A stretch of DNA of 64,000 bases. Origin: Chryseobacterium nakagawai. GTDB taxonomy: Bacteria > Bacteroidota > Bacteroidia > Flavobacteriales > Weeksellaceae. A model generated the notes under the pieces. The model did not search any database, had not been told where the DNA came from, and saw only the letters and a list, made by a program, of their open reading frames with translations. The position numbers and the translations under genes are program-made. The stretch's first letter is position 1; the number at the start of each line of letters is the position of its first letter. This document shows positions 1 through 64,000 of the stretch, in pieces. Where the stretch lies: NCBI RefSeq assembly GCF_900637665.1, contig NZ_LR134386.1, positions 2,224,501 through 2,288,500 of the forward strand. Reading direction: 5' to 3'.

Positions 1-1
1 A

Positions 2-757
2 ATATTCGTAAAAACAGTACTTAATAAAGTAGATACGCTTCTGCTTAACTTTGATACAGGAACAAGCGATCTTGTCCTTACACAGGAAACATTAAAGAAT
101 AAAATCAAAAGTTCATTAAAATCAGGAACCAATATTCTACAAATCGGAAAAAAAGAATACAAAGATTTTAATATCTACCCGGCACAACTTACCGGTCATG
201 GTACAGATGGTAGATTTGGCTGGGATTTATTTGATGGAATGATTGTAGAATTAAATCATGATAAGGGATTAATGGTTGTACATTCTAAGCTTCCATCTCA
301 TGTAAAATCTCAATATTCCCCGGTTCCAATCAAGTATTTTAATAACGTTTTCTTGGTACAAGTGGGCATTGCTCAAGATAAGATTAAAAATAATGATTGG
401 TATTTGTTTGACACAGGATATCAGAGAACAGCAATGTTGGATGGCCCTTTATTAAATGAGCAGGGATTCCCTACGGATAAAATGACGGTCATTAAAAAAG
501 TAATCATGAAAGGGGCCCAGGGAAATGAAATTCCTGTTATGACCTCCAACCTTCAATCTTTATCATTAGGAAAAACAAAACTAAAAGATATTCCTGTACA
601 GCTCTTATCTCAAAGCAGACCCGTAACAGGCTCCAGAATGAATATTCTGGGTAATGAAATTCTAAAAAGGTTCAACCTATTTTTAGACTTTCAAAAAAAT
701 ATCGTTTATCTAAAACCTAATCAATTGATTAATGCTACTTACATTGAAAGTAAATGA
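2..757 (+). CDS. Retropepsin-like aspartic protease, 5' end outside window
   Basis: The reading frame is open from the first bases of the window, so the N-terminus is missing and the ATG at 239 is internal. Two aspartic-protease signatures are visible: FDTGT at about 50-64, and FDTGY about 58 codons after position 239. Each is followed by hydrophobic strands, and the C-terminus holds an ILGNEIL-RFN-LDF stretch typical of the flap/second-lobe region of retropepsin-like (Asp_protease_2 type) proteins. This fits a two-lobed single-chain aspartyl protease. Whether it is secreted cannot be judged without the N-terminus. It converges on the next gene across a shared hairpin. Family is fairly sure, substrate unknown. 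Confidence 0.75.
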   Translation: MFVKTVLNKVDTLLLNFDTGTSDLVLTQETLKNKIKSSLKSGTNILQIGKKEYKDFNIYPAQLTGHGTDGRFGWDLFDGMIVELNHDKGLMVVHSKLPSHVKSQYSPVPIKYFNNVFLVQVGIAQDKIKNNDWYLFDTGYQRTAMLDGPLLNEQGFPTDKMTVIKKVIMKGAQGNEIPVMTSNLQSLSLGKTKLKDIPVQLLSQSRPVTGSRMNILGNEILKRFNLFLDFQKNIVYLKPNQLINATYIESK

Positions 758-805
758 GTATTTTGATTTCAATAGTATCAATTATATTCAAAATAACATA
801 GCTAA

Positions 806-846
806 TAAAAATTCCCCAGGCAGGTCAATTGCTTGGGGAATTTTTA
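806..846. terminator. Bidirectional terminator between convergent genes
   Basis: A 15-bp stem pairs 806-820 with 832-846 around an 11-nt loop. Its core is attcccca/tggggaat, flanked by A5 and T5 runs, so it can work as an intrinsic terminator in both directions. Confidence 0.85.
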
Positions 847-850
847 TTGT

Positions 851-1864
851 TTAATTTGGAGTGTATTCAGGTTCAGTAATTTCTGTTTGTTCTACCTGTT
901 CTATCTGTTCTGCCTGAGCAGATTGTGGTTTGTTTCTAATTTTTTCTTTGTATTCCTTCTGGAATTGTTTTACGGTTTTGCCAGTGCCATCATGTCTCCA
1001 CCCCGGAGAATAGAAGAGATATTTCAGACGATCTTTGAAAGAAAGTCCTGGCTGTCTAAGGTCCTTTCCAATTCTTCTCCATTCGTAAAAAAGAACGGTA
1101 GCCGGATCTTTAGACTTCATTTTAGGATAGATCCCATATTTTACGGGTACTTCCGGGTCTTCCTTTTCAAATGTTCCGAAGATTTTGTCCCAGATAATTA
1201 ATCCCATTCCCATATTACGGTCCAGATATTTGATGTTACACGCATGGTGCACACGATGGTGGGAAGGTGTTACTAGAATATATTCCAGGAAGCCCATGCT
1301 TTTTATAGATTGCGTATGCACAAAAGTTCCGTAAATCTGAATAGCAGAATAAGCTACCATAACGTGTAGCGGATGAAATCCTACTAATGCCAGAGGGGAG
1401 AAGAACAAATACCTGTATAAAGGTTGAAATACAGGACTTCTGAATCCTGTAGTGATATTGAAATAATCAGAATTATGATGGGTAATATGTACTGCCCAGA
1501 AGACACGGGAATGATGATCTACATAATGATGGACATAGTAGGCGAGATCCTGGGCAAGAAATACTGCAATCCAGTACCATATTCCAACTTCCCAATCAAA
1601 AATGCGATGATAGTAAAAGAACATCATAACAAGCATCGAAAACCCTTTCATAATGATATCCAGGCTGTAATTTAAAAGCGCTAAAAGCACATTGGTAGCC
1701 ACATCTTTTGTTTCATAAAGCTTTTCTTTATTGAAGTGGCTATATGCCATTTCTATAAAAATGATACCTGCAAACATAGGAATGGCCCAGGGATAAACAA
1801 TATCCGGTCCATCACTTTCAAACATTTTACTAAAATCAAACATTTTTTCTGTAAAATTAAGCAT
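851..1864 (-). CDS. Sterol desaturase / fatty acid hydroxylase family membrane protein
   Basis: Integral-membrane di-iron enzyme of the fatty acid hydroxylase superfamily, probably introducing a hydroxyl or double bond into a lipid. Counting from the ATG at 1864 (337 aa), the histidine boxes are HHxxDHH at 112-118, H126-xx-HH130 and SHHRVHH at 201-207, with a further His at 183. They are separated by hydrophobic segments at about 25-42, 56-85, 94-112 and 157-182. The frame continues upstream to a TTG at 1912, but the ATG at 1864 (MLNFTEK) or 1843 (MFDFSKM) is the more credible start. The C-terminal 25 residues are a Gln/Glu-rich tail (EQIEQVEQTE) with no counterpart in the catalytic core. The lipid substrate cannot be told from sequence. 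Confidence 0.85.
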   Translation of the reverse strand: MLNFTEKMFDFSKMFESDGPDIVYPWAIPMFAGIIFIEMAYSHFNKEKLYETKDVATNVLLALLNYSLDIIMKGFSMLVMMFFYYHRIFDWEVGIWYWIAVFLAQDLAYYVHHYVDHHSRVFWAVHITHHNSDYFNITTGFRSPVFQPLYRYLFFSPLALVGFHPLHVMVAYSAIQIYGTFVHTQSIKSMGFLEYILVTPSHHRVHHACNIKYLDRNMGMGLIIWDKIFGTFEKEDPEVPVKYGIYPKMKSKDPATVLFYEWRRIGKDLRQPGLSFKDRLKYLFYSPGWRHDGTGKTVKQFQKEYKEKIRNKPQSAQAEQIEQVEQTEITEPEYTPN

Positions 1865-2239
1865 TAAATAGATAAAATGGGAATTTTTTAGAGTTAATAT
1901 GAGGTTTTGCAAGTGTTTTAATAAAAATTTAATAAAAAAATAAGATGCTGATTGTGAAATATTCTTGTTTTCTTGTAAAATAGGTTGTGAATACTGCTCT
2001 ATTCTGTGCTGAATTTTATTAAACCAAGGAATCTCTGGAGGATTGATGAATAAAAGAGAATTCTACTCACTATTTTGTAATAACTCTAAAGTTTTTTTCG
2101 TAATTTGCTGCTAAGTTGTTCATACTTAAAATGTTGTGTGTTTTAATGTAACTTGCTGTTTTCCAAAATGATGAGCAGTGTTCTTAATAGCATTTCAGAG
2201 TACACAGCTAATGATTAAATGGAAGACTAAGACTAAGTT
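1865..2239. other. AT-rich divergent intergenic region
   Basis: About 375 bases separate the divergent desaturase and amylase genes. No credible ORF, RNA gene or strong repeat is visible. The region must contain both promoters, but I find no full TAnnTTTG match; tattttgt near 2070 lacks one T of the consensus. Confidence 0.4.
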
Positions 2240-4102
2240 ATGAGAAGAATATATATAATTTTTGCCCTTTCTGCTGCTTCAATAGCATTTTCCCAGTCAA
2301 GAGTGTTGGAAAAAGTAGAACCTGCTTTCTGGTGGAAGGGAATGAAAAATCCCGAACTTCAGATCCTTGTTTATGGAAAAGGAATTGGCAATAATGAAAT
2401 CTCACTTTCAGATGGAGTGAAAATTAAAGACATTCAAAAAGTAGAAAATCCGAATTATGTTTTTATTACAGTCAATACTAATGACATCAACGTTCCGAAG
2501 TTTACCATTAATATTGAAAAAAATAAAAAGAATATTGGATCTTATACCTATGAGCTGAAGCAGAGAAATTCTGGATCTGCAGACAGGGAATCATATACTT
2601 CAAAAGATGTGATGTACCTGATTATGCCAGATCGCTTTGCGAATGGGAATGAAAATAACGACTCCGTTCCGGAATTAACTGAAAAAGCAGATCGCAGTTT
2701 GCCTAACGGAAGACATGGAGGAGATCTTCGGGGAATTATCAACAATCTTGACTATATTCAAAACCTTGGTGCAACGGCTGTTTGGTTAACACCTGTCAAT
2801 GAAGATAATGAAAAAGTATACTCTTACCATGGATATGCTCAAACCGATCTTTATAAAATTGATGCCCGCTACGGAACCAATGAAGATTATAAAAAACTTT
2901 CCCAGGAATTAAACAAAAGAAATATGAAGCTGGTGATGGATTATGTTACCAATCACTGGGGTATTTCACACTGGATGATAAAAGATCTTCCCACAAAAGA
3001 CTGGATTCATTGGTTCAAAGAAGGGGAGAATGGCTTCAAGAGATCTAATTATAAAATATCCACGCAATTTGATCCTAACGCTTCGGAAATGGATAAGAAA
3101 TATGCATTGGATGGATGGTTTGATAAAACAATGCCTGATATCAACCAGAAAAATCCATTGGTTTTAAAATATTTAACCCAAAATGCCATTTGGTGGATTG
3201 AATACGCTGAATTAGGAGGTTTCCGGGTAGATACCTATCCTTACAATGACAAGGAAGCTATGGCAAAGTGGGCTAAAGCAATTACGGATGAATATCCGAA
3301 ATTTAATATCGTAGGAGAAACCTGGCTGGGAACAGCAGGACAAATTTCAGCCTGGCAAAGAAATTCAAAAACAGGAGAAGCTGCCGGATACAATTCAAAT
3401 CTGCCCTCTGTAATGGATTTTACTTTGTTTGGAGATATGCCGAAAGCTTTTAAAGAAGAAGAAGGGTGGGACAAAGGCTTGATAAAGCTTTATGATTCAT
3501 TTAGCAGTGATTTCCTTTATCCGGATATCAATAATGTCATGGTCTTCTTTGAAAATCATGATACCGAAAGATGGAATGAGATCTTCAATGCAAGTCCTAA
3601 TGCCTACAAAATGGGATTGACTTTGATCTCAACGGTCCGAGGAATTCCACAGATCTATTATGGTTCCGAAGTAGGAATGCGTGGAAATAAAGAAAAAGGA
3701 GGTGATGCTGATATCCGCAGAGATTTTCCGGGCGGCTGGAAATCTGATAAACAGAATGCTTTCAATCCTGCAACACAGACTTCTGACCAAAAAGAATTTT
3801 ATCAGTTTACACAAAAACTACTGAACTGGAGAAAAGGAAAAGAAGTCATTCATACCGGAAAAACAAAAAACTTTGTTCCTAAAGATAATGTTTTCAGTTA
3901 TTTCAGATACAATGAGAAGGAAAGTGTAATGGTAGTCATCAACAATAATAAAAAAGATCAGACGTTAGACTTAAAATATTTTGAAGAATCATTAAAAGGA
4001 TTTTCCAGAGGAAAAGACGTTATTTCAGGAAAGGAATTTACATTACAGAATACTTTGACAATTCCTGCTAAAACACCACTAATCATTGAACTTGAAAAAT
4101 AA
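2240..4102 (+). CDS. Exported alpha-amylase family glycoside hydrolase (GH13, cyclomaltodextrinase/neopullulanase type)
   Basis: Hydrolyses alpha-glucans or maltodextrins in the periplasm. A signal peptide (about 1-19, ending AFSQ) is followed by an Ig-like N-terminal domain of cyclomaltodextrinases (about 22-105), a TIM barrel (about 125-520) and a short beta C-domain (about 545-620). The four GH13 regions are present: DYVTNHW; GFRVD with nucleophile D331; VGETW with acid/base E360; FENHD with D441. At 620 aa it has the length of SusA-type enzymes. It starts an operon with the NTF2-like gene 9 nt downstream and the carrier 14 nt after that, which suggests maltodextrin breakdown followed by uptake. 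Exact specificity is not decidable here. Confidence 0.92.
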   Translation: MRRIYIIFALSAASIAFSQSRVLEKVEPAFWWKGMKNPELQILVYGKGIGNNEISLSDGVKIKDIQKVENPNYVFITVNTNDINVPKFTINIEKNKKNIGSYTYELKQRNSGSADRESYTSKDVMYLIMPDRFANGNENNDSVPELTEKADRSLPNGRHGGDLRGIINNLDYIQNLGATAVWLTPVNEDNEKVYSYHGYAQTDLYKIDARYGTNEDYKKLSQELNKRNMKLVMDYVTNHWGISHWMIKDLPTKDWIHWFKEGENGFKRSNYKISTQFDPNASEMDKKYALDGWFDKTMPDINQKNPLVLKYLTQNAIWWIEYAELGGFRVDTYPYNDKEAMAKWAKAITDEYPKFNIVGETWLGTAGQISAWQRNSKTGEAAGYNSNLPSVMDFTLFGDMPKAFKEEEGWDKGLIKLYDSFSSDFLYPDINNVMVFFENHDTERWNEIFNASPNAYKMGLTLISTVRGIPQIYYGSEVGMRGNKEKGGDADIRRDFPGGWKSDKQNAFNPATQTSDQKEFYQFTQKLLNWRKGKEVIHTGKTKNFVPKDNVFSYFRYNEKESVMVVINNNKKDQTLDLKYFEESLKGFSRGKDVISGKEFTLQNTLTIPAKTPLIIELEK

Positions 4103-4111
4103 AAAATACCT

Positions 4112-4633
4112 ATGAAAAAATTAATAGCTGTTCATACACTCATCCTGTTTTTATTTGGATTTACAGTAGTATCAGCACAATCAAACAAAACATTTGAAAA
4201 AGAAAAATCAGAGATCAGCACCATGCTTGATGCTTTCAATGTAGCTGCTGCAAAAGCTGATTATACGGAGTACTTTAATTTTTTTGCTGATGAATCCACC
4301 TTTATCGGTACAGATGCTACTGAAATCTGGAATAAAAAAGAATTCATGGTTTGGGCAAAGCCTCATTTCGATAAAAAGAAAACCTGGAATTTTACAGCAT
4401 TAAAAAGAAATATTCATTTCAATAAAGATGGAAAATTGGCGTGGTTTGATGAATTACTGGATACTCAAATGAAAATCTGCCGTGGTTCAGGTGTTGTAGA
4501 AAAAATCAACGGCCAATGGAAAGTCAAACAATACGTCCTTTCTATGACAGTCCCTAATGATGTTGTAGATAAAGTAGTGGCTGATAAAACAGCCCTTGAA
4601 GACGTTTTGATTAAAGAATTAAAAACAAAATAA
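4112..4633 (+). CDS. Exported NTF2/SnoaL-like (DUF4440-type) protein
   Basis: 173 aa with a signal peptide (about 1-22, ending VVSAQ). The rest has the cone-shaped NTF2-like pattern: an N-terminal helix (EISTMLDAFNVAAAKADY), a YFNFFADESTFIGTDATEIW stretch, and beta strands ending in a GQWKVKQYVLSM segment. Such domains bind small molecules or act as enzymes; no catalytic residues can be assigned. It lies 9 nt after the amylase and 14 nt before the transporter, so it is co-transcribed with them. Its link to glucan use is inferred only from this position. Confidence 0.75.
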   Translation: MKKLIAVHTLILFLFGFTVVSAQSNKTFEKEKSEISTMLDAFNVAAAKADYTEYFNFFADESTFIGTDATEIWNKKEFMVWAKPHFDKKKTWNFTALKRNIHFNKDGKLAWFDELLDTQMKICRGSGVVEKINGQWKVKQYVLSMTVPNDVVDKVVADKTALEDVLIKELKTK

Positions 4634-4647
4634 GCATAAAGATAACG

Positions 4648-6030
4648 ATGGCTGGAAAAATGAAACCGGAACTTTCACTTACTCAGATTATCAACATGAG
4701 TATGGGGTTCCTGGGAATCCAAATGGCATTCGGATTACAGAATGGAAATGCAAGCCGTATTCTTGCTAATTTAGGAGCAGATGTTCACGAATTATCCTGG
4801 TTCTGGCTGGTAGCTCCCATTACGGGACTCATTGTGCAGCCTATTATCGGACATATGGGAGATAATACCTGGAGTCCGTTGGGGAGAAGGAAACCTTATT
4901 TCCTGATTGGTGCTGTTTTGTGTGCTATAGGATTGGTATTGCTTCCGAATGCTGCTTCTGTAACTCAAATGTTTGCTGCTAACGCCCTTTTATTAGCTGT
5001 AATTTTCCTGGCGATGATGGATGCTTCCGTAAATGTTGCCATGGAACCCTTCAGAGCTTTGGTGGGTGATATGCTTCCCAAACATCAGGGAACAATTGGG
5101 TTTTCGGTACAAACGATTCTGATCGGTTTTGGAGCTGTACTGGGGTCTTATTTACCGGATTGGCTGACTAAATTAGGAGTGTCTAACGTAGCACCTAAAG
5201 GTTTTGTTGCTGACAATGTAATTTATTCCTTTTATGTAGGAGCAGTATTACTGATTATTTCTATTCTGTATACCATTATTACAACTAAAGAATACTCTCC
5301 TGAAGAATTTGCTGCATTTGAAGATGGAAAAGAGATAGAGCATGAAAAATCTAAATTCTCCGATATCTTTAAAGATTTTGCAGGTATTCCTGCTCAAATG
5401 AAAAAACTGGGAATTGTTCAGTTCTTCTCATGGTTTGCATTATTTACGATGTGGGTATTTACCACTAGTGCTTTGGCCACCCATCATTTGGGACTCTCTC
5501 CTGAAGATACCCATTCAAAAGCATTCAATGACGCCGGAGATTTAACAGGTAAGTTGTTTGGAATGTACAACCTGTGGGCTATTCCTTTTGCATTTTTACT
5601 GACACCGATTGCTAAATGGATAGGTAAAAAGCAGACCCACGCTTTAGCTTTATTATGTGGAGGTTTAGGATTAATTTCTATGTATTTTATTAAAGATGTA
5701 GATCATCTATGGATTTCAATGATTGGATTAGGATTTGCCTGGGCCAGTATCCTGGCAATGCCTTATGCAATGTTGATTGAAGTGATTCCACAGAGAAAAA
5801 TGGGCGTTTATATGGGAATATTCAATTTCTTTATTGTCATTCCGCAGATCATCAATGGTTTATTTGGGGGACCTATTGTAAGCAGTATTTTTGGCAAACA
5901 AGCCATGGATTATGTGGTGGTAGGTGGGGTCTGCATGCTGATTGGGGCTGTAGTAACGATGATCTTTGTTAAATCTGAGGATGAAACACCTAAAGAGATT
6001 GAAGAAGAGATCAAGCAGGTACATTTTTAG
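4648..6030 (+). CDS. MFS sugar transporter, GPH/SLC45-like (maltose/maltodextrin symporter candidate)
   Basis: 460 aa with about 12 membrane spans. The loop after span 2 reads GHMGDNTWSPLGRRKPY, the signature of sucrose/maltose proton symporters of the SLC45/GPH group, and span 1 carries GIQMAFGLQNGNASRI. A long central cytoplasmic loop (about 210-255) is charged. It is the last gene of the amylase operon, so the likely cargo is maltose or short maltodextrins made by the GH13 enzyme. The family is clear; the substrate is inferred from context. Confidence 0.85.
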   Translation: MAGKMKPELSLTQIINMSMGFLGIQMAFGLQNGNASRILANLGADVHELSWFWLVAPITGLIVQPIIGHMGDNTWSPLGRRKPYFLIGAVLCAIGLVLLPNAASVTQMFAANALLLAVIFLAMMDASVNVAMEPFRALVGDMLPKHQGTIGFSVQTILIGFGAVLGSYLPDWLTKLGVSNVAPKGFVADNVIYSFYVGAVLLIISILYTIITTKEYSPEEFAAFEDGKEIEHEKSKFSDIFKDFAGIPAQMKKLGIVQFFSWFALFTMWVFTTSALATHHLGLSPEDTHSKAFNDAGDLTGKLFGMYNLWAIPFAFLLTPIAKWIGKKQTHALALLCGGLGLISMYFIKDVDHLWISMIGLGFAWASILAMPYAMLIEVIPQRKMGVYMGIFNFFIVIPQIINGLFGGPIVSSIFGKQAMDYVVVGGVCMLIGAVVTMIFVKSEDETPKEIEEEIKQVHF

Positions 6031-6340
6031 TTAAATATATAAAGACGACAATCGACAAGCATAACATCTATAAAATAATAGTATCAAAATTCACTAGAAG
6101 CGGGCTTTAGCCCGCTTTCATATTTTAAATCCCTTCCAAAACCTATATCACTTTTCATTATAATTTATAATAATCTCACAGATTGGATTAAAAATTAAAT
6201 TGAGTAATACCTTATTACGTAGATAAAAATCTGCGGAATCTGTGTGAAATAAAAATATGTTCAATAGGTTGAAAATTAACATTTTGTTAAGCTGGTTCTG
6301 ACTTTTTTATCTCTAAATTAGATACACCAAATTCTAAAAA
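6031..6340. repeat. Intergenic region with two repeat elements
   Basis: Two structures are visible. At 6098-6117 a palindrome (8-bp arms aagcgggc/gcccgctt, loop ttta) recurs with 10-bp arms at 25241-25264 and may also end the maltodextrin operon. At 6173-6250 an imperfect inverted repeat has arms atctcacagattgga and tctgcggaatctgtgtga; the 19-nt right-arm unit starting near 6229 recurs with three differences at about 9098-9116. No ORF is visible. The GMC gene promoter should lie near 6315 (taaattag, 7 of 8 matches to TAnnTTTG). Confidence 0.6.
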
Positions 6341-7870
6341 ATGTACGATATCATCATCATAGGAACCGGAGCTGGTGGTTCTACTATCGCTTATAAACTG
6401 GCTGATAGTGGAAAGAAGATACTGATTCTGGAAAGAGGAGATTATGTTCCGGTGGAAAAAGAAAACTGGAATTCTGTAGAGGTTTTTCAGAAAAACAGAT
6501 ATACAACAACCGAGGTTTGGCTGGATAAACACGGAAAGACTTTTCGACCGGGAATGCACTATAATGTGGGTGGAAATACCAAATTCTATGGAGCAGCTTT
6601 ATTTCGTCTAAGAGAAGAGGATTTTAAGGAAATTCAGCATTATGATGGTGTTTCTCCTGCCTGGCCTATCCAATATGATGATTTAAAAGCTTATTATTTG
6701 GAAGCCGAAAAACTTTTTTATGTGCATGGAAAAAGAGGATCTGATCCTACTGAGCCTTTTGAATCGGAACCTTATCCTCATTTGCCATTACCTCACGAAC
6801 CAAGAATTCAGGAAATTGTTGATGAATTAACAGATTATGGACTGCATCCTTTTGAATTGCCCATCGGAGTCAACTTTAAGCCTCACAGTACTGCTAATGC
6901 TCCTTATACATTAGATCGTTTTGATGGCTTCCCCGATGCTTCTGAAAGAAAAGCAGATGCTCATCTTTGTGCCTTGTCAAAAGCATTGGAATATCCAGAT
7001 GTAGAATTGATGACGAATGCAAAAGTTGTAAAGCTCAATACCGATAGCTCAGGAAAAAGAATTACTGAAGTTATTATAGAACAGGGAGATGGCACCAAAG
7101 CATTGACCGCAGATCTTGTCGTTCTTTCAGCAGGAGCAATTAACTCGGCAGCAATATTGTTGCAAAGTAAAAACAATCAGTTTCCCAATGGGCTTGCCAA
7201 TACTTCAGACCAGGTGGGAAGAAACTATATGTTTCATCAGAATACAGCTTTGATCGCTTTGTATACGGAGCCTAATCCTACAAAATTTGGAAAGACATTT
7301 GGAATCAACGATTTCTATCATGCTGCCAGAGGATATGAATTTCCTTTAGGACATATTCAGATGTTAGGCAAATCAGATGAAAACCAGATTAAAGCAGACA
7401 GTCCGATTCCTGCTCCAGGCTTTACCTTTGATTTAATGGCAAAACATGCGGTTGATTTCTGGCTGACCTCAGAAGATTTACCGGATTCTGAAAACCGGGT
7501 AACGGTCGAAGACGGACAAATTAAAATTAGTTACACAGACAATAACCAGAAAGGACATGAGTTCTTAAAAGCAGAATTGATCAAAGCTTTAAAAGCATCA
7601 GGGAAATTTGAAAGCTTCCTCTTCAAAGGATATTACTTCAGTAAAGGAATGGATATTGCATCACCCGCCCATCAAAATGGAACAACAAAGATGGGGCTTG
7701 ATCCTGAAACTTCGGTAGTTGATACTTACTGCAAAGCCCATGATCTGGAAAATCTATACATTGTGGACGGCGGATTCTTTGTTTCCAGCGGAGCGGTAAA
7801 TCCGGCGCTTACGATTATTGCAATGGCCTTAAGAGTAGGAGAGTATCTCAAAAATGATGTTTTAAAGTAA
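6341..7870 (+). CDS. GMC family oxidoreductase (FAD-dependent)
   Basis: FAD-dependent dehydrogenase/oxidase acting on an alcohol or sugar-like substrate. The N-terminus is an ADP-binding fold (GTGAGG, G8/G10/G13, with acidic E31 ending beta-2, LILERG). The second GMC block (NVGGNTKFYGAALFR) lies at about 77-90. The C-terminal GMC domain holds the catalytic-region HQNGTTKMG and the closing FAD contact DGGFFVSSGAVNPALTI at about 475-495. No signal peptide or Tat motif is present, so it should be cytoplasmic. An MFS gene starts 4 nt after its stop, suggesting paired uptake and oxidation of one compound. Substrate unknown. Confidence 0.87.
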   Translation: MYDIIIIGTGAGGSTIAYKLADSGKKILILERGDYVPVEKENWNSVEVFQKNRYTTTEVWLDKHGKTFRPGMHYNVGGNTKFYGAALFRLREEDFKEIQHYDGVSPAWPIQYDDLKAYYLEAEKLFYVHGKRGSDPTEPFESEPYPHLPLPHEPRIQEIVDELTDYGLHPFELPIGVNFKPHSTANAPYTLDRFDGFPDASERKADAHLCALSKALEYPDVELMTNAKVVKLNTDSSGKRITEVIIEQGDGTKALTADLVVLSAGAINSAAILLQSKNNQFPNGLANTSDQVGRNYMFHQNTALIALYTEPNPTKFGKTFGINDFYHAARGYEFPLGHIQMLGKSDENQIKADSPIPAPGFTFDLMAKHAVDFWLTSEDLPDSENRVTVEDGQIKISYTDNNQKGHEFLKAELIKALKASGKFESFLFKGYYFSKGMDIASPAHQNGTTKMGLDPETSVVDTYCKAHDLENLYIVDGGFFVSSGAVNPALTIIAMALRVGEYLKNDVLK

Positions 7871-7874
7871 ATTG

Positions 7875-9041
7875 ATGGATTCTAAGAAACTTATTATCAT
7901 TGTTGTTTTCTTATTGGCCTTTCTTACCGGAGTAAATTTTGTGATTTTTCCGGCATTGGGAAATGCTTTTATGGATTCTTCTTTGTTTGCACTTTCTTCC
8001 TCTCAGTTTGGTAATTTGTTTGTACCTCAGGTAATCTGTATTATTGTTTCATGTTTAAGTGCCCCGTTTTTGGTTAATAAATGGGGACCTAAGATAATGT
8101 TAGCTATTGGTGTATTGTTAATGCTTGCCTCAACAGGTACTCTATGGTTTCTGCATTATTTTATCACTGAAAAATCATTATTGTTTCCTATACTCTTGAT
8201 TTTAGTTGCCTGTACAGGAATGGGATTTGGATTTTCCATTACAACCCTCAACCCTTTGGCCGCGAGTTTATTTGAGAAAAAAAACTCTTCAGCTATTTTA
8301 ATCCTTCAGTTTCTGGTAGGATTGGGGACGTCAACCTCTCCATTGATGATGAATGTGATAGGAGATGTTAAATATTGGATGTATGTTCCCGGATTAATAT
8401 TCATTGTGGTGAGCTTTGTTTTCATCGTCTTTTTATTGCTTAAAATTGATAAAGGAACATTTTTCGAGCTTCCTGATCATTTTAAAATTCCTCAAAAGCT
8501 ATGGATATTTTTTGCTGCTATCATTTTATACGGTTGTGTAGAAGGAACTTTTGGGAGTTTTGGAGGGGTAATTCTTAAAAATAAAGGGTTGGATAATGGT
8601 AATGCAAGCCTTGGCTTATCTTTATTCTGGGGTGGAATTGCTTTAAACAGGCTTTTATTCGGAGTATTTTCTAAAAAATTTGACTTGTCTTTATTCTTTA
8701 TAACCGCTCCACTTTGGGTAGGTCTTTTACTTTTACTGCTGCTGATCTATCCCAATATCCATATTTTATTACTGATGATGTTTTTAATAGGATTTTGTAT
8801 GGGAAGTATATTTCCTGGTTCTATGGGTTGGGGCACGGTTGAATTTCCAACCTATTCAGTGTTAGTTTCAGGATTTCTTATGGCTGCCAATCAAATCGGA
8901 ACCGGGATTGTAACGAATGTTCTTGGGCATTTTTCTAATTATATCTCTGTCATTCTTGGAATACTGATAGTGCTGATGTTGATTATCTGTGTCTTATTCT
9001 TTTATTTGAAGAAAGGGTCTAAAATTAAAGAAGCATTTTAG
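7875..9041 (+). CDS. MFS transporter
   Basis: 388 aa hydrophobic protein with about 12 predicted spans (first at about 5-25). The N-half has an MFS-like loop (NKWGPKIMLAIGVLLML) and a glycine-rich span (ACTGMGFGFSITTLNPLAASLF). The frame permits a TTG at 7872, but the following ATG at 7875 is chosen. It lies 4 nt after the GMC oxidoreductase stop and should be translationally linked to it. It resembles FucP/NarK-like carriers only loosely, so cargo is not assigned; context suggests the oxidoreductase substrate. Confidence 0.8.
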   Translation: MDSKKLIIIVVFLLAFLTGVNFVIFPALGNAFMDSSLFALSSSQFGNLFVPQVICIIVSCLSAPFLVNKWGPKIMLAIGVLLMLASTGTLWFLHYFITEKSLLFPILLILVACTGMGFGFSITTLNPLAASLFEKKNSSAILILQFLVGLGTSTSPLMMNVIGDVKYWMYVPGLIFIVVSFVFIVFLLLKIDKGTFFELPDHFKIPQKLWIFFAAIILYGCVEGTFGSFGGVILKNKGLDNGNASLGLSLFWGGIALNRLLFGVFSKKFDLSLFFITAPLWVGLLLLLLLIYPNIHILLLMMFLIGFCMGSIFPGSMGWGTVEFPTYSVLVSGFLMAANQIGTGIVTNVLGHFSNYISVILGILIVLMLIICVLFFYLKKGSKIKEAF

Positions 9042-9216
9042 GAAAAGGAGATAAGAGTTGGCTGGAATCTGAAAAACAGGAAGAATAAAACATAAACATC
9101 TGTAGAATATGTGTGATCTGCGAGAAAGCTATCCTAACCTTTATCTTTCACAGCCTTCTTTGTCCTTAAGTTTTCTTTCTTATCTTACATCAACTTTTTA
9201 TGACCATTCCATCCCG

Positions 9217-9224
9217 TACATTTG
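9217..9224 (+). promoter_or_regulatory. Bacteroidota -7 promoter box for pirin gene
   Basis: TACATTTG matches TAnnTTTG fully. It lies 20 nt before the ATG at 9244 and inside the longer upstream open frame, so the mRNA would begin near 9231. This favours the start at 9244. Confidence 0.7.
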
Positions 9225-9243
9225 TACCATAAATAATCAAGAA

Positions 9244-9972
9244 ATGAAAACAGTATATCATAAAGCAGATTCAAGAGGCCATGCAAATCATGGTTGGTTA
9301 AACTCTTACCACACATTCAGTTTTGCAAACTATCAGAACAAAGACAGAATGAACTTTGGAGTATTAAGAGTATTGAACGACGATACCGTTTCTCAGGGAA
9401 TGGGATTCGGAACACACCCGCACAGGGATATGGAAATTATTTCCATTCCTTTAGAAGGAGATCTGGAACATAAAGACTCAATGGGTACTACGGCGGTAAT
9501 TAAAAAAGGGGAGATTCAGGTGATGAGTGCCGGAACCGGAGTACAACATAGTGAATACAACAAAAATAAAGACGAAGAAGTAAAGTTCTTACAGATCTGG
9601 GTGTTCCCTAAAGAATTGAATGTTGCGCCAAGATATGACCAGAAAAGCATTAAAGAAGGTGAAAAGATCAATGGATTCCAACAGATTTTATCACCTAATA
9701 AAAATGATGACGGAGTATGGATTCATCAGGATGCGTGGTTTAATATCGCCAACTTCAAAAAAGGAAACGGTAAAAACTATATGTTGAACAAAAAAGACAA
9801 TGGAGTATACGCATTCGTTTTAAAAGGAAGTGCAAAAGTAGGAGACCGTGTGTTGAATGAAAGAGACGGATTGGGAATCTGGGATACCCAAAGCTTTAAT
9901 ATTGAAGCTATAGAAGACACTGAAATATTATTAATGGAAGTACCGATGGAGTTGCCTTCTTATCTTAAATAA
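9244..9972 (+). CDS. Pirin family protein (quercetin 2,3-dioxygenase-like bicupin)
   Basis: 242 aa bicupin. The N-terminal cupin has all four metal ligands of pirins: H58 and H60 in GTHPHRDME, H102 and E104 in TGVQHSEYN. The C-terminal cupin (about 165-235) lacks an equivalent set, as usual. The frame extends upstream to 9109, but those 45 codons read through a dispersed repeat and the promoter box at 9217. MKTVYHKADSRGH is the standard pirin start, so 9244 is used. Some pirins oxidise quercetin, others are redox-sensing regulators; sequence cannot decide. The FMN reductase downstream is separated by a terminator hairpin. Confidence 0.9.
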   Translation: MKTVYHKADSRGHANHGWLNSYHTFSFANYQNKDRMNFGVLRVLNDDTVSQGMGFGTHPHRDMEIISIPLEGDLEHKDSMGTTAVIKKGEIQVMSAGTGVQHSEYNKNKDEEVKFLQIWVFPKELNVAPRYDQKSIKEGEKINGFQQILSPNKNDDGVWIHQDAWFNIANFKKGNGKNYMLNKKDNGVYAFVLKGSAKVGDRVLNERDGLGIWDTQSFNIEAIEDTEILLMEVPMELPSYLK

Positions 9973-10007
9973 AAAACTAAATTTGTATCCTTAAAAATTA
10001 AAAATAA

Positions 10008-10052
10008 TATAAAATCAACATGAGTGAAATCATTACGCGTGTTGATTTTATA
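10008..10052 (+). terminator. Hairpin terminator after pirin gene
   Basis: A perfect 13-bp stem (tataaaatcaaca pairing with tgttgattttata) encloses a 19-nt loop. The 3' arm is T-rich (gttttata) and gives a weak U tract. Confidence 0.65.
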
Positions 10053-10075
10053 TAACTTAAAAATAAATACTACAT

Positions 10076-10627
10076 ATGAAAATCTTAGCAATAGCAGGAA
10101 GTAACTCAGAAGTTTCAATGAACAAGCAGTTGGTAGCCTATGCGTCAACATTATTTGATAAAGGAGAAGTAGAAGTGATCGATTTAAATCCTTTCGAAAT
10201 GCCAATCTATAAGCATGAAAGAGAATTAGCAGGAGGAGTTCCTCAGGAAGCACACGATTTTGCTGCAAAAATTGATGGCGCAGATTTACTATTAGTTTCT
10301 TTGGGAGAGCATAACGGTACGTATTCTACAGCATTCAAAAATGTATTTGATTGGGTATCCAGAATCAAAGACAGAACCGTATGGAATGAAGTGCCAATGC
10401 TATTGATGTCTACATCACCAGGAGGTAGAGGTGGAGCAGGAGTTTTGGAAGCTGCCTCTAAGCGTTTTCCTTTTCATGGTGGAAATGTGGTAGAAACTTT
10501 CTCACTTCCTTTCTTCAATGATAACTTTGATAAAGCTGAGCAAAAAATCTCTAATGCTGAGAAAAACAGTGAATTAAAAGAAAAAATAAAGAAGATTGCG
10601 GCGATTGAAACCATCCTTGAAAAATAG
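10076..10627 (+). CDS. NADPH-dependent FMN reductase family protein
   Basis: 183 aa flavodoxin-like flavoprotein. The phosphate-binding loop of FMN reductases is at the N-terminus (AGSNSEVSMNKQL, residues 7-19). LVSLGEHNGTYSTAFKNVFDWVSR (about 80-103) is the conserved SxPEYNxxxxxxLKNxxDW block with H-N in place of Y-N. A glycine-rich stretch (TSPGGRGGAGVLEAA) follows at about 120-134. It reduces FMN, quinones or azo/nitro compounds with NAD(P)H in the cytoplasm. Its neighbour pirin is also tied to redox functions, but a terminator hairpin separates them. Confidence 0.88.
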   Translation: MKILAIAGSNSEVSMNKQLVAYASTLFDKGEVEVIDLNPFEMPIYKHERELAGGVPQEAHDFAAKIDGADLLLVSLGEHNGTYSTAFKNVFDWVSRIKDRTVWNEVPMLLMSTSPGGRGGAGVLEAASKRFPFHGGNVVETFSLPFFNDNFDKAEQKISNAEKNSELKEKIKKIAAIETILEK

Positions 10628-10652
10628 AATTTGAATATTCATTTAAAATTAC

Positions 10653-10660
10653 TATTTTTG
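10653..10660 (+). promoter_or_regulatory. Promoter of short transcript upstream of purM
   Basis: TATTTTTG fits TAnnTTTG fully and a TTG at 10631-10633 sits 19 nt upstream, the expected -33 spacing. Transcription should begin near 10667 and would end at the strong terminator at 10757-10788. Confidence 0.65.
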
Positions 10661-10674
10661 CAAAAAGAAAAGAG

Positions 10675-10749
10675 ATGAAAATTCAGACCTCCTATAAACA
10701 ATGTTTTTCTCATAAAGGGAAAATTGTGGGCTCTGAAATTCTGAGATAA
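10675..10749 (+). CDS. Possible 24-aa small ORF in a ~120-nt transcript before purM
   Basis: Between a full promoter match and a strong terminator lies ATG...TAA, 25 codons, encoding a basic peptide that begins MKIQTSYKQC and ends GSEILR, with a purine-rich aagaaaagag just before the ATG. The same stretch could instead be a non-coding RNA: tctca at about 10708 can pair with tgaga at 10742-10746 to close the segment. No known family is recognised. It could be a small protein, an sRNA, or an attenuated leader of the purine genes; downstream purM starts 118 nt after the terminator. Confidence 0.4.
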   Translation: MKIQTSYKQCFSHKGKIVGSEILR

Positions 10750-10756
10750 AATAACG

Positions 10757-10788
10757 GCCGATAATCTGAAAAGATTGTCGGCTTTTTT
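10757..10788 (+). terminator. Strong intrinsic terminator before purM
   Basis: An 11-bp stem (gccgataatct/agattgtcggc, one T-G wobble) with a GAAA tetraloop is followed directly by six T. It lies between the short ORF and purM and would end any transcript coming from 10653. Confidence 0.85.
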
Positions 10789-10906
10789 GTTTTCTAAATT
10801 TGAAATAAAAAGTAAATTGAAATATATAAAGATAGTAAGACTACAGGCATCAGATCATACATAATCTGAGAACTGGAATCCGATGATCTAAAAAATCTAA
10901 GCAGAC

Positions 10907-11899
10907 ATGAGCAACACTTACAAATCAGCAGGAGTAGACAAAGAAGAAGGATACAAAACGGTTGACAAGATCAAAAAAGCAGTGGGTGAGACCCATAATT
11001 CCAATGTATTAAACCATTTGGGAAGCTTTGGTGCTTTCTATGAAATTGGTGGATACAAAAATCCGGTTCTTGTTTCAGGAACAGATGGAGTAGGAACTAA
11101 GCTGAAAGTAGCTTTAGATACCAAAAAATATGACTCTATTGGAGTAGATTGTTTTGCAATGTGTGCTAACGATATTCTTTGCCACGGTGCTAAACCTTTA
11201 TTCTTCTTAGATTATTTAGCTTGTGGAAAGCTTGATTCTGAAATTGCAGCTGAAATCGTTTTAGGAATGGTGAATGCTTGTAAAGATAATAACTGTGCAT
11301 TAATCGGTGGTGAAACTGCTGAAATGCCGGGAATGTACCAGCCTGGAGATTATGATGTTGCCGGATTCTGCGTAGGAATTGTAGAAAAAGACCAGATCAT
11401 TGATGGTTCAAACATCAAAGCAGGTAACAAAATTATTGCATTGCCAAGCTCAGGATTTCACTCCAACGGATTCTCTTTAGTAAGAAAAGTATTCCCTAAC
11501 TTCGAAGAGGAGTTTGAAGGAAAACCATTATATGAAACCCTTTTAGTTCCGACAAGATTATACTTCAAAGATATTCATAAAGTATTGGAAGAAGTAAAAG
11601 TAGGCGGAATTGCTCACATTACAGGTGGTGGTCTTTACGAAAACGTACCAAGAATTATTCCTGAAGGGCTTTGTGCTTCTATCGACGGTTCTAAAATCAG
11701 AATTCCAAGTGTAATGCTTGAGCTGGAGAAGAGAGGTGGAATTGCTCGTGAAGAAATGCACGGTACTTTCAATATGGGTGTAGGGATGGTGATTGTTGTA
11801 GATGCTGAACATGCCGAAAAAGTATTACACCTTTTAGATGATGCTTACGAAATTGGTGAAATCACTGAAGGAGAAGAAAAAATCAAATTATCACTATAA
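10907..11899 (+). CDS. purM: Phosphoribosylformylglycinamidine cyclo-ligase (AIR synthase)
   Basis: 330 aa, usual length. Catalyses ATP-dependent closure of FGAM to AIR, step 5 of purine synthesis. N-terminal YKSAGVDKEEGYKTV is the standard PurM opening. The ATP/substrate loop SGTDGVGTKLKVA (about 58-70), DCFAMCANDILCHGAKPLFFLDY (about 85-107), GGETAEMPGMY (about 138-148) and GGGLYENVPRI (about 241-251) are all intact. It leads the purine cluster but is isolated from upstream by a terminator. Its own promoter is not obvious; the spacer at about 10846-10895 has degenerate 7-nt periodicity like that before guaA. Confidence 0.97.
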   Translation: MSNTYKSAGVDKEEGYKTVDKIKKAVGETHNSNVLNHLGSFGAFYEIGGYKNPVLVSGTDGVGTKLKVALDTKKYDSIGVDCFAMCANDILCHGAKPLFFLDYLACGKLDSEIAAEIVLGMVNACKDNNCALIGGETAEMPGMYQPGDYDVAGFCVGIVEKDQIIDGSNIKAGNKIIALPSSGFHSNGFSLVRKVFPNFEEEFEGKPLYETLLVPTRLYFKDIHKVLEEVKVGGIAHITGGGLYENVPRIIPEGLCASIDGSKIRIPSVMLELEKRGGIAREEMHGTFNMGVGMVIVVDAEHAEKVLHLLDDAYEIGEITEGEEKIKLSL

Positions 11900-11907
11900 T
11901 AATTTAA

Positions 11908-11949
11908 CAATATAGCAATGTACCAATTAAAATCATTGTTACATTGCTA
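11908..11949 (+). repeat. Hairpin and short dispersed repeat between purM and next gene
   Basis: tagcaatgta (11913-11922) pairs with tacattgcta (11940-11949), a 10-bp stem. The 5' part, caatata-g-caatgtacca, recurs as caatata-a-caatgtacca at about 13041-13059 between purN and purH. It may act as a weak terminator or be a mobile intergenic repeat. Confidence 0.5.
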
Positions 11950-11974
11950 GACTGATACATTGTTACATTATAAA

Positions 11975-12391
11975 ATGAAAAAATCCATCCGTTATTGTCT
12001 CATACTCCTCCTCTTCCTCGGAGTCGGATATTGGGGATTTAATAGCTGGAAACATAAAACATCTTTAGGAGAACTCATTACCATCGAAGCTACATTTATG
12101 CAATATGCCTGCGGAGACGAAAATGATGACGCCAAAGTTAAAAAAGTAAACGACTCACGATATAACTTTTTATTGGGAAAAGATATAAATCCTGAAACAG
12201 AAAATAGTCTTGATCCCATCGATTTTAAAGATTATTTTTATGATAATCGGACCGATCAATATTACATGACATATAAATTGAAAGGTCGTTTGGAACAGGA
12301 TTCAAGATCAGGATGCAGTGATTCCGCTCCAAGGTTTTATGTTGAGGAAATAGAAAGACTGGATGGAACACATCGGGTAATAATTAAATAA
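11975..12391 (+). CDS. Hypothetical membrane-anchored/exported protein
   Basis: 138 aa from the ATG at 11975; an ATG-less extension to 11960 is less likely. A single hydrophobic segment (about 5-23) after three basic residues suggests an N-terminal anchor or uncleaved signal. The remaining ~110 residues are periplasmic, contain two Cys (ACGDE and SGCSD) that could pair, and are rich in Asp and Tyr. No family is recognised. It sits in the purine cluster between purM and purN but looks unrelated to purine synthesis and is flanked by repeat-bearing spacers. Confidence 0.65.
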   Translation: MKKSIRYCLILLLFLGVGYWGFNSWKHKTSLGELITIEATFMQYACGDENDDAKVKKVNDSRYNFLLGKDINPETENSLDPIDFKDYFYDNRTDQYYMTYKLKGRLEQDSRSGCSDSAPRFYVEEIERLDGTHRVIIK

Positions 12392-12421
12392 ATCAAACAG
12401 GAAACTGTAAGATGTAAAAAG

Positions 12422-12449
12422 AACCTTGTCAAGGTTTTAAATCTTGACA
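12422..12449. repeat. Nested inverted repeats upstream of purN
   Basis: aaccttgtcaaggtt (12422-12436) is a 6-bp-arm palindrome, and tgtcaag (12427-12433) is inverted as cttgaca (12443-12449). The element ends 18 nt before the purN ATG. It looks like one of the short intergenic repeats of this genome, or a hairpin affecting purN. Confidence 0.45.
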
Positions 12450-12467
12450 GAAGGCTATCAAATAAAT

Positions 12468-13031
12468 ATGAAGAACATTGTAGTGCTTGTATCTGGTTCA
12501 GGAACCAATCTGCAGAGAATCATTGATACTATTGAAGCTGGAGAAATTCAGAATGCAAGAGTAAGTCTGGTGGTTGCTGACAGAGAATGTTTCGGATTGG
12601 AAAGAGCGAAGAATCATAATATAGAAAACATACTGATTCCAAGAGGAAAGAATTTCAGCAGCGAATTGGCTAAAGTAATTCCACAAAATACAGATCTTAT
12701 TGTATTGGCAGGGTTCCTATCCATTTTAAAACCTGAATTCTGTGAAAACTGGAATGGGAAAATAATCAATATTCATCCGGCTTTGCTTCCGAAATTCGGT
12801 GGAAAAGGAATGTGGGGAATGAACGTTCATAATGCTGTTATTGAAGCTAAAGAGGTAGAAAGTGGGGCAACAGTTCATTTTGTAACACCGGGTATTGATG
12901 AAGGAGAGGCTATTCTTCAGAAATCTTTTGAAGTAACGGCAGAGGATACTCCCGAAACCTTAGCCCAGAAAGTTCACCAGATTGAATATGAGATATTTCC
13001 GTTAGCGATCAATAAAGTCCTGGGGAAATAA
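12468..13031 (+). CDS. purN: Phosphoribosylglycinamide formyltransferase (GAR transformylase)
   Basis: 187 aa, normal for PurN. Transfers a formyl group from 10-formyl-THF to GAR. The N-terminus MKNIVVLVSGSGTNLQ carries the phosphoribosyl-binding GSGTNLQ loop. LAGFLSILKPEFCENWNGKIINIHPALLP (about 80-108) contains the catalytic N and H of INIHPALLP, and the catalytic Asp lies in PGIDEGEAILQ (about 144-154). An upstream TTG at 12444 is in frame but lies in a hairpin repeat, so the ATG at 12468 is taken. Confidence 0.95.
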   Translation: MKNIVVLVSGSGTNLQRIIDTIEAGEIQNARVSLVVADRECFGLERAKNHNIENILIPRGKNFSSELAKVIPQNTDLIVLAGFLSILKPEFCENWNGKIINIHPALLPKFGGKGMWGMNVHNAVIEAKEVESGATVHFVTPGIDEGEAILQKSFEVTAEDTPETLAQKVHQIEYEIFPLAINKVLGK

Positions 13032-13078
13032 ATAATATACCAATATAACAATGTACCAGTTTACCAATAATTGTAATT

Positions 13079-13107
13079 GTCATTCTGAGCATAGCGAAGA
13101 ATCTCAT
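13079..13107 (+). repeat. Dispersed GTCATTCTGAGC-type repeat
   Basis: The text gtcattctgagc-atagcgaagaatctca matches the widely seen GTCATTCTGAGCGAAGCGAAGAATCTCA intergenic motif known from many Bacteroidota genomes (from memory). It stands alone here between purN and purH with no transposase. Confidence 0.55.
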
Positions 13108-13151
13108 TGTTATAGTTATATTGAAAAAAAAATCTAAGTAAAATAAAAAGT

Positions 13152-13174
13152 AATCCGGAGGTGAAAGACCCGGA
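13152..13174. repeat. Short hairpin upstream of purH
   Basis: atccgg and ccggat arms enclose an 11-nt spacer about 43 nt before the purH ATG. It could be a regulatory hairpin in the purH leader or part of a spacer repeat. Confidence 0.35.
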
Positions 13175-13216
13175 TACAGTTTGAAATAACTGTGAAAAGT
13201 AAAAATCGAAAGTAAA

Positions 13217-14734
13217 ATGAGTAAAAAGAGAGTTTTAATCAGTGTTTCTGACAAAAGTGGATTAATTGAATTCGCACAGTTTTTGGAAGCTCAGAATTAT
13301 GAGTTGATCTCCACAGGAGGAACGTTCAAACATTTGAAAGACGCTGGTTTAAATCCAATTCAGATTGATGAGGTAACCAATTTCCCTGAAATGTTGGACG
13401 GAAGAGTGAAAACCTTACATCCAAAAGTTCACGGTGGACTGTTAGCGGTTCGTAACAACGAAGAGCACATGAAAACCGTTCAGGAGTACGGAATTGGTCT
13501 GATTGACATGGTGATCGTAAACCTTTATCCTTTCTTTGAAAATGTGAACAAAAACATTTCTTTACACGAGAAAGTAGAGTTTATCGATATCGGAGGTCCA
13601 TCAATGCTTCGTTCTGCAGCGAAAAACTTTGATTCTGTTACGGTAATTACTGATGTAGAAGATTATACAACAGTAAAAATAGAAATGGAGCAAAACGGGG
13701 ATACTTATATTGAAACCCGTAAGAAGCTTGCAGGAAAGGTATTCAATCTTACATCAGCTTATGATGCTGCTATTTCAAGAATGCTTTTAGATGAGGAATA
13801 TCCAACGTATTTAAGTGCATCTTACAAAAAAGTTTCTGATCTTAGATACGGTGAAAACCCTCACCAGTCAGCAGCTTACTATGTTTCTACTTTCGAGAAC
13901 GGAGCTATGAAAGACTTCGAACAGCTTGGAGGTAAAGAGCTTTCTTTCAATAACCTTCGTGATATGGACCTTTGCTGGAAAGTAGTTACTGAGTTCAAAG
14001 AAGAGATGGCTTGTTGTGCAGTAAAGCACTCTACCCCTTGTGGAGTAGCGATTGGTACATCAGCATTAGAAACTTATCAAAAAACTTTCGAATGTGATCC
14101 GGTTTCTATCTTTGGCGGAATTGTTGCTATGAACTATAAGATCGATGCTGCAACGGCTGAAGAGCTGAATAAAACATTCCTTGAGATTGTAATGGCTCCG
14201 GATTTCGACGAAGAAGCTCTTGAAATTTTAAGAAAAAAGAAAAACCTGAGAATCATCAAAATCATAAACCCTGTTTCTGACAAGAAAACATGGGTAAAAG
14301 TAGACGGTGGTATCTTGGTTCAGGATAATGATTTACACTTCTCTGATGACATCAAAGTAGTTACTGAAACTCAGCCTACAGAAGAACAGAAAAAAGCATT
14401 GCTTTTCTCTCAGAGAGTTGTGAAATACGTGAAATCTAACGCTATTGTGGTTTCCAACGGGATCCAGGCTTTTGGAATCGGAGGTGGACAGGTAAACAGA
14501 ATCTGGGCTACGCAACAGGCCATTGAAAGAGCAAAAGAAAAATTCACAGGAGATTTAGTATTAGCTTCTGATGCTTTTTTCCCTTTCCGTGATGTCGTAG
14601 ATTTTTGCGCTCAGGAAGGTATTAAAGCAATCATCCAGCCTGGAGGAAGTGTAAAAGATCAGGACAGTATAGAAGCTGCTAATGAGCACGGTATTCCAAT
14701 GATGTTTACTGGGGTTAGACACTTTTTCCACTAA
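13217..14734 (+). CDS. purH: Bifunctional AICAR formyltransferase / IMP cyclohydrolase
   Basis: 505 aa fused enzyme for the last two steps to IMP. The N-terminal cyclohydrolase domain (about 1-190, MGS-like fold) has [24 protein letters not shown] and [16 protein letters not shown]. The C-terminal transformylase half has [14 protein letters not shown] (about 211-224), the catalytic K-H in [14 protein letters not shown] (about 268-281), and [24 protein letters not shown] (about 455-478). Length and all core motifs are normal. No clear terminator follows; purD has its own promoter. Confidence 0.97.
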
Positions 14735-14786
14735 TTAAAATAGAATTAAAAATAATTAGGGATTGTAATTTTAGCATCCAAAATTA

Positions 14787-14794
14787 TATATTTG
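14787..14794 (+). promoter_or_regulatory. purD promoter -7 box
   Basis: TATATTTG is a full TAnnTTTG match. A TTG at 14763-14765 lies 21 nt upstream, giving a well-formed -33/-7 pair. The box ends 28 nt before the purD ATG, so purD is probably transcribed on its own. Confidence 0.75.
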
Positions 14795-14822
14795 TAGAAT
14801 AAGACTAGATAATAAATAAAGT

Positions 14823-16061
14823 ATGAGAATATTAATCATAGGTGAAGGCGGTAGAGAATCTGCTTTAGCAGTAAAACTTCAGAATGACCCAAGAATTTCT
14901 AAAATGTTTTTTGCCAACGGGAATGCTACTACCGATGCAATAGGGAAAAATGTTCATTTATCAGAAATCAAAGAACTTAGAGATTTCGCTATTAAAGAGA
15001 AGGTTGATTTAACCATTGTTGGCCCGGAAGCTCCATTGGTAGCAGGAATCAAGGATGAGTTCAAAAAGCATGACCTTAAGGTTTTCGGACCTACTCAGAA
15101 AGTAGCAAGCCTGGAAGGAAGTAAGGCTTTCTCTAAGAAATTTATGCAGACCTATGATATCAAGACAGCTAAAGCGGTAGTATTTGATTCATATAATGAA
15201 GCAAAAGAATACATCCAGACACAACAGTATCCTTTAGTGATTAAAGCGAGTGGTTTAGCAGGTGGAAAAGGGGTAGTTATCTGTGACAACCTTGAAGAAG
15301 CTGAAGCTACGATCCACGACTTCATGATTAGAAGAATCTATGGAGACGCTGGTATCCGTTTAGTAATCGAAGAATATTTACAAGGTTTTGAAGCATCCAT
15401 CATCGCTTTCTCAAACGGCGAGAAATTATTCCCTTGTATTGCAGCAAAAGATTATAAGAAAGCTGGAAACGGAGATACAGGACCAAATACAGGAGGTATG
15501 GGTTCAGTGGCTCCAAGCCCGGAATTCACTCAGGGACACTATGCTGATTTTGAGCAAAATATTTTAGAACCTACTATTAAAGGTCTTAAAGCAGAAGGAT
15601 TCAGTTTCAAGGGAATCATTTTCTTCGGATTAATGGTAACTAAGAACGGAACTTATCTTCTTGAATATAACATGAGATTCGGAGATCCTGAAACTCAGGT
15701 GTTGATGGCACTTATGGAAAACAATCTTTTAGATGTGATCCAGGACTGTATGGATGGAAAAGACATCCAGCTTAAGTTTAAAGACGAAAAAGCAGTTTGT
15801 TTGGTAATGTGTTCAGGAGGTTACCCAAGAAACATTGAAACAGGCTTCGAAATTACAGGAGAAGACAAAGTAAAACACAGTAAACTGTTATATGCAGGAG
15901 CGATCACAAAAGGAGATAAAGTAGTTTCCAATGGTGGTAGAGTATTGAACATTGTAGCTACAGGTGCTACTTTCGAAGATGCCCGCAAAAAAGTTTATGA
16001 AGACGCAGGTCATGTACATTTCGATTACGGCTTCTACAGAGAAGACATCGGAAAGTTTTAA
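14823..16061 (+). CDS. purD: Phosphoribosylamine--glycine ligase (GAR synthetase)
   Basis: 412 aa ATP-grasp enzyme joining glycine to phosphoribosylamine. The N-domain opens RILIIGEGGRESALAVKL with the GxGGREHA-like loop (S in place of H). VGPEAPLVAGI follows at about 62-72. The ATP-grasp core shows VIKASGLAGGKGVVIC (about 139-154), FSKKFM (about 105-110) and the metal/substrate block NTGGMGSVAPSP (about 221-232), then LEYNMRFGDPETQ (about 281-293). It has its own promoter upstream and a strong terminator downstream. Confidence 0.96.
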   Translation: MRILIIGEGGRESALAVKLQNDPRISKMFFANGNATTDAIGKNVHLSEIKELRDFAIKEKVDLTIVGPEAPLVAGIKDEFKKHDLKVFGPTQKVASLEGSKAFSKKFMQTYDIKTAKAVVFDSYNEAKEYIQTQQYPLVIKASGLAGGKGVVICDNLEEAEATIHDFMIRRIYGDAGIRLVIEEYLQGFEASIIAFSNGEKLFPCIAAKDYKKAGNGDTGPNTGGMGSVAPSPEFTQGHYADFEQNILEPTIKGLKAEGFSFKGIIFFGLMVTKNGTYLLEYNMRFGDPETQVLMALMENNLLDVIQDCMDGKDIQLKFKDEKAVCLVMCSGGYPRNIETGFEITGEDKVKHSKLLYAGAITKGDKVVSNGGRVLNIVATGATFEDARKKVYEDAGHVHFDYGFYREDIGKF

Positions 16062-16071
16062 TAAAATCATG

Positions 16072-16105
16072 AAAAAAGATTTGGAGCCATTCCAAGTCTT
16101 TTTTT
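16072..16105 (+). terminator. Intrinsic terminator after purD
   Basis: A stem (aaaagatttgga/tccaagtctttt, one T-G wobble) with the five-base loop gccat runs into a seven-T tract. Confidence 0.85.
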
Positions 16106-16122
16106 GTAAAGCAGTTAATAAT

Positions 16123-16199
16123 TAGAAATAAGAACTCAGATGACAGAACCCGGGCTTCAGATTAATAATCTGAAATCTGAGGTCTGAAATCTGAAATCT
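16123..16199 (+). repeat. Degenerate heptanucleotide array upstream of guaA
   Basis: Eleven consecutive 7-nt units can be laid out here. The first six are degenerate (tagaaat, aagaact, cagatga, cagaacc, cgggctt, cagatta). The last five are ataatct, gaaatct, gaggtct, gaaatct, gaaatct. The array ends 23 nt before the guaA ATG, so it should be transcribed into the guaA leader or lie over its promoter. Confidence 0.65.
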
Positions 16200-16222
16200 T
16201 TCAAACAAATCAATCATCAAAA

Positions 16223-17752
16223 ATGAACAACGGTATTATTATTTTAGATTTCGGATCCCAGTACAACCAGCTTATCGGAAGAAGAATCCGTGAGATGGGG
16301 GTGTACTCTGAAATCTTACCTTTCAATACACCTTTACAAGATATTTTAGCAAAGCAGCCAAAAGGAATTATCCTTTCCGGGGGACCAAGTTCTGTGAACG
16401 CAGAAAATGCTCACCTGGTTGAAAAAGAATTATATGAGCAGGGAGTACCTGTTTTGGGTATTTGCTATGGAATGCAGATGACGGCTCACCTTTTAGGAGG
16501 AAAAGTAAACAAAGGAGAGAAAGGGGAGTATGGAAAGGCCAATCTTGAGATCGTTAAAGAGAGCTCTTTATTAAAAGGAGTAACTCAGAACTCTGTAGTT
16601 TGGATGAGCCACTTTGATGAAGTTGGAGAACTGCCCGCAGGTTTTGAACTAAATGCAAAATCAGGAGTTATTGCTTCTATTTCCAATGAAGATAAAAAAA
16701 TCTTCTGCGTTCAGTTCCACCCAGAAGTTTCTCATACGGAAGAAGGAGGGAAGATGCTTGAAAACTTCGTATTCGGAATTTGTAATGCAGAGAAAAACTG
16801 GAAACTGACCAACTATATCGAGAAAACAGTTGAAGAAATCCGTGAAAAAGTAGGAGACAACAAGGTTATCCTTGGTCTTTCAGGAGGTGTTGATTCATCT
16901 GTAGCGGCTGTTTTAATTCATAAAGCAATCGGAGATCAGCTAACTTGTATTTTTGTTGATACAGGATTATTGAGAAAAGATGAAGGGAAAAAAGTAATGG
17001 ATCAGTATGGTGAACACTTCCATATGAACATTAAAATGGTAGATGCTCAAGAAAGATTCCTTTCAAAATTAGCAGGAGTAGATGATCCTGAAGCGAAGAG
17101 AAAAATTATTGGAAACGAATTTATCCATGTATTTGATGAAGAATCTCACAAAATTGAAGGTGCTAAATTCCTGGCTCAGGGTACTATTTATCCTGATGTT
17201 ATTGAAAGTCAGTCTGTAAACGGACCTTCTGCAGTAATTAAGTCTCACCACAATGTTGGAGGACTTCCTGAAGATATGGAATTCGAGCTATTAGAGCCAT
17301 TAAGAGAACTTTTCAAGGATGAAGTAAGAAGAGTGGGAGAAGAATTAGGAATTCCTCATCACTTGGTATACAGACACCCGTTCCCTGGACCTGGATTAGG
17401 AATCAGAGTATTAGGTGCTGTAGATGCTGAAAAAGTAAGAATCCTTCAGGAGGCTGATGATATTTTCATTGAGGAATTATACAAAAATGACCTTTACGAA
17501 AAAGTATCTCAGGCATTCGTAGTATTGCTTCCGGTAAAATCTGTAGGAGTAATGGGTGACGAAAGAACTTACGAATATACAGCAGTAGTTCGTTCGGCTA
17601 ACACGATCGACTTTATGACGGCAACTTGGAGCAGACTTCCTTATGAGTTCTTAGATACTGTTTCCAGCAGAATCATCAATGAAGTAAGAGGGATCAACAG
17701 AGTAGCTTACGATATTTCAAGCAAACCACCGGCAACCATTGAGTGGGAATAA
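16223..17752 (+). CDS. guaA: GMP synthase (glutamine-hydrolysing)
   Basis: 509 aa single-chain enzyme converting XMP to GMP. The N-terminal class I glutamine amidotransferase has nucleophile C81 in GICYGMQ and the His-Glu pair in QFHPEVSHT (about 165-173). The ATP pyrophosphatase domain carries the PP-loop LGLSGGVDSSVAA (about 217-229). The C-terminal dimerisation domain ends with the usual RVAYDISSKPPATIEWE. It closes the purine cluster, but a terminator separates it from purD. A heptamer array lies immediately upstream. Confidence 0.97.
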   Translation: MNNGIIILDFGSQYNQLIGRRIREMGVYSEILPFNTPLQDILAKQPKGIILSGGPSSVNAENAHLVEKELYEQGVPVLGICYGMQMTAHLLGGKVNKGEKGEYGKANLEIVKESSLLKGVTQNSVVWMSHFDEVGELPAGFELNAKSGVIASISNEDKKIFCVQFHPEVSHTEEGGKMLENFVFGICNAEKNWKLTNYIEKTVEEIREKVGDNKVILGLSGGVDSSVAAVLIHKAIGDQLTCIFVDTGLLRKDEGKKVMDQYGEHFHMNIKMVDAQERFLSKLAGVDDPEAKRKIIGNEFIHVFDEESHKIEGAKFLAQGTIYPDVIESQSVNGPSAVIKSHHNVGGLPEDMEFELLEPLRELFKDEVRRVGEELGIPHHLVYRHPFPGPGLGIRVLGAVDAEKVRILQEADDIFIEELYKNDLYEKVSQAFVVLLPVKSVGVMGDERTYEYTAVVRSANTIDFMTATWSRLPYEFLDTVSSRIINEVRGINRVAYDISSKPPATIEWE

Positions 17753-17775
17753 TTTTTGACTTGAATTTTAAATAT

Positions 17776-17810
17776 AAATCCTATCCGTTTATTCGGGTAG
17801 GATTTTTTTA
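17776..17810 (+). terminator. Terminator after guaA
   Basis: A 12-bp stem (aaatcctatccg/cgggtaggattt) with loop tttatt is followed by a T-rich tract. Confidence 0.85.
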
Positions 17811-18141
17811 TTAGAATTGTTTTAAAGAAAAAATGATAAGTAAAACATTTAAAGTGATTAATAAACAATATATTAATTTGAACAGTATATGCTTATGGTA
17901 GATAAGATAGTTTAATAACAATGCTCCTATTAAATAAAAGTAAAGAATACTTTTGACCTCTTGAATATTTATTTCAGATGCTGAAAATATCTTGCCCTTT
18001 GTCTAAAGTTTTTTACAAATAGTGCATTCGCTTTGATTCGAAAAACTATTACCATTTTTAATTGGTGCTTTGGTTAATGTTTTGCTTAGTAATTACCTGT
18101 TAAAAACAAATTTTCACTAAATTTAAGTAAAATTACATCAA
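17811..18141. other. AT-rich intergenic region
   Basis: About 330 bases between the guaA terminator and the next gene. No ORF with a plausible start, RNA gene or clear repeat is visible. taaattta at about 18118-18125 (7 of 8 to TAnnTTTG) could be the -7 box of the downstream gene, 16 nt before its ATG. Confidence 0.35.
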
Positions 18142-19650
18142 ATGCAAATAGAAACAAGACCCCTGACTGTTCAGGATTATGAAGAGTTGGCAGCAACAAT
18201 GAAAAGAGCGTATCCACAGATGTCGGAATCCATATGGTCTAAGAAAAGTATAGAAAAACTCACAAGAATGTTTCCTGATGGGCAAATCTGTATCACAGTA
18301 GATGGAAAATTGGCAGCGGTGGCGCTTTCTATTATTGTAAATTATGACGAATTCGGGGACGATCATACTTATAGTGATATTACAGGGAATTATACCTTCA
18401 ATACCCACACCTCAAAAGGAAATGTTTTATATGGAATAGAAGTTTTTGTAGATCCTGAATATCGCGAATTACGTCTTGGGAGAAGACTATATGACGCAAG
18501 AAAAGAACTTTGTGAGCTTTTGAATCTGAAATCCATTATTCTGGGAGGTAGAATCCCGAGTTATCATAAATACAGCCACGAACTTTCTCCAAGAGAATAT
18601 ATACGAAGAGTTAGGGATAAGGAAATTTATGATCCTGTGTTGTCTTTTCAGCTTTCCAATAATTTCCTGCCAATCAGGGTGTTGAAAAAATACCTTCCCG
18701 AAGATGAAGCATCCAGAGAGAATGCGGTCCTTCTGCAGTGGAATAATATTTACTACAGCAAAAACCCGAATACCATGCAGGATAGTATTATCCGTCTTGG
18801 ATTGGTGCAATGGCAGATGAGGCATTTCAAAGATATAGAAGCATTTTATGAGCAGGTTGAGTTCTTTGTGAATGTAATGGGAGACTACAAATCAGATTTT
18901 GTGTTGTTTCCGGAACTGTTTAATACCCCTTTGCTGGCTCCTTTCAATAGTCTTTCGGAAAGAGACAGTATGATAGAGCTTGCCAAGCTTACTGAAGAGA
19001 TTAAAAAGAAAATTTCCGAACTGGCCATCAGTTATAACGTCAATATCATTTCCGGAAGCATGCCTGTTTTTGATAATGATACGAATGATTTGTATAATGT
19101 CAGCTATCTTCTTCACCGTGACGGTCGTATAGATGAATACAGGAAAATTCATATTACCCCCAATGAAAAGAGGTATTATGGAATGAAAGGAGGGAATGAA
19201 ATCAAAGTTTTTGATACAGATTGTGGTAAAATAGGTCTCGTGATATGCTACGATGTAGAGTTTCCGGAACTACCGAGAATTCTGGCAGATCAAGGAATGA
19301 AAATATTATTTGTTCCTTATCTTACCGATACTCAAAATGCTTATATGAGAGTACGTCACTGTGCAGCAGCCAGAGCGATAGAAAACGAATGCTATGTCGC
19401 TATTGCAGGTTGTGTAGGTAATCTCCCTAAAGTGAACAATATGGATATTCAGTTTGGACAGGCAGCTGTATTTACCCCATCAGATTTTGCGTTTCCTTCC
19501 AATGCCGTGAAAGGAGAAGCTACCCCTAATACGGAAATGACCTTAATTGTAGATGTAGATCTGAATTTATTGAAAGATCTTCATCATAACGGCTCCGTTC
19601 AGGTGATGAAAGACCGAAGAAAAGATCTTTATGAAACCTATCTTAAATAA
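18142..19650 (+). CDS. GNAT acetyltransferase fused to carbon-nitrogen hydrolase (nitrilase superfamily)
   Basis: 502 aa two-domain protein. The N-terminal GNAT fold (about 1-190) has the acetyl-CoA strand GIEVFVDPEYRELRLGRRLYDARKEL (motif A, variant RxLRLGRxLY). The C-terminal nitrilase domain (about 212-500) has the full catalytic triad: E258 in LFPELFNTP, K335 in YRKIHITP, and C369 in VICYDVEFPE. The same order occurs in Bacillus subtilis YhcX (from memory). It is cytoplasmic, and the substrate is unknown; the arrangement suggests linked deamidation and acetylation of one metabolite. It stands alone, ended by a terminator. Confidence 0.88.
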   Translation: MQIETRPLTVQDYEELAATMKRAYPQMSESIWSKKSIEKLTRMFPDGQICITVDGKLAAVALSIIVNYDEFGDDHTYSDITGNYTFNTHTSKGNVLYGIEVFVDPEYRELRLGRRLYDARKELCELLNLKSIILGGRIPSYHKYSHELSPREYIRRVRDKEIYDPVLSFQLSNNFLPIRVLKKYLPEDEASRENAVLLQWNNIYYSKNPNTMQDSIIRLGLVQWQMRHFKDIEAFYEQVEFFVNVMGDYKSDFVLFPELFNTPLLAPFNSLSERDSMIELAKLTEEIKKKISELAISYNVNIISGSMPVFDNDTNDLYNVSYLLHRDGRIDEYRKIHITPNEKRYYGMKGGNEIKVFDTDCGKIGLVICYDVEFPELPRILADQGMKILFVPYLTDTQNAYMRVRHCAAARAIENECYVAIAGCVGNLPKVNNMDIQFGQAAVFTPSDFAFPSNAVKGEATPNTEMTLIVDVDLNLLKDLHHNGSVQVMKDRRKDLYETYLK

Positions 19651-19685
19651 CAAAACAGAATGCGAAAGCATTCTGTTTTGTTTTA
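19651..19685. terminator. Bidirectional terminator
   Basis: A perfect 13-bp stem (caaaacagaatgc/gcattctgttttg) with a GAAA tetraloop. T-rich 3' sequence on both strands lets it end both the nitrilase fusion and the convergent small peptide gene. Confidence 0.85.
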
Positions 19686-19705
19686 CCTAAAATTTATTGA
19701 GTATA

Positions 19706-19876
19706 TTATTTATACTGAGGGCAGACTACCGCAGGGCAAATTAATCCTGGGCATTGTGGAAGTCCATCAGTAGGACAGCACTGATATGAGCACTTTCCAC
19801 CACCGATAATGATTCCGCTTCCTGAAACATTTTTTAATTGCTCTCTTGAAAGTTTGCTGTTACGTAGATTTTTCAT
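19706..19876 (-). CDS. Small Cys-rich bacteriocin-like peptide with double-glycine-type leader
   Basis: 56 aa, ATG to TAA. Residues 1-20 form a leader, MKNLRNSKLSREQLKNVSGS. It fits the LSxxELxxVxGG consensus of peptides exported by C39-protease ABC transporters, with Q for E at -8 and GS for GG at the cleavage point. The predicted 36-residue core starts GIIIGGGKC and has six Cys (29, 33, 34, 42, 47, 52), enough for three disulfides. The last 15 residues are three CPxxx pentads (CPGLI, CPAVV, CPQYK). Similar small genes in Chryseobacterium are annotated 'bacteriocin-like protein'. No exporter or immunity gene is adjacent. Function untested; secretion and maturation are inferred. Confidence 0.8.
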   Translation of the reverse strand: MKNLRNSKLSREQLKNVSGSGIIIGGGKCSYQCCPTDGLPQCPGLICPAVVCPQYK

Positions 19877-19918
19877 GTTGTAATACTTTTATTGGTTTGT
19901 TTTAATGTTTGTACTCTG

Positions 19919-19926
19919 TAAATATA
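19919..19926 (-). promoter_or_regulatory. Possible -7 box of the small peptide gene
   Basis: On the minus strand TATATTTA (7 of 8 to TAnnTTTG) ends 42 nt before the peptide ATG. No convincing -33 element is seen. Confidence 0.35.
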
Positions 19927-20099
19927 TAAAATATTACTATACATAACATTGTTTTTTCACTATGCTTAGAAATAATGATGTAAAATATTGATTATGTGAT
20001 GATATTTTTAATTTCATAATCGTAATGTTATGTTTATCTTTTAATTAAAAATTATTAGGAATAGTTTTTGGAGTAAATTGCACTTACTATTGATACACT

Positions 20100-21749
20100 A
20101 TGTTTGATAAGCAACAAAGAAAACTGAAAAGATCTGCAAGACTGATTTCTGTATTAAGTAAATATGGTTTTAAAGATATTCTTGCAAGAATGAACGGCGG
20201 AAATAAACAGGAAGATCTTTCAGGAAATTCTGACGAAATAATTTCAAAAGGTACCGTTTATGAAAGAATAAGACTGGCTTTGGAAGAGTTGGGGCCTACT
20301 TTTGTAAAACTGGGACAAACATTCAGTAACAGAGAAGATTTGTTGCCACCGGAACTGATTCAGGAATTGCAAAAGCTACAAGACAAAGTAGAAACAGTAG
20401 ATATGGATGTGAAAGATGCTTTGGAAAGCGAGTTTAATATCTCTGTAAAGGATCATTTCCTGGAAATTGAGAAAGAACCATTGGCGACAGCTTCCATTGC
20501 ACAGGTTTATAAAGCCATTTTGCTGGATGGAAGTCAAGTTATTTTGAAGCTTAGAAAGCCTGATGTGCAATCAGTAATTGAAGATGATCTATTGCTTATT
20601 AAAGATATTGAAAAATTAATTTCAGCGTATTCGGAAATAGGAGAGAAGCTAAATCTGAAACAGGCTATTTCTACATTTGAAAGATCTTTATTAGAAGAAG
20701 TTTCTTTGATTAATGAAAAGAATAATATCCAACAGTTTCGCCTCAATTTTAAAAATAATAAAGAAACCTATGTTCCTAAAGTGTACGAAGAATTTTCCAA
20801 CAACAATATTCTTTGTATGGAATTTATTGATGGAATCAAGGTGACGGATAAGACTGATCTCCTGGCCCATGATATTGATCCTGTAAAAGTTTCTGAGACA
20901 GGATTAAGGCTTTTTGTTTCCCAAATTTTAGATTACGGGTTCTTTCATGCAGATCCGCATGCGGGAAATATTTTAGTAAAAAGAGATGGGAAGATTGTCT
21001 TTATTGATTTTGGAGCGGTTGGAAAGATTCAGCCTAATGATAAAGAGATTCTTGAAAATCTGATTGTAAGTTTTGTTTCTAAAAACTCACATAAAATAGT
21101 TCGTTATCTCAAAAAAATGGCGGTGAGCTATGAAATTCCTGACGAAAGAAGATTTGAAAACGATGTGGAAGACATTTTGAACTTCGTTCACAGCTCCTCA
21201 TTAAAGGAAATCAATGTTCAGGTCATTATCAATAAGATGAAAGATATTTTAAAGGATAACAGGTTGTATATGCCTGATTATTTCTATCTTTTATTTAAAG
21301 GAATCAGCCTGATAGAAGGAGTAGGAAGAAATATCAATCCTGATCTGGATATTGTGAAAAGCCTTCATCCTTACACTCGAAAAATATTCACTAAAAAGAT
21401 CAGTCCGAAAAATATTTTAAAAACCAGCATGGACCGGATGATGAATTTCACGGATAATGTAGATGAAATCCCTAAGGAACTTCGCTCTGTGCTTCAAAAG
21501 CTGGATGAAAATAAATTTACGGTTTCCAGTGAGATCAAAAATATTGAAAAGACCAATCAGCTGATAAAGTCAAGTGTTATCAATCTGATTCTAGCCATGA
21601 TTTTAGGAGCTAATATCATTGCTACAGCCATTGTCTTTGTTTCAGAATCAGGACCAAGAATAGGAGAATTATCTTTAGTAGGTGTTTTGGGTTTTATATT
21701 TTCAATTATTTTAATATTAATACTTTTACTAAGAGTAACTAGAAAATAA
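20100..21749 (+). CDS. ABC1/UbiB (AarF) family protein-kinase-like protein
   Basis: 549 aa atypical kinase of the ADCK/UbiB family. The KxGQ signature is at about 66-72 (VKLGQTFSNREDLLP). The alanine-rich loop reads PLATASIAQVYKA (about 130-142), the ATP-site Lys lies in VILKLRKP, and the catalytic segment is FHADPHAGNIL with metal site FIDFGAVG (about 285-310). Two C-terminal spans (about 485-505 and 520-545) anchor it. In respiring bacteria the family supports quinone biosynthesis or lipid distribution. Since Flavobacteriia use menaquinone, a strict ubiquinone role is unlikely. It stands alone. Confidence 0.88.
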   Translation: MFDKQQRKLKRSARLISVLSKYGFKDILARMNGGNKQEDLSGNSDEIISKGTVYERIRLALEELGPTFVKLGQTFSNREDLLPPELIQELQKLQDKVETVDMDVKDALESEFNISVKDHFLEIEKEPLATASIAQVYKAILLDGSQVILKLRKPDVQSVIEDDLLLIKDIEKLISAYSEIGEKLNLKQAISTFERSLLEEVSLINEKNNIQQFRLNFKNNKETYVPKVYEEFSNNNILCMEFIDGIKVTDKTDLLAHDIDPVKVSETGLRLFVSQILDYGFFHADPHAGNILVKRDGKIVFIDFGAVGKIQPNDKEILENLIVSFVSKNSHKIVRYLKKMAVSYEIPDERRFENDVEDILNFVHSSSLKEINVQVIINKMKDILKDNRLYMPDYFYLLFKGISLIEGVGRNINPDLDIVKSLHPYTRKIFTKKISPKNILKTSMDRMMNFTDNVDEIPKELRSVLQKLDENKFTVSSEIKNIEKTNQLIKSSVINLILAMILGANIIATAIVFVSESGPRIGELSLVGVLGFIFSIILILILLLRVTRK

Positions 21750-21828
21750 TCGCGACATAAGCTATAATGATTCAAATTGTACGGTTAAGATTACAAATTT
21801 TTATATCCCTACCGCGAAAAATATAACA

Positions 21829-22338
21829 ATGAAAAAACTAATGATACCTATTATGCTTTTCTGTGGCGTATTTGCTATGGCTCAGGAAGGAAATCAAGAG
21901 AAAACTCAAGGAGATTTTGACGGAAACGGAACAAAAGAATACGTTTATGCTAAGATCAGTGACTGTACCGATGAATGTGACGGTAAATGTGACACTACCA
22001 TCTATTTCAGTGATAAAAATATAAAGCCGTTCACGATTTCGATGGCTAAAGGAGGAGCTTTATACAATCTGGGAGACCTTAACAATGACGGAAAGGATGA
22101 GATTGGTTTTTATCCCAATTGGTGTACAAGCTGTTGGCATTCTTTTTATGCCTATACATTAGGAAAAACAGGATGGAAACCACTTGTAGATCCTATTTCA
22201 ACACATTGCAACCAGTGGGAAGAAGATAAATTTCCGATTAAAAAAGATCCTGAAAAGAAAGGAAATGTGATTATCACCACCAGTGAATGGAAAGATGATG
22301 ATATTAAAATAAGCAGTAAAAGTGTAAAGGTCAATTGA
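21829..22338 (+). CDS. Exported protein with FG-GAP/VCBS-like calcium loops
   Basis: 169 aa with a signal peptide (about 1-19, VFAMAQ). Two Asp-rich loops are visible: DFDGNGTKE (about 28-36) and DLNNDGKDE (about 84-92). Both match the DxDGxGxxD/E calcium-binding turn of FG-GAP/VCBS propeller blades. Six Cys occur as pairs (DCTDECDGKCD, WCTSCWH), suggesting disulfides in the periplasm. It is probably a small calcium-stabilised periplasmic or surface protein. No enzymatic role is evident, and no operon partner. Confidence 0.7.
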   Translation: MKKLMIPIMLFCGVFAMAQEGNQEKTQGDFDGNGTKEYVYAKISDCTDECDGKCDTTIYFSDKNIKPFTISMAKGGALYNLGDLNNDGKDEIGFYPNWCTSCWHSFYAYTLGKTGWKPLVDPISTHCNQWEEDKFPIKKDPEKKGNVIITTSEWKDDDIKISSKSVKVN

Positions 22339-22453
22339 GAATATTAGAGTTTTGAAGCATACAAAAGTTTCTTCATGTCTCCAAATCTTATCTGTTTTTT
22401 TACAATCATTCTCTGTTCACTAAAACCTGATTTTAGATTATAATATTAATACC

Positions 22454-22461
22454 TATCTTTG
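22454..22461 (+). promoter_or_regulatory. Helicase promoter -7 box, predicted leaderless mRNA
   Basis: TATCTTTG is a full TAnnTTTG match ending only 4 nt before the ATG at 22466. The transcript should therefore begin at or within a base or two of the start codon. Confidence 0.7.
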
Positions 22462-22465
22462 CAAA

Positions 22466-23818
22466 ATGGAAAAACTCACTTTTGCAGATTTTGACCTGCC
22501 GGTTAAAATTCTTGATGTTTTAGCAGATTTAGAATTATTTGAGCCTACCCCGATTCAGGAGAAGAGTTTAAAGCCTATCCTTTCAGGGAGAGATGTAATG
22601 GGAATTGCACAAACCGGAACCGGGAAAACCCTGGCTTATCTTTTGCCTGTTCTGAAGACTTGGAAATACAGTAAAACAGGAAATCCAACGGTTCTAGTAC
22701 TTGTTCCTACAAGAGAATTGGTGGTACAGGTAACAGAAATTCTTGAGAAACTGACTGAAAATATTACAGCAAGAGTTATTGGAATATATGGTGGTAAAAA
22801 CATCAACACACAGAAACTTTTATTCAATGACGGGTGTGATATTTTAGTAGGAACACCAGGTAGAGTGATGGACCTTTCCATAGACAATGCTATTTCCCTT
22901 AAAGAAGTTCAGAAGCTTATCATTGATGAATTTGATGAAATGCTTAACCTTGGATTCAGACCGCAATTGACTCACATTTTTGAAATGATGAAAGAGAAGA
23001 GACAGAATATTCTTTTCTCAGCAACAATGACTGAAGCTGTAGATGATATGCTAGATGAATATTTTGCAAGTCCTATAGAAATTTCATTGGCAAAATCAGG
23101 AACTCCGCTTGAAAAAATTGAGCAGACTGCCTATAAAGTTGAAAATTTCAATACCAAGATCGACCTTCTTGAGCATTTATTAAAAAATAATGCGGACATG
23201 TCTAAGGTGTTGATTTTTAATAATAATAAAAAACATGCAGACCTGCTTTTCACTAAGATTGATGAGCTTTTTCCTGAGCAGTTTGATGTGATTCACTCCA
23301 ATAAGTCTCAAAACTATAGGCTTAAGGCCATGAAGAGCTTTGAAAATGAAGAGGTAAGAGGTTTGATTACAACAGATGTAATGGCTAGAGGTCTTGATAT
23401 TTCAAATATTACGCATGTTATCAACTTTGAAACCCCTGATATCCCGGAACAGTATATCCACAGAATCGGTAGAACAGGTAGAGCAGATAAAGAAGGTAAG
23501 GCAATGACTTTTGTTACTAAAAAAGAAGAGCCTTTACTTTTGGATATAGAGCTTTTAATGGATAAAGATCTAAAGTTTAACGACTTCCCGGAAGATGTTA
23601 AAATTAATCCGATCAAAATTGCTTCTGAGAAAGATGAAGTAGTAATGAAAAATCCTGCACAGGTAAAACTGAACGAGGGTGGAGGAGCTTTCCATGAGAA
23701 AAAAGCGAAAAATACCAAAGAAAACTGGGGTGGTCCTTCAAAAAGAAAAGCACCTAAGAAGTTTGGAACCAATAGAGCACAGCAGAAAGCAATCTCTAAA
23801 TCGAAGAGAAAAAAATAA
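22466..23818 (+). CDS. DEAD-box family ATP-dependent RNA helicase with DEFD motif II
   Basis: 450 aa, RhlE-like, unwinding RNA in ribosome assembly or cold adaptation. The motifs are in order: Q-motif PTPIQ (27-31), motif I AQTGTGKT (48-55), Ia PTRELV (81-86), Ib TPGR (130-133), motif II DEFD (154-157) in place of DEAD, III SAT (185-187), V TTDVMARGLDI, VI HRIGRTGR. The C-terminal tail from about 395 is basic (AKNTKENWGGPSKRKAPKK) and should bind RNA. The Phe in motif II is the only departure. It has its own promoter and a perfect palindromic terminator. Confidence 0.93.
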   Translation: MEKLTFADFDLPVKILDVLADLELFEPTPIQEKSLKPILSGRDVMGIAQTGTGKTLAYLLPVLKTWKYSKTGNPTVLVLVPTRELVVQVTEILEKLTENITARVIGIYGGKNINTQKLLFNDGCDILVGTPGRVMDLSIDNAISLKEVQKLIIDEFDEMLNLGFRPQLTHIFEMMKEKRQNILFSATMTEAVDDMLDEYFASPIEISLAKSGTPLEKIEQTAYKVENFNTKIDLLEHLLKNNADMSKVLIFNNNKKHADLLFTKIDELFPEQFDVIHSNKSQNYRLKAMKSFENEEVRGLITTDVMARGLDISNITHVINFETPDIPEQYIHRIGRTGRADKEGKAMTFVTKKEEPLLLDIELLMDKDLKFNDFPEDVKINPIKIASEKDEVVMKNPAQVKLNEGGGAFHEKKAKNTKENWGGPSKRKAPKKFGTNRAQQKAISKSKRKK

Positions 23819-23820
23819 TA

Positions 23821-23850
23821 AAAAAACGGCTGAATATTCAGCCGTTTTTT
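23821..23850. terminator. Bidirectional palindromic terminator
   Basis: A perfect 30-nt palindrome whose half is aaaaaacggctgaat. A6 and T6 flanks serve both convergent genes. Confidence 0.88.
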
Positions 23851-24506
23851 TATTTCATATAAGGAGTCATTACTTTAGTCCAGATTTGATATCCTTCAGG
23901 TTTAAAGTGAAGCATATCCTCTACAAAAATGTCTTTTCTTACCTTTCCATTAGCATCTTCCATCGCTTTAGTTACATCTATGAACTCAGCATGAGGCTGT
24001 TTTTTCATAAAAGCTTCAATCTTGGCATTGGCTTCTTTGATTTGAGGCCAAAGCTGCTCTCTGCTCGGAGAGTATTTCATTGAAATGTAATCTACTTCAA
24101 TATTAGGAAATCTTTCACGGATTTTTTTGTAAAAACTTTTGTATCTCTTTACTACTTTTTGGGCCTTCAATTGATGATTATCTGCAAAATCATTTTCTCC
24201 GCAATAGATAATAATTTGCTTAGGCTGATAGGGTGATAAAAGATCATCCGCAAAATAATTAAGATCTGTAAGCCTTGAACCCCCGAAACCTCTGTTGATG
24301 ATGGTTTTAGTTGGGAAATAATCCGCTACATCAGTCCATTTGGTAAAAGATGAACTTCCTATTAATAAAATAGCGTTTTGTGGTGGCGGATTTTGTTGAT
24401 CTTGTTTTTTGAATTCCTGGATGTCATGCCAGAACATTGGCTTTTTTTCCTGAGAAAAGGCAATAGTGAAACACAGCAACAGAAATGCTGATAGGATCTT
24501 CTTCAT
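23850..24506 (-). CDS. Exported SGNH/GDSL-type hydrolase (esterase)
   Basis: 218 aa with a signal peptide (about 1-18, TIAFSQ). SGNH blocks: block I GSSSF (catalytic Ser in ILLIGSSSFTKW, about 49-60), block II glycine in NRGFGGSRL (about 76-84), block III GEND (about 109-112), and block V DMLHFKPEGY with catalytic Asp and His (about 200-209). It probably removes acetyl or acyl groups from a carbohydrate or lipid in the periplasm. The terminator hairpin at 24543-24565 sits between it and the lipoprotein gene upstream on the same strand. Confidence 0.88.
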   Translation of the reverse strand: MKKILSAFLLLCFTIAFSQEKKPMFWHDIQEFKKQDQQNPPPQNAILLIGSSSFTKWTDVADYFPTKTIINRGFGGSRLTDLNYFADDLLSPYQPKQIIIYCGENDFADNHQLKAQKVVKRYKSFYKKIRERFPNIEVDYISMKYSPSREQLWPQIKEANAKIEAFMKKQPHAEFIDVTKAMEDANGKVRKDIFVEDMLHFKPEGYQIWTKVMTPYMK

Positions 24507-24542
24507 TGTATTCAGTTTTAAAATTTGATATAAAAGTAATAA

Positions 24543-24565
24543 AAAACTCCCGATCAGCGGGAGTT
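24543..24565 (-). terminator. Terminator after lipocalin-like lipoprotein gene
   Basis: A 9-bp stem (aaactcccg/cgggagttt) with a 5-nt loop. On the minus strand the hairpin is followed by a T tract. Confidence 0.8.
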
Positions 24566-24573
24566 TAAGTTTT

Positions 24574-25056
24574 TTATCTTTTATAAGTAATATACGTGAT
24601 ATCTATAATCTTGTCTTTATCTTTATCATAATTCCCTACTAATTGTGCTAGCCTAAGCTCAGTTTGCGTAAGCATATCAACTCTGAAGCTCATATTTTCA
24701 AGCTCTTCATCTCCTGAAAGTTGGATATTCAGGACCTTAGAGTCTGTATTATAAGTGTATTTTCCTTCATTTTTAGCGGCAAATTGGCAATTGGTTCCAT
24801 CTGGATTTCCATCATAAGCAGTATAACTTACATAATAATCCGTTCTGAAGAAAAGTGTATTTTTAGCACTACATCCTTCTGGAGTTGTTGTTTCAAGCAC
24901 AGTTTTATTATCTTTTCCTGAAATAATTTCTGTCTTTACTTCTTTCCAATCCCCTTTCATAATATCCATTTCATAAGCTGTAAGGTTATCATCATTACAT
25001 GAAGTAAGCGCCAGAGCTGAAAAGGCAAATAAAAGTAGCTGTTTTTTCATTTTCAC
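24574..25056 (-). CDS. Lipocalin-like lipoprotein
   Basis: 160 aa with a lipoprotein signal ending in the lipobox ALTSC (Cys at about 20). It then opens with MKGDWKEVKTEI, the G-x-W start of lipocalin-like domains common in Bacteroidota, and continues with alternating strands to the C-terminus. A Cys pair (GCSAKN, NCQFAA) may form a disulfide. It should sit on a membrane facing the periplasm or surface. Ligand unknown. It is transcribed alone; upstream is the palindrome repeat at 25241. Confidence 0.75.
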   Translation of the reverse strand: MKMKKQLLLFAFSALALTSCNDDNLTAYEMDIMKGDWKEVKTEIISGKDNKTVLETTTPEGCSAKNTLFFRTDYYVSYTAYDGNPDGTNCQFAAKNEGKYTYNTDSKVLNIQLSGDEELENMSFRVDMLTQTELRLAQLVGNYDKDKDKIIDITYITYKR

Positions 25057-25240
25057 AAATTTAAGAATATGCTAAAATATAAATAAATTTGAAATATATG
25101 TAATGAAATGATCTTTTTTTAAACGAATGTTTGTAAATAATATGGCTTAAGTGATTGTGGAGTTATAAGATTTAGAAATTGAAAAGAGGGTGGGTTATTA
25201 GACATTTTTCATTCATTACTATCTAAGATCCAATATTAAG

Positions 25241-25264
25241 AAGAGCGGGCTAAAGCCCGCTCTT
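25241..25264. repeat. Second copy of the agcgggc palindrome
   Basis: aagagcgggc-taaa-gcccgctctt has 10-bp arms. Its core agcgggc-NNNN-gcccgct also occurs at 6098-6117 with the loop inverted (ttta). It may double as a terminator for the alcohol dehydrogenase gene on the minus strand. Confidence 0.7.
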
Positions 25265-25335
25265 CATTTTAATTTTTATTCATATGCTTTAGCCAGAACT
25301 TAAAGAATAACTCTAAATTTTCAACTTTAAACTTA

Positions 25336-26499
25336 TTAATAGCTCATTTCCACAATCTTGGAAGCATCCTGAGGAGTTAGTTTTTTATATTCCCCAAGTC
25401 CCAACCACTTTCTATCTGTAAAAGCTTTTTCTACCCTTTCAGCAGTTCCTTTATAGTCTTCTGTATATTCTGAAAGTTTGGTTTTGATATGCAGGCTGTG
25501 AAAAAATTCTTCAAGTTTTTTAATTCCTAATTCTGCTTTTTCTTCAGTGCTTCCTTCTTTAATTCCCCATACTCTTTCAGCATATTGAGCCAGTTTTCCC
25601 TTTTTATCCTCAAAGTTGTAACGATAGTGAGAAGGTGCAATGATCGCTAGGGTTCTGGCATGGTCTATACCGAAGTAAGCTGTTAATTCGTGGCCCATAG
25701 CATGTACAGCCCAGTCTGTAATAACTCCTTTCTGAATCAATCCGTTTAATGCCATAGTACAGCACCACATAAAGTTTCCGGCAGCGTCATAGTTGAAATC
25801 ATCAGCCAGTACTTTTGGAGCCGTTTCCTGGAGGCTAATCAGGATGCTTTCTGCAATTCTTTCCTGAAGATCAGCCGAAGATGGGGCGGTCATATATTGC
25901 TCCAACACATGAGTGTAGGCGTCTGTAATTCCGTTTACAATCTGGTTTTTAGGAATAGATCTGATCACTTCAGGATCTAAAACAGAGAATTGTGGGAAAA
26001 GTCCCGGACCTCCTGAAGATAACTTTTCATTGGTTTCTCTTCTGGAAATTACATATCCTGAGTTCATTTCCGAACCGGTTGCAGGAAGGGTTAGAATACT
26101 GCCAAACGGCATTCCTTCCCCTTCAAAAGTTCTTACTTGATTTCTCAGAATATCCCAAGGCTCACCATCATAATGGGCTGCTGCAGAGATGAATTTCGTT
26201 CCGTCAATTACAGATCCGCCACCCACGGCAATAAGATAGTCGATGTTATTTTCCTTGATGAAGCTGATGGCATTAATTAAAACTTCATATTCAGGATTGG
26301 CAGGAACTCCACCGAATTCATAAAGATCATGGTCTTTTAAAGCTTCTTTTACCTGGTCATACACACCATTATTTTTGATGCTTCCACCACCGTAGATCAT
26401 TAATATTTTGGACTCTTTAGGGATTTCATTGGAAATTTTAGCGATTTCGCCCTTTCCGAAAAGTATTTTGGTCGGATTTTTAAACTCGAAATTAAGCAT
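25336..26499 (-). CDS. yqhD: Iron-containing alcohol dehydrogenase, YqhD type (aldehyde reductase)
   Basis: 387 aa, the same length as E. coli YqhD and collinear with it (from memory). YqhD reduces short-chain and lipid-peroxidation aldehydes with NADPH. The Rossmann GGGS is at 37-40, GGGSVIDGTKF at 93-103 and LPATGSEMN at 138-146. The metal ligands fall at D193 and H197 (TDAYTHVLEQ), H266 and H280 (HAMGHELTAYFGIDH). Cytoplasmic. Its neighbour on the same strand upstream is an HxlR-type regulator about 147 nt away; aldehyde or quinone stress could link them, but the operator found lies on the other side of that gene. Confidence 0.9.
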   Translation of the reverse strand: MLNFEFKNPTKILFGKGEIAKISNEIPKESKILMIYGGGSIKNNGVYDQVKEALKDHDLYEFGGVPANPEYEVLINAISFIKENNIDYLIAVGGGSVIDGTKFISAAAHYDGEPWDILRNQVRTFEGEGMPFGSILTLPATGSEMNSGYVISRRETNEKLSSGGPGLFPQFSVLDPEVIRSIPKNQIVNGITDAYTHVLEQYMTAPSSADLQERIAESILISLQETAPKVLADDFNYDAAGNFMWCCTMALNGLIQKGVITDWAVHAMGHELTAYFGIDHARTLAIIAPSHYRYNFEDKKGKLAQYAERVWGIKEGSTEEKAELGIKKLEEFFHSLHIKTKLSEYTEDYKGTAERVEKAFTDRKWLGLGEYKKLTPQDASKIVEMSY

Positions 26500-26645
26500 T
26501 GTTCTAAATTTATTTAACCCAAATTTACGGAATGAAAAGAGAAAATTGAGTTAATGAAATTTTAAAATTGCTATGACTTAATTTCATGAAAGCTATCAAA
26601 TACTTATTTCCCAATCCGGTTTTAATGATAATGGTTTGAGTGTCT

Positions 26646-27056
26646 TTATTTAATCTCATTGGAAAGATAAGTTTTTGCCCTTTTGATGAAAGCCTCTTTA
26701 TCTCTTTTAATATCTTCCAATAATTTTTTTCTTTCCTCGGGAATTATCAGATATTTGTCTCCCCATAGATTGATCTCAACAATAATAGGAATCAGATCAA
26801 TGCCTTTTTCTGTAAGATGGTATAATATCTTCAACTTATTTTCAGGATGATCTTTTTTATCAATAATTCCATTTTCCAATAGATTCTGAAGTCTTGTCGC
26901 CAGAATATTGGATGCTATTTTTTCATCAGCTTTCTGAAGGTCTCCGTAGGTGCATTCTTTATTCAGCATCAGATCACGAATGATTAGCAAAGACCATTTA
27001 TCACCCCATATTTCCAGTGAACAGCTGATAGGACAGTCTGACCTTTTTTTATTCAT
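26646..27056 (-). CDS. HxlR-family winged-helix transcriptional regulator
   Basis: 136 aa. The family opening is present as CPISCSLEIWGDKWSLLIIRDL (about 8-29), then the HTH and wing (TYGDLQKADEKIASNILATRLQNLLENGII) and YHLTEKGIDL. Cys8 and Cys12 are close together; in related YodB/HypR regulators the N-terminal Cys senses electrophiles or disulfide stress, so redox sensing is plausible here. It is divergent from lpd across 100 bp holding a 52-nt palindrome that overlaps its own promoter, implying autoregulation and control of lpd. Confidence 0.88.
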   Translation of the reverse strand: MNKKRSDCPISCSLEIWGDKWSLLIIRDLMLNKECTYGDLQKADEKIASNILATRLQNLLENGIIDKKDHPENKLKILYHLTEKGIDLIPIIVEINLWGDKYLIIPEERKKLLEDIKRDKEAFIKRAKTYLSNEIK

Positions 27057-27068
27057 TATTTTTTATTT

Positions 27069-27076
27069 TAAAAATA
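27069..27076 (-). promoter_or_regulatory. Probable -7 box of the HxlR gene
   Basis: Minus-strand TATTTTTA (7 of 8 to TAnnTTTG) ends 12 nt before the ATG and abuts the left arm of the operator, so a bound repressor would block it. Confidence 0.5.
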
Positions 27077-27128
27077 TTACTTGCAAAATGAAAGTATTTA
27101 ATTAAATTTACTTTTATTTTGCAAGTAA
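27077..27128. promoter_or_regulatory. Long inverted repeat, candidate HxlR operator
   Basis: The 20-nt arm at 27077-27096 pairs with 27109-27128 at 19 of 20 positions around a 12-nt AT spacer. The outer 13 bp are perfect (ttacttgcaaaat / attttgcaagtaa) and the inner part is aaagta/tacttt. It overlaps the candidate -7 box of lpd (27126-27133) and abuts that of the regulator. Confidence 0.75.
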
Positions 27129-27156
27129 ATTTAATCATAAATAATTAATAAATCAA

Positions 27157-28557
27157 ATGGAATATTATGACATTGCCGTGATTGGCTCAGGACCCGGAGG
27201 ATATGTTGCAGCGATAAGAAGTGCACAATTAGGTTATAAAACAGTAATTATTGAAAAATATGAAACATTGGGCGGAACCTGTACCAATGTAGGCTGTATC
27301 CCAACAAAGGCTTTGCTGGACAGCACTCATCATTATGCAGAAGCGCATCATACATTTAAAGAACATGGAATTCAACTTGATAAGATTGAGCTAGATTTTG
27401 CCCAGATGTACAAAAGAAAATCTGAAGTAGTAGCTAAAAACACCAGCGGACTTGATTTTTTAATGAGTAAAAATAAAATTACCCGTCTGAAAGGCACCGC
27501 TGGCTTTATCAGTAATACAAATATTAAAGTTGTTAATGAAACAGAATCCAAAGAGATCACTGCCAAAAATTATATTATTGCAACAGGTTCAAAACCTTCA
27601 ACCATTCCAGGAGTGAAAATTGATAAAAAGAGGATTATTACTTCTACAGAAGCTTTATCTCTGAAAGAAAAGCCGAAATCTATGGTTATCATTGGCGGAG
27701 GAGTCATAGGAGTAGAAATGGCTTCCATCTTTAATCGAATTGGGACTCAGGTTATCATTCTTGAATATGCAGATCATTTGATTGCGGGGATGGATCATGA
27801 ATTAGGAAAAGCCCTTCAGAAAATCCTTAAAAAAGAAGGAGTTGATATCCGCTTAGGACAGGCTGTTTATAAAACTGAAAGTTCAGATGCGGAAGCTAAA
27901 GTATTCTTTAAAGATAAAAATGGGACAGAAAATAAATTAGAGGCTGATTATATTCTGGTAGCAGTTGGAAGAAGTCCATACGTAAAAGGATTGGGGTTAG
28001 AAAATACAGATGTACAGCTGGATGATCGTGGATTCATTAAAGTGGATGAAAGCAATCGTACTTCCGTTTCCAATATCTATGCGATAGGGGATGTAATAGG
28101 CGGAGCAATGCTTGCCCATAAAGCGGAAGAAGAAGGTGTTTTGGTAGCAGAAACAATTAACGGACAAAGACATCATATCCATTATGACAGAATTCCATCT
28201 GTGGTATATACCTGGCCGGAAGTAGCATCCGTTGGATACACTGAAGAATATCTAAAAAAGAATAATATAGCTTATCATGTTGGTAAATTTCCGTTTTCAG
28301 CGAGTGCAAGAGCAAGAGCTTCCATGGATACGGATGGGTTTGCAAAAGTATTAGTGGATCCAAAATATGGAGAGGTATTTGGGGTACATATCATCGGAGC
28401 ACGAGCAGCAGATCTGGTTGCTCAGGGGGTAATTGCCCAGGAATATGAGGTGACAGCAGAAGATATGTTCCGTATTTCTTATGCGCATCCAACGTATTCA
28501 GAAACATTGAAAGAAGCGTATCTGATGGCATCAGGACAAGGAGCCATTAATATCTAA
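27157..28557 (+). CDS. lpd: Dihydrolipoyl dehydrogenase
   Basis: 466 aa flavoprotein disulfide reductase that reoxidises lipoamide of 2-oxoacid dehydrogenase or glycine-cleavage complexes. FAD loop GSGPGGY (about 10-16), redox disulfide GGTCTNVGCIPTKALL (Cys about 42 and 47), NAD loop GGGVIGVEMAS (about 180-190), second FAD block AIGDVIGGAMLAHKA (about 310-324), and active His-Glu in YAHPTYSETLKEA at the C-terminus. No E1/E2 gene is near. Divergence from an HxlR regulator with a shared operator suggests this copy is an inducible, stress-linked one rather than the constitutive E3. Confidence 0.93.
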   Translation: MEYYDIAVIGSGPGGYVAAIRSAQLGYKTVIIEKYETLGGTCTNVGCIPTKALLDSTHHYAEAHHTFKEHGIQLDKIELDFAQMYKRKSEVVAKNTSGLDFLMSKNKITRLKGTAGFISNTNIKVVNETESKEITAKNYIIATGSKPSTIPGVKIDKKRIITSTEALSLKEKPKSMVIIGGGVIGVEMASIFNRIGTQVIILEYADHLIAGMDHELGKALQKILKKEGVDIRLGQAVYKTESSDAEAKVFFKDKNGTENKLEADYILVAVGRSPYVKGLGLENTDVQLDDRGFIKVDESNRTSVSNIYAIGDVIGGAMLAHKAEEEGVLVAETINGQRHHIHYDRIPSVVYTWPEVASVGYTEEYLKKNNIAYHVGKFPFSASARARASMDTDGFAKVLVDPKYGEVFGVHIIGARAADLVAQGVIAQEYEVTAEDMFRISYAHPTYSETLKEAYLMASGQGAINI

Positions 28558-28573
28558 TGCTAAATACTTTAAA

Positions 28574-28616
28574 TTGCCATGAATGCCTTTTGCAAATGTA
28601 AAGGCATTCGTGGCAA
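28574..28616. terminator. Long-stem bidirectional terminator
   Basis: A 17-bp stem (ttgccatgaatgccttt/aaaggcattcgtggcaa, one T-G wobble) with a 9-nt loop and a six-A/T flank between the convergent lpd and the secreted protein gene. Confidence 0.8.
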
Positions 28617-28662
28617 AAAATAACATATATTTTTGTGAAAAAATGGGGGTATATTATAAAAG

Positions 28663-29268
28663 CTATAAAATGGTACAATCTTCACTTTTTGAATAAATAC
28701 CCTTGCTTTTGGCTTCCAGTTTTCCTGTCTTTCTATTGATCTTAATTAAAAATGATTCCTTAGTCACAGGACAGCCTTTAGTCTGTAAAGCGTACAGTGA
28801 AATAAATTGGTCTTCAATTTTATAAGACCCTGTAAAACGGTTTTGCGTATCAATAGAGTAACCATACGTCTTAGCCATTAAAATGGCCTCGGGAAGGTTA
28901 TCAACTGTTCCGATGAAATCCCTTAATTGCTGTTCATTGGAAAAATAAACGGTCCTGTCTTTTTTGCAGGCAAGAATATAGGAAAAGCAATGATTGCCAA
29001 TACATTTCTGAAAGAACCCTTTTTCAGGAGCCGGATCATTAATCGTCATAAAAAGAGGAGCCTGGCTTTCATAGATAATAGCTTTGTCCGGATCATCATC
29101 ATTGGTAAGTACTCTCCAATATTCGTAATCTTTATTGGGAATAACAAAAGGGTAAAGGTATTCTGTGGTATCCAGAATATCCGGGATCTTTTTATAATCA
29201 TCAGGAACCGTGATCTGTGCAGAAAGCAGATTAGTAAGGATCAGGGAAAGCGTGATGATAATTTTCAT
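28663..29268 (-). CDS. Exported hypothetical protein
   Basis: 201 aa with a signal peptide (about 1-18, LLSAQ). The mature part has four Cys (KCIGNHC, ACKK, GCPVTK) plus one near the C-terminus (EDCTIL), and alternating charged and beta-prone stretches. No family is recognised. It lies upstream of the lpd terminator on the minus strand, separated from the deformylase gene by about 64 nt, and may be read through from it. Confidence 0.65.
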   Translation of the reverse strand: MKIIITLSLILTNLLSAQITVPDDYKKIPDILDTTEYLYPFVIPNKDYEYWRVLTNDDDPDKAIIYESQAPLFMTINDPAPEKGFFQKCIGNHCFSYILACKKDRTVYFSNEQQLRDFIGTVDNLPEAILMAKTYGYSIDTQNRFTGSYKIEDQFISLYALQTKGCPVTKESFLIKINRKTGKLEAKSKGIYSKSEDCTIL

Positions 29269-29332
29269 AAAGAAAGGTGTTTTCAGGACAAATTTACGAA
29301 AATTACTGATGCATCTTAATGCCGCAGAAAGA

Positions 29333-29914
29333 TTATAAAAATTTCATTGGATACCCTGTTTTAATATTTCCATTGATGATCTTTTTGAGTTTCGACTCTA
29401 TCATTTTTCTTGTCAGTGATTGTAGGTGATCAATATATAAAACACCCTGTGTATGATCGTACTCATGCTGAATAATTCTAGCCGTTAATCCGGTGAAGGT
29501 TTTGGTTTGTTTGATAAAATCCTGATTAAAATATTCGACAGTGATTTTCCAGGGTCTTTCTACCTTTTGAGACAAACCGGGAATACTTAGGCATCCTTCA
29601 TAATCTTTCCAGGTTTCTTCAGAAGTATCAATGATCCTGGCATTGATGAAAGTTTCTTTGATTCCTTTGTCATTCTTTTCGAAATAGACAAGTTGACCCT
29701 CAGTGTCAAGGTTTTCAAAAGTAATCTGGCTGTCAACGATAAAAAGCTGTAAAGGTTTATTGATCTGAGAAGAGGAGAGGCCGCACCCGTTGGAGTTTTC
29801 CATGGTTTCCCACATGTTGGTAATCAGGTCCTGGGTTTCCGGGCTGTTTTTGTTAATCTGTATACATTTTTGCTTTAAAATGCGGTTGCCATAGGCTACA
29901 ATTGGTAAATTCAT
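29333..29914 (-). CDS. def: Peptide deformylase
   Basis: 193 aa metalloenzyme removing formyl from nascent N-termini. Motif 2 EGCLS (106-110, metal ligand C108) and motif 3 QHEYDH (149-154, ligands H150 and H154, catalytic E151) are intact. Motif 1 is GCGLSSSQ (43-50), where the consensus is GxGLAAxQ: both Ala are Ser while the catalytic Gln stays. The frame reaches a TTG at 29932, but the ATG at 29914 (MNLPIVAYG) matches the usual start. The unusual motif 1 suggests an accessory deformylase rather than the main copy. The next gene upstream is a Crp/Fnr regulator. Confidence 0.9.
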   Translation of the reverse strand: MNLPIVAYGNRILKQKCIQINKNSPETQDLITNMWETMENSNGCGLSSSQINKPLQLFIVDSQITFENLDTEGQLVYFEKNDKGIKETFINARIIDTSEETWKDYEGCLSIPGLSQKVERPWKITVEYFNQDFIKQTKTFTGLTARIIQHEYDHTQGVLYIDHLQSLTRKMIESKLKKIINGNIKTGYPMKFL

Positions 29915-29970
29915 TGAAATACTTTTCTGCAAAGTTCAGCAGAAGACGAAAGATATACAATGAACCTATG

Positions 29971-30537
29971 TTAATTAATGTTTTTGCGGATTCTGCTTAA
30001 AGCCTGCGGAGTAATTCCGATGTAAGAAGCAATATATTTCAGAGGGACACGCTGTAGCAGTTCAGGCTGTTCAGTAAATAGCTTTAAATAACGTTCCTTC
30101 GCGGTAAGTTTCAATAAAGAAAGCTCTCTTTTGCTTTTAGCCAGGAAAAGTTTCTCGGAAGCAAAACGCCCTAAATGATTGCCCACATTGGTTTGACTGT
30201 AGATTTTCTGTAAATCATCAAAAGAAATTTGCCATACCACTGTTTCGGTAAGTGCCTGCATCTCGTATTCAGAAGGAGTTTGGGTAAGGAAAGAATCATA
30301 CGCACAGGTAAACTCCTTTTCAAAACTGAAACTGAAAGTATAACCATATTCATCATCAGGAATATAAAATCTTACCAATCCGGATTCAATAAAAGAAAGA
30401 AATTTTTCCGTATCACCTTGTTGGGTAATGATCTCGTTTTTAGTATATACTTTTCTACGGAAATACCCTGCGATGAATTCCCATTCAGATTCCTGTAGTT
30501 TGACGATTTGCTCGTAATATTCTCTAATATAGCCCAT
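29971..30537 (-). CDS. Crp/Fnr family transcriptional regulator
   Basis: 188 aa from the ATG at 30537 ([10 protein letters not shown]); a longer form from 30576 is possible. The N-terminal cyclic-nucleotide-type beta roll has [18 protein letters not shown] (about 42-59). A dimer helix region follows, then the C-terminal [27 protein letters not shown], with recognition helix TPQALSRIR. There is no Cys cluster, so it is not a classical iron-sulfur Fnr. A promoter box at 30592-30599 fits. Its 3' end lies 39 nt before the deformylase gene's 5' end, so the two may be co-transcribed. Confidence 0.87.
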
Positions 30538-30591
30538 TCTCAAAAAAATGATACAATTGGTAAATGTTATATGCAAAAACTAATTAAGAAT

Positions 30592-30599
30592 CAAAGTTA
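30592..30599 (-). promoter_or_regulatory. Promoter -7 box of Crp/Fnr gene
   Basis: Minus-strand TAACTTTG, a full TAnnTTTG match, placing the transcript start near 30585, about 48 nt before the ATG at 30537. Confidence 0.6.
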
Positions 30600-30758
30600 C
30601 GAAATGTTTAATTGAGAATATAAATAGGAATGATTTATATACAGCTTACTTTCTATGTTAAAAATAAACTGTAATTACCATCACTATTTTTAATTTTAAG
30701 CTTATAATAAAGTTTTTATTTTTTGTCATTTGTCAACTCAACTAATTCCAAAATCGCT

Positions 30759-30766
30759 TACATTTG
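30759..30766 (+). promoter_or_regulatory. ppc promoter -7 box, predicted leaderless mRNA
   Basis: TACATTTG is a full match ending 5 nt before the ATG at 30772. It lies inside the longer open frame, so the upstream start near 30730 cannot be used from this promoter. Confidence 0.7.
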
Positions 30767-30771
30767 TTATT

Positions 30772-33306
30772 ATGAGACACGACCAACGCGCAGAAAAATT
30801 CAGGCAGATCGTGGAGAACAAATTCCAGATCTACAATTCATTATTTATGAGCCTGCCCTATGATAAAATGACAAATATCGGGATGCTGCTTCCTTTTCTT
30901 TATGAGGAAAGCAAAACCGGCTATGATGCAGGGAAGACCCCCGAAGAAATTGTTGAAGAATTTTTTAGAAACCATACGGATCTACAGAACGAGGAGCAGA
31001 AGCTTGAACTGCTTTTTAAGATCATTCAGTATATAGAAAGGCAAGTAGTATTATTCGATAGTATCGAAGATGCTGCATTTCCAAATCTGCACTCAGAAAG
31101 TGATAGCGGAACCATTACCAATCTTTTTGAACGTTCTTTCCAGGATCATAAAATTGAAAAAGTACGTGAGAAACTAAAAGATTTCAGTGTGAAAGTAGTC
31201 TTTACTGCACACCCGACCCAGTTTTATCCAAGTTCAGTACAGAGAATCATTCAGGATCTGAGAGGAGCTATTACCAGTGATTCGGTTACGCAGATCGATA
31301 TGCTTTTACAGCAATTAGGAAAAACCCCTTTTGTGAACAAAGAAAAACCAACTCCTATTGATGAGGCTTTGAGTATTATTTCCTATCTGAGATATGTATA
31401 TTATGATACCATTGGGGAGCTATTTACCAAAATTAAAAAGACTTTTGGAAACGAACATTTTCATCTGCATGAAGATATTATCCAGCTTGGTTTCTGGCCG
31501 GGAGGAGACCGTGACGGAAATCCTTTTGTGACAGCAGATGTTACCAAAAGAGTAGCAGAAGAACTTCGTTCCGCTATTCTGAAATCTTATTACAGTCATT
31601 TGAAATTTATAAGAAGAAGGCTTAGTTTCAGAGGAGTTTCTGAAGTATTGGCAACGTTGAGTGAAGAATTATATACCGCTATTTTTGAGGGAAAAACAAT
31701 TACTGCAGAAACAATTTTAAAGAAAACCAATGAAGCTGAAAAAATACTGATTAATGAACACAATTCATTATTCCTGGATCTTTTGGTGAACTTTAGAGAT
31801 CGTGTGAATATTTTCGGAACTCATTTCGCGACGTTGGATATCCGTCAGGACAGTAGAATTCACCAGAAAGTAATTGATGAGGTTTTTGCAAGAGTATATG
31901 GCAATGAAAAAGCAGATAACGAACAAAAATTCAATAAACTGATTCAGGTTTCAAGGCCTGTAAATGCAGATGATTTTGAAGATATCGTAAAAGATACTTT
32001 ATTAACAGTGTCTCAGGTTTCTGAAATTCAGAATCTGAACGGATTAAGAGGAATGAACCGCTATATTATATCTAATTCTGATGCAGTAAAAGATGTGATG
32101 AATGTTTATGCCTTCTTTAAAATTTGCGGATATCAGGATGAAGATATCAATATGGATATTGTGCCACTTTTTGAAACTATGGAAGGACTTGATAATGCTG
32201 AACATGTAATGAATGAATTGTATCAGAATCCTATCTATAAAAAGCACCTTGAAAGAAGAGGCAATCAACAGACTATTATGCTGGGCTTCTCTGATGGAAC
32301 CAAAGATGGGGGGTATTTAAAAGCCAACTGGGAAATTTATAAAGCTAAAGAAGTTCTGACAAAACTTTCAGAGCAGAATAATATTAAAGTTGTATTTTTT
32401 GATGGCAGAGGCGGACCTCCTGCAAGAGGTGGTGGAAAAACTCACGATTTCTACGCTTCCCAAGGGAAAACAATTGCCAATAATAAAATTGAACTTACGA
32501 TTCAAGGACAGACCATTACGAGTATTTTTGGAAATAAAGAGCAGGCACAATACAATTTTGAACAGTTATTGACAGCAGGAGTTGAAAATGATGTATTCAA
32601 GAATGCTAAAAAAGACCTTACAGAAAAAGAAAGAGCATTGATTATTGAACTGGCCAATATCAGTTATCAGAAATACTCAGACCTGAAGGCTCATCCAATG
32701 TTTGTTCCTTATCTTCAGGAGATGAGTACCTTGGAGTATTATGGGAAAACCAATATCGGAAGCCGTCCATCAAAGAGAGGAAACGGAAGTGAACTGAAGT
32801 TTGAAGACTTAAGAGCTATCCCATTTGTGGGTTCATGGTCACAATTGAAGCAGAATGTTCCCGGATTTTTTGGTTTTGGTTATGCCATGCAGAAGATGAA
32901 GGAGCAAGGAAGGTTTGAAGAAGTAAGAGAATTGTATAGAGGTTCAGACTTCTTTAAGACCTTGGTGTTGAACTCAATGATGAGTATGAATAAGTCTTAC
33001 TTCCCGTTAACTTACTACATCAAAAACAATCCTAAATTTGGAGCTTTCTGGAACATCCTTTTCAATGAATATGAGCTTTCAAAAGAAATTATGTTAGAGT
33101 TGACGGGTTTTAAAATGCTTCAGGAAGAAGATCCATTATCCAGAAAGTCTGTAAAAATCCGTGAAAAGATCGTTCTTCCGTTACTAAGCATTCAACAATA
33201 TGCCCTGATTAAAATTCAGAAAGGAGAGGGAAATAAAGAAGCTTATGAAAAATTAGTAACAAGATCCTTATTTGGAAACATTAATGCAAGCAGGAACTCA
33301 GCTTAA
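30772..33306 (+). CDS. ppc: Phosphoenolpyruvate carboxylase
   Basis: 844 aa. Carboxylates PEP to oxaloacetate, replenishing the TCA cycle. The catalytic His lies in VVFTAHPTQ (H147), the PEP-binding loop is FWPGGDRDGNP (about 241-251), and the mobile loop is FDGRGGPPARGGG with R546. Proteobacterial and plant enzymes have FHGRGG there, so Asp replaces the His. GSRPSKRG (about 663-670) is present. The C-terminus ends NASRNSA rather than the common NTG. The start follows the promoter box at 30759-30766 and drops 14 upstream codons. It stands alone between a divergent regulator and a terminator. Confidence 0.93.
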   Translation: MRHDQRAEKFRQIVENKFQIYNSLFMSLPYDKMTNIGMLLPFLYEESKTGYDAGKTPEEIVEEFFRNHTDLQNEEQKLELLFKIIQYIERQVVLFDSIEDAAFPNLHSESDSGTITNLFERSFQDHKIEKVREKLKDFSVKVVFTAHPTQFYPSSVQRIIQDLRGAITSDSVTQIDMLLQQLGKTPFVNKEKPTPIDEALSIISYLRYVYYDTIGELFTKIKKTFGNEHFHLHEDIIQLGFWPGGDRDGNPFVTADVTKRVAEELRSAILKSYYSHLKFIRRRLSFRGVSEVLATLSEELYTAIFEGKTITAETILKKTNEAEKILINEHNSLFLDLLVNFRDRVNIFGTHFATLDIRQDSRIHQKVIDEVFARVYGNEKADNEQKFNKLIQVSRPVNADDFEDIVKDTLLTVSQVSEIQNLNGLRGMNRYIISNSDAVKDVMNVYAFFKICGYQDEDINMDIVPLFETMEGLDNAEHVMNELYQNPIYKKHLERRGNQQTIMLGFSDGTKDGGYLKANWEIYKAKEVLTKLSEQNNIKVVFFDGRGGPPARGGGKTHDFYASQGKTIANNKIELTIQGQTITSIFGNKEQAQYNFEQLLTAGVENDVFKNAKKDLTEKERALIIELANISYQKYSDLKAHPMFVPYLQEMSTLEYYGKTNIGSRPSKRGNGSELKFEDLRAIPFVGSWSQLKQNVPGFFGFGYAMQKMKEQGRFEEVRELYRGSDFFKTLVLNSMMSMNKSYFPLTYYIKNNPKFGAFWNILFNEYELSKEIMLELTGFKMLQEEDPLSRKSVKIREKIVLPLLSIQQYALIKIQKGEGNKEAYEKLVTRSLFGNINASRNSA

Positions 33307-33352
33307 ATTATCCTTAATAAAGGGATATTCTTAAAAATATACTATATAAAGT

Positions 33353-33379
33353 AAAAAACGGGCTTCAATGCCCGTTTTT
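33353..33379. terminator. Bidirectional terminator after ppc
   Basis: A 10-bp stem (aaaaacgggc/gcccgttttt) with a 6-nt loop and A/T flanks between two convergent genes. Confidence 0.85.
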
Positions 33380-33404
33380 AATTTATAATCAGTTCAAAGA
33401 GAAG

Positions 33405-35009
33405 TTATTCCTTTATAAATTTCTCATAATATACTTTATCATTGGTCTGTATTTTCAGATAATAAACCCCTTTTGCAAAATCATCAACCTTTACAGATTT
33501 TTGATGGTCTGCTTTTCTTATTAATCTTCCCAGGTTATCATAAATTTCCAGCGAATTGATTTCATTCTCTGATGCTATATTCAGGATGCTTTTAACAGGG
33601 TTAGGGAATACAGCAAATTTCTCTTTTTTAACAATTTCAGAGGTATTGAGAACACTGTTATACAGACTTCCGAAATTTAGAATGCCGTATCCCATCTGAT
33701 CCGTGTGATTAGGATAAATAGAGGCGGTTTGTCTTAATTTTGTTTTAAGTTGATCTCTGTTCATGATGGGAAATGCCTGAAGAAGGCAGGCCACACCTCC
33801 TGCAGCAATAGGGGTGGCAAGGGAAGTTCCGGTACTGGTATAAGTTGTATCACCTAAAACAGTGGCTGTAGCTGTTCCTCTTGCGCTTCCGTCCGGCTTA
33901 ATAACTCCAGCAGAATTAGGACCGAAAGATGAAAATACAGATGTGTTTCCTGAAGAATCCACAGCTCCGATTGTAAATACCTTAGCATTGTCTGCCGGGG
34001 TCAGAAGATAGTGCCAGGGTTTATCTCCGGAATTTCCTGCTGCAGCCAATACAAAGATTCCTTTTTCAGCGGCAATTCCTGCTCCTCTTGCAATAAATGA
34101 GGTGCTCCCGTTCATATCAGCATACGTGTAGCTGTATTGAGGATTGTCATAAACATTATATCCAAGCGAAGTCGTGATAATTTCCACTCCTTTTCTATCT
34201 GCTTCTTCAGCGGCTTCAATCCAATAGAGCTCTTCTTCGGGAATTTCAGCAGCAGAGTTTTCACTGCGGTACAGGTAAAAATCAGCATCGGGGGCAGAAC
34301 CTACAAATATATTTTCCAGATAACCACCTATAGCTCCCAGTACCACAGTACCATGTGCATTCAGAGATGGATTATAAATGTCATTGGATTTAGTAACAAA
34401 GTCATATCCTCCTTTTATTTTGTTATTGTTTCGTAATCTCAGAAAAGCATTTCCTGTATTTACAGTAGGAAATCCGCTATCAATAACAGCGATAGAGACT
34501 CCGGTTCCGGTATAGCCGGCAAGATGTAGCGGTCTTATGTTGACTTGGTCGACCTGCAATTCTCCTGAGCCATATTCAAAATTGGTAAGTGTTTTTTGAG
34601 TATCTGTAGTATTTTGCCATTTATTTATAGCCATTGATTTTAACACAGGTCCTCCATTTCGGATAAAACTTTCTACAGAAAGTACAAAAGGCTGTGCTTG
34701 TAAAAGGGTGATTTGTGCCGTGGTAGCATTTACAGCGGCTCCATTAAGCCATTTCGAATAATCTGTAACGGTAAATCCCAGATTTTGAAGATTTTGTATG
34801 TAAGATTGTTCTATAGGGGCATCTTGGTCATTAAGAGATAGACCTAAGGTTGTACGCCTGTTAAGGGATTTTTGGCTAAGTTCAGAAAGCGGATTGGCGT
34901 AAAATCCCGCTTTATTAGGCTTATCTTTAAAATAAACAAAAACAAGCTGAGTTTGGGCAAAAGTATAGGAGTAACCTGCTAGGAAACAAAAGAGTAAAAT
35001 TTTTTTCAT
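33405..35009 (-). CDS. Secreted S8 subtilisin-like serine protease with T9SS sorting domain
   Basis: 534 aa. A signal peptide (about 1-18) is followed by a propeptide-like region (20-150) and the subtilase domain with Asp177 in IDSG, His219 in AHGT, oxyanion Asn326 in AAGNSG and Ser396 in GTSLATP. The last ~75 residues form a type A T9SS sorting domain: FAVFPNPVKSILNI, then LEIYDNLGRLI, KGVYYLKI and a basic end. The enzyme should cross the outer membrane by type IX secretion and be released or anchored outside. Transcribed alone. Substrate not predictable. Confidence 0.93.
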   Translation of the reverse strand: MKKILLFCFLAGYSYTFAQTQLVFVYFKDKPNKAGFYANPLSELSQKSLNRRTTLGLSLNDQDAPIEQSYIQNLQNLGFTVTDYSKWLNGAAVNATTAQITLLQAQPFVLSVESFIRNGGPVLKSMAINKWQNTTDTQKTLTNFEYGSGELQVDQVNIRPLHLAGYTGTGVSIAVIDSGFPTVNTGNAFLRLRNNNKIKGGYDFVTKSNDIYNPSLNAHGTVVLGAIGGYLENIFVGSAPDADFYLYRSENSAAEIPEEELYWIEAAEEADRKGVEIITTSLGYNVYDNPQYSYTYADMNGSTSFIARGAGIAAEKGIFVLAAAGNSGDKPWHYLLTPADNAKVFTIGAVDSSGNTSVFSSFGPNSAGVIKPDGSARGTATATVLGDTTYTSTGTSLATPIAAGGVACLLQAFPIMNRDQLKTKLRQTASIYPNHTDQMGYGILNFGSLYNSVLNTSEIVKKEKFAVFPNPVKSILNIASENEINSLEIYDNLGRLIRKADHQKSVKVDDFAKGVYYLKIQTNDKVYYEKFIKE

Positions 35010-35072
35010 ATAAATTTTTGTATAAAGATAAAAACAAAATCAATAAAATTTTTGATAGGATTTTAAAATCCT

Positions 35073-35080
35073 TATTTTTA
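35073..35080 (+). promoter_or_regulatory. Promoter of sugar-nucleotide operon
   Basis: TATTTTTA (7 of 8 to TAnnTTTG) with TTG at 35052-35054 18 nt upstream. The box ends 16 nt before the ATG at 35097. Confidence 0.55.
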
Positions 35081-35096
35081 CACAAATAATTTATTT

Positions 35097-36221
35097 ATGA
35101 AAAAAATTCAGATGGTTGACTTGCAAAGTCAGTATTACAAAATAAAGAATGATGTAGACAATGCAGTTTTAAATGTAATGGATTCCGCAGCTTTTATCAA
35201 CGGTCCTGAAGTGAAGTCTTTCCAGAATGAATTGGAGTCTTATTTAGACGTAAAACATGTTATTCCATGTGCTAATGGAACTGATGCATTACAGATTGCT
35301 CTTATGGCACTGGATCTGAAGGAGGGAGACGAAATAATTACTGCTGATTTTACCTTTGCTGCAACTGTTGAGGTGATTCATCTGCTTAAATTAAAATCTG
35401 TTTTAGTAGATGTTGATTATGATACATTTACTATTTCAACAGAGGCTCTGAGAAAGGCAATTACGCCAAGAACAAAAGCCATTATTCCTGTACATATATT
35501 CGGACAGTGTGCGAATATGGAAGAAATCCTGAAAATTGCTGAAGAGCACAATTTATATGTGATTGAAGACAATGCACAAGCCATTGGTGCAGAATATACA
35601 TTCTCTGACGGAACATCAAAATATGCCGGTACAATGGCAACAGTAGGAACAACTTCTTTCTTTCCTTCCAAGAACCTTGGATGCTATGGAGATGGAGGGG
35701 CTATCTTCACCAATAATGATGAACTGGCACACCGTTTAAGAGGAATCGTAAACCATGGAATGTATGAAAGATATTACCATGATGAGGTAGGTGTAAACTC
35801 TCGTCTGGATAGTATTCAGGCTGCTGTTTTAAGAAAAAAATTACCACACCTGGATTCATACAACGAAGCGAGAAGAAAAGCGGCTGATTATTATGATGAG
35901 GCATTCGCTGGTCATGAACATATTTTAACGCCGCAGAGATCTGAGAGCTCTACCCATGTATTCCATCAGTATACATTGAGAATTCTAAACGGAAAACGCA
36001 ATGAACTTCAGAAATTCCTTACTGAAAAGGAAATCCCTGCAATGATCTATTATCCGGTAGCATTAAGAAAGCAAAAAGCATATTTCCAGGAAAGCAATGC
36101 TGCTGATTTTGTGAATACAGATAAGCTTTTGGATCAGGTAATTTCTCTACCAATGCATACAGAATTAGACGAAGAGCAGTTGAAGTATATCACGGATGCT
36201 GTACTTGAGTTTATGGGATAA
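35097..36221 (+). CDS. DegT/DnrJ/EryC1/StrS family PLP-dependent sugar aminotransferase
   Basis: 374 aa. Transfers an amino group to a nucleotide-linked keto-sugar. Fold-type I features: GTDALQIAL (about 61-69), pyridine-binding Asp158 in VIEDNAQAIGAE, and Schiff-base Lys192 in SFFPSKNLGCYGDGG. The C-terminal part has HVFHQYTLRI and IYYPVALRKQKAY, typical of this family. It leads five genes spaced 3 to 20 nt apart (35097-38960), suggesting synthesis of an amino sugar for surface polysaccharide or O-antigen. The exact sugar cannot be told. Confidence 0.92.
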   Translation: MKKIQMVDLQSQYYKIKNDVDNAVLNVMDSAAFINGPEVKSFQNELESYLDVKHVIPCANGTDALQIALMALDLKEGDEIITADFTFAATVEVIHLLKLKSVLVDVDYDTFTISTEALRKAITPRTKAIIPVHIFGQCANMEEILKIAEEHNLYVIEDNAQAIGAEYTFSDGTSKYAGTMATVGTTSFFPSKNLGCYGDGGAIFTNNDELAHRLRGIVNHGMYERYYHDEVGVNSRLDSIQAAVLRKKLPHLDSYNEARRKAADYYDEAFAGHEHILTPQRSESSTHVFHQYTLRILNGKRNELQKFLTEKEIPAMIYYPVALRKQKAYFQESNAADFVNTDKLLDQVISLPMHTELDEEQLKYITDAVLEFMG

Positions 36222-36224
36222 GAG

Positions 36225-36674
36225 ATGCTTCATGATGAGAGAATATTAAAGCATAAGTTTGCTTATTTTTTTGCAATTATTTTTGTCCTTTGCTGGATGA
36301 TCTTTTTTGCATATAATATGTTTAAAATCTTTGTAATAGGCGCTGGATTGAGAGAAGAGTATAATACATTTAAAATACCAATTTATGTATTGTACTTTTT
36401 AATCTTTCCCTTATTGATTATTACATTTGTGAGTATTTTTAAAGAATCAAGAAAAATGTTTACTTACTTAAATATTTCTTTATTCTTAATGATTATTTTT
36501 CATGCAATTATTTTTTATGTTAAATATCAAAGAACGACAAATCATGAAACATATTTATTTTTGTATATAGTTTCAAATGTTTTATTTGTTGTAGGCCCAG
36601 TAGTCCTGATAAATTATTTTAAACATTATCCCGCAAAAAGCGAAATAGAAGAAATAGGAACACATAATGAGTAA
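36225..36674 (+). CDS. Hypothetical four-span membrane protein
   Basis: 149 aa starting 3 nt after the aminotransferase stop. Four hydrophobic segments lie at about 11-35, 48-70, 77-97 and 106-131, with short charged loops and a hydrophilic C-terminal tail (AKSEIEEIGTHNE). It is more AT-rich than its neighbours. No family is recognised. Its place inside a sugar-nucleotide operon suggests a membrane role in polysaccharide assembly, but this is context only. Confidence 0.7.
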   Translation: MLHDERILKHKFAYFFAIIFVLCWMIFFAYNMFKIFVIGAGLREEYNTFKIPIYVLYFLIFPLLIITFVSIFKESRKMFTYLNISLFLMIIFHAIIFYVKYQRTTNHETYLFLYIVSNVLFVVGPVVLINYFKHYPAKSEIEEIGTHNE

Positions 36675-36689
36675 AAAAGAATATTAAAA

Positions 36690-37709
36690 ATGGCAATACT
36701 TGTTACCGGAGGACTTGGATATATTGGTTCTCATACCGTTGTAGAACTGCTTAATAATGACTTTGAAGTTGTTATTGTAGACGATCTGTCTAATTCGGAG
36801 AGATTTATTTTAAATAATATTGAGGAAATTACAGGTAAGAAACCGGTTTTTTATCCTTTTGATTTGAAGCGTAAAGAACTTCTTAATCAGGTTTTTGACG
36901 CTCATAATATTGAGGGCTGTATTAATTTTGCAGCTTTTAAAGCTGTAGGAGAGAGCCAGGTAAAACCTGTAGATTATTACGAAAATAATCTGTTCTCTCT
37001 TATTAATATTTTACAAGAATTTAAAGAAAGAGAAATCTCCAACTTTATTTTCAGCTCATCATGTACTGTATACGGACAGGCAGAAGTGATGCCCATTGAT
37101 GAAAATACTCCTTTGAAAATGCCTGAAAGTGTTTATGGGAAGACCAAGCAAATGGGTGAGGAAATCCTTATCGATTTTGCTAAAGCATATGGCCGTAAAA
37201 TATCTTTGTTAAGGTACTTTAATCCAATTGGGGCACATCCATCTGCAAAACTTGGAGAGTTGCCAATAGGAATCCCTAATAATCTTGTTCCCTATGTAAT
37301 GCAGACTGCTTCAGGAGTTCGTGAGAAATTAAGTGTTTGGGGGGATGATTATTCAACAGAAGACGGAACAGCCGTTCGTGATTATATCTATGTTGTAGAC
37401 TTAGCCAAAGCTCACGTAGCAGCCTTGAAAAGGCTGATGAATGACCAATCTGTTGAAACAGTGATTGATACCTATAATCTGGGGACAGGGAAAGGATCTT
37501 CTGTTTTAGAAGTCGTAAAGGCTTTTGAAAATGCAAACGGAGTGGGTGTTCCTTATCAGATCTGTGAAAGAAGAGCAGGTGATATTACGATTGCTTATGC
37601 CAATCCTTCTAAAGCTGAAAAAGAGCTTAACTGGAAATCTGAAACATCTCTGGAAGAGTCTTTAAGGACAGTCTGGGAATGGCAGAAATATCTTAATTCG
37701 AGAAATTAA
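36690..37709 (+). CDS. galE: UDP-glucose 4-epimerase
   Basis: 339 aa short-chain dehydrogenase-type epimerase, interconverting UDP-glucose and UDP-galactose (or the N-acetyl forms). The NAD loop is GGLGYIGSH (7-15). The catalytic S/T is in FSSSCTVYG (S124) with Y149-xxx-K153 in ESVYGKTKQ. Sugar-binding blocks LRYFNPIGAHPS and GDDYSTEDGTAVRDYIYVVDLA are intact. Cytoplasmic. Third gene of the 35-39 kb operon, where it would supply a galactose-type precursor. Confidence 0.95.
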   Translation: MAILVTGGLGYIGSHTVVELLNNDFEVVIVDDLSNSERFILNNIEEITGKKPVFYPFDLKRKELLNQVFDAHNIEGCINFAAFKAVGESQVKPVDYYENNLFSLINILQEFKEREISNFIFSSSCTVYGQAEVMPIDENTPLKMPESVYGKTKQMGEEILIDFAKAYGRKISLLRYFNPIGAHPSAKLGELPIGIPNNLVPYVMQTASGVREKLSVWGDDYSTEDGTAVRDYIYVVDLAKAHVAALKRLMNDQSVETVIDTYNLGTGKGSSVLEVVKAFENANGVGVPYQICERRAGDITIAYANPSKAEKELNWKSETSLEESLRTVWEWQKYLNSRN

Positions 37710-37729
37710 ACTCATAAAATAGCATCATT

Positions 37730-38494
37730 ATGGCTTGGAATCCTGAAGTATATGACCAATTTAAAGAAGAGCGTTCAGCACCTTTTTTTGATTTGTTAAA
37801 GCTTGTAGAATCAAGAACAGGAGTATCTGTTATAGATCTGGGATGTGGAACAGGAGAACTTACCTCAAAACTTTTAGATTATTTGGAAGATTCAAGGGTT
37901 TTAGGCATAGATTCCTCTGAAGAAATGCTTGAAAAAGCAGCGCAGTTCAAGACCAGCAGATTAACCTTTGAAAGAAGAAGTATTGAAGAGCAACTTGATT
38001 TGGGAGATACTTATGATTTGATTATCTCCAATGCTGCCATCCAATGGTGCAGCAATCATAAAGAACTTTTTCCAAGAATAATAGGCAAGATCAAGGAAGG
38101 TGGGCAATTGGCAGTGCAGATTCCTTCTAATCACGAGTATGTAGTACATCAGCTTCTCAGAAAAGTTGCAGGAACTGAACCCTATAAAAGTGCCTATAAT
38201 GGATGGGTAAGAGAATATACAGTTTTAACAATTGAAGACTATTCTCGGATATTATTTGAAAATAAAGGAAGAGAGATTACTGTATATGAGAAAGTATTTC
38301 CTCATGTTCTTAAAGATGCAGAAGCCGTATTTACCTGGGCTTCCGCAACAGCAATGCTTCCTTATATAGAAAGGCTTCCTAACGAATTGAAAGAAGAATT
38401 TAAAAACGATTATAAACAACAATTACAAAACACCTTCCCTGAATCACCGGTCTTTTATCCATTTAAGAGAACCTTTATTTCAGCGAAATTTTAA
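37730..38494 (+). CDS. SAM-dependent methyltransferase, trans-aconitate 2-methyltransferase-like
   Basis: 254 aa class I methyltransferase. SAM motif I is VIDLGCGTGELTSKLL (about 35-50), motif II LGIDSSEEMLEKA (about 58-70) and motif IV YDLIISNAAIQWCSNHKELFP (about 95-115), whose AIQW is typical of the Tam/BioC group. The C-terminal half resembles trans-aconitate methyltransferase (YTVLTIEDYSRIL). It lies 20 nt after galE and 13 nt before the cytidylyltransferase. Either a sugar-related or an unrelated small-acid substrate is possible. Confidence 0.82.
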   Translation: MAWNPEVYDQFKEERSAPFFDLLKLVESRTGVSVIDLGCGTGELTSKLLDYLEDSRVLGIDSSEEMLEKAAQFKTSRLTFERRSIEEQLDLGDTYDLIISNAAIQWCSNHKELFPRIIGKIKEGGQLAVQIPSNHEYVVHQLLRKVAGTEPYKSAYNGWVREYTVLTIEDYSRILFENKGREITVYEKVFPHVLKDAEAVFTWASATAMLPYIERLPNELKEEFKNDYKQQLQNTFPESPVFYPFKRTFISAKF

Positions 38495-38507
38495 TTTTAA
38501 CATTAAT

Positions 38508-38960
38508 ATGAAGACACAAAGAATAGGTATTACATTTTCCTCATTTGATTTATTACATGCTGGGCATATCAAAATGCTTGAAGAAGCAAAAACAGTATGT
38601 GATTATCTGATTGTTGGCCTGCAGATTGATCCATCCCACGACAGACCCAATAAGAACAGACCAAGCCAAACAATCGTTGAACGTTATATTCAACTAAAAG
38701 CTGTAAATGCTGTAGATGAAATTATTCCTTACTATACAGAAGAAGACTTGCTGGATATCTTAAAATCTTTTGTAATCGATATAAGAATCATTGGCGATGA
38801 TTATATGGATAGAGATTTTACAGGTAAGCAATACTGTGAAGAAAAAGGAATTGAAATTTTTTATAACAAAAGAGATCACAGGTTTTCCACCAGCGACTTA
38901 AGAAAAAGAATCTACGAAGCTGAAAAAGAAAAAGCAGAAAGAATAGAATCAGTAAAATAA
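38508..38960 (+). CDS. Cytidylyltransferase-like nucleotidyltransferase (TagD/glycerol-3-phosphate type)
   Basis: 150 aa. HxGH-class nucleotidyltransferase: GITFSSFDLLHAGHIKMLEEAK (about 6-27, HAGH signature), VGLQIDPSHDRPNKNRPSQT (about 37-56), and the C-terminal STSDLRKRI in place of the ISSTxIR motif. It activates a polyol phosphate or choline-like phosphate with CTP, making e.g. CDP-glycerol. Last gene of the operon, ended by a strong hairpin. Together with the aminotransferase and GalE this suggests a CDP-activated decoration on a surface glycan. Confidence 0.85.
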   Translation: MKTQRIGITFSSFDLLHAGHIKMLEEAKTVCDYLIVGLQIDPSHDRPNKNRPSQTIVERYIQLKAVNAVDEIIPYYTEEDLLDILKSFVIDIRIIGDDYMDRDFTGKQYCEEKGIEIFYNKRDHRFSTSDLRKRIYEAEKEKAERIESVK

Positions 38961-38964
38961 AATT

Positions 38965-38996
38965 AAAGGCGCCGAAATTTAAATTTCGACGCCTTT
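38965..38996. terminator. Bidirectional terminator after glycan operon
   Basis: aaaggcgccgaaattt pairs with aaatttcgacgccttt (15 of 16 bp) with essentially no loop, flanked by A and T runs, between convergent genes. Confidence 0.85.
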
Positions 38997-39000
38997 TGTA

Positions 39001-41607
39001 TTACATTGGACCTTGTTGGTCATCACCTGTTGTATTGGAGTTAATGTCCTTTTTCCTTTTAGGTTGTTCTATTTTCTCACCTTGTTTAAATCTATAGGTT
39101 AAAGAGATAGAAAACTGTCTTGGCTGCCATTGCATAAAGCTGCTTCTGGTATAGTCACTACTGTAATTAAATACTTCCATTCCTCTTGTATTAAAGATAT
39201 CCTGAATATTGAAAGTAATAGTTCCGTCTCCTTTCCATATCGTTTTGGAAGCTCCAAAGTTTAGAGCATACATATCTTTTCTATCTTGGTTCACGGTTTT
39301 CTGTCCTCCTCTGTAGAACCCTTGCAATTGTACACTTAACGTTTTATCTAGTCTGAAGGTGGTATTAAGACGTAATCTTGTAGAGAAACCACTTCCTGTA
39401 AAGTCTAAAATTCTTGTCTGAGCTAATCCTTCTTTATCTATTGTTGCATAAGAAGTGATTCCCGTTGTTTTGTATCTGAATATATCTGCACTACCCATGA
39501 TTTTAAACCATACAAAAGGATCATAGGTAAAGTTCAGATCCAAACCAATACGATCGTCATTACCTAGATTTTCCGGTTTGGTATAGAACACTGTCTGTCT
39601 TTCATCCGGTCTGTAGACTAGCATTTTCGTGTCTTCTGTGGCATGTCTGTAATACAAAGTAGGGTTCAGGGTAAACTTCTTCTTAGTAAGGTTATAACCT
39701 ACTTCATAAGAATCTACATAGGATGGATTTAAATCAATATTTCCTGCGAAAATATTCTGGTTATTGACATAATTTGAGAAAGGTACCATAAAGAATGATC
39801 TTGGTCTGTCTATTCTGCGGGAATAGTTTACTAAGATCTGGTTGTTTTTAGCAATATCATAACTTAAGAATACACTTGGAAATAAATTATTGTAATTCTT
39901 GGTCTTATCAATCGGAGCTGCATTTGGATTTTGGCTGATATAATTGATCTTAACATTAGAGATCTCGTCTCTTAATCCTACCTGATAGGCAAAGCTTCCA
40001 ATTTTACTTTTAAATTGTAAATAGAACGCATTGAACATTTCCTTATAGTCTGTATTATTATTATAATCTAAAATAAAAGGATTATTAGAAGTACTGCTTA
40101 CAAAGTTATCGTAGGTGTTGTTATTGATATCTAATCTATAACCAGCTTCAAATTTAGAATTTTCACCTATTGGTAATTCATAATCTGCTTTTCCTATCAC
40201 GGTTTTACTTACAGAATGTCTTCTGGTAATATCTTGTACAGAAAGAACTTGGTCTACACTTTCTTGGATGTCACCATTATTATTGCTTCTGTTTCTCTGT
40301 AAACTTAGAGATACGGATAAGTTCTGACCTTTATCATCAAACTTATGATCCAAACCTACATCTCCCTGAAAAGCAAGGTTATTATAGATACTTTTAGAAT
40401 CTCTCAAGGTGTAAGGATTCATCAATTTCCAGAGATTTGATGTATCTCCTGTATATTTATAAAAGCTGTCGTAAGTATTTACAAGTTCATTTCCGTCGCC
40501 TTCAAAAGTTCTTACCAATCCTGTTAAGTTAATGGATGTTTTTTCAGAAACGTCATATACAAAGCCGGCACTTACATTATAGTTTTTATTATAAGTTTTA
40601 TTGGTGGAGTTTTGAAGCTGGTGAGCAGGGATTGTAGGAATTTTATCTATTCCTGCCTGGGTAGTAGGAATAGGATCTATTTTAGGGAAAGTAATATTAT
40701 GGTAAGTCGTTTCAGAATTACTTTTGGTTTTATTTTCTGTATAACCGCCGCCACCGTTTACAAACCAGGTCCAGTTATTTTTTCTCCAGCTTAAATTGGT
40801 GTTAAGGGAGGTTCTCGGAAAGTATCCAAGACTTCCGACCACGCTACCATTAAATCCTACTTTTTTGCTCTTTTTAAGAATAATATTTAAAATACCTGAA
40901 GTTCCACTTGCTTCAAATTTTGACGAAGGATTAGTAATGACTTCAATTCTCTCGATCTGGTCAGCCGGAATACTCTGCAAAGCATTTGCTCCATCATCAA
41001 TACCTAATAGGGAAGAAGGTTTACCATTGATTAAGAATTTTACGTTTGAACTTCCCCTCATGGATACGGTTCCGTCTGTATCTACTGTAACGGATGGTAC
41101 ATTGGTTAACACATCCTGAAGACTTCCTCCTTTACTTACGATATCTTGGGATGGATCATAAGTTTTTTTATCCAGTTCTACCTTGTAAGGTTTCGCTGCG
41201 GAAGCTGTAATGACAACACCTTGCAGCTCCTGTGTTTTACCATCCAATGTAGTAGTAGCTTCAGGTTCAATAGATAGTGCGCCAATATTTCCGGCTCCGG
41301 TAATGTTTTTATTGATGATGCTTTTTTTGTAATCAATTGCCTCTACAGCAATATCATAACTTCCGGGAGTAAGCTGTAATTTATACTGCCCCTTTTCATC
41401 TGTCAATACAGCATCGCTTAATGATTTGTTGGCTTTGTTGCTAAAGGTTACAGAGGCATAAGGTACCGGTTGGTTCTTCTTATTGACAATGGTTCCTGAA
41501 ACGTCTGATTTCTCCTGGGCAAAAGCCATAGCCGCTGCCGAGAGTACTAAAGTAAGTCCTAGTGTTTTTCTGGTGAAAATATTGACAATTTCTGTCTTAT
41601 TCTTCAT
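39001..41607 (-). CDS. TonB-dependent outer-membrane receptor (OMP_b-brl family)
   Basis: 868 aa. After an extended signal peptide (to about 30, AMAFAQ) comes a carboxypeptidase-regulatory-like domain (about 34-110, GTIVNKKNQPVPYASVTF). The plug domain follows (about 135-250: LQDVLTNVPSVTVDTDGTVSMRG, IERIEVITNPSSKFEASG), then the barrel (about 270-840) ending in the aromatic FSISLTYRF. An Arg/Lys-rich tail follows the barrel. It imports an unknown ligand, using TonB energy. No SusD partner is adjacent, so it is not a Sus-type pair. Transcribed alone with no riboswitch visible upstream. Confidence 0.92.
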   Translation of the reverse strand: MKNKTEIVNIFTRKTLGLTLVLSAAAMAFAQEKSDVSGTIVNKKNQPVPYASVTFSNKANKSLSDAVLTDEKGQYKLQLTPGSYDIAVEAIDYKKSIINKNITGAGNIGALSIEPEATTTLDGKTQELQGVVITASAAKPYKVELDKKTYDPSQDIVSKGGSLQDVLTNVPSVTVDTDGTVSMRGSSNVKFLINGKPSSLLGIDDGANALQSIPADQIERIEVITNPSSKFEASGTSGILNIILKKSKKVGFNGSVVGSLGYFPRTSLNTNLSWRKNNWTWFVNGGGGYTENKTKSNSETTYHNITFPKIDPIPTTQAGIDKIPTIPAHQLQNSTNKTYNKNYNVSAGFVYDVSEKTSINLTGLVRTFEGDGNELVNTYDSFYKYTGDTSNLWKLMNPYTLRDSKSIYNNLAFQGDVGLDHKFDDKGQNLSVSLSLQRNRSNNNGDIQESVDQVLSVQDITRRHSVSKTVIGKADYELPIGENSKFEAGYRLDINNNTYDNFVSSTSNNPFILDYNNNTDYKEMFNAFYLQFKSKIGSFAYQVGLRDEISNVKINYISQNPNAAPIDKTKNYNNLFPSVFLSYDIAKNNQILVNYSRRIDRPRSFFMVPFSNYVNNQNIFAGNIDLNPSYVDSYEVGYNLTKKKFTLNPTLYYRHATEDTKMLVYRPDERQTVFYTKPENLGNDDRIGLDLNFTYDPFVWFKIMGSADIFRYKTTGITSYATIDKEGLAQTRILDFTGSGFSTRLRLNTTFRLDKTLSVQLQGFYRGGQKTVNQDRKDMYALNFGASKTIWKGDGTITFNIQDIFNTRGMEVFNYSSDYTRSSFMQWQPRQFSISLTYRFKQGEKIEQPKRKKDINSNTTGDDQQGPM

Positions 41608-41739
41608 AGGTTATTTTTTTGTATAAAATCGTGAAAGGATAACCCTTAATATTTTAAAAATTAATATTCAATTGATTTTCAAACTATTATGATTTAATTG
41701 TTGTTTTTAATCTATAAAATTATGGTGTCTGCTAAAAGC

Positions 41740-42765
41740 TTATTTTATATTTTTTGAATTCAGCCAATCCTGATAAGCTTTTGCATTTACAGCATGTTCT
41801 TCTGCACTTGCTGTAAACTTATGATATCCAAATCTTGCAGGATCTGCACACATAAATATATAATTGTTGCTTTCTGCATTTAAAACAGCATCCACTGAAT
41901 TCTTATCCACTACACAGATTGGCCCCGGAGGAATTCCTGCATTGGCGTAAGTGTTATATGGAGATGGAGTAGACAAATGTTTATATAATACTCTTTTAAT
42001 TGATTCTTTAAAATTCGTCTGCTTATTGATCGCATAGATTACAGTAGGGTCAGACTGAAGTTTCATCCCTTTTCTGTAACGGTTTAAATATAAACCTGCG
42101 ATAGTTTTCATCTCGTCTTTCTTTCCTCCCGATTCTTTATATACAATAGATGCAAGAGCGTAGATTTGTTCTCTTGAAAGTCCAGATTGCTGTTCTTTAC
42201 TTTTTCTTTCACTCGTCCAAAATTCATTGTATTGGTCTTCGAATTTTGAAAAAAACTCTCTTGGGCTTACTGTCCAGAAAAAGTTATAAGTATCAATGAA
42301 GAAATATTTCTTTAGATCTTCAACATTTTTATATCCCTTTTCCTGTGCCAGTACATCAAGATCATTAACAAAATGAAGGGAGTCCAGTTCTGTTTTTTTG
42401 GTAACCTTACCAATCATTTGGTACATATCTCCAAAATCTCCGATTCTGAATGAATTTGCTGTCTGGTTACCCGCTTTAATCATATTAACAAGGTCTGTAT
42501 TTCCTTTCCCGCTTTGGATATGGTAACGTCCCGCTTTAAAATTAGCAGGAAGACCTTTATCTTTAGCTACTGTTTCAAAAGATTCACGGTCTTTGATAAA
42601 TGGAGCGATAGAATCCAGGATTTGATTAAAGTTTGCCTTATGAGGGATCAAAACATAACCGTCCTTTTCTACATTGTTTCCAAAATATTTATTATAAAAT
42701 CTCAAACCAAAAAATCCTGCCACTACAAAAACGAGCAGAATGATAATGAGAATAGCTTTTTTCAT
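41740..42765 (-). CDS. mltG: Endolytic murein transglycosylase
   Basis: 341 aa YceG-family protein that cuts nascent glycan strands near the inner membrane. One N-terminal span (about 3-22), a LysM-like periplasmic region (about 40-105), then the catalytic domain with ALASIVYKESGG (catalytic Glu at 211), IAGLYLNRYRKGMKLQSDPTVIYA (about 222-245) and TPSPYNTYANAGIPPGPI (about 278-295). Starts 30 nt downstream of dapF on the same strand and is probably co-transcribed with it, linking meso-DAP supply to wall metabolism. Confidence 0.93.
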   Translation of the reverse strand: MKKAILIIILLVFVVAGFFGLRFYNKYFGNNVEKDGYVLIPHKANFNQILDSIAPFIKDRESFETVAKDKGLPANFKAGRYHIQSGKGNTDLVNMIKAGNQTANSFRIGDFGDMYQMIGKVTKKTELDSLHFVNDLDVLAQEKGYKNVEDLKKYFFIDTYNFFWTVSPREFFSKFEDQYNEFWTSERKSKEQQSGLSREQIYALASIVYKESGGKKDEMKTIAGLYLNRYRKGMKLQSDPTVIYAINKQTNFKESIKRVLYKHLSTPSPYNTYANAGIPPGPICVVDKNSVDAVLNAESNNYIFMCADPARFGYHKFTASAEEHAVNAKAYQDWLNSKNIK

Positions 42766-42795
42766 TCCTATATTATTGATTAAAAGTTTTTGATT

Positions 42796-43563
42796 TTAAA
42801 GAAGTTCTACCTTACCTTTAAAAACTTGCTTTGCAGGACCCTCCAGCCATATATTGCGGAAAGAATCACCACTTTTTTCAGCATATACCTTAAGGTTTCC
42901 GCCCAACGTTTTAACTTTTACGGAAGTTAGATTATCTTTTTGAAGAAAAGTTAAAGCAGAAGCTGTAACTCCTGTTCCACAACTATAAGTTTCGTCCTCA
43001 ACGCCTCGTTCATAGGTTCTTACAAAAATTTCATTATCTGAAATTTTTTCTACAAAGTTGACATTGATTCCTTTTTCTTTATAATTTTCTGAATTTCTGA
43101 TTGCGTATCCCTGAGTATAAACGTCATAATCGGCAATATTTTCTACATATTTTACATAATGAGGAGATCCGGTATTTAGAACAGCATCATTTCCATCATG
43201 TGAAATGGTGTCTACATCAATCATTTTTAATTTAATGATCCCGTTATGAATTTCTGCGTCATGTTCACCGTCTATCGCCATGAACTTACACTTGTCTTCA
43301 AAAACGTCAAGGAAAAAAGCAAAAGCGACAAGACATCTTCCGCCATTTCCACACATTGTGCTTTCTCCACCATCAGAATTATAGTATACCATTTTAAAAT
43401 CATAATCAGGATCGTTTTCCAAAAGGATAAGTCCGTCGGCACCTATTCCGAAACGTCTGTCACATAATTTTTCAATAATTTTTTTATCTTTAGGAAACTG
43501 AAGATCACGGTTATCTACCATTACAAAGTCATTTCCCGTTCCCTGATATTTATAAAATTCCAT
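42796..43563 (-). CDS. dapF: Diaminopimelate epimerase
   Basis: 255 aa. Converts LL-DAP to meso-DAP for peptidoglycan and lysine. The two catalytic thiols are C71 in STMCGNGGRC and C195 in YSCGTGVTAS. The opening FYKYQGTGNDFVMVDNRD and GADGLILLEN are standard. Slightly shorter than the E. coli enzyme but complete. Its stop lies 30 nt before mltG. Confidence 0.96.
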   Translation of the reverse strand: MEFYKYQGTGNDFVMVDNRDLQFPKDKKIIEKLCDRRFGIGADGLILLENDPDYDFKMVYYNSDGGESTMCGNGGRCLVAFAFFLDVFEDKCKFMAIDGEHDAEIHNGIIKLKMIDVDTISHDGNDAVLNTGSPHYVKYVENIADYDVYTQGYAIRNSENYKEKGINVNFVEKISDNEIFVRTYERGVEDETYSCGTGVTASALTFLQKDNLTSVKVKTLGGNLKVYAEKSGDSFRNIWLEGPAKQVFKGKVELL

Positions 43564-43668
43564 ATTGTTTTTTGTCTAAATGAAGAAACAAAATTAATAT
43601 ATTTAAAATGAAAAACGAACAGTGTTAACTGTTCGTTTCCTTATTTATAATCGTTATTTATAATTAAT

Positions 43669-44337
43669 CTATCTAAAGCCGCCACTGTTCTGTTGTCTGT
43701 TTGAACTAGAGTTTGAATTTGTGTTTTGGCTACTGCTTGAGCTGTTTCTGAAACCTCCACTTGAGGATTCTGATCTTGTGCTGCTTGTGCTTTCTGAATT
43801 TCTGAAACCACCCGAATTTGAATTGGAACTTGAACTTCTGTTTTCAAAACCGTTTTGAGTTCTGAATCCACCACTGCTTTGATTATTCTGATTTCCTTGG
43901 TTATTTTGATTTCCTTGGTTGTTCTGATAACCACTGCTTGAATTTCTGAATCCGCCACGATATCCATTATTATTATTGGAGTTTCCGTTATTGTATCTTC
44001 CGTTATTGGAACCGCTATTACGGAAACCATTATTAGGTCTTTGTGAAGTAACCGTAGTTCTTCTCTCTACATATACTTTTCTTCTGGAGTTATTATAATT
44101 GTCATAATAGTAAGGAGCACCATTATCATAGTAGTAATTAATATTGTTTCTATAATAATAGCCGTCATTACCATAATATCCGCCACTACCATAATATCCT
44201 GAAGGAGCATAGTAATATCCATTGTTATAATATGGGTCACCGTAGCCATTGCTGCCATACCCATCTGTATATGCCATACAAGATGTTAATGTGCTTATTG
44301 CAAAGATACTAACTGCTATTTTTAATAAATTTTTCAT
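43669..44337 (-). CDS. Low-complexity lipoprotein with Tyr/Gly-rich and GGFR-repeat regions
   Basis: 222 aa. Lipoprotein signal with lipobox STLTSC (Cys at about 20). Residues 24-80 are Tyr/Gly/Asn-rich (YYGSGGYYGNDGYYY). A short basic stretch (RRKVYVERRTTVTSQR) at about 86-101 divides this from a Ser/Asn/Gln-rich C-half. In the C-half GFR or GGFRN recurs about six times at irregular spacing, the last at the very C-terminus. It resembles disordered surface lipoproteins. No function is recognised. It lies 4 nt after pnuC on the same strand and may be co-transcribed. Confidence 0.75.
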   Translation of the reverse strand: MKNLLKIAVSIFAISTLTSCMAYTDGYGSNGYGDPYYNNGYYYAPSGYYGSGGYYGNDGYYYRNNINYYYDNGAPYYYDNYNNSRRKVYVERRTTVTSQRPNNGFRNSGSNNGRYNNGNSNNNNGYRGGFRNSSSGYQNNQGNQNNQGNQNNQSSGGFRTQNGFENRSSSSNSNSGGFRNSESTSSTRSESSSGGFRNSSSSSQNTNSNSSSNRQQNSGGFR

Positions 44338-44341
44338 AACT

Positions 44342-45013
44342 TTATTGTACTTTTTTTTCTTTAAAACTTTTTTTCCAACTAAGGTATCCTAAGATAGCCA
44401 TTATAGTAAATACCAAATATTGAACCGAAGTGATGCCAAGACCCTTAAAAATCATCATAGGCATGCAAATAAAATCTCCGACAATCCAGAAAATCCAGTT
44501 CTCAATGCGCTGTTTGGCCATAAACCACATTCCTACTAAAAATATTGAAGTGGTAAAAATATCCAGCCAGTTTGCCCAATCCAGATGGTATAATCCAAGA
44601 TTGGTTCCTTCCATCGAAAAATGATTATCAATATAAGGTTTATAATAATAAATAAATGTGACAAATCCTAAACTCAAGATAAAAAGGATTGCTGCATAGA
44701 GCCACTCTTTTTGGGTTGCCCATGAAACTTCCACATGGATGTGATCTTTTGAATTTTTGGCCCATAATATCCAGCCATAGACGCTCATCACAGTGTAATA
44801 AACATTGATAAGGCAGTCACCTAATAACCCGAAGTTAAAAAGAATATATACATAGATCAGGGTTGAAATAATGCCTGTAGGATATACCCATATATTTTTC
44901 TTAATTGAAAAATATACGCTCATGGTTCCGAAAATAGCACCGGATGCCTCAAGCATAATCTGTAAAGAATCATAGCTTTCATAGGGCTTTACAAAAAGAT
45001 CATATAAATTCAT
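44342..45013 (-). CDS. pnuC: Nicotinamide riboside transporter
   Basis: 223 aa, about seven spans. PnuC signature pieces: the N-terminal LEASGAIFGTMSVYFSIKKNIWVYPTGI (about 22-49), the Trp-rich WGWILWAK-like YGWILWAKN (about 78-86), LDWANWLDIFTTSIFLVGMWFMAKQRIENWIFWIVGD (about 150-186). Carries nicotinamide riboside into the cell for NAD salvage. The ATG at 45013 (MNLYDLF) is used; a TTG at 45031 is in frame but overlaps the promoter box. No NadR kinase gene is next to it, and no thiamine element is visible, so PnuC rather than PnuT is preferred. Confidence 0.9.
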   Translation of the reverse strand: MNLYDLFVKPYESYDSLQIMLEASGAIFGTMSVYFSIKKNIWVYPTGIISTLIYVYILFNFGLLGDCLINVYYTVMSVYGWILWAKNSKDHIHVEVSWATQKEWLYAAILFILSLGFVTFIYYYKPYIDNHFSMEGTNLGLYHLDWANWLDIFTTSIFLVGMWFMAKQRIENWIFWIVGDFICMPMMIFKGLGITSVQYLVFTIMAILGYLSWKKSFKEKKVQ

Positions 45014-45028
45014 GCGATCAAAAATAAA

Positions 45029-45036
45029 CAAAAATA
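45029..45036 (-). promoter_or_regulatory. pnuC promoter -7 box
   Basis: Minus-strand TATTTTTG is a full TAnnTTTG match ending 15 nt before the ATG at 45013, supporting that start over the TTG at 45031. Confidence 0.65.
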
Positions 45037-45178
45037 TGGACTTTTTAAAATGAATTAAATAATATGTTGCTCAGGTTTTTAAAGACTTTAATGTAAAATA
45101 AATGATGAAAGTTTAACGATAAACGTGGGGATTCCTAAATTTTTTATATTTTCGTAAATCCTTAATAAATAAAAAAAC

Positions 45179-46693
45179 ATGTCGAAAATTTGGGTTAAAA
45201 AACCACTAAGTGCCTATGAGGCAGATATGAAGAAAAGTGAGCTGAAAAAAGTCCTTGGAAAATGGAGTTTAACAGCGATAGGAGTAGGTGCTATCATTGG
45301 AGGTGGAATCTTTGTTCTTACGGGAACAGGAGCCTATTATCATGCAGGACCAGCGCTTGCAATCTCCTTTATTATTGCAGGTATTGCCTGTGTTTTTGCA
45401 GCATTATGCTATGCGGAGTTCGCCTCCATTATTCCTGTTGAAGGATCTGCTTATGCATATGCGTATGGTACAGTAGGAGAAATTTTTGCATGGGCAATGG
45501 GATGGTGTCTCATTCTGGAGTATGCTATGGCCAGTATGGCCGTTTCCGTGAGTTGGTCCGGATATTTTAATAAATTTTTGAAGATATTTAATATTCACTT
45601 ACCAGCCTATCTTACTTCAGATCCGTCAAGTTATACAGGAGATGGATTTTCCATGAACCTGCCTGCATTTATTCTTGTTCTATTGATTACCGCCTTATTG
45701 GTAAAAGGAACTAAAGAAGCTGCAGGAGCTAATAACCTGATTGTTTTGATGAAAACTTCAGCCGTTATTTTTGTAATCATTGCCGGGGTCTATATTATTT
45801 TTTCCAATACTGATCTTTACAACGCAGTTGATGGAGTGAAGAATTGGAAACCTTTTATTCCTGATCAGATAAAGCTTAAAAATTCTGAAGGCGATTTAGT
45901 TTCCGCCTATGGTATCAAAGGGATTATTTCCGGAGCTGCGGCTATCTTTTTTGCTTATATTGGTTTTGATGCTGTTTCTACTCAGGCTGGAGAAGCGATC
46001 AATCCTAAAAAAGATGTACCATTTGCGATTATCGCTTCATTGTTGATTTGTACTGCTTTATATATTTGTGTATCTCTTGTATTGACAGGAATGATGCATT
46101 ATACAGACTTTAATCCTGAGGGAAAATATCCTGATGCCATTAAAGCTCCTGTAGCGTATGCGTTTGAAATTGCAGGAAAACATTGGGCAAGTAATGTGGT
46201 GACCATTGCCGCGACTGTAGGGTTGATTTCTGTAGTAATGGTAATGATGATGGGGCAGTCAAGAATCTTTATCGGAATGGCAAAAGATGGATTAATTCCT
46301 AAGTTTTTTGGTGAACTTCATCCAAAAACAAAAACACCTTACAAAGGAATTATTATATTAGGAATTGTAGTGGCTCTTATTGCTGCATTTACACCGATTT
46401 CTACATTAGCTGATATGACCAGCTTTGGAACCCTGTTTGCATTTACGCTTGTTTGTGTGGCAGTTTGGGTAATGAGAAAAAAAGAACCGAATTTGATTAG
46501 ACCTTTTAAAGTACCAGCCTATAAAGTTGTAGTTGCATTGGGAGTGGTGATTAATATCTATTTGATCTTTAACCTAAGTGCTCATGCATTGGAACTTTCT
46601 GCAGTATGGTTATTTTTAGGTGGTTTAGTATATTTCCTTTATGGAAAATCTAATAGTAAACTGAACAACCCTGAAAAATATCAGAACGATTAA
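45179..46693 (+). CDS. APC-superfamily amino acid permease (cationic amino acid transporter-like)
   Basis: 504 aa with about 12-13 spans. The first span has the APC signature GVGAIIGGGIFVLTGTGAYYHAGPALAISF (about 36-65), followed by CYAEFASIIPVEGSAYAYAYGTVGEIFAWAMGWCLILEYAMA (about 80-121), closest to the CAT/YfnA group. FFAYIGFDAVSTQAGEAINPKKDVPFAI (about 262-289) is also typical. It takes up amino acids across the inner membrane. A probable -7 box (TATATTTT, 45145-45152) lies upstream, and a UUCG hairpin ends it. Confidence 0.9.
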   Translation: MSKIWVKKPLSAYEADMKKSELKKVLGKWSLTAIGVGAIIGGGIFVLTGTGAYYHAGPALAISFIIAGIACVFAALCYAEFASIIPVEGSAYAYAYGTVGEIFAWAMGWCLILEYAMASMAVSVSWSGYFNKFLKIFNIHLPAYLTSDPSSYTGDGFSMNLPAFILVLLITALLVKGTKEAAGANNLIVLMKTSAVIFVIIAGVYIIFSNTDLYNAVDGVKNWKPFIPDQIKLKNSEGDLVSAYGIKGIISGAAAIFFAYIGFDAVSTQAGEAINPKKDVPFAIIASLLICTALYICVSLVLTGMMHYTDFNPEGKYPDAIKAPVAYAFEIAGKHWASNVVTIAATVGLISVVMVMMMGQSRIFIGMAKDGLIPKFFGELHPKTKTPYKGIIILGIVVALIAAFTPISTLADMTSFGTLFAFTLVCVAVWVMRKKEPNLIRPFKVPAYKVVVALGVVINIYLIFNLSAHALELSAVWLFLGGLVYFLYGKSNSKLNNPEKYQND

Positions 46694-46702
46694 TGATAAT
46701 AT

Positions 46703-46725
46703 AAACCGCTTCGGCGGTTTTTTTG
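46703..46725 (+). terminator. UUCG-tetraloop terminator
   Basis: aaaccgc-ttcg-gcggttt followed by a long T run, directly after the permease gene. Confidence 0.88.
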
Positions 46726-46750
46726 TTGCAGATAACCCATTATAAAATAT

Positions 46751-47779
46751 ATGAAAAAGATTCTTTCCATTGCATTCCTGTCTGTAGGAATGATTGTGTT
46801 TTCCCAAAAGGTGGAAAGCGTAAAAACAATTCTTAATGATAAAATAAGCATCCGGGCACTTGAACTGTATGATCATAAAGTCTGGTATAGTGGGAGTGAT
46901 TCTAAATTCGGGTATGTAGACCTTAAAGATTATACAAAAAAGAAACAGATCAGGCTTTCTGAAAATAAGCTTGAATTCAGAACTCTTGCACAAGATAAAG
47001 ACTCGATGTATGCTGCGAATATTGGTAGTCCTGCTTATTTTTTTAAGATTGATAAGAAAAGTTTAAGATATAGAATAGTGTTTACTGATGTCAGTAAAGC
47101 TGCATTTTATGATGCTCTTCATTTTGTTGATGAAAAACTGGCTTTCGCTTTTAGTGATACTGATGATAATAGATTAAAGCTGACGATGTACAAGAATGAC
47201 GAATGGAGCTTCTTTGACAACAGTATAAAACTCAGCCAGGGCGAAGCCGCTTTTGCAGCCAGTAATACCAATATTTCTTCTACTGAAAAGTATGTATGGA
47301 TTGCAACCGGAGGGAAAGCTTCAAGAATTCTGAGGCTGAATCTTAAGGATGAAAAACTGGAAGCATTTACCACACCTTTTATTCAGGGAGAATCATCACA
47401 GGGAATGTACTCTATTGATTTTTATGATGATCAATTCGGAATTGCAGTAGGTGGTGACTATACTAAACAGGATGCTAATGTCAACAATATTGCAACCACT
47501 AATAATGGTGGAGAAACCTGGCAGATTCAGTCTTCAGGTGAAAATGCAGGATATATGACTTGTGTGAAAATTAAACCCGGTTCAAAAGGGAAAGAGATTA
47601 TTGCCGTAGGAGATCAGCATGTTAGCTATTCTTCAGATTTTGGAAAGACGTGGAAGAAAATTTCTGATGAAAAAGGGTTATATGTTTGTCAGTGGATTGA
47701 TGGAAACAGCGTTGTCTTTGCTGGGAAGGATAGAATTGTAGTAATGAAGCTGATATCAGAATCCAGATCAAAAAAATAA
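46751..47779 (+). CDS. Exported beta-propeller protein (Ycf48/BNR-repeat-like)
   Basis: 342 aa with a signal peptide (about 1-18, GMIVFSQ). Blades carry Asp-box/BNR-type motifs: TTNNGGETWQIQ (about 249-260) and YSSDFGKTWKKI (about 295-306), as in photosystem II assembly-factor Ycf48-like proteins and sialidases. No sialidase Arg triad is evident, so it is probably a non-enzymatic propeller of the periplasm or surface; such proteins are often labelled 'oxidoreductase' without support. Stands alone after a terminator. Confidence 0.78.
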   Translation: MKKILSIAFLSVGMIVFSQKVESVKTILNDKISIRALELYDHKVWYSGSDSKFGYVDLKDYTKKKQIRLSENKLEFRTLAQDKDSMYAANIGSPAYFFKIDKKSLRYRIVFTDVSKAAFYDALHFVDEKLAFAFSDTDDNRLKLTMYKNDEWSFFDNSIKLSQGEAAFAASNTNISSTEKYVWIATGGKASRILRLNLKDEKLEAFTTPFIQGESSQGMYSIDFYDDQFGIAVGGDYTKQDANVNNIATTNNGGETWQIQSSGENAGYMTCVKIKPGSKGKEIIAVGDQHVSYSSDFGKTWKKISDEKGLYVCQWIDGNSVVFAGKDRIVVMKLISESRSKK

Positions 47780-47892
47780 ATGAAACTGATAGAATTTATC
47801 ATTATCTCTATAACAGGTTTAAATACTGTATTTAGACTCATTCTAAACTATAACCTAATATAATTCATAGGTTAAAATTCATAACTAATGGT

Positions 47893-47900
47893 TAATTTTG
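47893..47900 (+). promoter_or_regulatory. hemN promoter -7 box
   Basis: TAATTTTG fits TAnnTTTG fully and predicts a start near 47907, about 52 nt before the hemN ATG. Confidence 0.55.
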
Positions 47901-47958
47901 TAGAATGGAATTTTAATAATGTTAAATTTCCTCACCTTATAAAATTTTATTTTTCAAA

Positions 47959-49317
47959 ATGAACTCTTTAATTGATAAGTATAATATTCCCGGGCCCCGT
48001 TACACTTCTTATCCTACCGTTCCTTATTGGGAGGATTCTACATTTTCGCCAGAAGGATGGAAGGAGAGCGTAATCAGGTCATTTCATGAAACGAATGCAG
48101 AGGAGGGAATTTCTATTTATATTCATTTGCCTTTCTGCGAGGCGTTGTGTACATTCTGTGCATGTCATAAGCGTATTACCAAACAACATAGTGTTGAAGT
48201 TCCTTATCTGGAAAGTGTTTTAAAGGAATGGAAACTTTACCTGGAGCTTTTTAATGAAAAGCCCAAATTAAAAGAATTACACCTTGGTGGTGGTACTCCT
48301 ACGTTTTTCTCTCCTGAAAATTTAAAAACATTGTTGGAAGGAATCTTTACTACTGTAGAGATTGCAGAACATCCGGAATTTTCATTTGAAGGACACCCGA
48401 ATAATACCACAAAGGAACACCTTCAGACTTTATATGATCTTGGTTTCAGACGAGTGAGCTTCGGTGTTCAGGATTATGATCCTAAAGTACAGAAAGCGAT
48501 CAACAGAATTCAGCCTTTTGAAAATGTGAAAAACGTAACGGAATGGGCTAAGGAAATTGGTTACAGAGGAATCAGTCACGATTTGGTATTTGGTCTTCCA
48601 CATCAAACCTGGGAAGCAATGGAACATACTATTAGAAAAACGATGGAGCTGAAGCCGGATAGACTCGCATTTTACTCTTATGCTCATGTTCCATGGGTAA
48701 AAGGAGTAGGGCAGAGAGGTTTTGATGAAAATGATCTTCCAAGTGGAGAAGAGAAACGTCGTTTATATGAAGATGGTAAAAAACTGCTTCAGGATTTAGG
48801 ATATATTGAAGTAGGAATGGATCACTTCTCTTTAGAGCATGATGATTTGTACCAATCTCTGATCCATAAAAAACTTCACAGAAACTTTATGGGGTATACT
48901 TCAAGCAATACCCAATTGATGGTAGGACTTGGAATGTCTGCAATTTCAGATTCCTGGTATGCTTTTGCTCAGAATGTAAAAACAGTGGAAGAATATCAGA
49001 CTATGGTAGAAGAAGGAACAATTCCTGTAGTGAAAGGACATGTTCTGAATGAAGAAGATTTGATTGTAAGGAGACATATTTTAAATCTGATGTGTCAGCT
49101 TGAAACCACTTTTACTATAGATAACTCTTTCCCTGAACTTGATAATGCATTAGATATGCTGAAGGAAATGGAAAATGATGGGTTGGTAGAAATTTCTGGC
49201 AAGGAAATTAAAATTACAGAAGCGGGTAGAGCATTCACCCGAAACGTAGCGATGGTTTTCGACCTCAGAATGATGAGAAATAAGCCGGAAACAAGAATTT
49301 TCTCAATGACAATATAA
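47959..49317 (+). CDS. hemN: Oxygen-independent coproporphyrinogen III oxidase
   Basis: 452 aa radical-SAM enzyme of heme synthesis working without oxygen. The 4Fe-4S cluster site is C60-xxx-C64-xx-C67 in PFCEALCTFCACH, preceded by the HemN opening YNIPGPRYTSYPTVPYW. HLGGGTPTFF (about 112-121), FGVQDYDPKVQKAINRIQ and the C-terminal HemN domain (about 365-450) are all present. The full-length N-terminal segment separates it from the HemW paralogues. Transcribed alone with its own promoter and terminator. Confidence 0.95.
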   Translation: MNSLIDKYNIPGPRYTSYPTVPYWEDSTFSPEGWKESVIRSFHETNAEEGISIYIHLPFCEALCTFCACHKRITKQHSVEVPYLESVLKEWKLYLELFNEKPKLKELHLGGGTPTFFSPENLKTLLEGIFTTVEIAEHPEFSFEGHPNNTTKEHLQTLYDLGFRRVSFGVQDYDPKVQKAINRIQPFENVKNVTEWAKEIGYRGISHDLVFGLPHQTWEAMEHTIRKTMELKPDRLAFYSYAHVPWVKGVGQRGFDENDLPSGEEKRRLYEDGKKLLQDLGYIEVGMDHFSLEHDDLYQSLIHKKLHRNFMGYTSSNTQLMVGLGMSAISDSWYAFAQNVKTVEEYQTMVEEGTIPVVKGHVLNEEDLIVRRHILNLMCQLETTFTIDNSFPELDNALDMLKEMENDGLVEISGKEIKITEAGRAFTRNVAMVFDLRMMRNKPETRIFSMTI

Positions 49318-49320
49318 AAA

Positions 49321-49352
49321 ACAAAAGCGGTTCAAGATTGAACCGCTTTTGT
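49321..49352 (+). terminator. Terminator after hemN
   Basis: A perfect 14-bp stem (acaaaagcggttca/tgaaccgcttttgt) with a 4-nt loop. Confidence 0.85.
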
Positions 49353-49371
49353 TTGCTTTAATATTTTTAAT

Positions 49372-49467
49372 TTACTCATTGTAGAAGAGCCAAGCTTGAT
49401 AGATTTCTTTTAACGCAATGTCTGCAGTTACTTTATATTGTGTATTATTTTCCGTTGCAATGGCACT
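49372..49467 (-). pseudogene. Possible gene remnant, 31 codons without a start
   Basis: An open minus-strand stretch ends in TAA at 49372-49374 and reads ...TADIALKEIYQAWLFYNE, helix-like and protein-like in composition. It is preceded after two codons (Ser-Ala) by an in-frame TGA at 49468-49470 and has no ATG. The upstream frames also hold short coding-like pieces. It looks like the C-terminus of a decayed gene between hemN and the sugar dehydrogenase. No family recognised; chance is possible. Confidence 0.3.
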
Positions 49468-49580
49468 TCAGTTAGCAAACATCTTGGCTTAGTATTAAGG
49501 TTTTGCGAAATGTCTTACAACATTATTATTAAAGATTGCGTTTAAAATAAAAAATAGATATTTGATTTCTTATTGATTGT

Positions 49581-50957
49581 TTATTTGATTATTAATTTTT
49601 GACTATAAGATTTTAAGTTTCCTGTTTTCAGATTGATAAAGTAAACTCCCGGAGGAAAACCTGAAATATCAATGCCTTTCCCGCTCGTGATATGATCTGT
49701 TTCCAATAATTTTCTTCCTTCAGCATTGATAAGCTCTAATGTAATTTTTTTATCCCTGATTCCGTCAATAAAGATTTCTTTGGAGGTAGGATTAGGATAA
49801 ATTTTTATGGCTTGGAAAAGATTATTTTCACGGGTATCTAATGTACCTGAAGTGATTTTGAAAATTTTCCCGGCGGTAACTGCTGCTACAAACAAATCCT
49901 TTTGAGAGTTTTGTCCGAAAGAGGAAAAACCGTTTCCGCTGTAGGAAGAGGTCCATGTGATCGAATTATCAGTAGCCAGAATGCCAATCTGGTCGGAACA
50001 ATAATCTGCAAAGAAATATTTCCCTTGAAGCGAAGGATATTGAGTTCCTCTGTATACATAGCCACCTGTGATGGAACATTTACCTCCGGAATGATCATAA
50101 ACTGCAATAGGAAAAGTCATTGAAGACTGAGCTGGGCATCCTGCTGTGTTGTAAGCGCTATTTCCTTCATAGCAACGCCATCCATAATTGATTCCGCCTT
50201 GTGTAATAGGCATTTTGTTAATCTCCTCAATTGCTCCTTGGCCAACATCGGCGATCATGGCATTTCCAGTGGTAAGATCAAATGAAAATTTCCATGCATT
50301 ACGAAGTCCATAAGCCCAAATTTCATCTGCACCATCAACACCTGCTCCTGCAAAAGGATTATCCGAAGGAATATTGTATGGATTTGGATCGGTGGCATTC
50401 ACGTCTATTCTCAACATTTTTCCCAGTAATGAATTTTTATTCTGAGCATTATTGTTGGGATCTCCACCACTTCCTCCATCTCCTGTTACAATCCATAGTT
50501 TTCCGTCAGGAGCAAAATGAATACTGCCTCCGTTATGATTGGCAAATGGTTTAGGAATGTTCAAGAGTATTTTTTCAGAATTGGGATCAGCTATATCCGG
50601 ATTGGTTGAGTTAACGCTGTATCTTGCCAGTACAATATTTCCTGCGGTATTGTTATAATACACAAAAAAATACCCATTGGTTGAGTATTGTGGATGGAAG
50701 GCGAGTCCTAAAAGACCTCTTTCTCCTCCATAAACAATTTTTGGAGCAATATCCAGAAAGTTAGTTGCGTTAATAGCTCCATTAGGTTGAACAATCTTTA
50801 TCATACCGTTCTGCTGAACAACGAACAACCGGCTGTCGTTAGCATTCGTAATTTCGACCGGGCTGGTTAATCCGGTGGCAAATTCTTCTAAATTAATGCT
50901 TTGAGCATTAACAATTAAAGAAGAAAAGATACTTAGGGTAAAAAGTAAATTTTTCAT
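49581..50957 (-). CDS. Secreted PQQ-dependent sugar dehydrogenase family protein with T9SS domain
   Basis: 458 aa. A signal peptide (about 1-18, LIVNAQ) precedes a six-bladed GSDH-type propeller (about 25-365) with GGERGLLGLAFHPQY (catalytic-His region), NHNGGSIHFAPDGKLWIVTGDGG (about 140-162) and YGLRNAWKFSFD (about 215-226). The C-terminus is a T9SS type A sorting domain: IKIYPNPTSKEIFI, LELINAEGRKL, GVYFINLKTG. It likely oxidises aldose sugars outside the cell, if PQQ is available. No PQQ synthesis genes are seen here. Confidence 0.9.
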   Translation of the reverse strand: MKNLLFTLSIFSSLIVNAQSINLEEFATGLTSPVEITNANDSRLFVVQQNGMIKIVQPNGAINATNFLDIAPKIVYGGERGLLGLAFHPQYSTNGYFFVYYNNTAGNIVLARYSVNSTNPDIADPNSEKILLNIPKPFANHNGGSIHFAPDGKLWIVTGDGGSGGDPNNNAQNKNSLLGKMLRIDVNATDPNPYNIPSDNPFAGAGVDGADEIWAYGLRNAWKFSFDLTTGNAMIADVGQGAIEEINKMPITQGGINYGWRCYEGNSAYNTAGCPAQSSMTFPIAVYDHSGGKCSITGGYVYRGTQYPSLQGKYFFADYCSDQIGILATDNSITWTSSYSGNGFSSFGQNSQKDLFVAAVTAGKIFKITSGTLDTRENNLFQAIKIYPNPTSKEIFIDGIRDKKITLELINAEGRKLLETDHITSGKGIDISGFPPGVYFINLKTGNLKSYSQKLIIK

Positions 50958-51137
50958 AATATTGTGATAATTAGTGTATTGAAGTGTGAATGAAAATTTT
51001 ATACCAATTAAATTTTGAAAACTTTATTATGATACCCCGAAATAATTGTTAAATCTTAAATAGAAATCAGAATGCTGATATATCTGAAAATAAACCATTT
51101 CTGTTGTTAAAAATTCATAAAATACAAGAAAATCATT

Positions 51138-51145
51138 ATATTTGC
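51138..51145 (+). promoter_or_regulatory. secDF promoter -7 box
   Basis: TATATTTG, full TAnnTTTG match, ending 28 nt before the secDF ATG at 51174. The best TTG upstream is at an untypically long 31-nt distance. Confidence 0.6.
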
Positions 51146-51173
51146 CGACTTAATTTAACGTAGTTATAACAAA

Positions 51174-54068
51174 ATGCAAGGAAAAGGGCTTATTACAATT
51201 GTTGCTATTGTCCTGGGGTTGATTTGCTTAAACGAGCTATTACCAACCTGGTACGCCAGCAAAATTGAATCGCAGATCGAGGCTGCGAAAGGAAACGAGA
51301 AAGAGATCAAACGAATCAAAGAAGATACTCTTAATCTTGGGTATACAAAGCTTTATTATTCAAAAGCTAAAGACAAGGAAATGAAGCTTGGTCTTGACTT
51401 AAAAGGAGGGATCAACGTTCTATTGGAAATCAACCAAAGAGATTTGGTAAATGATTTAACCAATTATTCTACAAACCCTGTTCTGATTGAGGCTTTAAAT
51501 AAGACTGATGAAGCTCAGAAAAACTCAACAAAATCTTACATCGACAATTTCTTTGAACAGTTCGATGCGGTGAACAAAGCAAAAGGAACCAACCTAAAGC
51601 TTGCTGATCCGGAACTTTTCGGAAACACAAACTTATCTGAAATCAAGTATAATACTACTGATGAGCAGGTAAAAAGTATTGTGAAGAGAAGAATTGATCT
51701 TTCTGTAGGAACGGCTTTCGAGGTAATCAGAACGAGAATTGATAAGCTTGGAGCAATCCAGCCAAACGTTCAGAGAGTACCTGGTACAGCTAGAATTTCT
51801 GTAGAAATGCCTGGTATGAAGGATATCGATAAGGTAAAGAAAATGCTTCAGACTTCTGCAAAACTTCAGTTCTGGGAAGTACAGCAAGTTCCTGAAGTTG
51901 CCCCTTATTTCCAGACATTAACAACTATGGTTGCTGCGAAAGGAGATTCTATGGGAGTTGCAAAGAATGTAAATTTCATGAACCTTTTACAGCTTGACAA
52001 ATTAAGAAGTAATGGTGTTGCCAACGTAAAATTATCCGATACTGCTGCTGTAAACAAAATCTTAAACAGCAAAGTAGGAATGGCTTTACGTCCTGCCAAC
52101 ATTAAATATACACAATTCATGTGGGGTTACAAGCCTGAGGCTACAAGTACTGATGATTTAGTATTGTATGCAATCAGAAGTAACATCAACCAAAAAGCTC
52201 CGGTAGACGGTGCGGTAGAAACTGCAAGCATCAGCTACGATGAACTTGGAAGAGTAGTGGTAGACATGCAGATGGATTCTAAAGGAGCAAAAGAATGGAA
52301 GACATTAACGGAGAAAAACGTAGGGAAGCCAGTAGCAGTAACTCTTGATAACAGAGTATATACAGCTCCAAACGTTGTAAATGCTATTCCTAACGGTAGA
52401 ACTCAAATCTCTGGTAACTTCTCTCAGGAAGAGGCTAAAGAATTGGTGGACGTATTAGGAGCAGGTAAATTGCCTGCAGGTGCTAAAGTAGTTCAGGCTA
52501 CTCAGGTAGGTCCGTCATTAGGGCAGGAGTCTATCAACGCAGGGATGATTTCATTTGCCATCGCATTCTTAATTATCATTGTTTATATCATATTCTATTA
52601 TGGTGGTGCAGGGGTATACGCTGTAATTGCAATGGTAATTAACCTTTTCTATATTTTCGGAATTATGGATTCCGGAGACTTCACACTTACGCTTCCTGGT
52701 ATTGCTGGTATCGTATTGACGATGGCTATGGCAGTAGATACGAACGTAATTATTTATGAAAGAACGAAAGAAGAATTATTTGCTGGTAAGAACATCTTAG
52801 AAGCTTATAAAGACGGTTTCAAACACGCATTAAGCGCGATTATTGACGGTCACTCTACTACGTTACTAACTGCAGTTGTATTGTTCTTCTTTGGAACAGG
52901 ACCTATCAAAGGTTTCGCATTGACATTGATGATCGGTATTATCATGACATTGTTTACTTCTGTATTATTATCAAGAGTAATGATCTTTAGCAGACTGAAC
53001 AAAGGTAAGCACCTTTCTGTATGGACTCCACCTACGAAGAACCTATTCAGAAATACTTGGATCGATTTTATCGGAAAGAGAAAATATGCTTACATTGTCT
53101 CTGCGGTATTAACAGTGATCTGTATTGTTTCTATGGTAACTCACGGATTTAAATATGGTATCGACTTTACAGGAGGTAGAAACTATGTAGTAAGATTTGA
53201 TAAAGAAGTTAACGCTAATGATGTTGAAGAGAAATTAGTAAAAATATTCAAAACTGAAGATGGTAAAAATTCTTCTGTAGAAGCTAAAACTTTCGGAAAC
53301 AATAATCAATTAAAAATTTCTACAGATTATCTTATTGAAGATGAATCTTTAAAAGCTGACCAGACGATTGAGCAGAAGTTATTTGAAGGATTAAAAGGAG
53401 ATCTTCCTGCTAATATCACTTTAAATGATTTCAAATCTGCAGACAAAGATCACGCAGGTATCATTTCATCTGAAAAAGTAGGTCCTACGGTAGCTGATGA
53501 TATTCAGACTCACGGTATTCTTGCGGTAGTTGCTGCTTTAGGAGGTATTTTCTTATACATCTTATTCAGATTTAGAAAATGGCAGTTCTCTTTAGGTGCG
53601 GTTGCAGCATTATTCCACGATGCGGTAATTATTTTAGGAACGTATTCATTACTTCATAAATATATGCCGTTCAACATGGAGATCAACCAGGATTTCATCG
53701 CTGCGATCCTTACAGTATTAGGGTATTCAATTAACGATACGGTAATTATCTTCGACAGAATTAGAGAATATCTGAAAGAGAAGAAGTCTTTAACATTAGC
53801 TGGATTATTTGATGACTCTATTTCAAGTACATTGGGTAGAACATTCAACACTTCATTCACTACGATTCTTGTGATCCTTGCGATCTTCATTTTTGGTGGT
53901 GATAACCTAAGAGGATTCATGTTTGCGATGTTAATTGGTATTGGATTTGGTACTTACTCATCTATCTTTATTGCATCAGCAATCGCTTATGACTTCCTTA
54001 AGAAAGGAAAAGAAGATGAAGTACACGGAAAAACTACTTCAGATAAAGAAGTACTTGCTTCAAAATAA
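51174..54068 (+). CDS. secDF: Fused protein translocase subunit SecDF
   Basis: 964 aa fusion of SecD and SecF, the proton-driven subunits assisting Sec export. The SecD half starts with one span and KLGLDLKGGINVLLE (about 71-85), has a large periplasmic P1 domain (about 90-430) and spans with AMAVDTNVIIYERTKEEL (about 519-536). The SecF half (from about 620) has YGIDFTGGRNYVVRFD (about 660-675) and NDTVIIFDRIREYLKEKKS (about 855-873). The fusion is normal for Bacteroidota. The periplasmic domain is longer than in E. coli SecD. Confidence 0.96.
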   Translation: MQGKGLITIVAIVLGLICLNELLPTWYASKIESQIEAAKGNEKEIKRIKEDTLNLGYTKLYYSKAKDKEMKLGLDLKGGINVLLEINQRDLVNDLTNYSTNPVLIEALNKTDEAQKNSTKSYIDNFFEQFDAVNKAKGTNLKLADPELFGNTNLSEIKYNTTDEQVKSIVKRRIDLSVGTAFEVIRTRIDKLGAIQPNVQRVPGTARISVEMPGMKDIDKVKKMLQTSAKLQFWEVQQVPEVAPYFQTLTTMVAAKGDSMGVAKNVNFMNLLQLDKLRSNGVANVKLSDTAAVNKILNSKVGMALRPANIKYTQFMWGYKPEATSTDDLVLYAIRSNINQKAPVDGAVETASISYDELGRVVVDMQMDSKGAKEWKTLTEKNVGKPVAVTLDNRVYTAPNVVNAIPNGRTQISGNFSQEEAKELVDVLGAGKLPAGAKVVQATQVGPSLGQESINAGMISFAIAFLIIIVYIIFYYGGAGVYAVIAMVINLFYIFGIMDSGDFTLTLPGIAGIVLTMAMAVDTNVIIYERTKEELFAGKNILEAYKDGFKHALSAIIDGHSTTLLTAVVLFFFGTGPIKGFALTLMIGIIMTLFTSVLLSRVMIFSRLNKGKHLSVWTPPTKNLFRNTWIDFIGKRKYAYIVSAVLTVICIVSMVTHGFKYGIDFTGGRNYVVRFDKEVNANDVEEKLVKIFKTEDGKNSSVEAKTFGNNNQLKISTDYLIEDESLKADQTIEQKLFEGLKGDLPANITLNDFKSADKDHAGIISSEKVGPTVADDIQTHGILAVVAALGGIFLYILFRFRKWQFSLGAVAALFHDAVIILGTYSLLHKYMPFNMEINQDFIAAILTVLGYSINDTVIIFDRIREYLKEKKSLTLAGLFDDSISSTLGRTFNTSFTTILVILAIFIFGGDNLRGFMFAMLIGIGFGTYSSIFIASAIAYDFLKKGKEDEVHGKTTSDKEVLASK

Positions 54069-54089
54069 TACAAACTACAATAAATTAAT

Positions 54090-54117
54090 AAAAGCCTTTC
54101 GAAAGAAAGGCTTTTTT
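54090..54117 (+). terminator. Terminator after secDF
   Basis: aaaagcctttc-gaaa-gaaaggctttttt with a GAAA tetraloop and a T run. Confidence 0.88.
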
Positions 54118-54255
54118 GTTTCTAATCTGAATCTTTGTTCTTTCACTAATGGGCAAAAGTTTTCCTATAAGATCATTTTTGTTTTACAATGCTGTTAGTC
54201 ATATTACGCTTGTTTAATGTTATGAAATTTAGAACCATTATTTTTAAGATTTGAT

Positions 54256-54263
54256 TAATTTTG
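54256..54263 (+). promoter_or_regulatory. Promoter -7 box of TetA-like MFS gene, near-leaderless
   Basis: TAATTTTG, full TAnnTTTG match, ends 7 nt before the ATG at 54271, so the mRNA should have almost no 5' leader. Confidence 0.65.
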
Positions 54264-54270
54264 CAGCATC

Positions 54271-55491
54271 ATGGAAAATTCAAAGAAAAAAGCAGCTATA
54301 GGCTTTATATTTATTACTTTACTGATTGATATTACGGGCTGGGGAATCATTATTCCGGTTGTCCCTAAATTAATTGAAGAGTTAATTCATGCAGATATCA
54401 GTGAAGCTGCAAAATATGGTGGCTGGCTAGGATTTGCCTATGCATTTACACAATTTATCTTTTCTCCATTGGTAGGAAATCTGAGTGATAAATATGGACG
54501 TAGACCTGTTATTTTAATTTCACTTTTCGGATTTGCGGTGGATTATATCTTCCTAGCATTGGCTCCCAGCATCTGGTGGTTGTTCCTGGGAAGGGTGATT
54601 GCAGGAATTACCGGAGCAAGTGTAACTACAGCAAGTGCTTATATTGCAGATATTTCCACGGATGAAGACAGAGCGAAAAACTTTGGACTGATAGGAGCAG
54701 CCTTCGGTTTGGGATTCATTATAGGGCCTGTTTTGGGAGGTGTTTTAGGACATTATGGAGCAAGGGTTCCCTTTTATGCAGCAGCTGGTTTATGTCTTCT
54801 TAATTTCCTTTATGGTTATTTCATCCTTCCTGAAAGTTTAGATAAAGATAAAAGAAGAGAATTTGACTGGAAGCGTGCAAACCCTGTAGGTTCTTTCAAG
54901 TTTTTAGGAAAACACCCGGAAATTTCAGGACTTATTACCGCATTGATTTTGATTTATATTGCAGGACATGCCGTACAGAGTAATTGGAGTTTCTTTACCA
55001 TGTATAAATTCAATTGGACGGAAAGAATGGTTGGGATATCATTAGGAGTTGTAGGTTTACTTGTAGGGCTGGTACAGGGGCTTTTAATCAGATGGACTAC
55101 ACCAAGGCTTGGAGAGCAGAAAAGTATTTATTATGGTCTTACAATGTATGCGATAGGACTTTTATTGTTTGCTTTTGCTTCTGAAGGCTGGATGATGTTT
55201 GCCTTTTTAGTCCCATACTGTTTAGGAGGAATCTGTGGTCCGGCTTTGCAGTCTGTGATTACGAAAAGTGTACCTTCTAATGAACAAGGTGAACTTCAGG
55301 GGGCATTAACAAGTTTAATGAGTGCTACTTCTATTATTGGCCCTCCCATGATGACGAACCTGTTTTACTTCTTTACCCATGATGAAGCTCCATTTAAGTT
55401 TTCAGGAGCACCATTCTTCCTGGCATTTATTTTAATGGCTATCAGTGTAGTAATTACCTATTCTGCTTTTAAGAAAAAAGGTAAAATTTAA
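54271..55491 (+). CDS. MFS drug transporter, TetA(TCR/Tet)-like
   Basis: 406 aa, 12 spans, proton-drug antiporter type. Motif A is [16 protein letters not shown] (about 69-84). Span 1 holds the family's [19 protein letters not shown] (about 20-38), and motif C-like [18 protein letters not shown] lies at about 148-165. These match TetA-type exporters and also the chromosomal DHA1 members that give no tetracycline resistance, so no resistance is claimed. The NAT gene follows after 47 nt and could share its transcript; both handle xenobiotics in other bacteria. Confidence 0.87.
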
Positions 55492-55538
55492 GAATAAGCT
55501 AAAGGATAGATATATTTGATGTAATGTAAATTTTAATT

Positions 55539-56333
55539 ATGGATGATCTACAATTAAAAAAATACCTGAAAAGAATCCACTATTCTGGAGATTTTGGGAC
55601 CAATATGGAGGTTTTAAAAAGAATTCATCAGTTGCATCCTCAGTATATTCCTTTTGAAAATATAGATTCTTATACGGGAACAGTTCCGTCGTTGGATTTC
55701 GAAAATATTTTTGAGAAATTAGTGGTGGAATCCAGAGGTGGATACTGTTATGAGCAGAATCTGCTTTTGAGTGAAGTGCTCAAATATCTTGGTTTTAAAG
55801 TGCAATTGCAGTTGGGTAGGGTATTGTGGCGAAAAGATGAAAATAGCAGTGCCGCTAAAACACATTTGTTGCTGATTGTAGAATGGGAGGGGCAAAAATA
55901 TCTTACTGACTGTGGTTTTGGAACAGCTACATTAACTGCTCCTTTGTTATTGAGTAAAGAAGGACCTCAGGAGACCCCCAATGAACAATTTAAAATTTCG
56001 CAGAAAGATGATACCTACACACTCTGGACCTACAGGGAAAAGTGGCTCCCAGTGTATCGTTTTAAATTGGAAGAAGTAGAGCCTCTTGATCTTGATGTCT
56101 GCAATTGGTATCTGGCCACTCACCCGGAATCTAATTTCAAAAAAAATCTGATTTTTTCAAAGGTTGATAAAAATGCAAGGTATACATTCAGTAATGATAC
56201 TTTGAATATCAGAAAAAGAACGGGTGGCAAAGAATCCGTTTCTATTGAAAATGATGTTCAGCTTTTCCAGATGCTGAAGGAGGTTTTTGGCTTGAAAGAA
56301 AATGCGATTGAGCTTTTGAAGCAGAAACGATAA
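55539..56333 (+). CDS. Arylamine N-acetyltransferase
   Basis: 264 aa. Acetylates aromatic amines or hydrazines using acetyl-CoA. The Cys-His-Asp triad is intact: C70 in RGGYCYEQN, H109 in AKTHLLLIV, D124 in YLTDCGFG. In the last motif the common LVDVGFG has become LTDCGFG. The N-terminal helix bundle IHQLHPQYIPFENID (about 29-43) is standard. Length is normal. It follows the MFS gene by 47 nt and is ended by a strong hairpin. Confidence 0.92.
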   Translation: MDDLQLKKYLKRIHYSGDFGTNMEVLKRIHQLHPQYIPFENIDSYTGTVPSLDFENIFEKLVVESRGGYCYEQNLLLSEVLKYLGFKVQLQLGRVLWRKDENSSAAKTHLLLIVEWEGQKYLTDCGFGTATLTAPLLLSKEGPQETPNEQFKISQKDDTYTLWTYREKWLPVYRFKLEEVEPLDLDVCNWYLATHPESNFKKNLIFSKVDKNARYTFSNDTLNIRKRTGGKESVSIENDVQLFQMLKEVFGLKENAIELLKQKR

Positions 56334-56362
56334 AATAGATGATCAACCTAATTCTATAATAA

Positions 56363-56395
56363 ATAAAGGGAAGTACTGATCAGACTTCCCTTTAT
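56363..56395. terminator. Bidirectional terminator
   Basis: A 12-bp stem (ataaagggaagt/acttccctttat) with a 9-nt loop between convergent genes. Confidence 0.83.
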
Positions 56396-56424
56396 CATTT
56401 TAAAAATTTTATATTCTATGAAAA

Positions 56425-57369
56425 TTAAGGATATAATGATTTGTATCCATTGCTTACCATATTGCTTCCTAATCCGGAGAATGAAACAGAGAATTTGCTG
56501 GCATTAAAACTTAAAGATCCGGTTGGTGTACAAAGTCCCAATGCGTATTGACACTGTCCATAAGCCCCTGCTTTTTTGGTAACCTTGCTTTCGCTTTTTG
56601 CTTTTCCTAAGCTGATGTTCGCCCAGTCATTCACATCAGTGTTGGATACGGATGAACCCGTATAGTATATCGTAATCTGATATCCCATTTCGCCTCTTTT
56701 AGATCCCCAAAGCCATTTTGCTGTCCACCATTCTTTATACCATTTAGAGGCTACTTTTGCTGCTGCAGCATTTGAGTTTTCTACTGTACCTCTAGTGTCC
56801 ATCATGATCAAACCTCCAAGAACGTTATCCCAGATAATTCCTGAATCATTATAGAAGCAAAGGCTTGTGAATTTTCCATTTTTATTACTCCAGATTATTT
56901 CCATAACGTTGGTTCCTGTTTTTATTTCTTCAGTCGCCATTTCTCTTAATCCTGTTTGGGCGGTGTTAAGATCGTCACCTATGTATAAGTCCCCAATTCT
57001 TCCCAATTTTACAGTAGAAAGATCCATAAGATTTCCTACAGCAATAAACTGATCTTTATCTGCAATAAGACTTTTTGAAATTTCGACTCCCTTTTGAGTG
57101 GAAATTTGCCCAATGATCTTCATGCCTGCAATCTGCAAATCGCTTTTTAGATATTTTTCAAGACTTTTTTGTGATTCGTCTAATTGAATTTGTACAGTGC
57201 CGGGAATGGTTTGTGAAAGAGAAGTGGTTTCCTTTTGCAAGTCGGTGCTGGTGATTTTTGTCTGAACAGTTTCCTGCTTTGTAATTTCATTATTCTCATC
57301 ACTACAGCTAGTAAGTGTGATAACCGATAATACGGAAAGAAGTTTAAAGAAAGTAACTAATTTTTTCAT
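56425..57369 (-). CDS. Lipoprotein of unknown function
   Basis: 314 aa with a lipoprotein signal and lipobox ITLTSC (Cys at about 22), then a Thr/Gln-rich linker (about 25-65). The central part carries TVKLGRIGDLYIGDDLNTAQTGL and a Trp-rich patch (SKWYKEWWTAKWLWGSKRGEMGYQ, about 210-233). The C-terminus holds a Cys pair (GQCQYALGLC) and a Ser/Gly-rich end (SFSGLGSNMVSNG). No family is recognised. The last ~30 residues resemble a surface-exposed beta segment. Stands alone after a long AT-rich spacer. Confidence 0.7.
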   Translation of the reverse strand: MKKLVTFFKLLSVLSVITLTSCSDENNEITKQETVQTKITSTDLQKETTSLSQTIPGTVQIQLDESQKSLEKYLKSDLQIAGMKIIGQISTQKGVEISKSLIADKDQFIAVGNLMDLSTVKLGRIGDLYIGDDLNTAQTGLREMATEEIKTGTNVMEIIWSNKNGKFTSLCFYNDSGIIWDNVLGGLIMMDTRGTVENSNAAAAKVASKWYKEWWTAKWLWGSKRGEMGYQITIYYTGSSVSNTDVNDWANISLGKAKSESKVTKKAGAYGQCQYALGLCTPTGSLSFNASKFSVSFSGLGSNMVSNGYKSLYP

Positions 57370-57720
57370 AGTATATTTTATTTAGGTTGTGTGTAGTAAA
57401 TATAATTAAATGTTATTTAATTCTCATTGTTTTGAATTAATTATTTGTTAATTTGAAAGTAATTTCTACTTTGAAGAGGAATTTGAAAAATATTTAGAAA
57501 TTTGCTATGGAAAGAATAGATGATAGACGTTAATGGGAAATCAGGAATCCAAATTTAAGATTGTTGAATGCATGGCAACCTTAAATTCAAACGGTGTAAC
57601 GTGACAATTTTAATGCAATAAACATTGAACTTTAAACCCGTTTTTCAAACAAAATCTTAAAATTTGTTTAAATTTTTAGTTTACCGCAAATAAATGTATA
57701 ATCTTTCGTAATTTTACATC
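57370..57720. other. AT-rich divergent region upstream of tatA
   Basis: About 350 bases without a credible ORF. The only feature seen is TAATTTTA at 57709-57716 (7 of 8 to TAnnTTTG) ending 4 nt before the tatA ATG, so tatA mRNA is probably leaderless. No clear promoter for the minus-strand lipoprotein is visible. Confidence 0.45.
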
Positions 57721-58059
57721 ATGGAATTAAGCATTGGAGAAATGGCATTGATTGCAGTGGCAATCGTTGTATTATTCGGACCGGATAAACTGCCTCAGAT
57801 TGCACGTGACTTAGGTGCGGGTATTAGAAAAATGCGCGGCGCAGTTGAGGATATCAAGACCGAGATTATGAAAGAAACAGATAACCCTGTTTCTGAGATT
57901 AAGCGCGAAATTGAGAAAGTAAAAGATGCTGCCAAAGATTTCAACCCGATGAAGGATATTGAAAAAGATGTTCTTACAGAACCTGCTTCTACCACTCAGG
58001 AACCTCCAAAACCCAAGCCTGCCGATGACGAAACCTACGAAGGGCCTGTAAGCAGATAA
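57721..58059 (+). CDS. tatA: Twin-arginine translocase subunit TatA/TatE
   Basis: 112 aa. N-terminal span MALIAVAIVVLFGPDKLPQIARDLG (about 8-32) contains the TatA hinge FGPxKLP. An amphipathic helix (IARDLGAGIRKMRGAVEDIKTEI) and an acidic, Pro-rich tail (EPPKPKPADDE) follow. It forms the pore of the Tat system for folded proteins; tatC is not in the window. The PAP2 gene starts 3 nt later and the TPR gene overlaps that one, giving a three-gene operon. Confidence 0.93.
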   Translation: MELSIGEMALIAVAIVVLFGPDKLPQIARDLGAGIRKMRGAVEDIKTEIMKETDNPVSEIKREIEKVKDAAKDFNPMKDIEKDVLTEPASTTQEPPKPKPADDETYEGPVSR

Positions 58060-58062
58060 TAT

Positions 58063-58629
58063 ATGGAGGAAATTATTCAGGAAGATAAGCAGGTATTTCT
58101 ATACCTTAATAATTTGGGCGATCCAGCCTTTGACCAATTTTGGATGTTGATATCCAGTACTTGGATCTGGGTGCCGCTTTATATTATATTCCTTTATTTT
58201 TTATACAAAAATTATAAACTAAAATCTTTAGTTTTTATTCTTATATTTTTAGCCCTAGGAGCAACGGTTTCTGACCAGCTTGCAAGTGTATTTAAATATG
58301 GAGTGGCAAGGTTAAGGCCATGTCATGATCCTAGTTTGGAGCATTATATGAGAATTGTAAAATGTGGCGGACAGTTTGGGTTTTATTCTGCACATGCGTC
58401 CAATACATTCTTTTTAGCCGCCTTTTTAAGTATTTTACTTAAAAATAAACTTAAATGGTTTCCTTATGCTATATTTGTATGGGCTATAGTGGTTTCCTAC
58501 AGCCGAATATATTTAGGAGTGCATTTTCCAATTGATATTTTGGTGGGGGCGTTTGTTGGATCTTTATTGGGAGTGATATTTGGTGCACTCGCTAAAAAAG
58601 TAATCAACAAACAAAATATAACTTCATGA
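58063..58629 (+). CDS. PAP2-family membrane phosphatase
   Basis: 188 aa with about five spans. The three PAP2 motifs are present: K78-xxxxxx-RP in KYGVARLRP (78-86), SAH (109-111) where PSGH is usual, and SR-x5-H-x3-D in SRIYLGVHFPID (R148, H154, D158). It dephosphorylates a lipid such as undecaprenyl pyrophosphate, phosphatidylglycerophosphate or lipid A. The second motif's Ala for Gly is the only departure. Second gene of the tatA operon; its last four bases overlap the next start (ATGA). Confidence 0.88.
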   Translation: MEEIIQEDKQVFLYLNNLGDPAFDQFWMLISSTWIWVPLYIIFLYFLYKNYKLKSLVFILIFLALGATVSDQLASVFKYGVARLRPCHDPSLEHYMRIVKCGGQFGFYSAHASNTFFLAAFLSILLKNKLKWFPYAIFVWAIVVSYSRIYLGVHFPIDILVGAFVGSLLGVIFGALAKKVINKQNITS

Positions 58630-59438
58630 AAAAATCTTTATTACTGCTAGCTTCTGTTAGTTTCTCTTTAAATATCTTTGCCCAGGATAAAAAATTGGCT
58701 GAAGAATGTTTTAAAAAAGCAGATTATAAATGTGCTGAAGAACAATATTCTAAACTGATAGAGAAGGAACAGATCCGAAAAATTCAATCTGAATATTATA
58801 ACTATCTCGGCACCGCTCAAAGAAGATTAGGAAAAACCAATCTTGCTTTTAAATCTTATGATATGGCTTTAAAGACCAATCCGATGTCTGTTTCAGTGTA
58901 TGAAAATCTTTCTTCGCTATACAGCCAGAAAGGAGATAAGAAAAAAGCATTGGAATACATTGAAAGTGGACTTAAGGTAGATGATAAAAGCCCTGATTTA
59001 TATCTGACGCGGTCTAAAATTTATGAAGTCCAGGACAAAAAAGATTTGGCTAAAGCAGATCTCAACCACATCCTGACTTTTGCCCCAGATAATATTTTTG
59101 CCAAAACGGGATTAGCCAACCTGAAAAAAAATCATGGTGAACTGGAGGAGGCATTGAAAGATTATAATAAACTCATTGCTGAAAAGCCCGAATCCTTACT
59201 GTATAGTGGAAGGGCAGATGTTTATTTGAAGATGAAAAGAAATAAAGATGCACTTGCAGATATCAGTAAGGCTATTTCTATTGATCCGAAATTTCCCCAG
59301 TCGTATGTAACTAAAGCAATGGTTTTATTTAATACAGCAAAACCAAAAGAAGCCTGTGAAAACCTTGATAGAGCGGTAAGCTTAGGTTACGAAAAGGCAG
59401 TGTTAGCCGAGTATTACGATAAATGTGTTAAAAAATAA
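58626..59438 (+). CDS. Exported TPR-repeat protein
   Basis: 270 aa with a signal peptide (about 1-19, LNIFAQ). About six tetratricopeptide repeats follow: KLAEECFKKADYKCAEEQYSKLI, YNYLGTAQRRLGKTNLAFKSYDMAL, VYENLSSLYSQKGDKKKALEYIESGL and so on. The last ends with a SEL1-like CENLDRAVSLGYEKA. It is a periplasmic scaffold for protein-protein contacts. It overlaps the PAP2 gene by 4 nt, so the two are translationally coupled. Partner unknown. Confidence 0.85.
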   Translation: MKKSLLLLASVSFSLNIFAQDKKLAEECFKKADYKCAEEQYSKLIEKEQIRKIQSEYYNYLGTAQRRLGKTNLAFKSYDMALKTNPMSVSVYENLSSLYSQKGDKKKALEYIESGLKVDDKSPDLYLTRSKIYEVQDKKDLAKADLNHILTFAPDNIFAKTGLANLKKNHGELEEALKDYNKLIAEKPESLLYSGRADVYLKMKRNKDALADISKAISIDPKFPQSYVTKAMVLFNTAKPKEACENLDRAVSLGYEKAVLAEYYDKCVKK

Positions 59439-59532
59439 TATCTCAACATTATTAATCATCAATAAAAAGATAGCTAAATAGGGCTATACGCTTATATCTT
59501 TAGCTGTTTCCTTATTCATATAAAAAATATAC

Positions 59533-59988
59533 ATGTTAAATGTTGTTCTTGTAGAGCCTGAAATCCCTAATAATACAGGAAATATTGGACGTTTGTGTGT
59601 AGGTACAGAATGTAAATTACACTTAGTTCATCCTTTTGGATTTATAATTAATAATAAAAACCTGAAGCGATCCGGATTGGATTATTGGGTACACCTTGAT
59701 GTTACCGAATATACTAATGTAGAAGAGTGGGTTAAAAAAATTCCAGATCCGTCACGTGTTTTCTTGATGAGTTCGCATGCAGAGAAATCGTATTTGGAAA
59801 ATGATTTTCAGGATGGAGACTGGCTTGTTTTCGGAAAAGAAAGTGTTGGCCTGAGTGAAGAGGTTTTGAATCAATTTGACCAACATTTAACAATTCCGAT
59901 GTCAAAGCTAATCCGAAGCTTTAATATTGCCAATTCTGTTGCTTTTGTGGTAGGAGAAGCGAAAAGGCAGATCGGTTTAAAAATATAG
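59533..59988 (+). CDS. trmL: tRNA (cytidine(34)-2'-O)-methyltransferase
   Basis: 151 aa SPOUT enzyme methylating the wobble ribose of certain tRNA-Leu. It opens with MLNVVLVEPEIPNNTGNIGRLC (motif 1, NTGNIGR), has LKRSGLDYW (about 43-51), WLVFGKESVGLSEEVL (motif 2, about 96-111) and the knot-forming IPMSKLIRSFNIANSVAFVVGEAKRQ (motif 3, about 121-146). Length is the family's usual. It converges on rlmH with only 37 nt between. Confidence 0.93.
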   Translation: MLNVVLVEPEIPNNTGNIGRLCVGTECKLHLVHPFGFIINNKNLKRSGLDYWVHLDVTEYTNVEEWVKKIPDPSRVFLMSSHAEKSYLENDFQDGDWLVFGKESVGLSEEVLNQFDQHLTIPMSKLIRSFNIANSVAFVVGEAKRQIGLKI

Positions 59989-60025
59989 TCTGCTATTTAC
60001 AGCGTTTTTATAAAATAAGTGACTT

Positions 60026-60499
60026 TTAATCATTATGATAAGGTTTACCCTGAAGAATCTGATCTGCACGGTAAAGCTGTTCCACTATAAACAACCGGAT
60101 CATTTGATGGGTAAAAGTCATTTTTGATAAAGACATCTTTTCGTTGGCTCTGCTATACATATCTTCCGAAAAGCCATAAGCACCTCCAATCAGGATATGT
60201 ACTTTTTTTATGGAAGCATTCATCCATGTATCAATTTTCTGAGAAAATTCACGGCTTGTAAATTGTTTTCCCTTTTCATCAAGGATAACAACAAGATCAT
60301 TTTTATCAATATGGTTCAAAAAAAGTTTGGCTTCTTCTTTTTTAAGAAGATCCGAAGACAGGTTTTTAGCATTTTTGACATCAGGAATCTCAGTGATTTC
60401 AAAATTCCAATGCTTAGGAAGGCGGTTAAGATAATAATTAATTAAAGAGGTAATCTCTTTATCATCCGTTTTGCCGATACAAAGTAAGCTGATTCGCAT
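60026..60499 (-). CDS. rlmH: 23S rRNA (pseudouridine1915-N3)-methyltransferase
   Basis: 157 aa SPOUT enzyme acting on the 70S ribosome at pseudouridine 1915. LDEKGKQFTSREFSQ (about 72-86), the SAM knot FLIGGAYGF-like HILIGGAYGFSEDMYSRA (about 101-118), LSKMTFTHQMIRLFIVEQLYRADQIL (about 123-148) and the C-terminal PYHND (the family has PYHH/N) are present. The short length and N-terminal MRISLLCIGKTDDK are standard. Confidence 0.95.
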   Translation of the reverse strand: MRISLLCIGKTDDKEITSLINYYLNRLPKHWNFEITEIPDVKNAKNLSSDLLKKEEAKLFLNHIDKNDLVVILDEKGKQFTSREFSQKIDTWMNASIKKVHILIGGAYGFSEDMYSRANEKMSLSKMTFTHQMIRLFIVEQLYRADQILQGKPYHND

Positions 60500-60599
60500 T
60501 ATAAGAAGTTTCAGGCGGCAAAGATAGTGATTTTTACCGGTTAGAGTTGGGTAATAAATGTTTCAAAAAAATAGACTCTTTCCTGGATTTTTCAGTCAG

Positions 60600-60738
60600 T
60601 TAAATTGCCCTTTTGCTTGCTTTTTTGTAGTCAATTGGATACTTGAGTAATTTGTTTGAAAAAGTTTCGAATGTTTTCAGGAATGCCTTAGTAATAGCAT
60701 CAATATTGAATTCTCCGTTTTTAATGCTTTTTATTCAT
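60600..60738 (-). pseudogene. Frameshifted small ORF remnant
   Basis: The minus strand reads ATG AAT AAA AAG then stops at CAT TAA. Shifting one base inside the run of five A (60728-60732) instead gives MNKKSIKNGEFNIDAITK and continues open to TAA at 60600, about 45 residues in all (ending YPIDYKKASKRAI). Coding-like text also precedes the ATG in the same frame (IPKIAFIQRCTKWHY). It looks like a gene broken by a one-base change. No family recognised; a sequencing error cannot be excluded. Confidence 0.4.
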
Positions 60739-60802
60739 GTAATGCCATTTAGTGCATCGTTGTATGAATGCTATTTTGGGAATTTTAATGGTTTGTATTT
60801 AA

Positions 60803-61060
60803 TTTGAAAAGGATGATACCTATAAAAGAGAAATAGTCAGAATTTTTATTACGAATGTCTATAAGTCTTCATTCTATATAATTCAGATTGAGAAACAGGA
60901 GAAGGAAAATGTTTATATTTGTAAGAGAGATGGTGAGAATACCTTAAAAAATACTCATAATTTGAGTCATCCGGTATTTGATCTTTTAGCTAATTACGAA
61001 ATTGCAATAAATGAGTGTAAAAGTTCCCAGATTTATCCTGAAGGTTCAGGAGTTTTTTGA
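60803..61060 (+). pseudogene. Open frame without start, likely gene remnant overlapping yihY start
   Basis: 85 sense codons follow a TAA at 60800-60802 with no ATG, reading YKREIVRIFITNVYKSS, ENVYICKRDG and FDLLANYEIAINEC and ending TGA at 61058. The composition looks protein-like. It overlaps the first 50 bases of the YihY gene in another frame. Probably the tail of a decayed gene in this 511-bp interval, together with the frameshifted ORF at 60600. No family recognised. Confidence 0.35.
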
Positions 61061-62024
61061 TAACATTCATATTCCTGTTTTGGGAATATCGCTTTGGCAG
61101 ATGTTTCAGATTTATATCTCCGGGATTTTCAAAGGGAAAATTGGGCGAAAAGCAGCTGCTATTTCCTGGAGCTTTACCATAAGTTTATTCCCTTTTATTC
61201 TGTTCCTGCTTTCGGTACTGCCTTATATGCCACATTATGATAAACTTCAGTTTTATATTTTTGAGGTGCTGATGCATAACGTTTTCCCATCCAATATGGA
61301 AGGTGATGTGAGAGGCTATATCGAAACTAATATTATCCCCAATATGAAAGGGATCAGTAACCTTACCATTGTATTAGCACTCATTTTTGCTACAAACGGT
61401 ACTTTTTCCTTGATTAATGGATTTAATGAAAATACAGAAGAAAAGCTCAGTGATGTAAAAGAATTCATCCTTTCGTTCTTTATCACTATAGGCTTTATTA
61501 CGATTGTGTTTTTGACGCTTTTCGGAGTTTATTATGTAGAGGTTGTTATGAAGCTTTTTGCTCCCGCCTATGACGTAACATGGCTGGTGGATAACCTTTC
61601 CAGTATCATTGGTTTTGTTTCCTTCCCATTGTTTTATTTTATCCTTTTGACCTTATTTTACTGGTTGGGAACCGTGAAAATTACAAGATTCAGACAGGCT
61701 GTTCCGGGGGCGATTCTGACCACTGTATTGTTTTTACTTACAACCTATATTTTTGCAATCTACGTAAAAGATATTGCCCGATATAATGTTTTGTATGGAT
61801 CTATTGGAAGTATGATCCTGCTGATGGTATGGGTAAATGTGAATGTATATCTTTTGCTCTTTGGAAATGAACTGAACATGGCAATCAGAAAACTCAGAAT
61901 TGAGAAGCTATTGTCAGACGAAACACAGAAAGAAACAGTTCACTATCACACGCCCATTACAGAGCCAGATTTTGAAAGTGATGAATCGCACAGAAGAAAG
62001 TTGGGAGACCAGAAGAAGAATTAA
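61011..62024 (+). CDS. YihY/virulence factor BrkB family inner-membrane protein
   Basis: 337 aa with six main spans. Family features are FKGKIGRKAAAISWSFTISLFPFILFLLSVLPYMP (about 37-71), NGTFSLINGFNENTEEK (about 127-143), PGAILTTVLFLLTTYIFAIYVKDIARYNVLYGSIGSMILLMVWVNVNVYLLLFGNELN (about 232-290), and a charged C-terminal tail with a His-rich end. Function is unproven; the old RNase BN label is wrong for the family. The gene ends in a TTAA shared with the stop of nhaA, so the two convergent genes overlap by 4 nt. Confidence 0.9.
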   Translation: MSVKVPRFILKVQEFFDNIHIPVLGISLWQMFQIYISGIFKGKIGRKAAAISWSFTISLFPFILFLLSVLPYMPHYDKLQFYIFEVLMHNVFPSNMEGDVRGYIETNIIPNMKGISNLTIVLALIFATNGTFSLINGFNENTEEKLSDVKEFILSFFITIGFITIVFLTLFGVYYVEVVMKLFAPAYDVTWLVDNLSSIIGFVSFPLFYFILLTLFYWLGTVKITRFRQAVPGAILTTVLFLLTTYIFAIYVKDIARYNVLYGSIGSMILLMVWVNVNVYLLLFGNELNMAIRKLRIEKLLSDETQKETVHYHTPITEPDFESDESHRRKLGDQKKN

Positions 62025-63199
62025 TCTTCCTCCGGTTCCATATTTCCTTTAGAACTTAGATTTAAAATTATAAATCCTAAAATTGCTGCAATAAAAGAGG
62101 CAATCAGGATGGCAAATTTAGCTTCATCCTGAATCTCAATCTCACCTTTAAATGATAATAAAGCAATAAAGATGGACATTGTAAATCCGATTCCGGCCAG
62201 AAGTCCTACGCCTATCATCTGAGTCCAGTTACTGTTTTGTGGTAAAGAGCTAAGCTTTAATTTAATGGTGATCAGAGAAAATAAATTAATCCCAATCAGT
62301 TTCCCAAGAATTAATCCACAGATAATTCCTAATCCTAATGTGCTCGTAACACCTGCTACCATTTCATTTGAAAAAGTAATATTAGTATTAGTTAAAGCAA
62401 AAATAGGCATGATTAAAAAACTTACAGGAAGGTGAAGTCGGTGTTCCAGTTTTTCCAATGGTGAAATTTCTACATTGGATGCATTCGTTGGAATTGAAAA
62501 TGCCAGTAAAACTCCTGCTATAGTTGCATGGATTCCTGAGTGATGCAGGAAATACCATAAAAATAATCCGGGAATAATATAAAATATTGTCTTGGTGACT
62601 TTTAAAAAATTTAAGATAAATAACAGAGCTGTTACGCCGAGAGAGAGTAGGAGATAGCTCCAATGAATTTGCTCGGTATAGAAAATAGCAATTACAAGAA
62701 TAGCTCCCAGGTCATCTACAATTGCTAGTGCCGCTAAAAATATTTTGATTGAATTAGGAATCTTCTTTCCTAACATTGAAATAATAGCCAAAGAAAAAGC
62801 AATATCAGTTGCCATCGGAATTCCCCAGCCATTGCCATATTCTGTTCCGGAATTGAAAAGACTGTAAATAACTGCAGGTACAAGCATTCCGCCCACTGCT
62901 GCAAAAATAGGCAATGATGCATTCTTAAAAGAAGAAAGCTCACCTTCTACAAGTTCTCTTTTAATTTCCAGCCCTACCAAAAGGAAAAATACAGCCATCA
63001 GGCCATCATTGATCCAAATGCTGACAGGATATTCCAGCTGAAATAAATGAGTTCCCACTTCCTTGTCCAAAAAGCTCTGAAAGCTTCCTGCAAGAGAAGA
63101 GTTGGCGATAAGTAATGAAATAAGCACGCAGAAAATAAGGATAATTCCTGAGGCTTGACTGTTGTTGAAAAATTTTTTAAAATAAAGTGATAAATTCAT
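62021..63199 (-). CDS. nhaA: Na+/H+ antiporter NhaA
   Basis: 392 aa with about 12 spans, normal length. Signatures: INDGLMAVFFLLVGLEIKRELVEGELSSF (about 62-90), FAAVGGMLVPAVIY (about 98-111), the cation site MATDIAFSLAIISMLG (about 128-143) and the paired Asp of LAALAIVDDLGAILVIAIFYT (about 154-174, D162-D163 region). Exports sodium or lithium in exchange for protons. It starts 2 nt after the RelA/SpoT stop and is therefore probably translated from the same transcript. Confidence 0.94.
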   Translation of the reverse strand: MNLSLYFKKFFNNSQASGIILIFCVLISLLIANSSLAGSFQSFLDKEVGTHLFQLEYPVSIWINDGLMAVFFLLVGLEIKRELVEGELSSFKNASLPIFAAVGGMLVPAVIYSLFNSGTEYGNGWGIPMATDIAFSLAIISMLGKKIPNSIKIFLAALAIVDDLGAILVIAIFYTEQIHWSYLLLSLGVTALLFILNFLKVTKTIFYIIPGLFLWYFLHHSGIHATIAGVLLAFSIPTNASNVEISPLEKLEHRLHLPVSFLIMPIFALTNTNITFSNEMVAGVTSTLGLGIICGLILGKLIGINLFSLITIKLKLSSLPQNSNWTQMIGVGLLAGIGFTMSIFIALLSFKGEIEIQDEAKFAILIASFIAAILGFIILNLSSKGNMEPEED

Positions 63200-63201
63200 G
63201 T

Positions 63202-64000
63202 TTATGATTGTAGTCGTCTCACCCTGGAGACTCCATTAATATTCTTGAGCTTCTTGAAGGTTTCCTCCAATTGCCCCTTATTTTTGACTTCAAGATTGAT
63301 GTTTCCGGTGAAAACACCGTTGTTGGATTCAATAGACATACTTTTCATGTCCATTCCCATACTACCACTAATGACCGTGGTAATATCATTAATCATTCCC
63401 ATTCTGTCAAGACCTTCGATTTCAATTTTCACTCGGTTTTTGAAACTTTCTTCGTTCACCCATTTGGCAGGAATGACACGGTAGTCATATTGTGCTCTAA
63501 GATTAATGGCATTCGGACAGTTATCACTGTGTACCTTGATTCCATCAGAAATAGTGATAAATCCGAAGATCTTGTCTCCCGGAATTACAGTACAGCATTT
63601 TGCATAGGTGTAATTCAGTTTTTCCTCATCTTTTCCAAAGACGATCATATCAAGGTTTTGCTCTTTCGGTTCCTCGAAGTTAACGCTTTTAGATGGAGAC
63701 TTCCTGAATCTTGAAAGTAAGTTGTTGAATACGTTCTTACTTTCAATGTATTTTCTTAAGCTGCTTACATCCAGTTCGTTGCTTTGGAATTTAAGGAAGA
63801 GTTCCTGAGATGATTTTAAGTTAAAAAACTTTTGTAATTTATTAATTTCTTCATCATTGAAATTGATTTTCGCATGACGAAGTTTTCTTTGTAAAATTTC
63901 TTTTCCTTCTTCTACCAACTGGTTTTTCTGGGAATTCAGGTAGCTCTTAATCTTAGATTTAGCTTTTGAAGTGACCACAAACTCCAGCCAGTCAGATTTA
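63202..64000 (-). CDS. RelA/SpoT (p)ppGpp synthetase/hydrolase, C-terminal part
   Basis: The frame is open to the window edge; 265 codons of the C-terminal half are seen. It begins KSDWLEFVVTSKAKSKIKSYL, the TGS-helical junction of long RSH proteins. It then has the zinc-finger/CC region YAKCCTVIPGDKIFGFIT and HSDNCPNAI, and a final ACT domain (about the last 75 residues, KIEIEGLDRMGMINDITTVIS). The catalytic domains lie outside, so whether it is RelA-like or bifunctional cannot be judged. nhaA follows 2 nt after its stop. A GTG at 63978 is only an internal codon. Confidence 0.9.
   Translation of the reverse strand, partial: KSDWLEFVVTSKAKSKIKSYLNSQKNQLVEEGKEILQRKLRHAKINFNDEEINKLQKFFNLKSSQELFLKFQSNELDVSSLRKYIESKNVFNNLLSRFRKSPSKSVNFEEPKEQNLDMIVFGKDEEKLNYTYAKCCTVIPGDKIFGFITISDGIKVHSDNCPNAINLRAQYDYRVIPAKWVNEESFKNRVKIEIEGLDRMGMINDITTVISGSMGMDMKSMSIESNNGVFTGNINLEVKNKGQLEETFKKLKNINGVSRVRRLQS

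Follow-up and report, generated by a model that had tools for sequence, protein, structure and literature searches.

The 56-residue precursor encoded on the minus strand at positions 19706–19876 of the window, by which we mean the whole 64,000-nucleotide stretch of Chryseobacterium nakagawai DNA that was analysed, belongs to a solitary gene that, because leaders and machine co-occur across the genus and are linked in operons of relatives, most likely feeds a shared export and oxidation machine encoded about 1.4 Mb away. In the account that we consider well favoured, the leader would direct the precursor to a C39-type ABC exporter (exporter A), which would cleave off the leader after G19-S20 and export the remaining core of 36 residues from the cytoplasm. 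The six Cys residues of the core would then be joined into three disulfides by the action of a VKOR-thioredoxin protein (VKOR-Trx), so that the product would be a small disulfide-locked peptide working outside the cytoplasm. The leader, the conservation of the cysteines, the co-occurrence and the operonic linkage in relatives are read from sequence, and it is from these that we infer cleavage, export by exporter A and disulfides. The exporter and modification, which a preliminary description of this DNA had left blank, are thus narrowed to a probable pair of one C39 ABC exporter and VKOR-Trx, hence to disulfides.

The precursor gene, its leader and its genomic place

The open reading frame (56 codons and a stop; C1:2244206-2244376 in the genome) is real, and the plus-strand frame over the same positions translates with many stops. 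The minus strand translates as MKNLRNSKLSREQLKNVSGS and then a core of 36 residues that, as the preliminary description had it, contains six Cys and three tandem CPxxx units. These units are CPGLI, CPAVV, and CPQYK, and they lie downstream of an earlier CPTDG. The leader comprises residues 1–20 (19817–19876), and the core (19709–19816) consists of a GIIIGGGK spacer and then CSYQCCPTDGLPQCPGLICPAVVCPQYK; it contains one Ser and one Thr. The peptide has zero matches in Pfam, and AlphaFold on the precursor, with a 51-sequence alignment, returned no confident fold (pLDDT 58.5, pTM 0.28). The gene stands alone. Outside the system, a GNAT/carbon-nitrogen hydrolase gene (PF00795; 18142–19650, plus strand) ends convergently at 19650, an ABC1/UbiB-family kinase gene (PF03109; 20100–21749, plus strand) starts divergently at 20100, and no other ORF of at least 40 aa lies wholly between the two, so that no neighbouring immunity gene is seen in the ORF list.

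Double-glycine leaders processed by C39 peptidases follow the consensus L(-12) S(-11) ... L(-7) ... V/I(-4) x G(-2) G/A/S(-1), and the leader of the window peptide satisfies it, with the Q at -8 and the G-S at -2/-1 that had been described. G19 is invariant in both homologue alignments. The leader model NF047798 (leader_Chryseo, 'bacteriocin-like protein') matches over model positions 1–17 of 18 with 24.2 bits, a borderline score given the cut-off at 23.5; in a six-frame search the same leader scores 20.9 bits, below the cut-off. While the fit to the C39 consensus was correctly noted before, the G-S pair had been presented as a departure from it, and this does not hold: according to our own cut-site rule, the leaders of 73 paralogues in the genome end in GG (54), GA (6), GS (5) or other pairs (8), and G-S is not unusual within the family. 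With the NF047792 model (CCPGW family putative bacteriocin) the window peptide scores 13 bits and its pepA, pepB and pepC relatives (see below) 17–22 bits, against a cut-off of 80.

A protein search returned 13 database homologues with 69–93% identity, and a scan of genome contigs by core patterns gave 85 confirmed places; the 80 that were retained belong to Chryseobacterium and a single Weeksellaceae MAG. Given these homologues and the conservation across Chryseobacterium, the possibility that the ORF is not a gene was rejected. Exactly six Cys are present in 81 of 81 peptides (the 80 loci and the window), a count biased by the core patterns through which they were found, and Cys29, 33, 34, 42, 47, and 52 are invariant across 51 aligned sequences. 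The dN/dS ratio over the 81 peptides is 0.11 for the core and 0.32 for the leader, with the same ascertainment bias. The hydrolase gene was found at 70, the UbiB gene at 72, both at 69 and at least one of them at 73 of the 80 loci, and wherever found they keep the same orientation relative to the peptide gene. A third arrangement is seen on a MAG contig (L131:21-529), where the CP-repeat peptide is directly preceded by the end of a SPASM maturase gene (55% identity) and has the hydrolase gene as its neighbour on the other side. Peptides were also located in 30 hand-picked genomes by starting from the UbiB gene and using a leader pattern alone; the six obtained have identical Cys spacing and a mean identity of 0.85 in the core and 0.70 in the leader.

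This conservation bears on what the peptide does. With the same biogenesis, it might be a conserved non-antagonistic secreted factor (a signal, an envelope or a matrix component) and not a bacteriocin, a reading that we hold to be possible but do not favour. The nearly fixed core, with its six Cys and their spacing, the usual sharing of one genomic place and the empty interval between the flanking genes speak for it, although bacteroidetocin loci are likewise described without an obvious immunity gene (PMC6671954), and up to 65 leader matches per genome are easier to reconcile with weapons, or with a varied role, than with a single signal. In short, a weapon is favoured by how large and varied the repertoire is and by the parallel with bacteroidetocins, a factor by the conservation and the fixed place. 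Our guess, by analogy, is that a role as an interbacterial peptide like the bacteroidetocins has somewhat less than an even chance; a role as a conserved extracellular or envelope factor is guessed to be less probable than that.

Upstream of the gene, about 50 nt before the ATG, a promoter-like block TATATTTAC (19918–19926, minus strand) is present in 13 of 16 aligned orthologous upstream regions (the window and 15 hand-picked others); we take it to resemble the Bacteroidota -7 element. In a search for a common promoter, TAnnTTTG occurred in 21 of the 73 paralogue upstream regions, where mononucleotide shuffles gave 8.9 on average, an enrichment that is not decisive. Between the convergent gene ends there is a 15-bp hairpin (19649–19682, minus strand; MFE -21.2 kcal/mol, z -6.9). 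It is likely to be a terminator shared by the two convergent genes, which would make the peptide gene its own transcription unit; a simple scan for T-run terminators listed nothing at these positions.

Exporter A, VKOR-Trx and their linkage to the peptide in relatives

That no exporter adjoins the gene had been noted and is correct for this genome. A search for a C39-type ABC exporter elsewhere in the genome had been proposed; it yields two C39 (PF03412) matches, C1:878863 and C1:4143180. Exporter A (C39 peptidase/ABC) is encoded at C1:877048-879234, with an adjoining gene for a HlyD-type adaptor, and VKOR-Trx is encoded beside it at C1:879582-881084. The locus thus comprises the HlyD-type protein, two leader peptides and VKOR-Trx, as well as grasp-with-spasm enzymes (TIGR04192 and TIGR04193). 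Catalysis by C39 peptidases requires Cys, His, and Asp, and exporter A has the stretches DCGPTC, HFVV, and SDP where these are needed. VKOR-Trx carries a CRVC in the VKOR portion and a CGFC in the thioredoxin portion; inspection of its N-terminal segment revealed no DCG motif. Exporter B, at C1:4143180, sits in a LanB/LanC locus and is 48% identical to exporter A.

The distribution of these proteins was compared with that of the leaders in 118 genomes of the same genus. Leaders (E value up to 0.05) were found in 109 of them, with at most 65 matches per genome, and above the cut-off in 108, G029 having a single weak match; the proposal that homologues with a conserved leader should occur in relatives is borne out by these counts and by the 13 homologues above. 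VKOR-Trx was matched in 111 genomes (E value up to 1e-10). Every genome has an ABC match to exporter A (E value 0 in 110; 87–100% identity in the best rows listed), and exporter A is absent from seven in which the best matches, among those listed, score like distant ABC relatives. All 109 leader-positive genomes match both VKOR-Trx and exporter A, with broken copies in two: both G038 and G063 have an interrupted VKOR-Trx, and the partial exporter A match of G063 (1.8e-137) was also counted as broken. Seven of the nine leader-less genomes (G011, G057, G060, G079, G098, G104, and G115) are without VKOR-Trx, exporter A and leaders; G089 has both proteins, and G053 has kept exporter A (C12:92119-94305, 90% identity) with a VKOR-Trx match that is merely 26% identical. 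The Fisher p for co-occurrence of leader and machine is 7e-10, a value that overstates independence owing to shared descent. On a UbiB tree of 30 proteins, from all nine leader-less genomes and 21 hand-picked others, the absence needs at least five changes, three of them forced by well-supported branches, and thus is not a single lost clade. A profile of the window peptide matched 100 of the 118 genomes (E value ≤ 1e-4), namely none of the seven without exporter A and 100 of the other 111.

A similar association extends beyond the genus. Among 148 genomes of the family, leader (E value up to 0.001) and VKOR occur together in 31, leader only in two, with one weak match each, VKOR only in six and neither in 109. 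Outside the genus the corresponding numbers are 12, 2, 6 and 108, so that a VKOR-Trx match is found in 12 of 14 leader-positive and 6 of 114 leader-negative genomes, some of these matches being partial or distant (G120, G172, and G233).

The operonic link is seen in relatives. Comparison of the coordinates of VKOR-Trx, exporter and peptide matches gave at least 15 genomes with the peptide beside VKOR-Trx, and 14 of these exporter-side loci, chosen because their coordinates suggested linkage, were fetched; G018 was left out, its exporter being on another contig. The order VKOR-Trx, window-peptide homologue, exporter A and HlyD on the same strand was found in 12 of the 14, with exporter A 89–91% identical in the fetched loci; of the two exceptions, the exporter is a fragment in L185 and lies outside the fetched stretch in L184. 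The homologue in L179 was missed by the pattern and found by a profile search. In 11 of the 14 loci VKOR-Trx is followed by three peptides: a TCKGGQLC...-like one, a CSQACCPPPG...-like one and the window-peptide homologue. The window gene is the counterpart of the third, pepC, in this VKOR-pepABC-C39 cassette. The exporter-side homologue mostly reads CCPTDGRPRCP..YCPAVVCPQY, with CCPPPGQIKCPKLICPAVVCPQY in L174 and L176. Further leader peptides often share the interval between VKOR-Trx and the exporter, as do ATP-grasp and SPASM genes in L181 and L186. Among the named genomes, VKOR-Trx lies at most 4 kb from the peptide in L112, L113, L117, L119, L123, and L126, and exporter A and HlyD are also present in L117, L119, and L126.

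In the genome of the window, the first two cassette peptides have relatives that adjoin each other at C1:2351799-2352125, and the window gene itself represents the third; together they look like a scattered VKOR-pepABC-C39 cassette. Of the 30 genomes in the UbiB tree, six have a copy on the UbiB side and five (G001, G028, G031, G055, and G080) one on the exporter side, and none has both among the matches listed. We read this as one peptide gene that has moved relative to the exporter operon, in either direction.

At L112:4511-7589, L113:4536-7595, and L185:12792-15865, LanB-like dehydratase genes adjoin the VKOR-peptide cassette and are encoded on the other strand. A peptide further modified by ATP-grasp/SPASM or LanB enzymes, i.e., a graspetide or lanthipeptide, might be suspected from these genes near the homologue and from the grasp-with-spasm enzymes at the exporter locus of the window's genome, but ATP-grasp is present at merely three of the 14 fetched loci (L181, L185, and L186), the core offers one Ser and one Thr, and the even Cys numbers described below argue for Cys-Cys pairing. 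We consider such modification unlikely, and as the main reading it was rejected on the ATP-grasp count and the even Cys. Service by exporter B in place of exporter A is very unlikely: exporter B is the sole other PF03412 match in the genome, but the operonic linkage is to exporter A, to which B is 48% identical, and four genomes without exporter A have ABC proteins, probably C39-type, that score similarly (E value 1e-204 to 1e-208) and have no leaders.

Paralogous precursors, Cys parity and DUF805b

The NF047798 search of the six-frame translation (E value up to 10) gave 80 matches, 47 of them above the cut-off; this limit is loose, since matches, none of them above the cut-off, were also obtained in 8 of 14 control genomes. 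ORFs were recovered for 78 of the 80, the remaining two not being fetched, and by an acceptance rule that ignored Cys, 73 precursor genes were accepted, 46 of which score over the cut-off; the window gene is one of the other 27, which score below it. The search of the genome's small ORFs for the leader that had been proposed is thus rewarded. Five candidates were rejected: three were spurious, one was an ORF of 26 aa that consists of a leader only, and one, C1:4970639, looks genuine but failed the pattern. A 13.5-bit leader match within a 290-aa ORF just before the window (L054:1221-2093; C1:2223220-2224092) was judged spurious. The 73 genes form 41 genomic groups, 26 of single genes and 15 that hold 2–8, so that the description of scattered, solitary genes is accurate as to the spread and in part as to solitude.

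The cores contain two Cys (1 gene), four (27), five (1), six (38), seven (1) or eight (5). The number is even in 71 of 73 (p 3e-19 under a fair coin) and, after related cores were merged, in 37 of 38 clusters (p 1e-10); both odd-Cys paralogues score above the NF047798 cut-off. This parity is what paired cysteines predict and points, indirectly, to disulfides. To a metal-binding, metallothionein-like core, an option of the preliminary description for which the six Cys in 36 residues and the CP repeats might speak, we give very little credence, and it was rejected, given the even parity, the link to an oxidising VKOR-Trx protein and the scarcity of His (1% in pooled paralogue cores).

A peptide family with five Cys (...FCMYxC...CSxDFKCP) occurs near the exporter or VKOR locus in L119, L173, L175, L180, L182, L184, L185, and L186, with a relative at C1:34148 in the window's genome. 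It is a real exception to the even-Cys rule, and its members might dimerise.

Several paralogous genes are preceded, at about 20 nt, by the end of the Rfam element DUF805b (RF02914, typed cis-reg). Of 14 gathering-level matches in the genome, ten precede genes of the set, including both beside exporter A (L033:10995-11027 and 13503-13537; the others are in L021, L014, L038, L009, L008, L043, L007, and L023), and the remaining four precede a GG-type precursor in the LanB locus (1), 90-aa proteins with a signal-like start (2) and a 493-aa protein (1). In 12 relatives, 30 of 91 matches were read, of which 16 precede leader peptides by eye and 10 by a strict pattern; in the four exporter-less genomes among the 12, none of seven does. 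The Rfam scan found no DUF805b element at the window peptide gene and nothing at gathering level in the window, a sub-threshold microRNA match alone lying around the gene. No paper was found in the literature under the names DUF805b or DUF805 RNA.

Significance and comparison with known systems

The reading of the product as a secreted peptide, one of those first offered, holds up. A wider proposal, to which we assign an even chance, is that of a venom-like arsenal, in which one exporter-plus-oxidase machine would secrete dozens of dispersed and highly varied disulfide miniproteins (73 accepted genes), part of them under DUF805b; the CP-repeat peptide would be a conserved member of its core, one whose gene has entered or left the exporter operon. 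NCBI names such genes 'bacteriocin-like' from the leader alone; the NF047798 model covers only the leader, and neither its name nor its description specifies an exporter, a modification or a tested function. Once such genes are tied to a single exporter and a single disulfide enzyme, one knock-out can test the entire peptide set, and if the proposal is true, removal of the machine should abolish dozens of secreted peptides at once. The Bacteroidota would then have a secretion system in which one machine serves many peptides, and with it a rich source of natural disulfide scaffolds. In the literature searched on Chryseobacterium leader peptides, RiPPs and VKOR with C39, a body of work mostly outside subscription papers, the exporter link was not found; one machine that apparently serves dozens of scattered genes, together with the operonic link, is new here.

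Two known systems invite comparison. The grasp-with-spasm or chryseoviridin graspetide loci (PMC8939145) also occur in Chryseobacterium, and such enzymes share the exporter locus of the window's genome; maturases of the ATP-grasp/SPASM type tied to the precursor, which define a graspetide, are not what is found here, with ATP-grasp at so few of the fetched loci. The closest characterised system is that of the bacteroidetocins, the locus of which has four genes, encoding among others one peptide, a thiol oxidoreductase, a C39-type ABC protein and a five-TM protein (PMC6671954). The peptide has a 15-aa leader with a GG cut and a 42-residue core with four Cys, and its killing is proven; strains that lack the oxidoreductase gene make a weaker toxin, and the same report found no gene for immunity (PMC6671954). 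Bacteroidetocins kill Bacteroidales, with BamA as the target, according to a further report (PMC8546649). A GG-type leader, a short Cys-rich core, a thiol oxidoreductase, a C39-type ABC protein and the lack of an obvious immunity gene are thus common to both, while the peptide described here differs in its six Cys, its 36-residue core, the distance of its gene from the machine and its dozens of paralogues. The window gene does not share one locus with an oxidoreductase and a C39 ABC gene as the bacteroidetocin gene does, whereas its homologue does so in 12 of the 14 fetched loci of relatives. With the window gene outside such a locus, the parallel, which is one of kinds of parts and not of core sequence, would be a likeness of mechanism, not membership.
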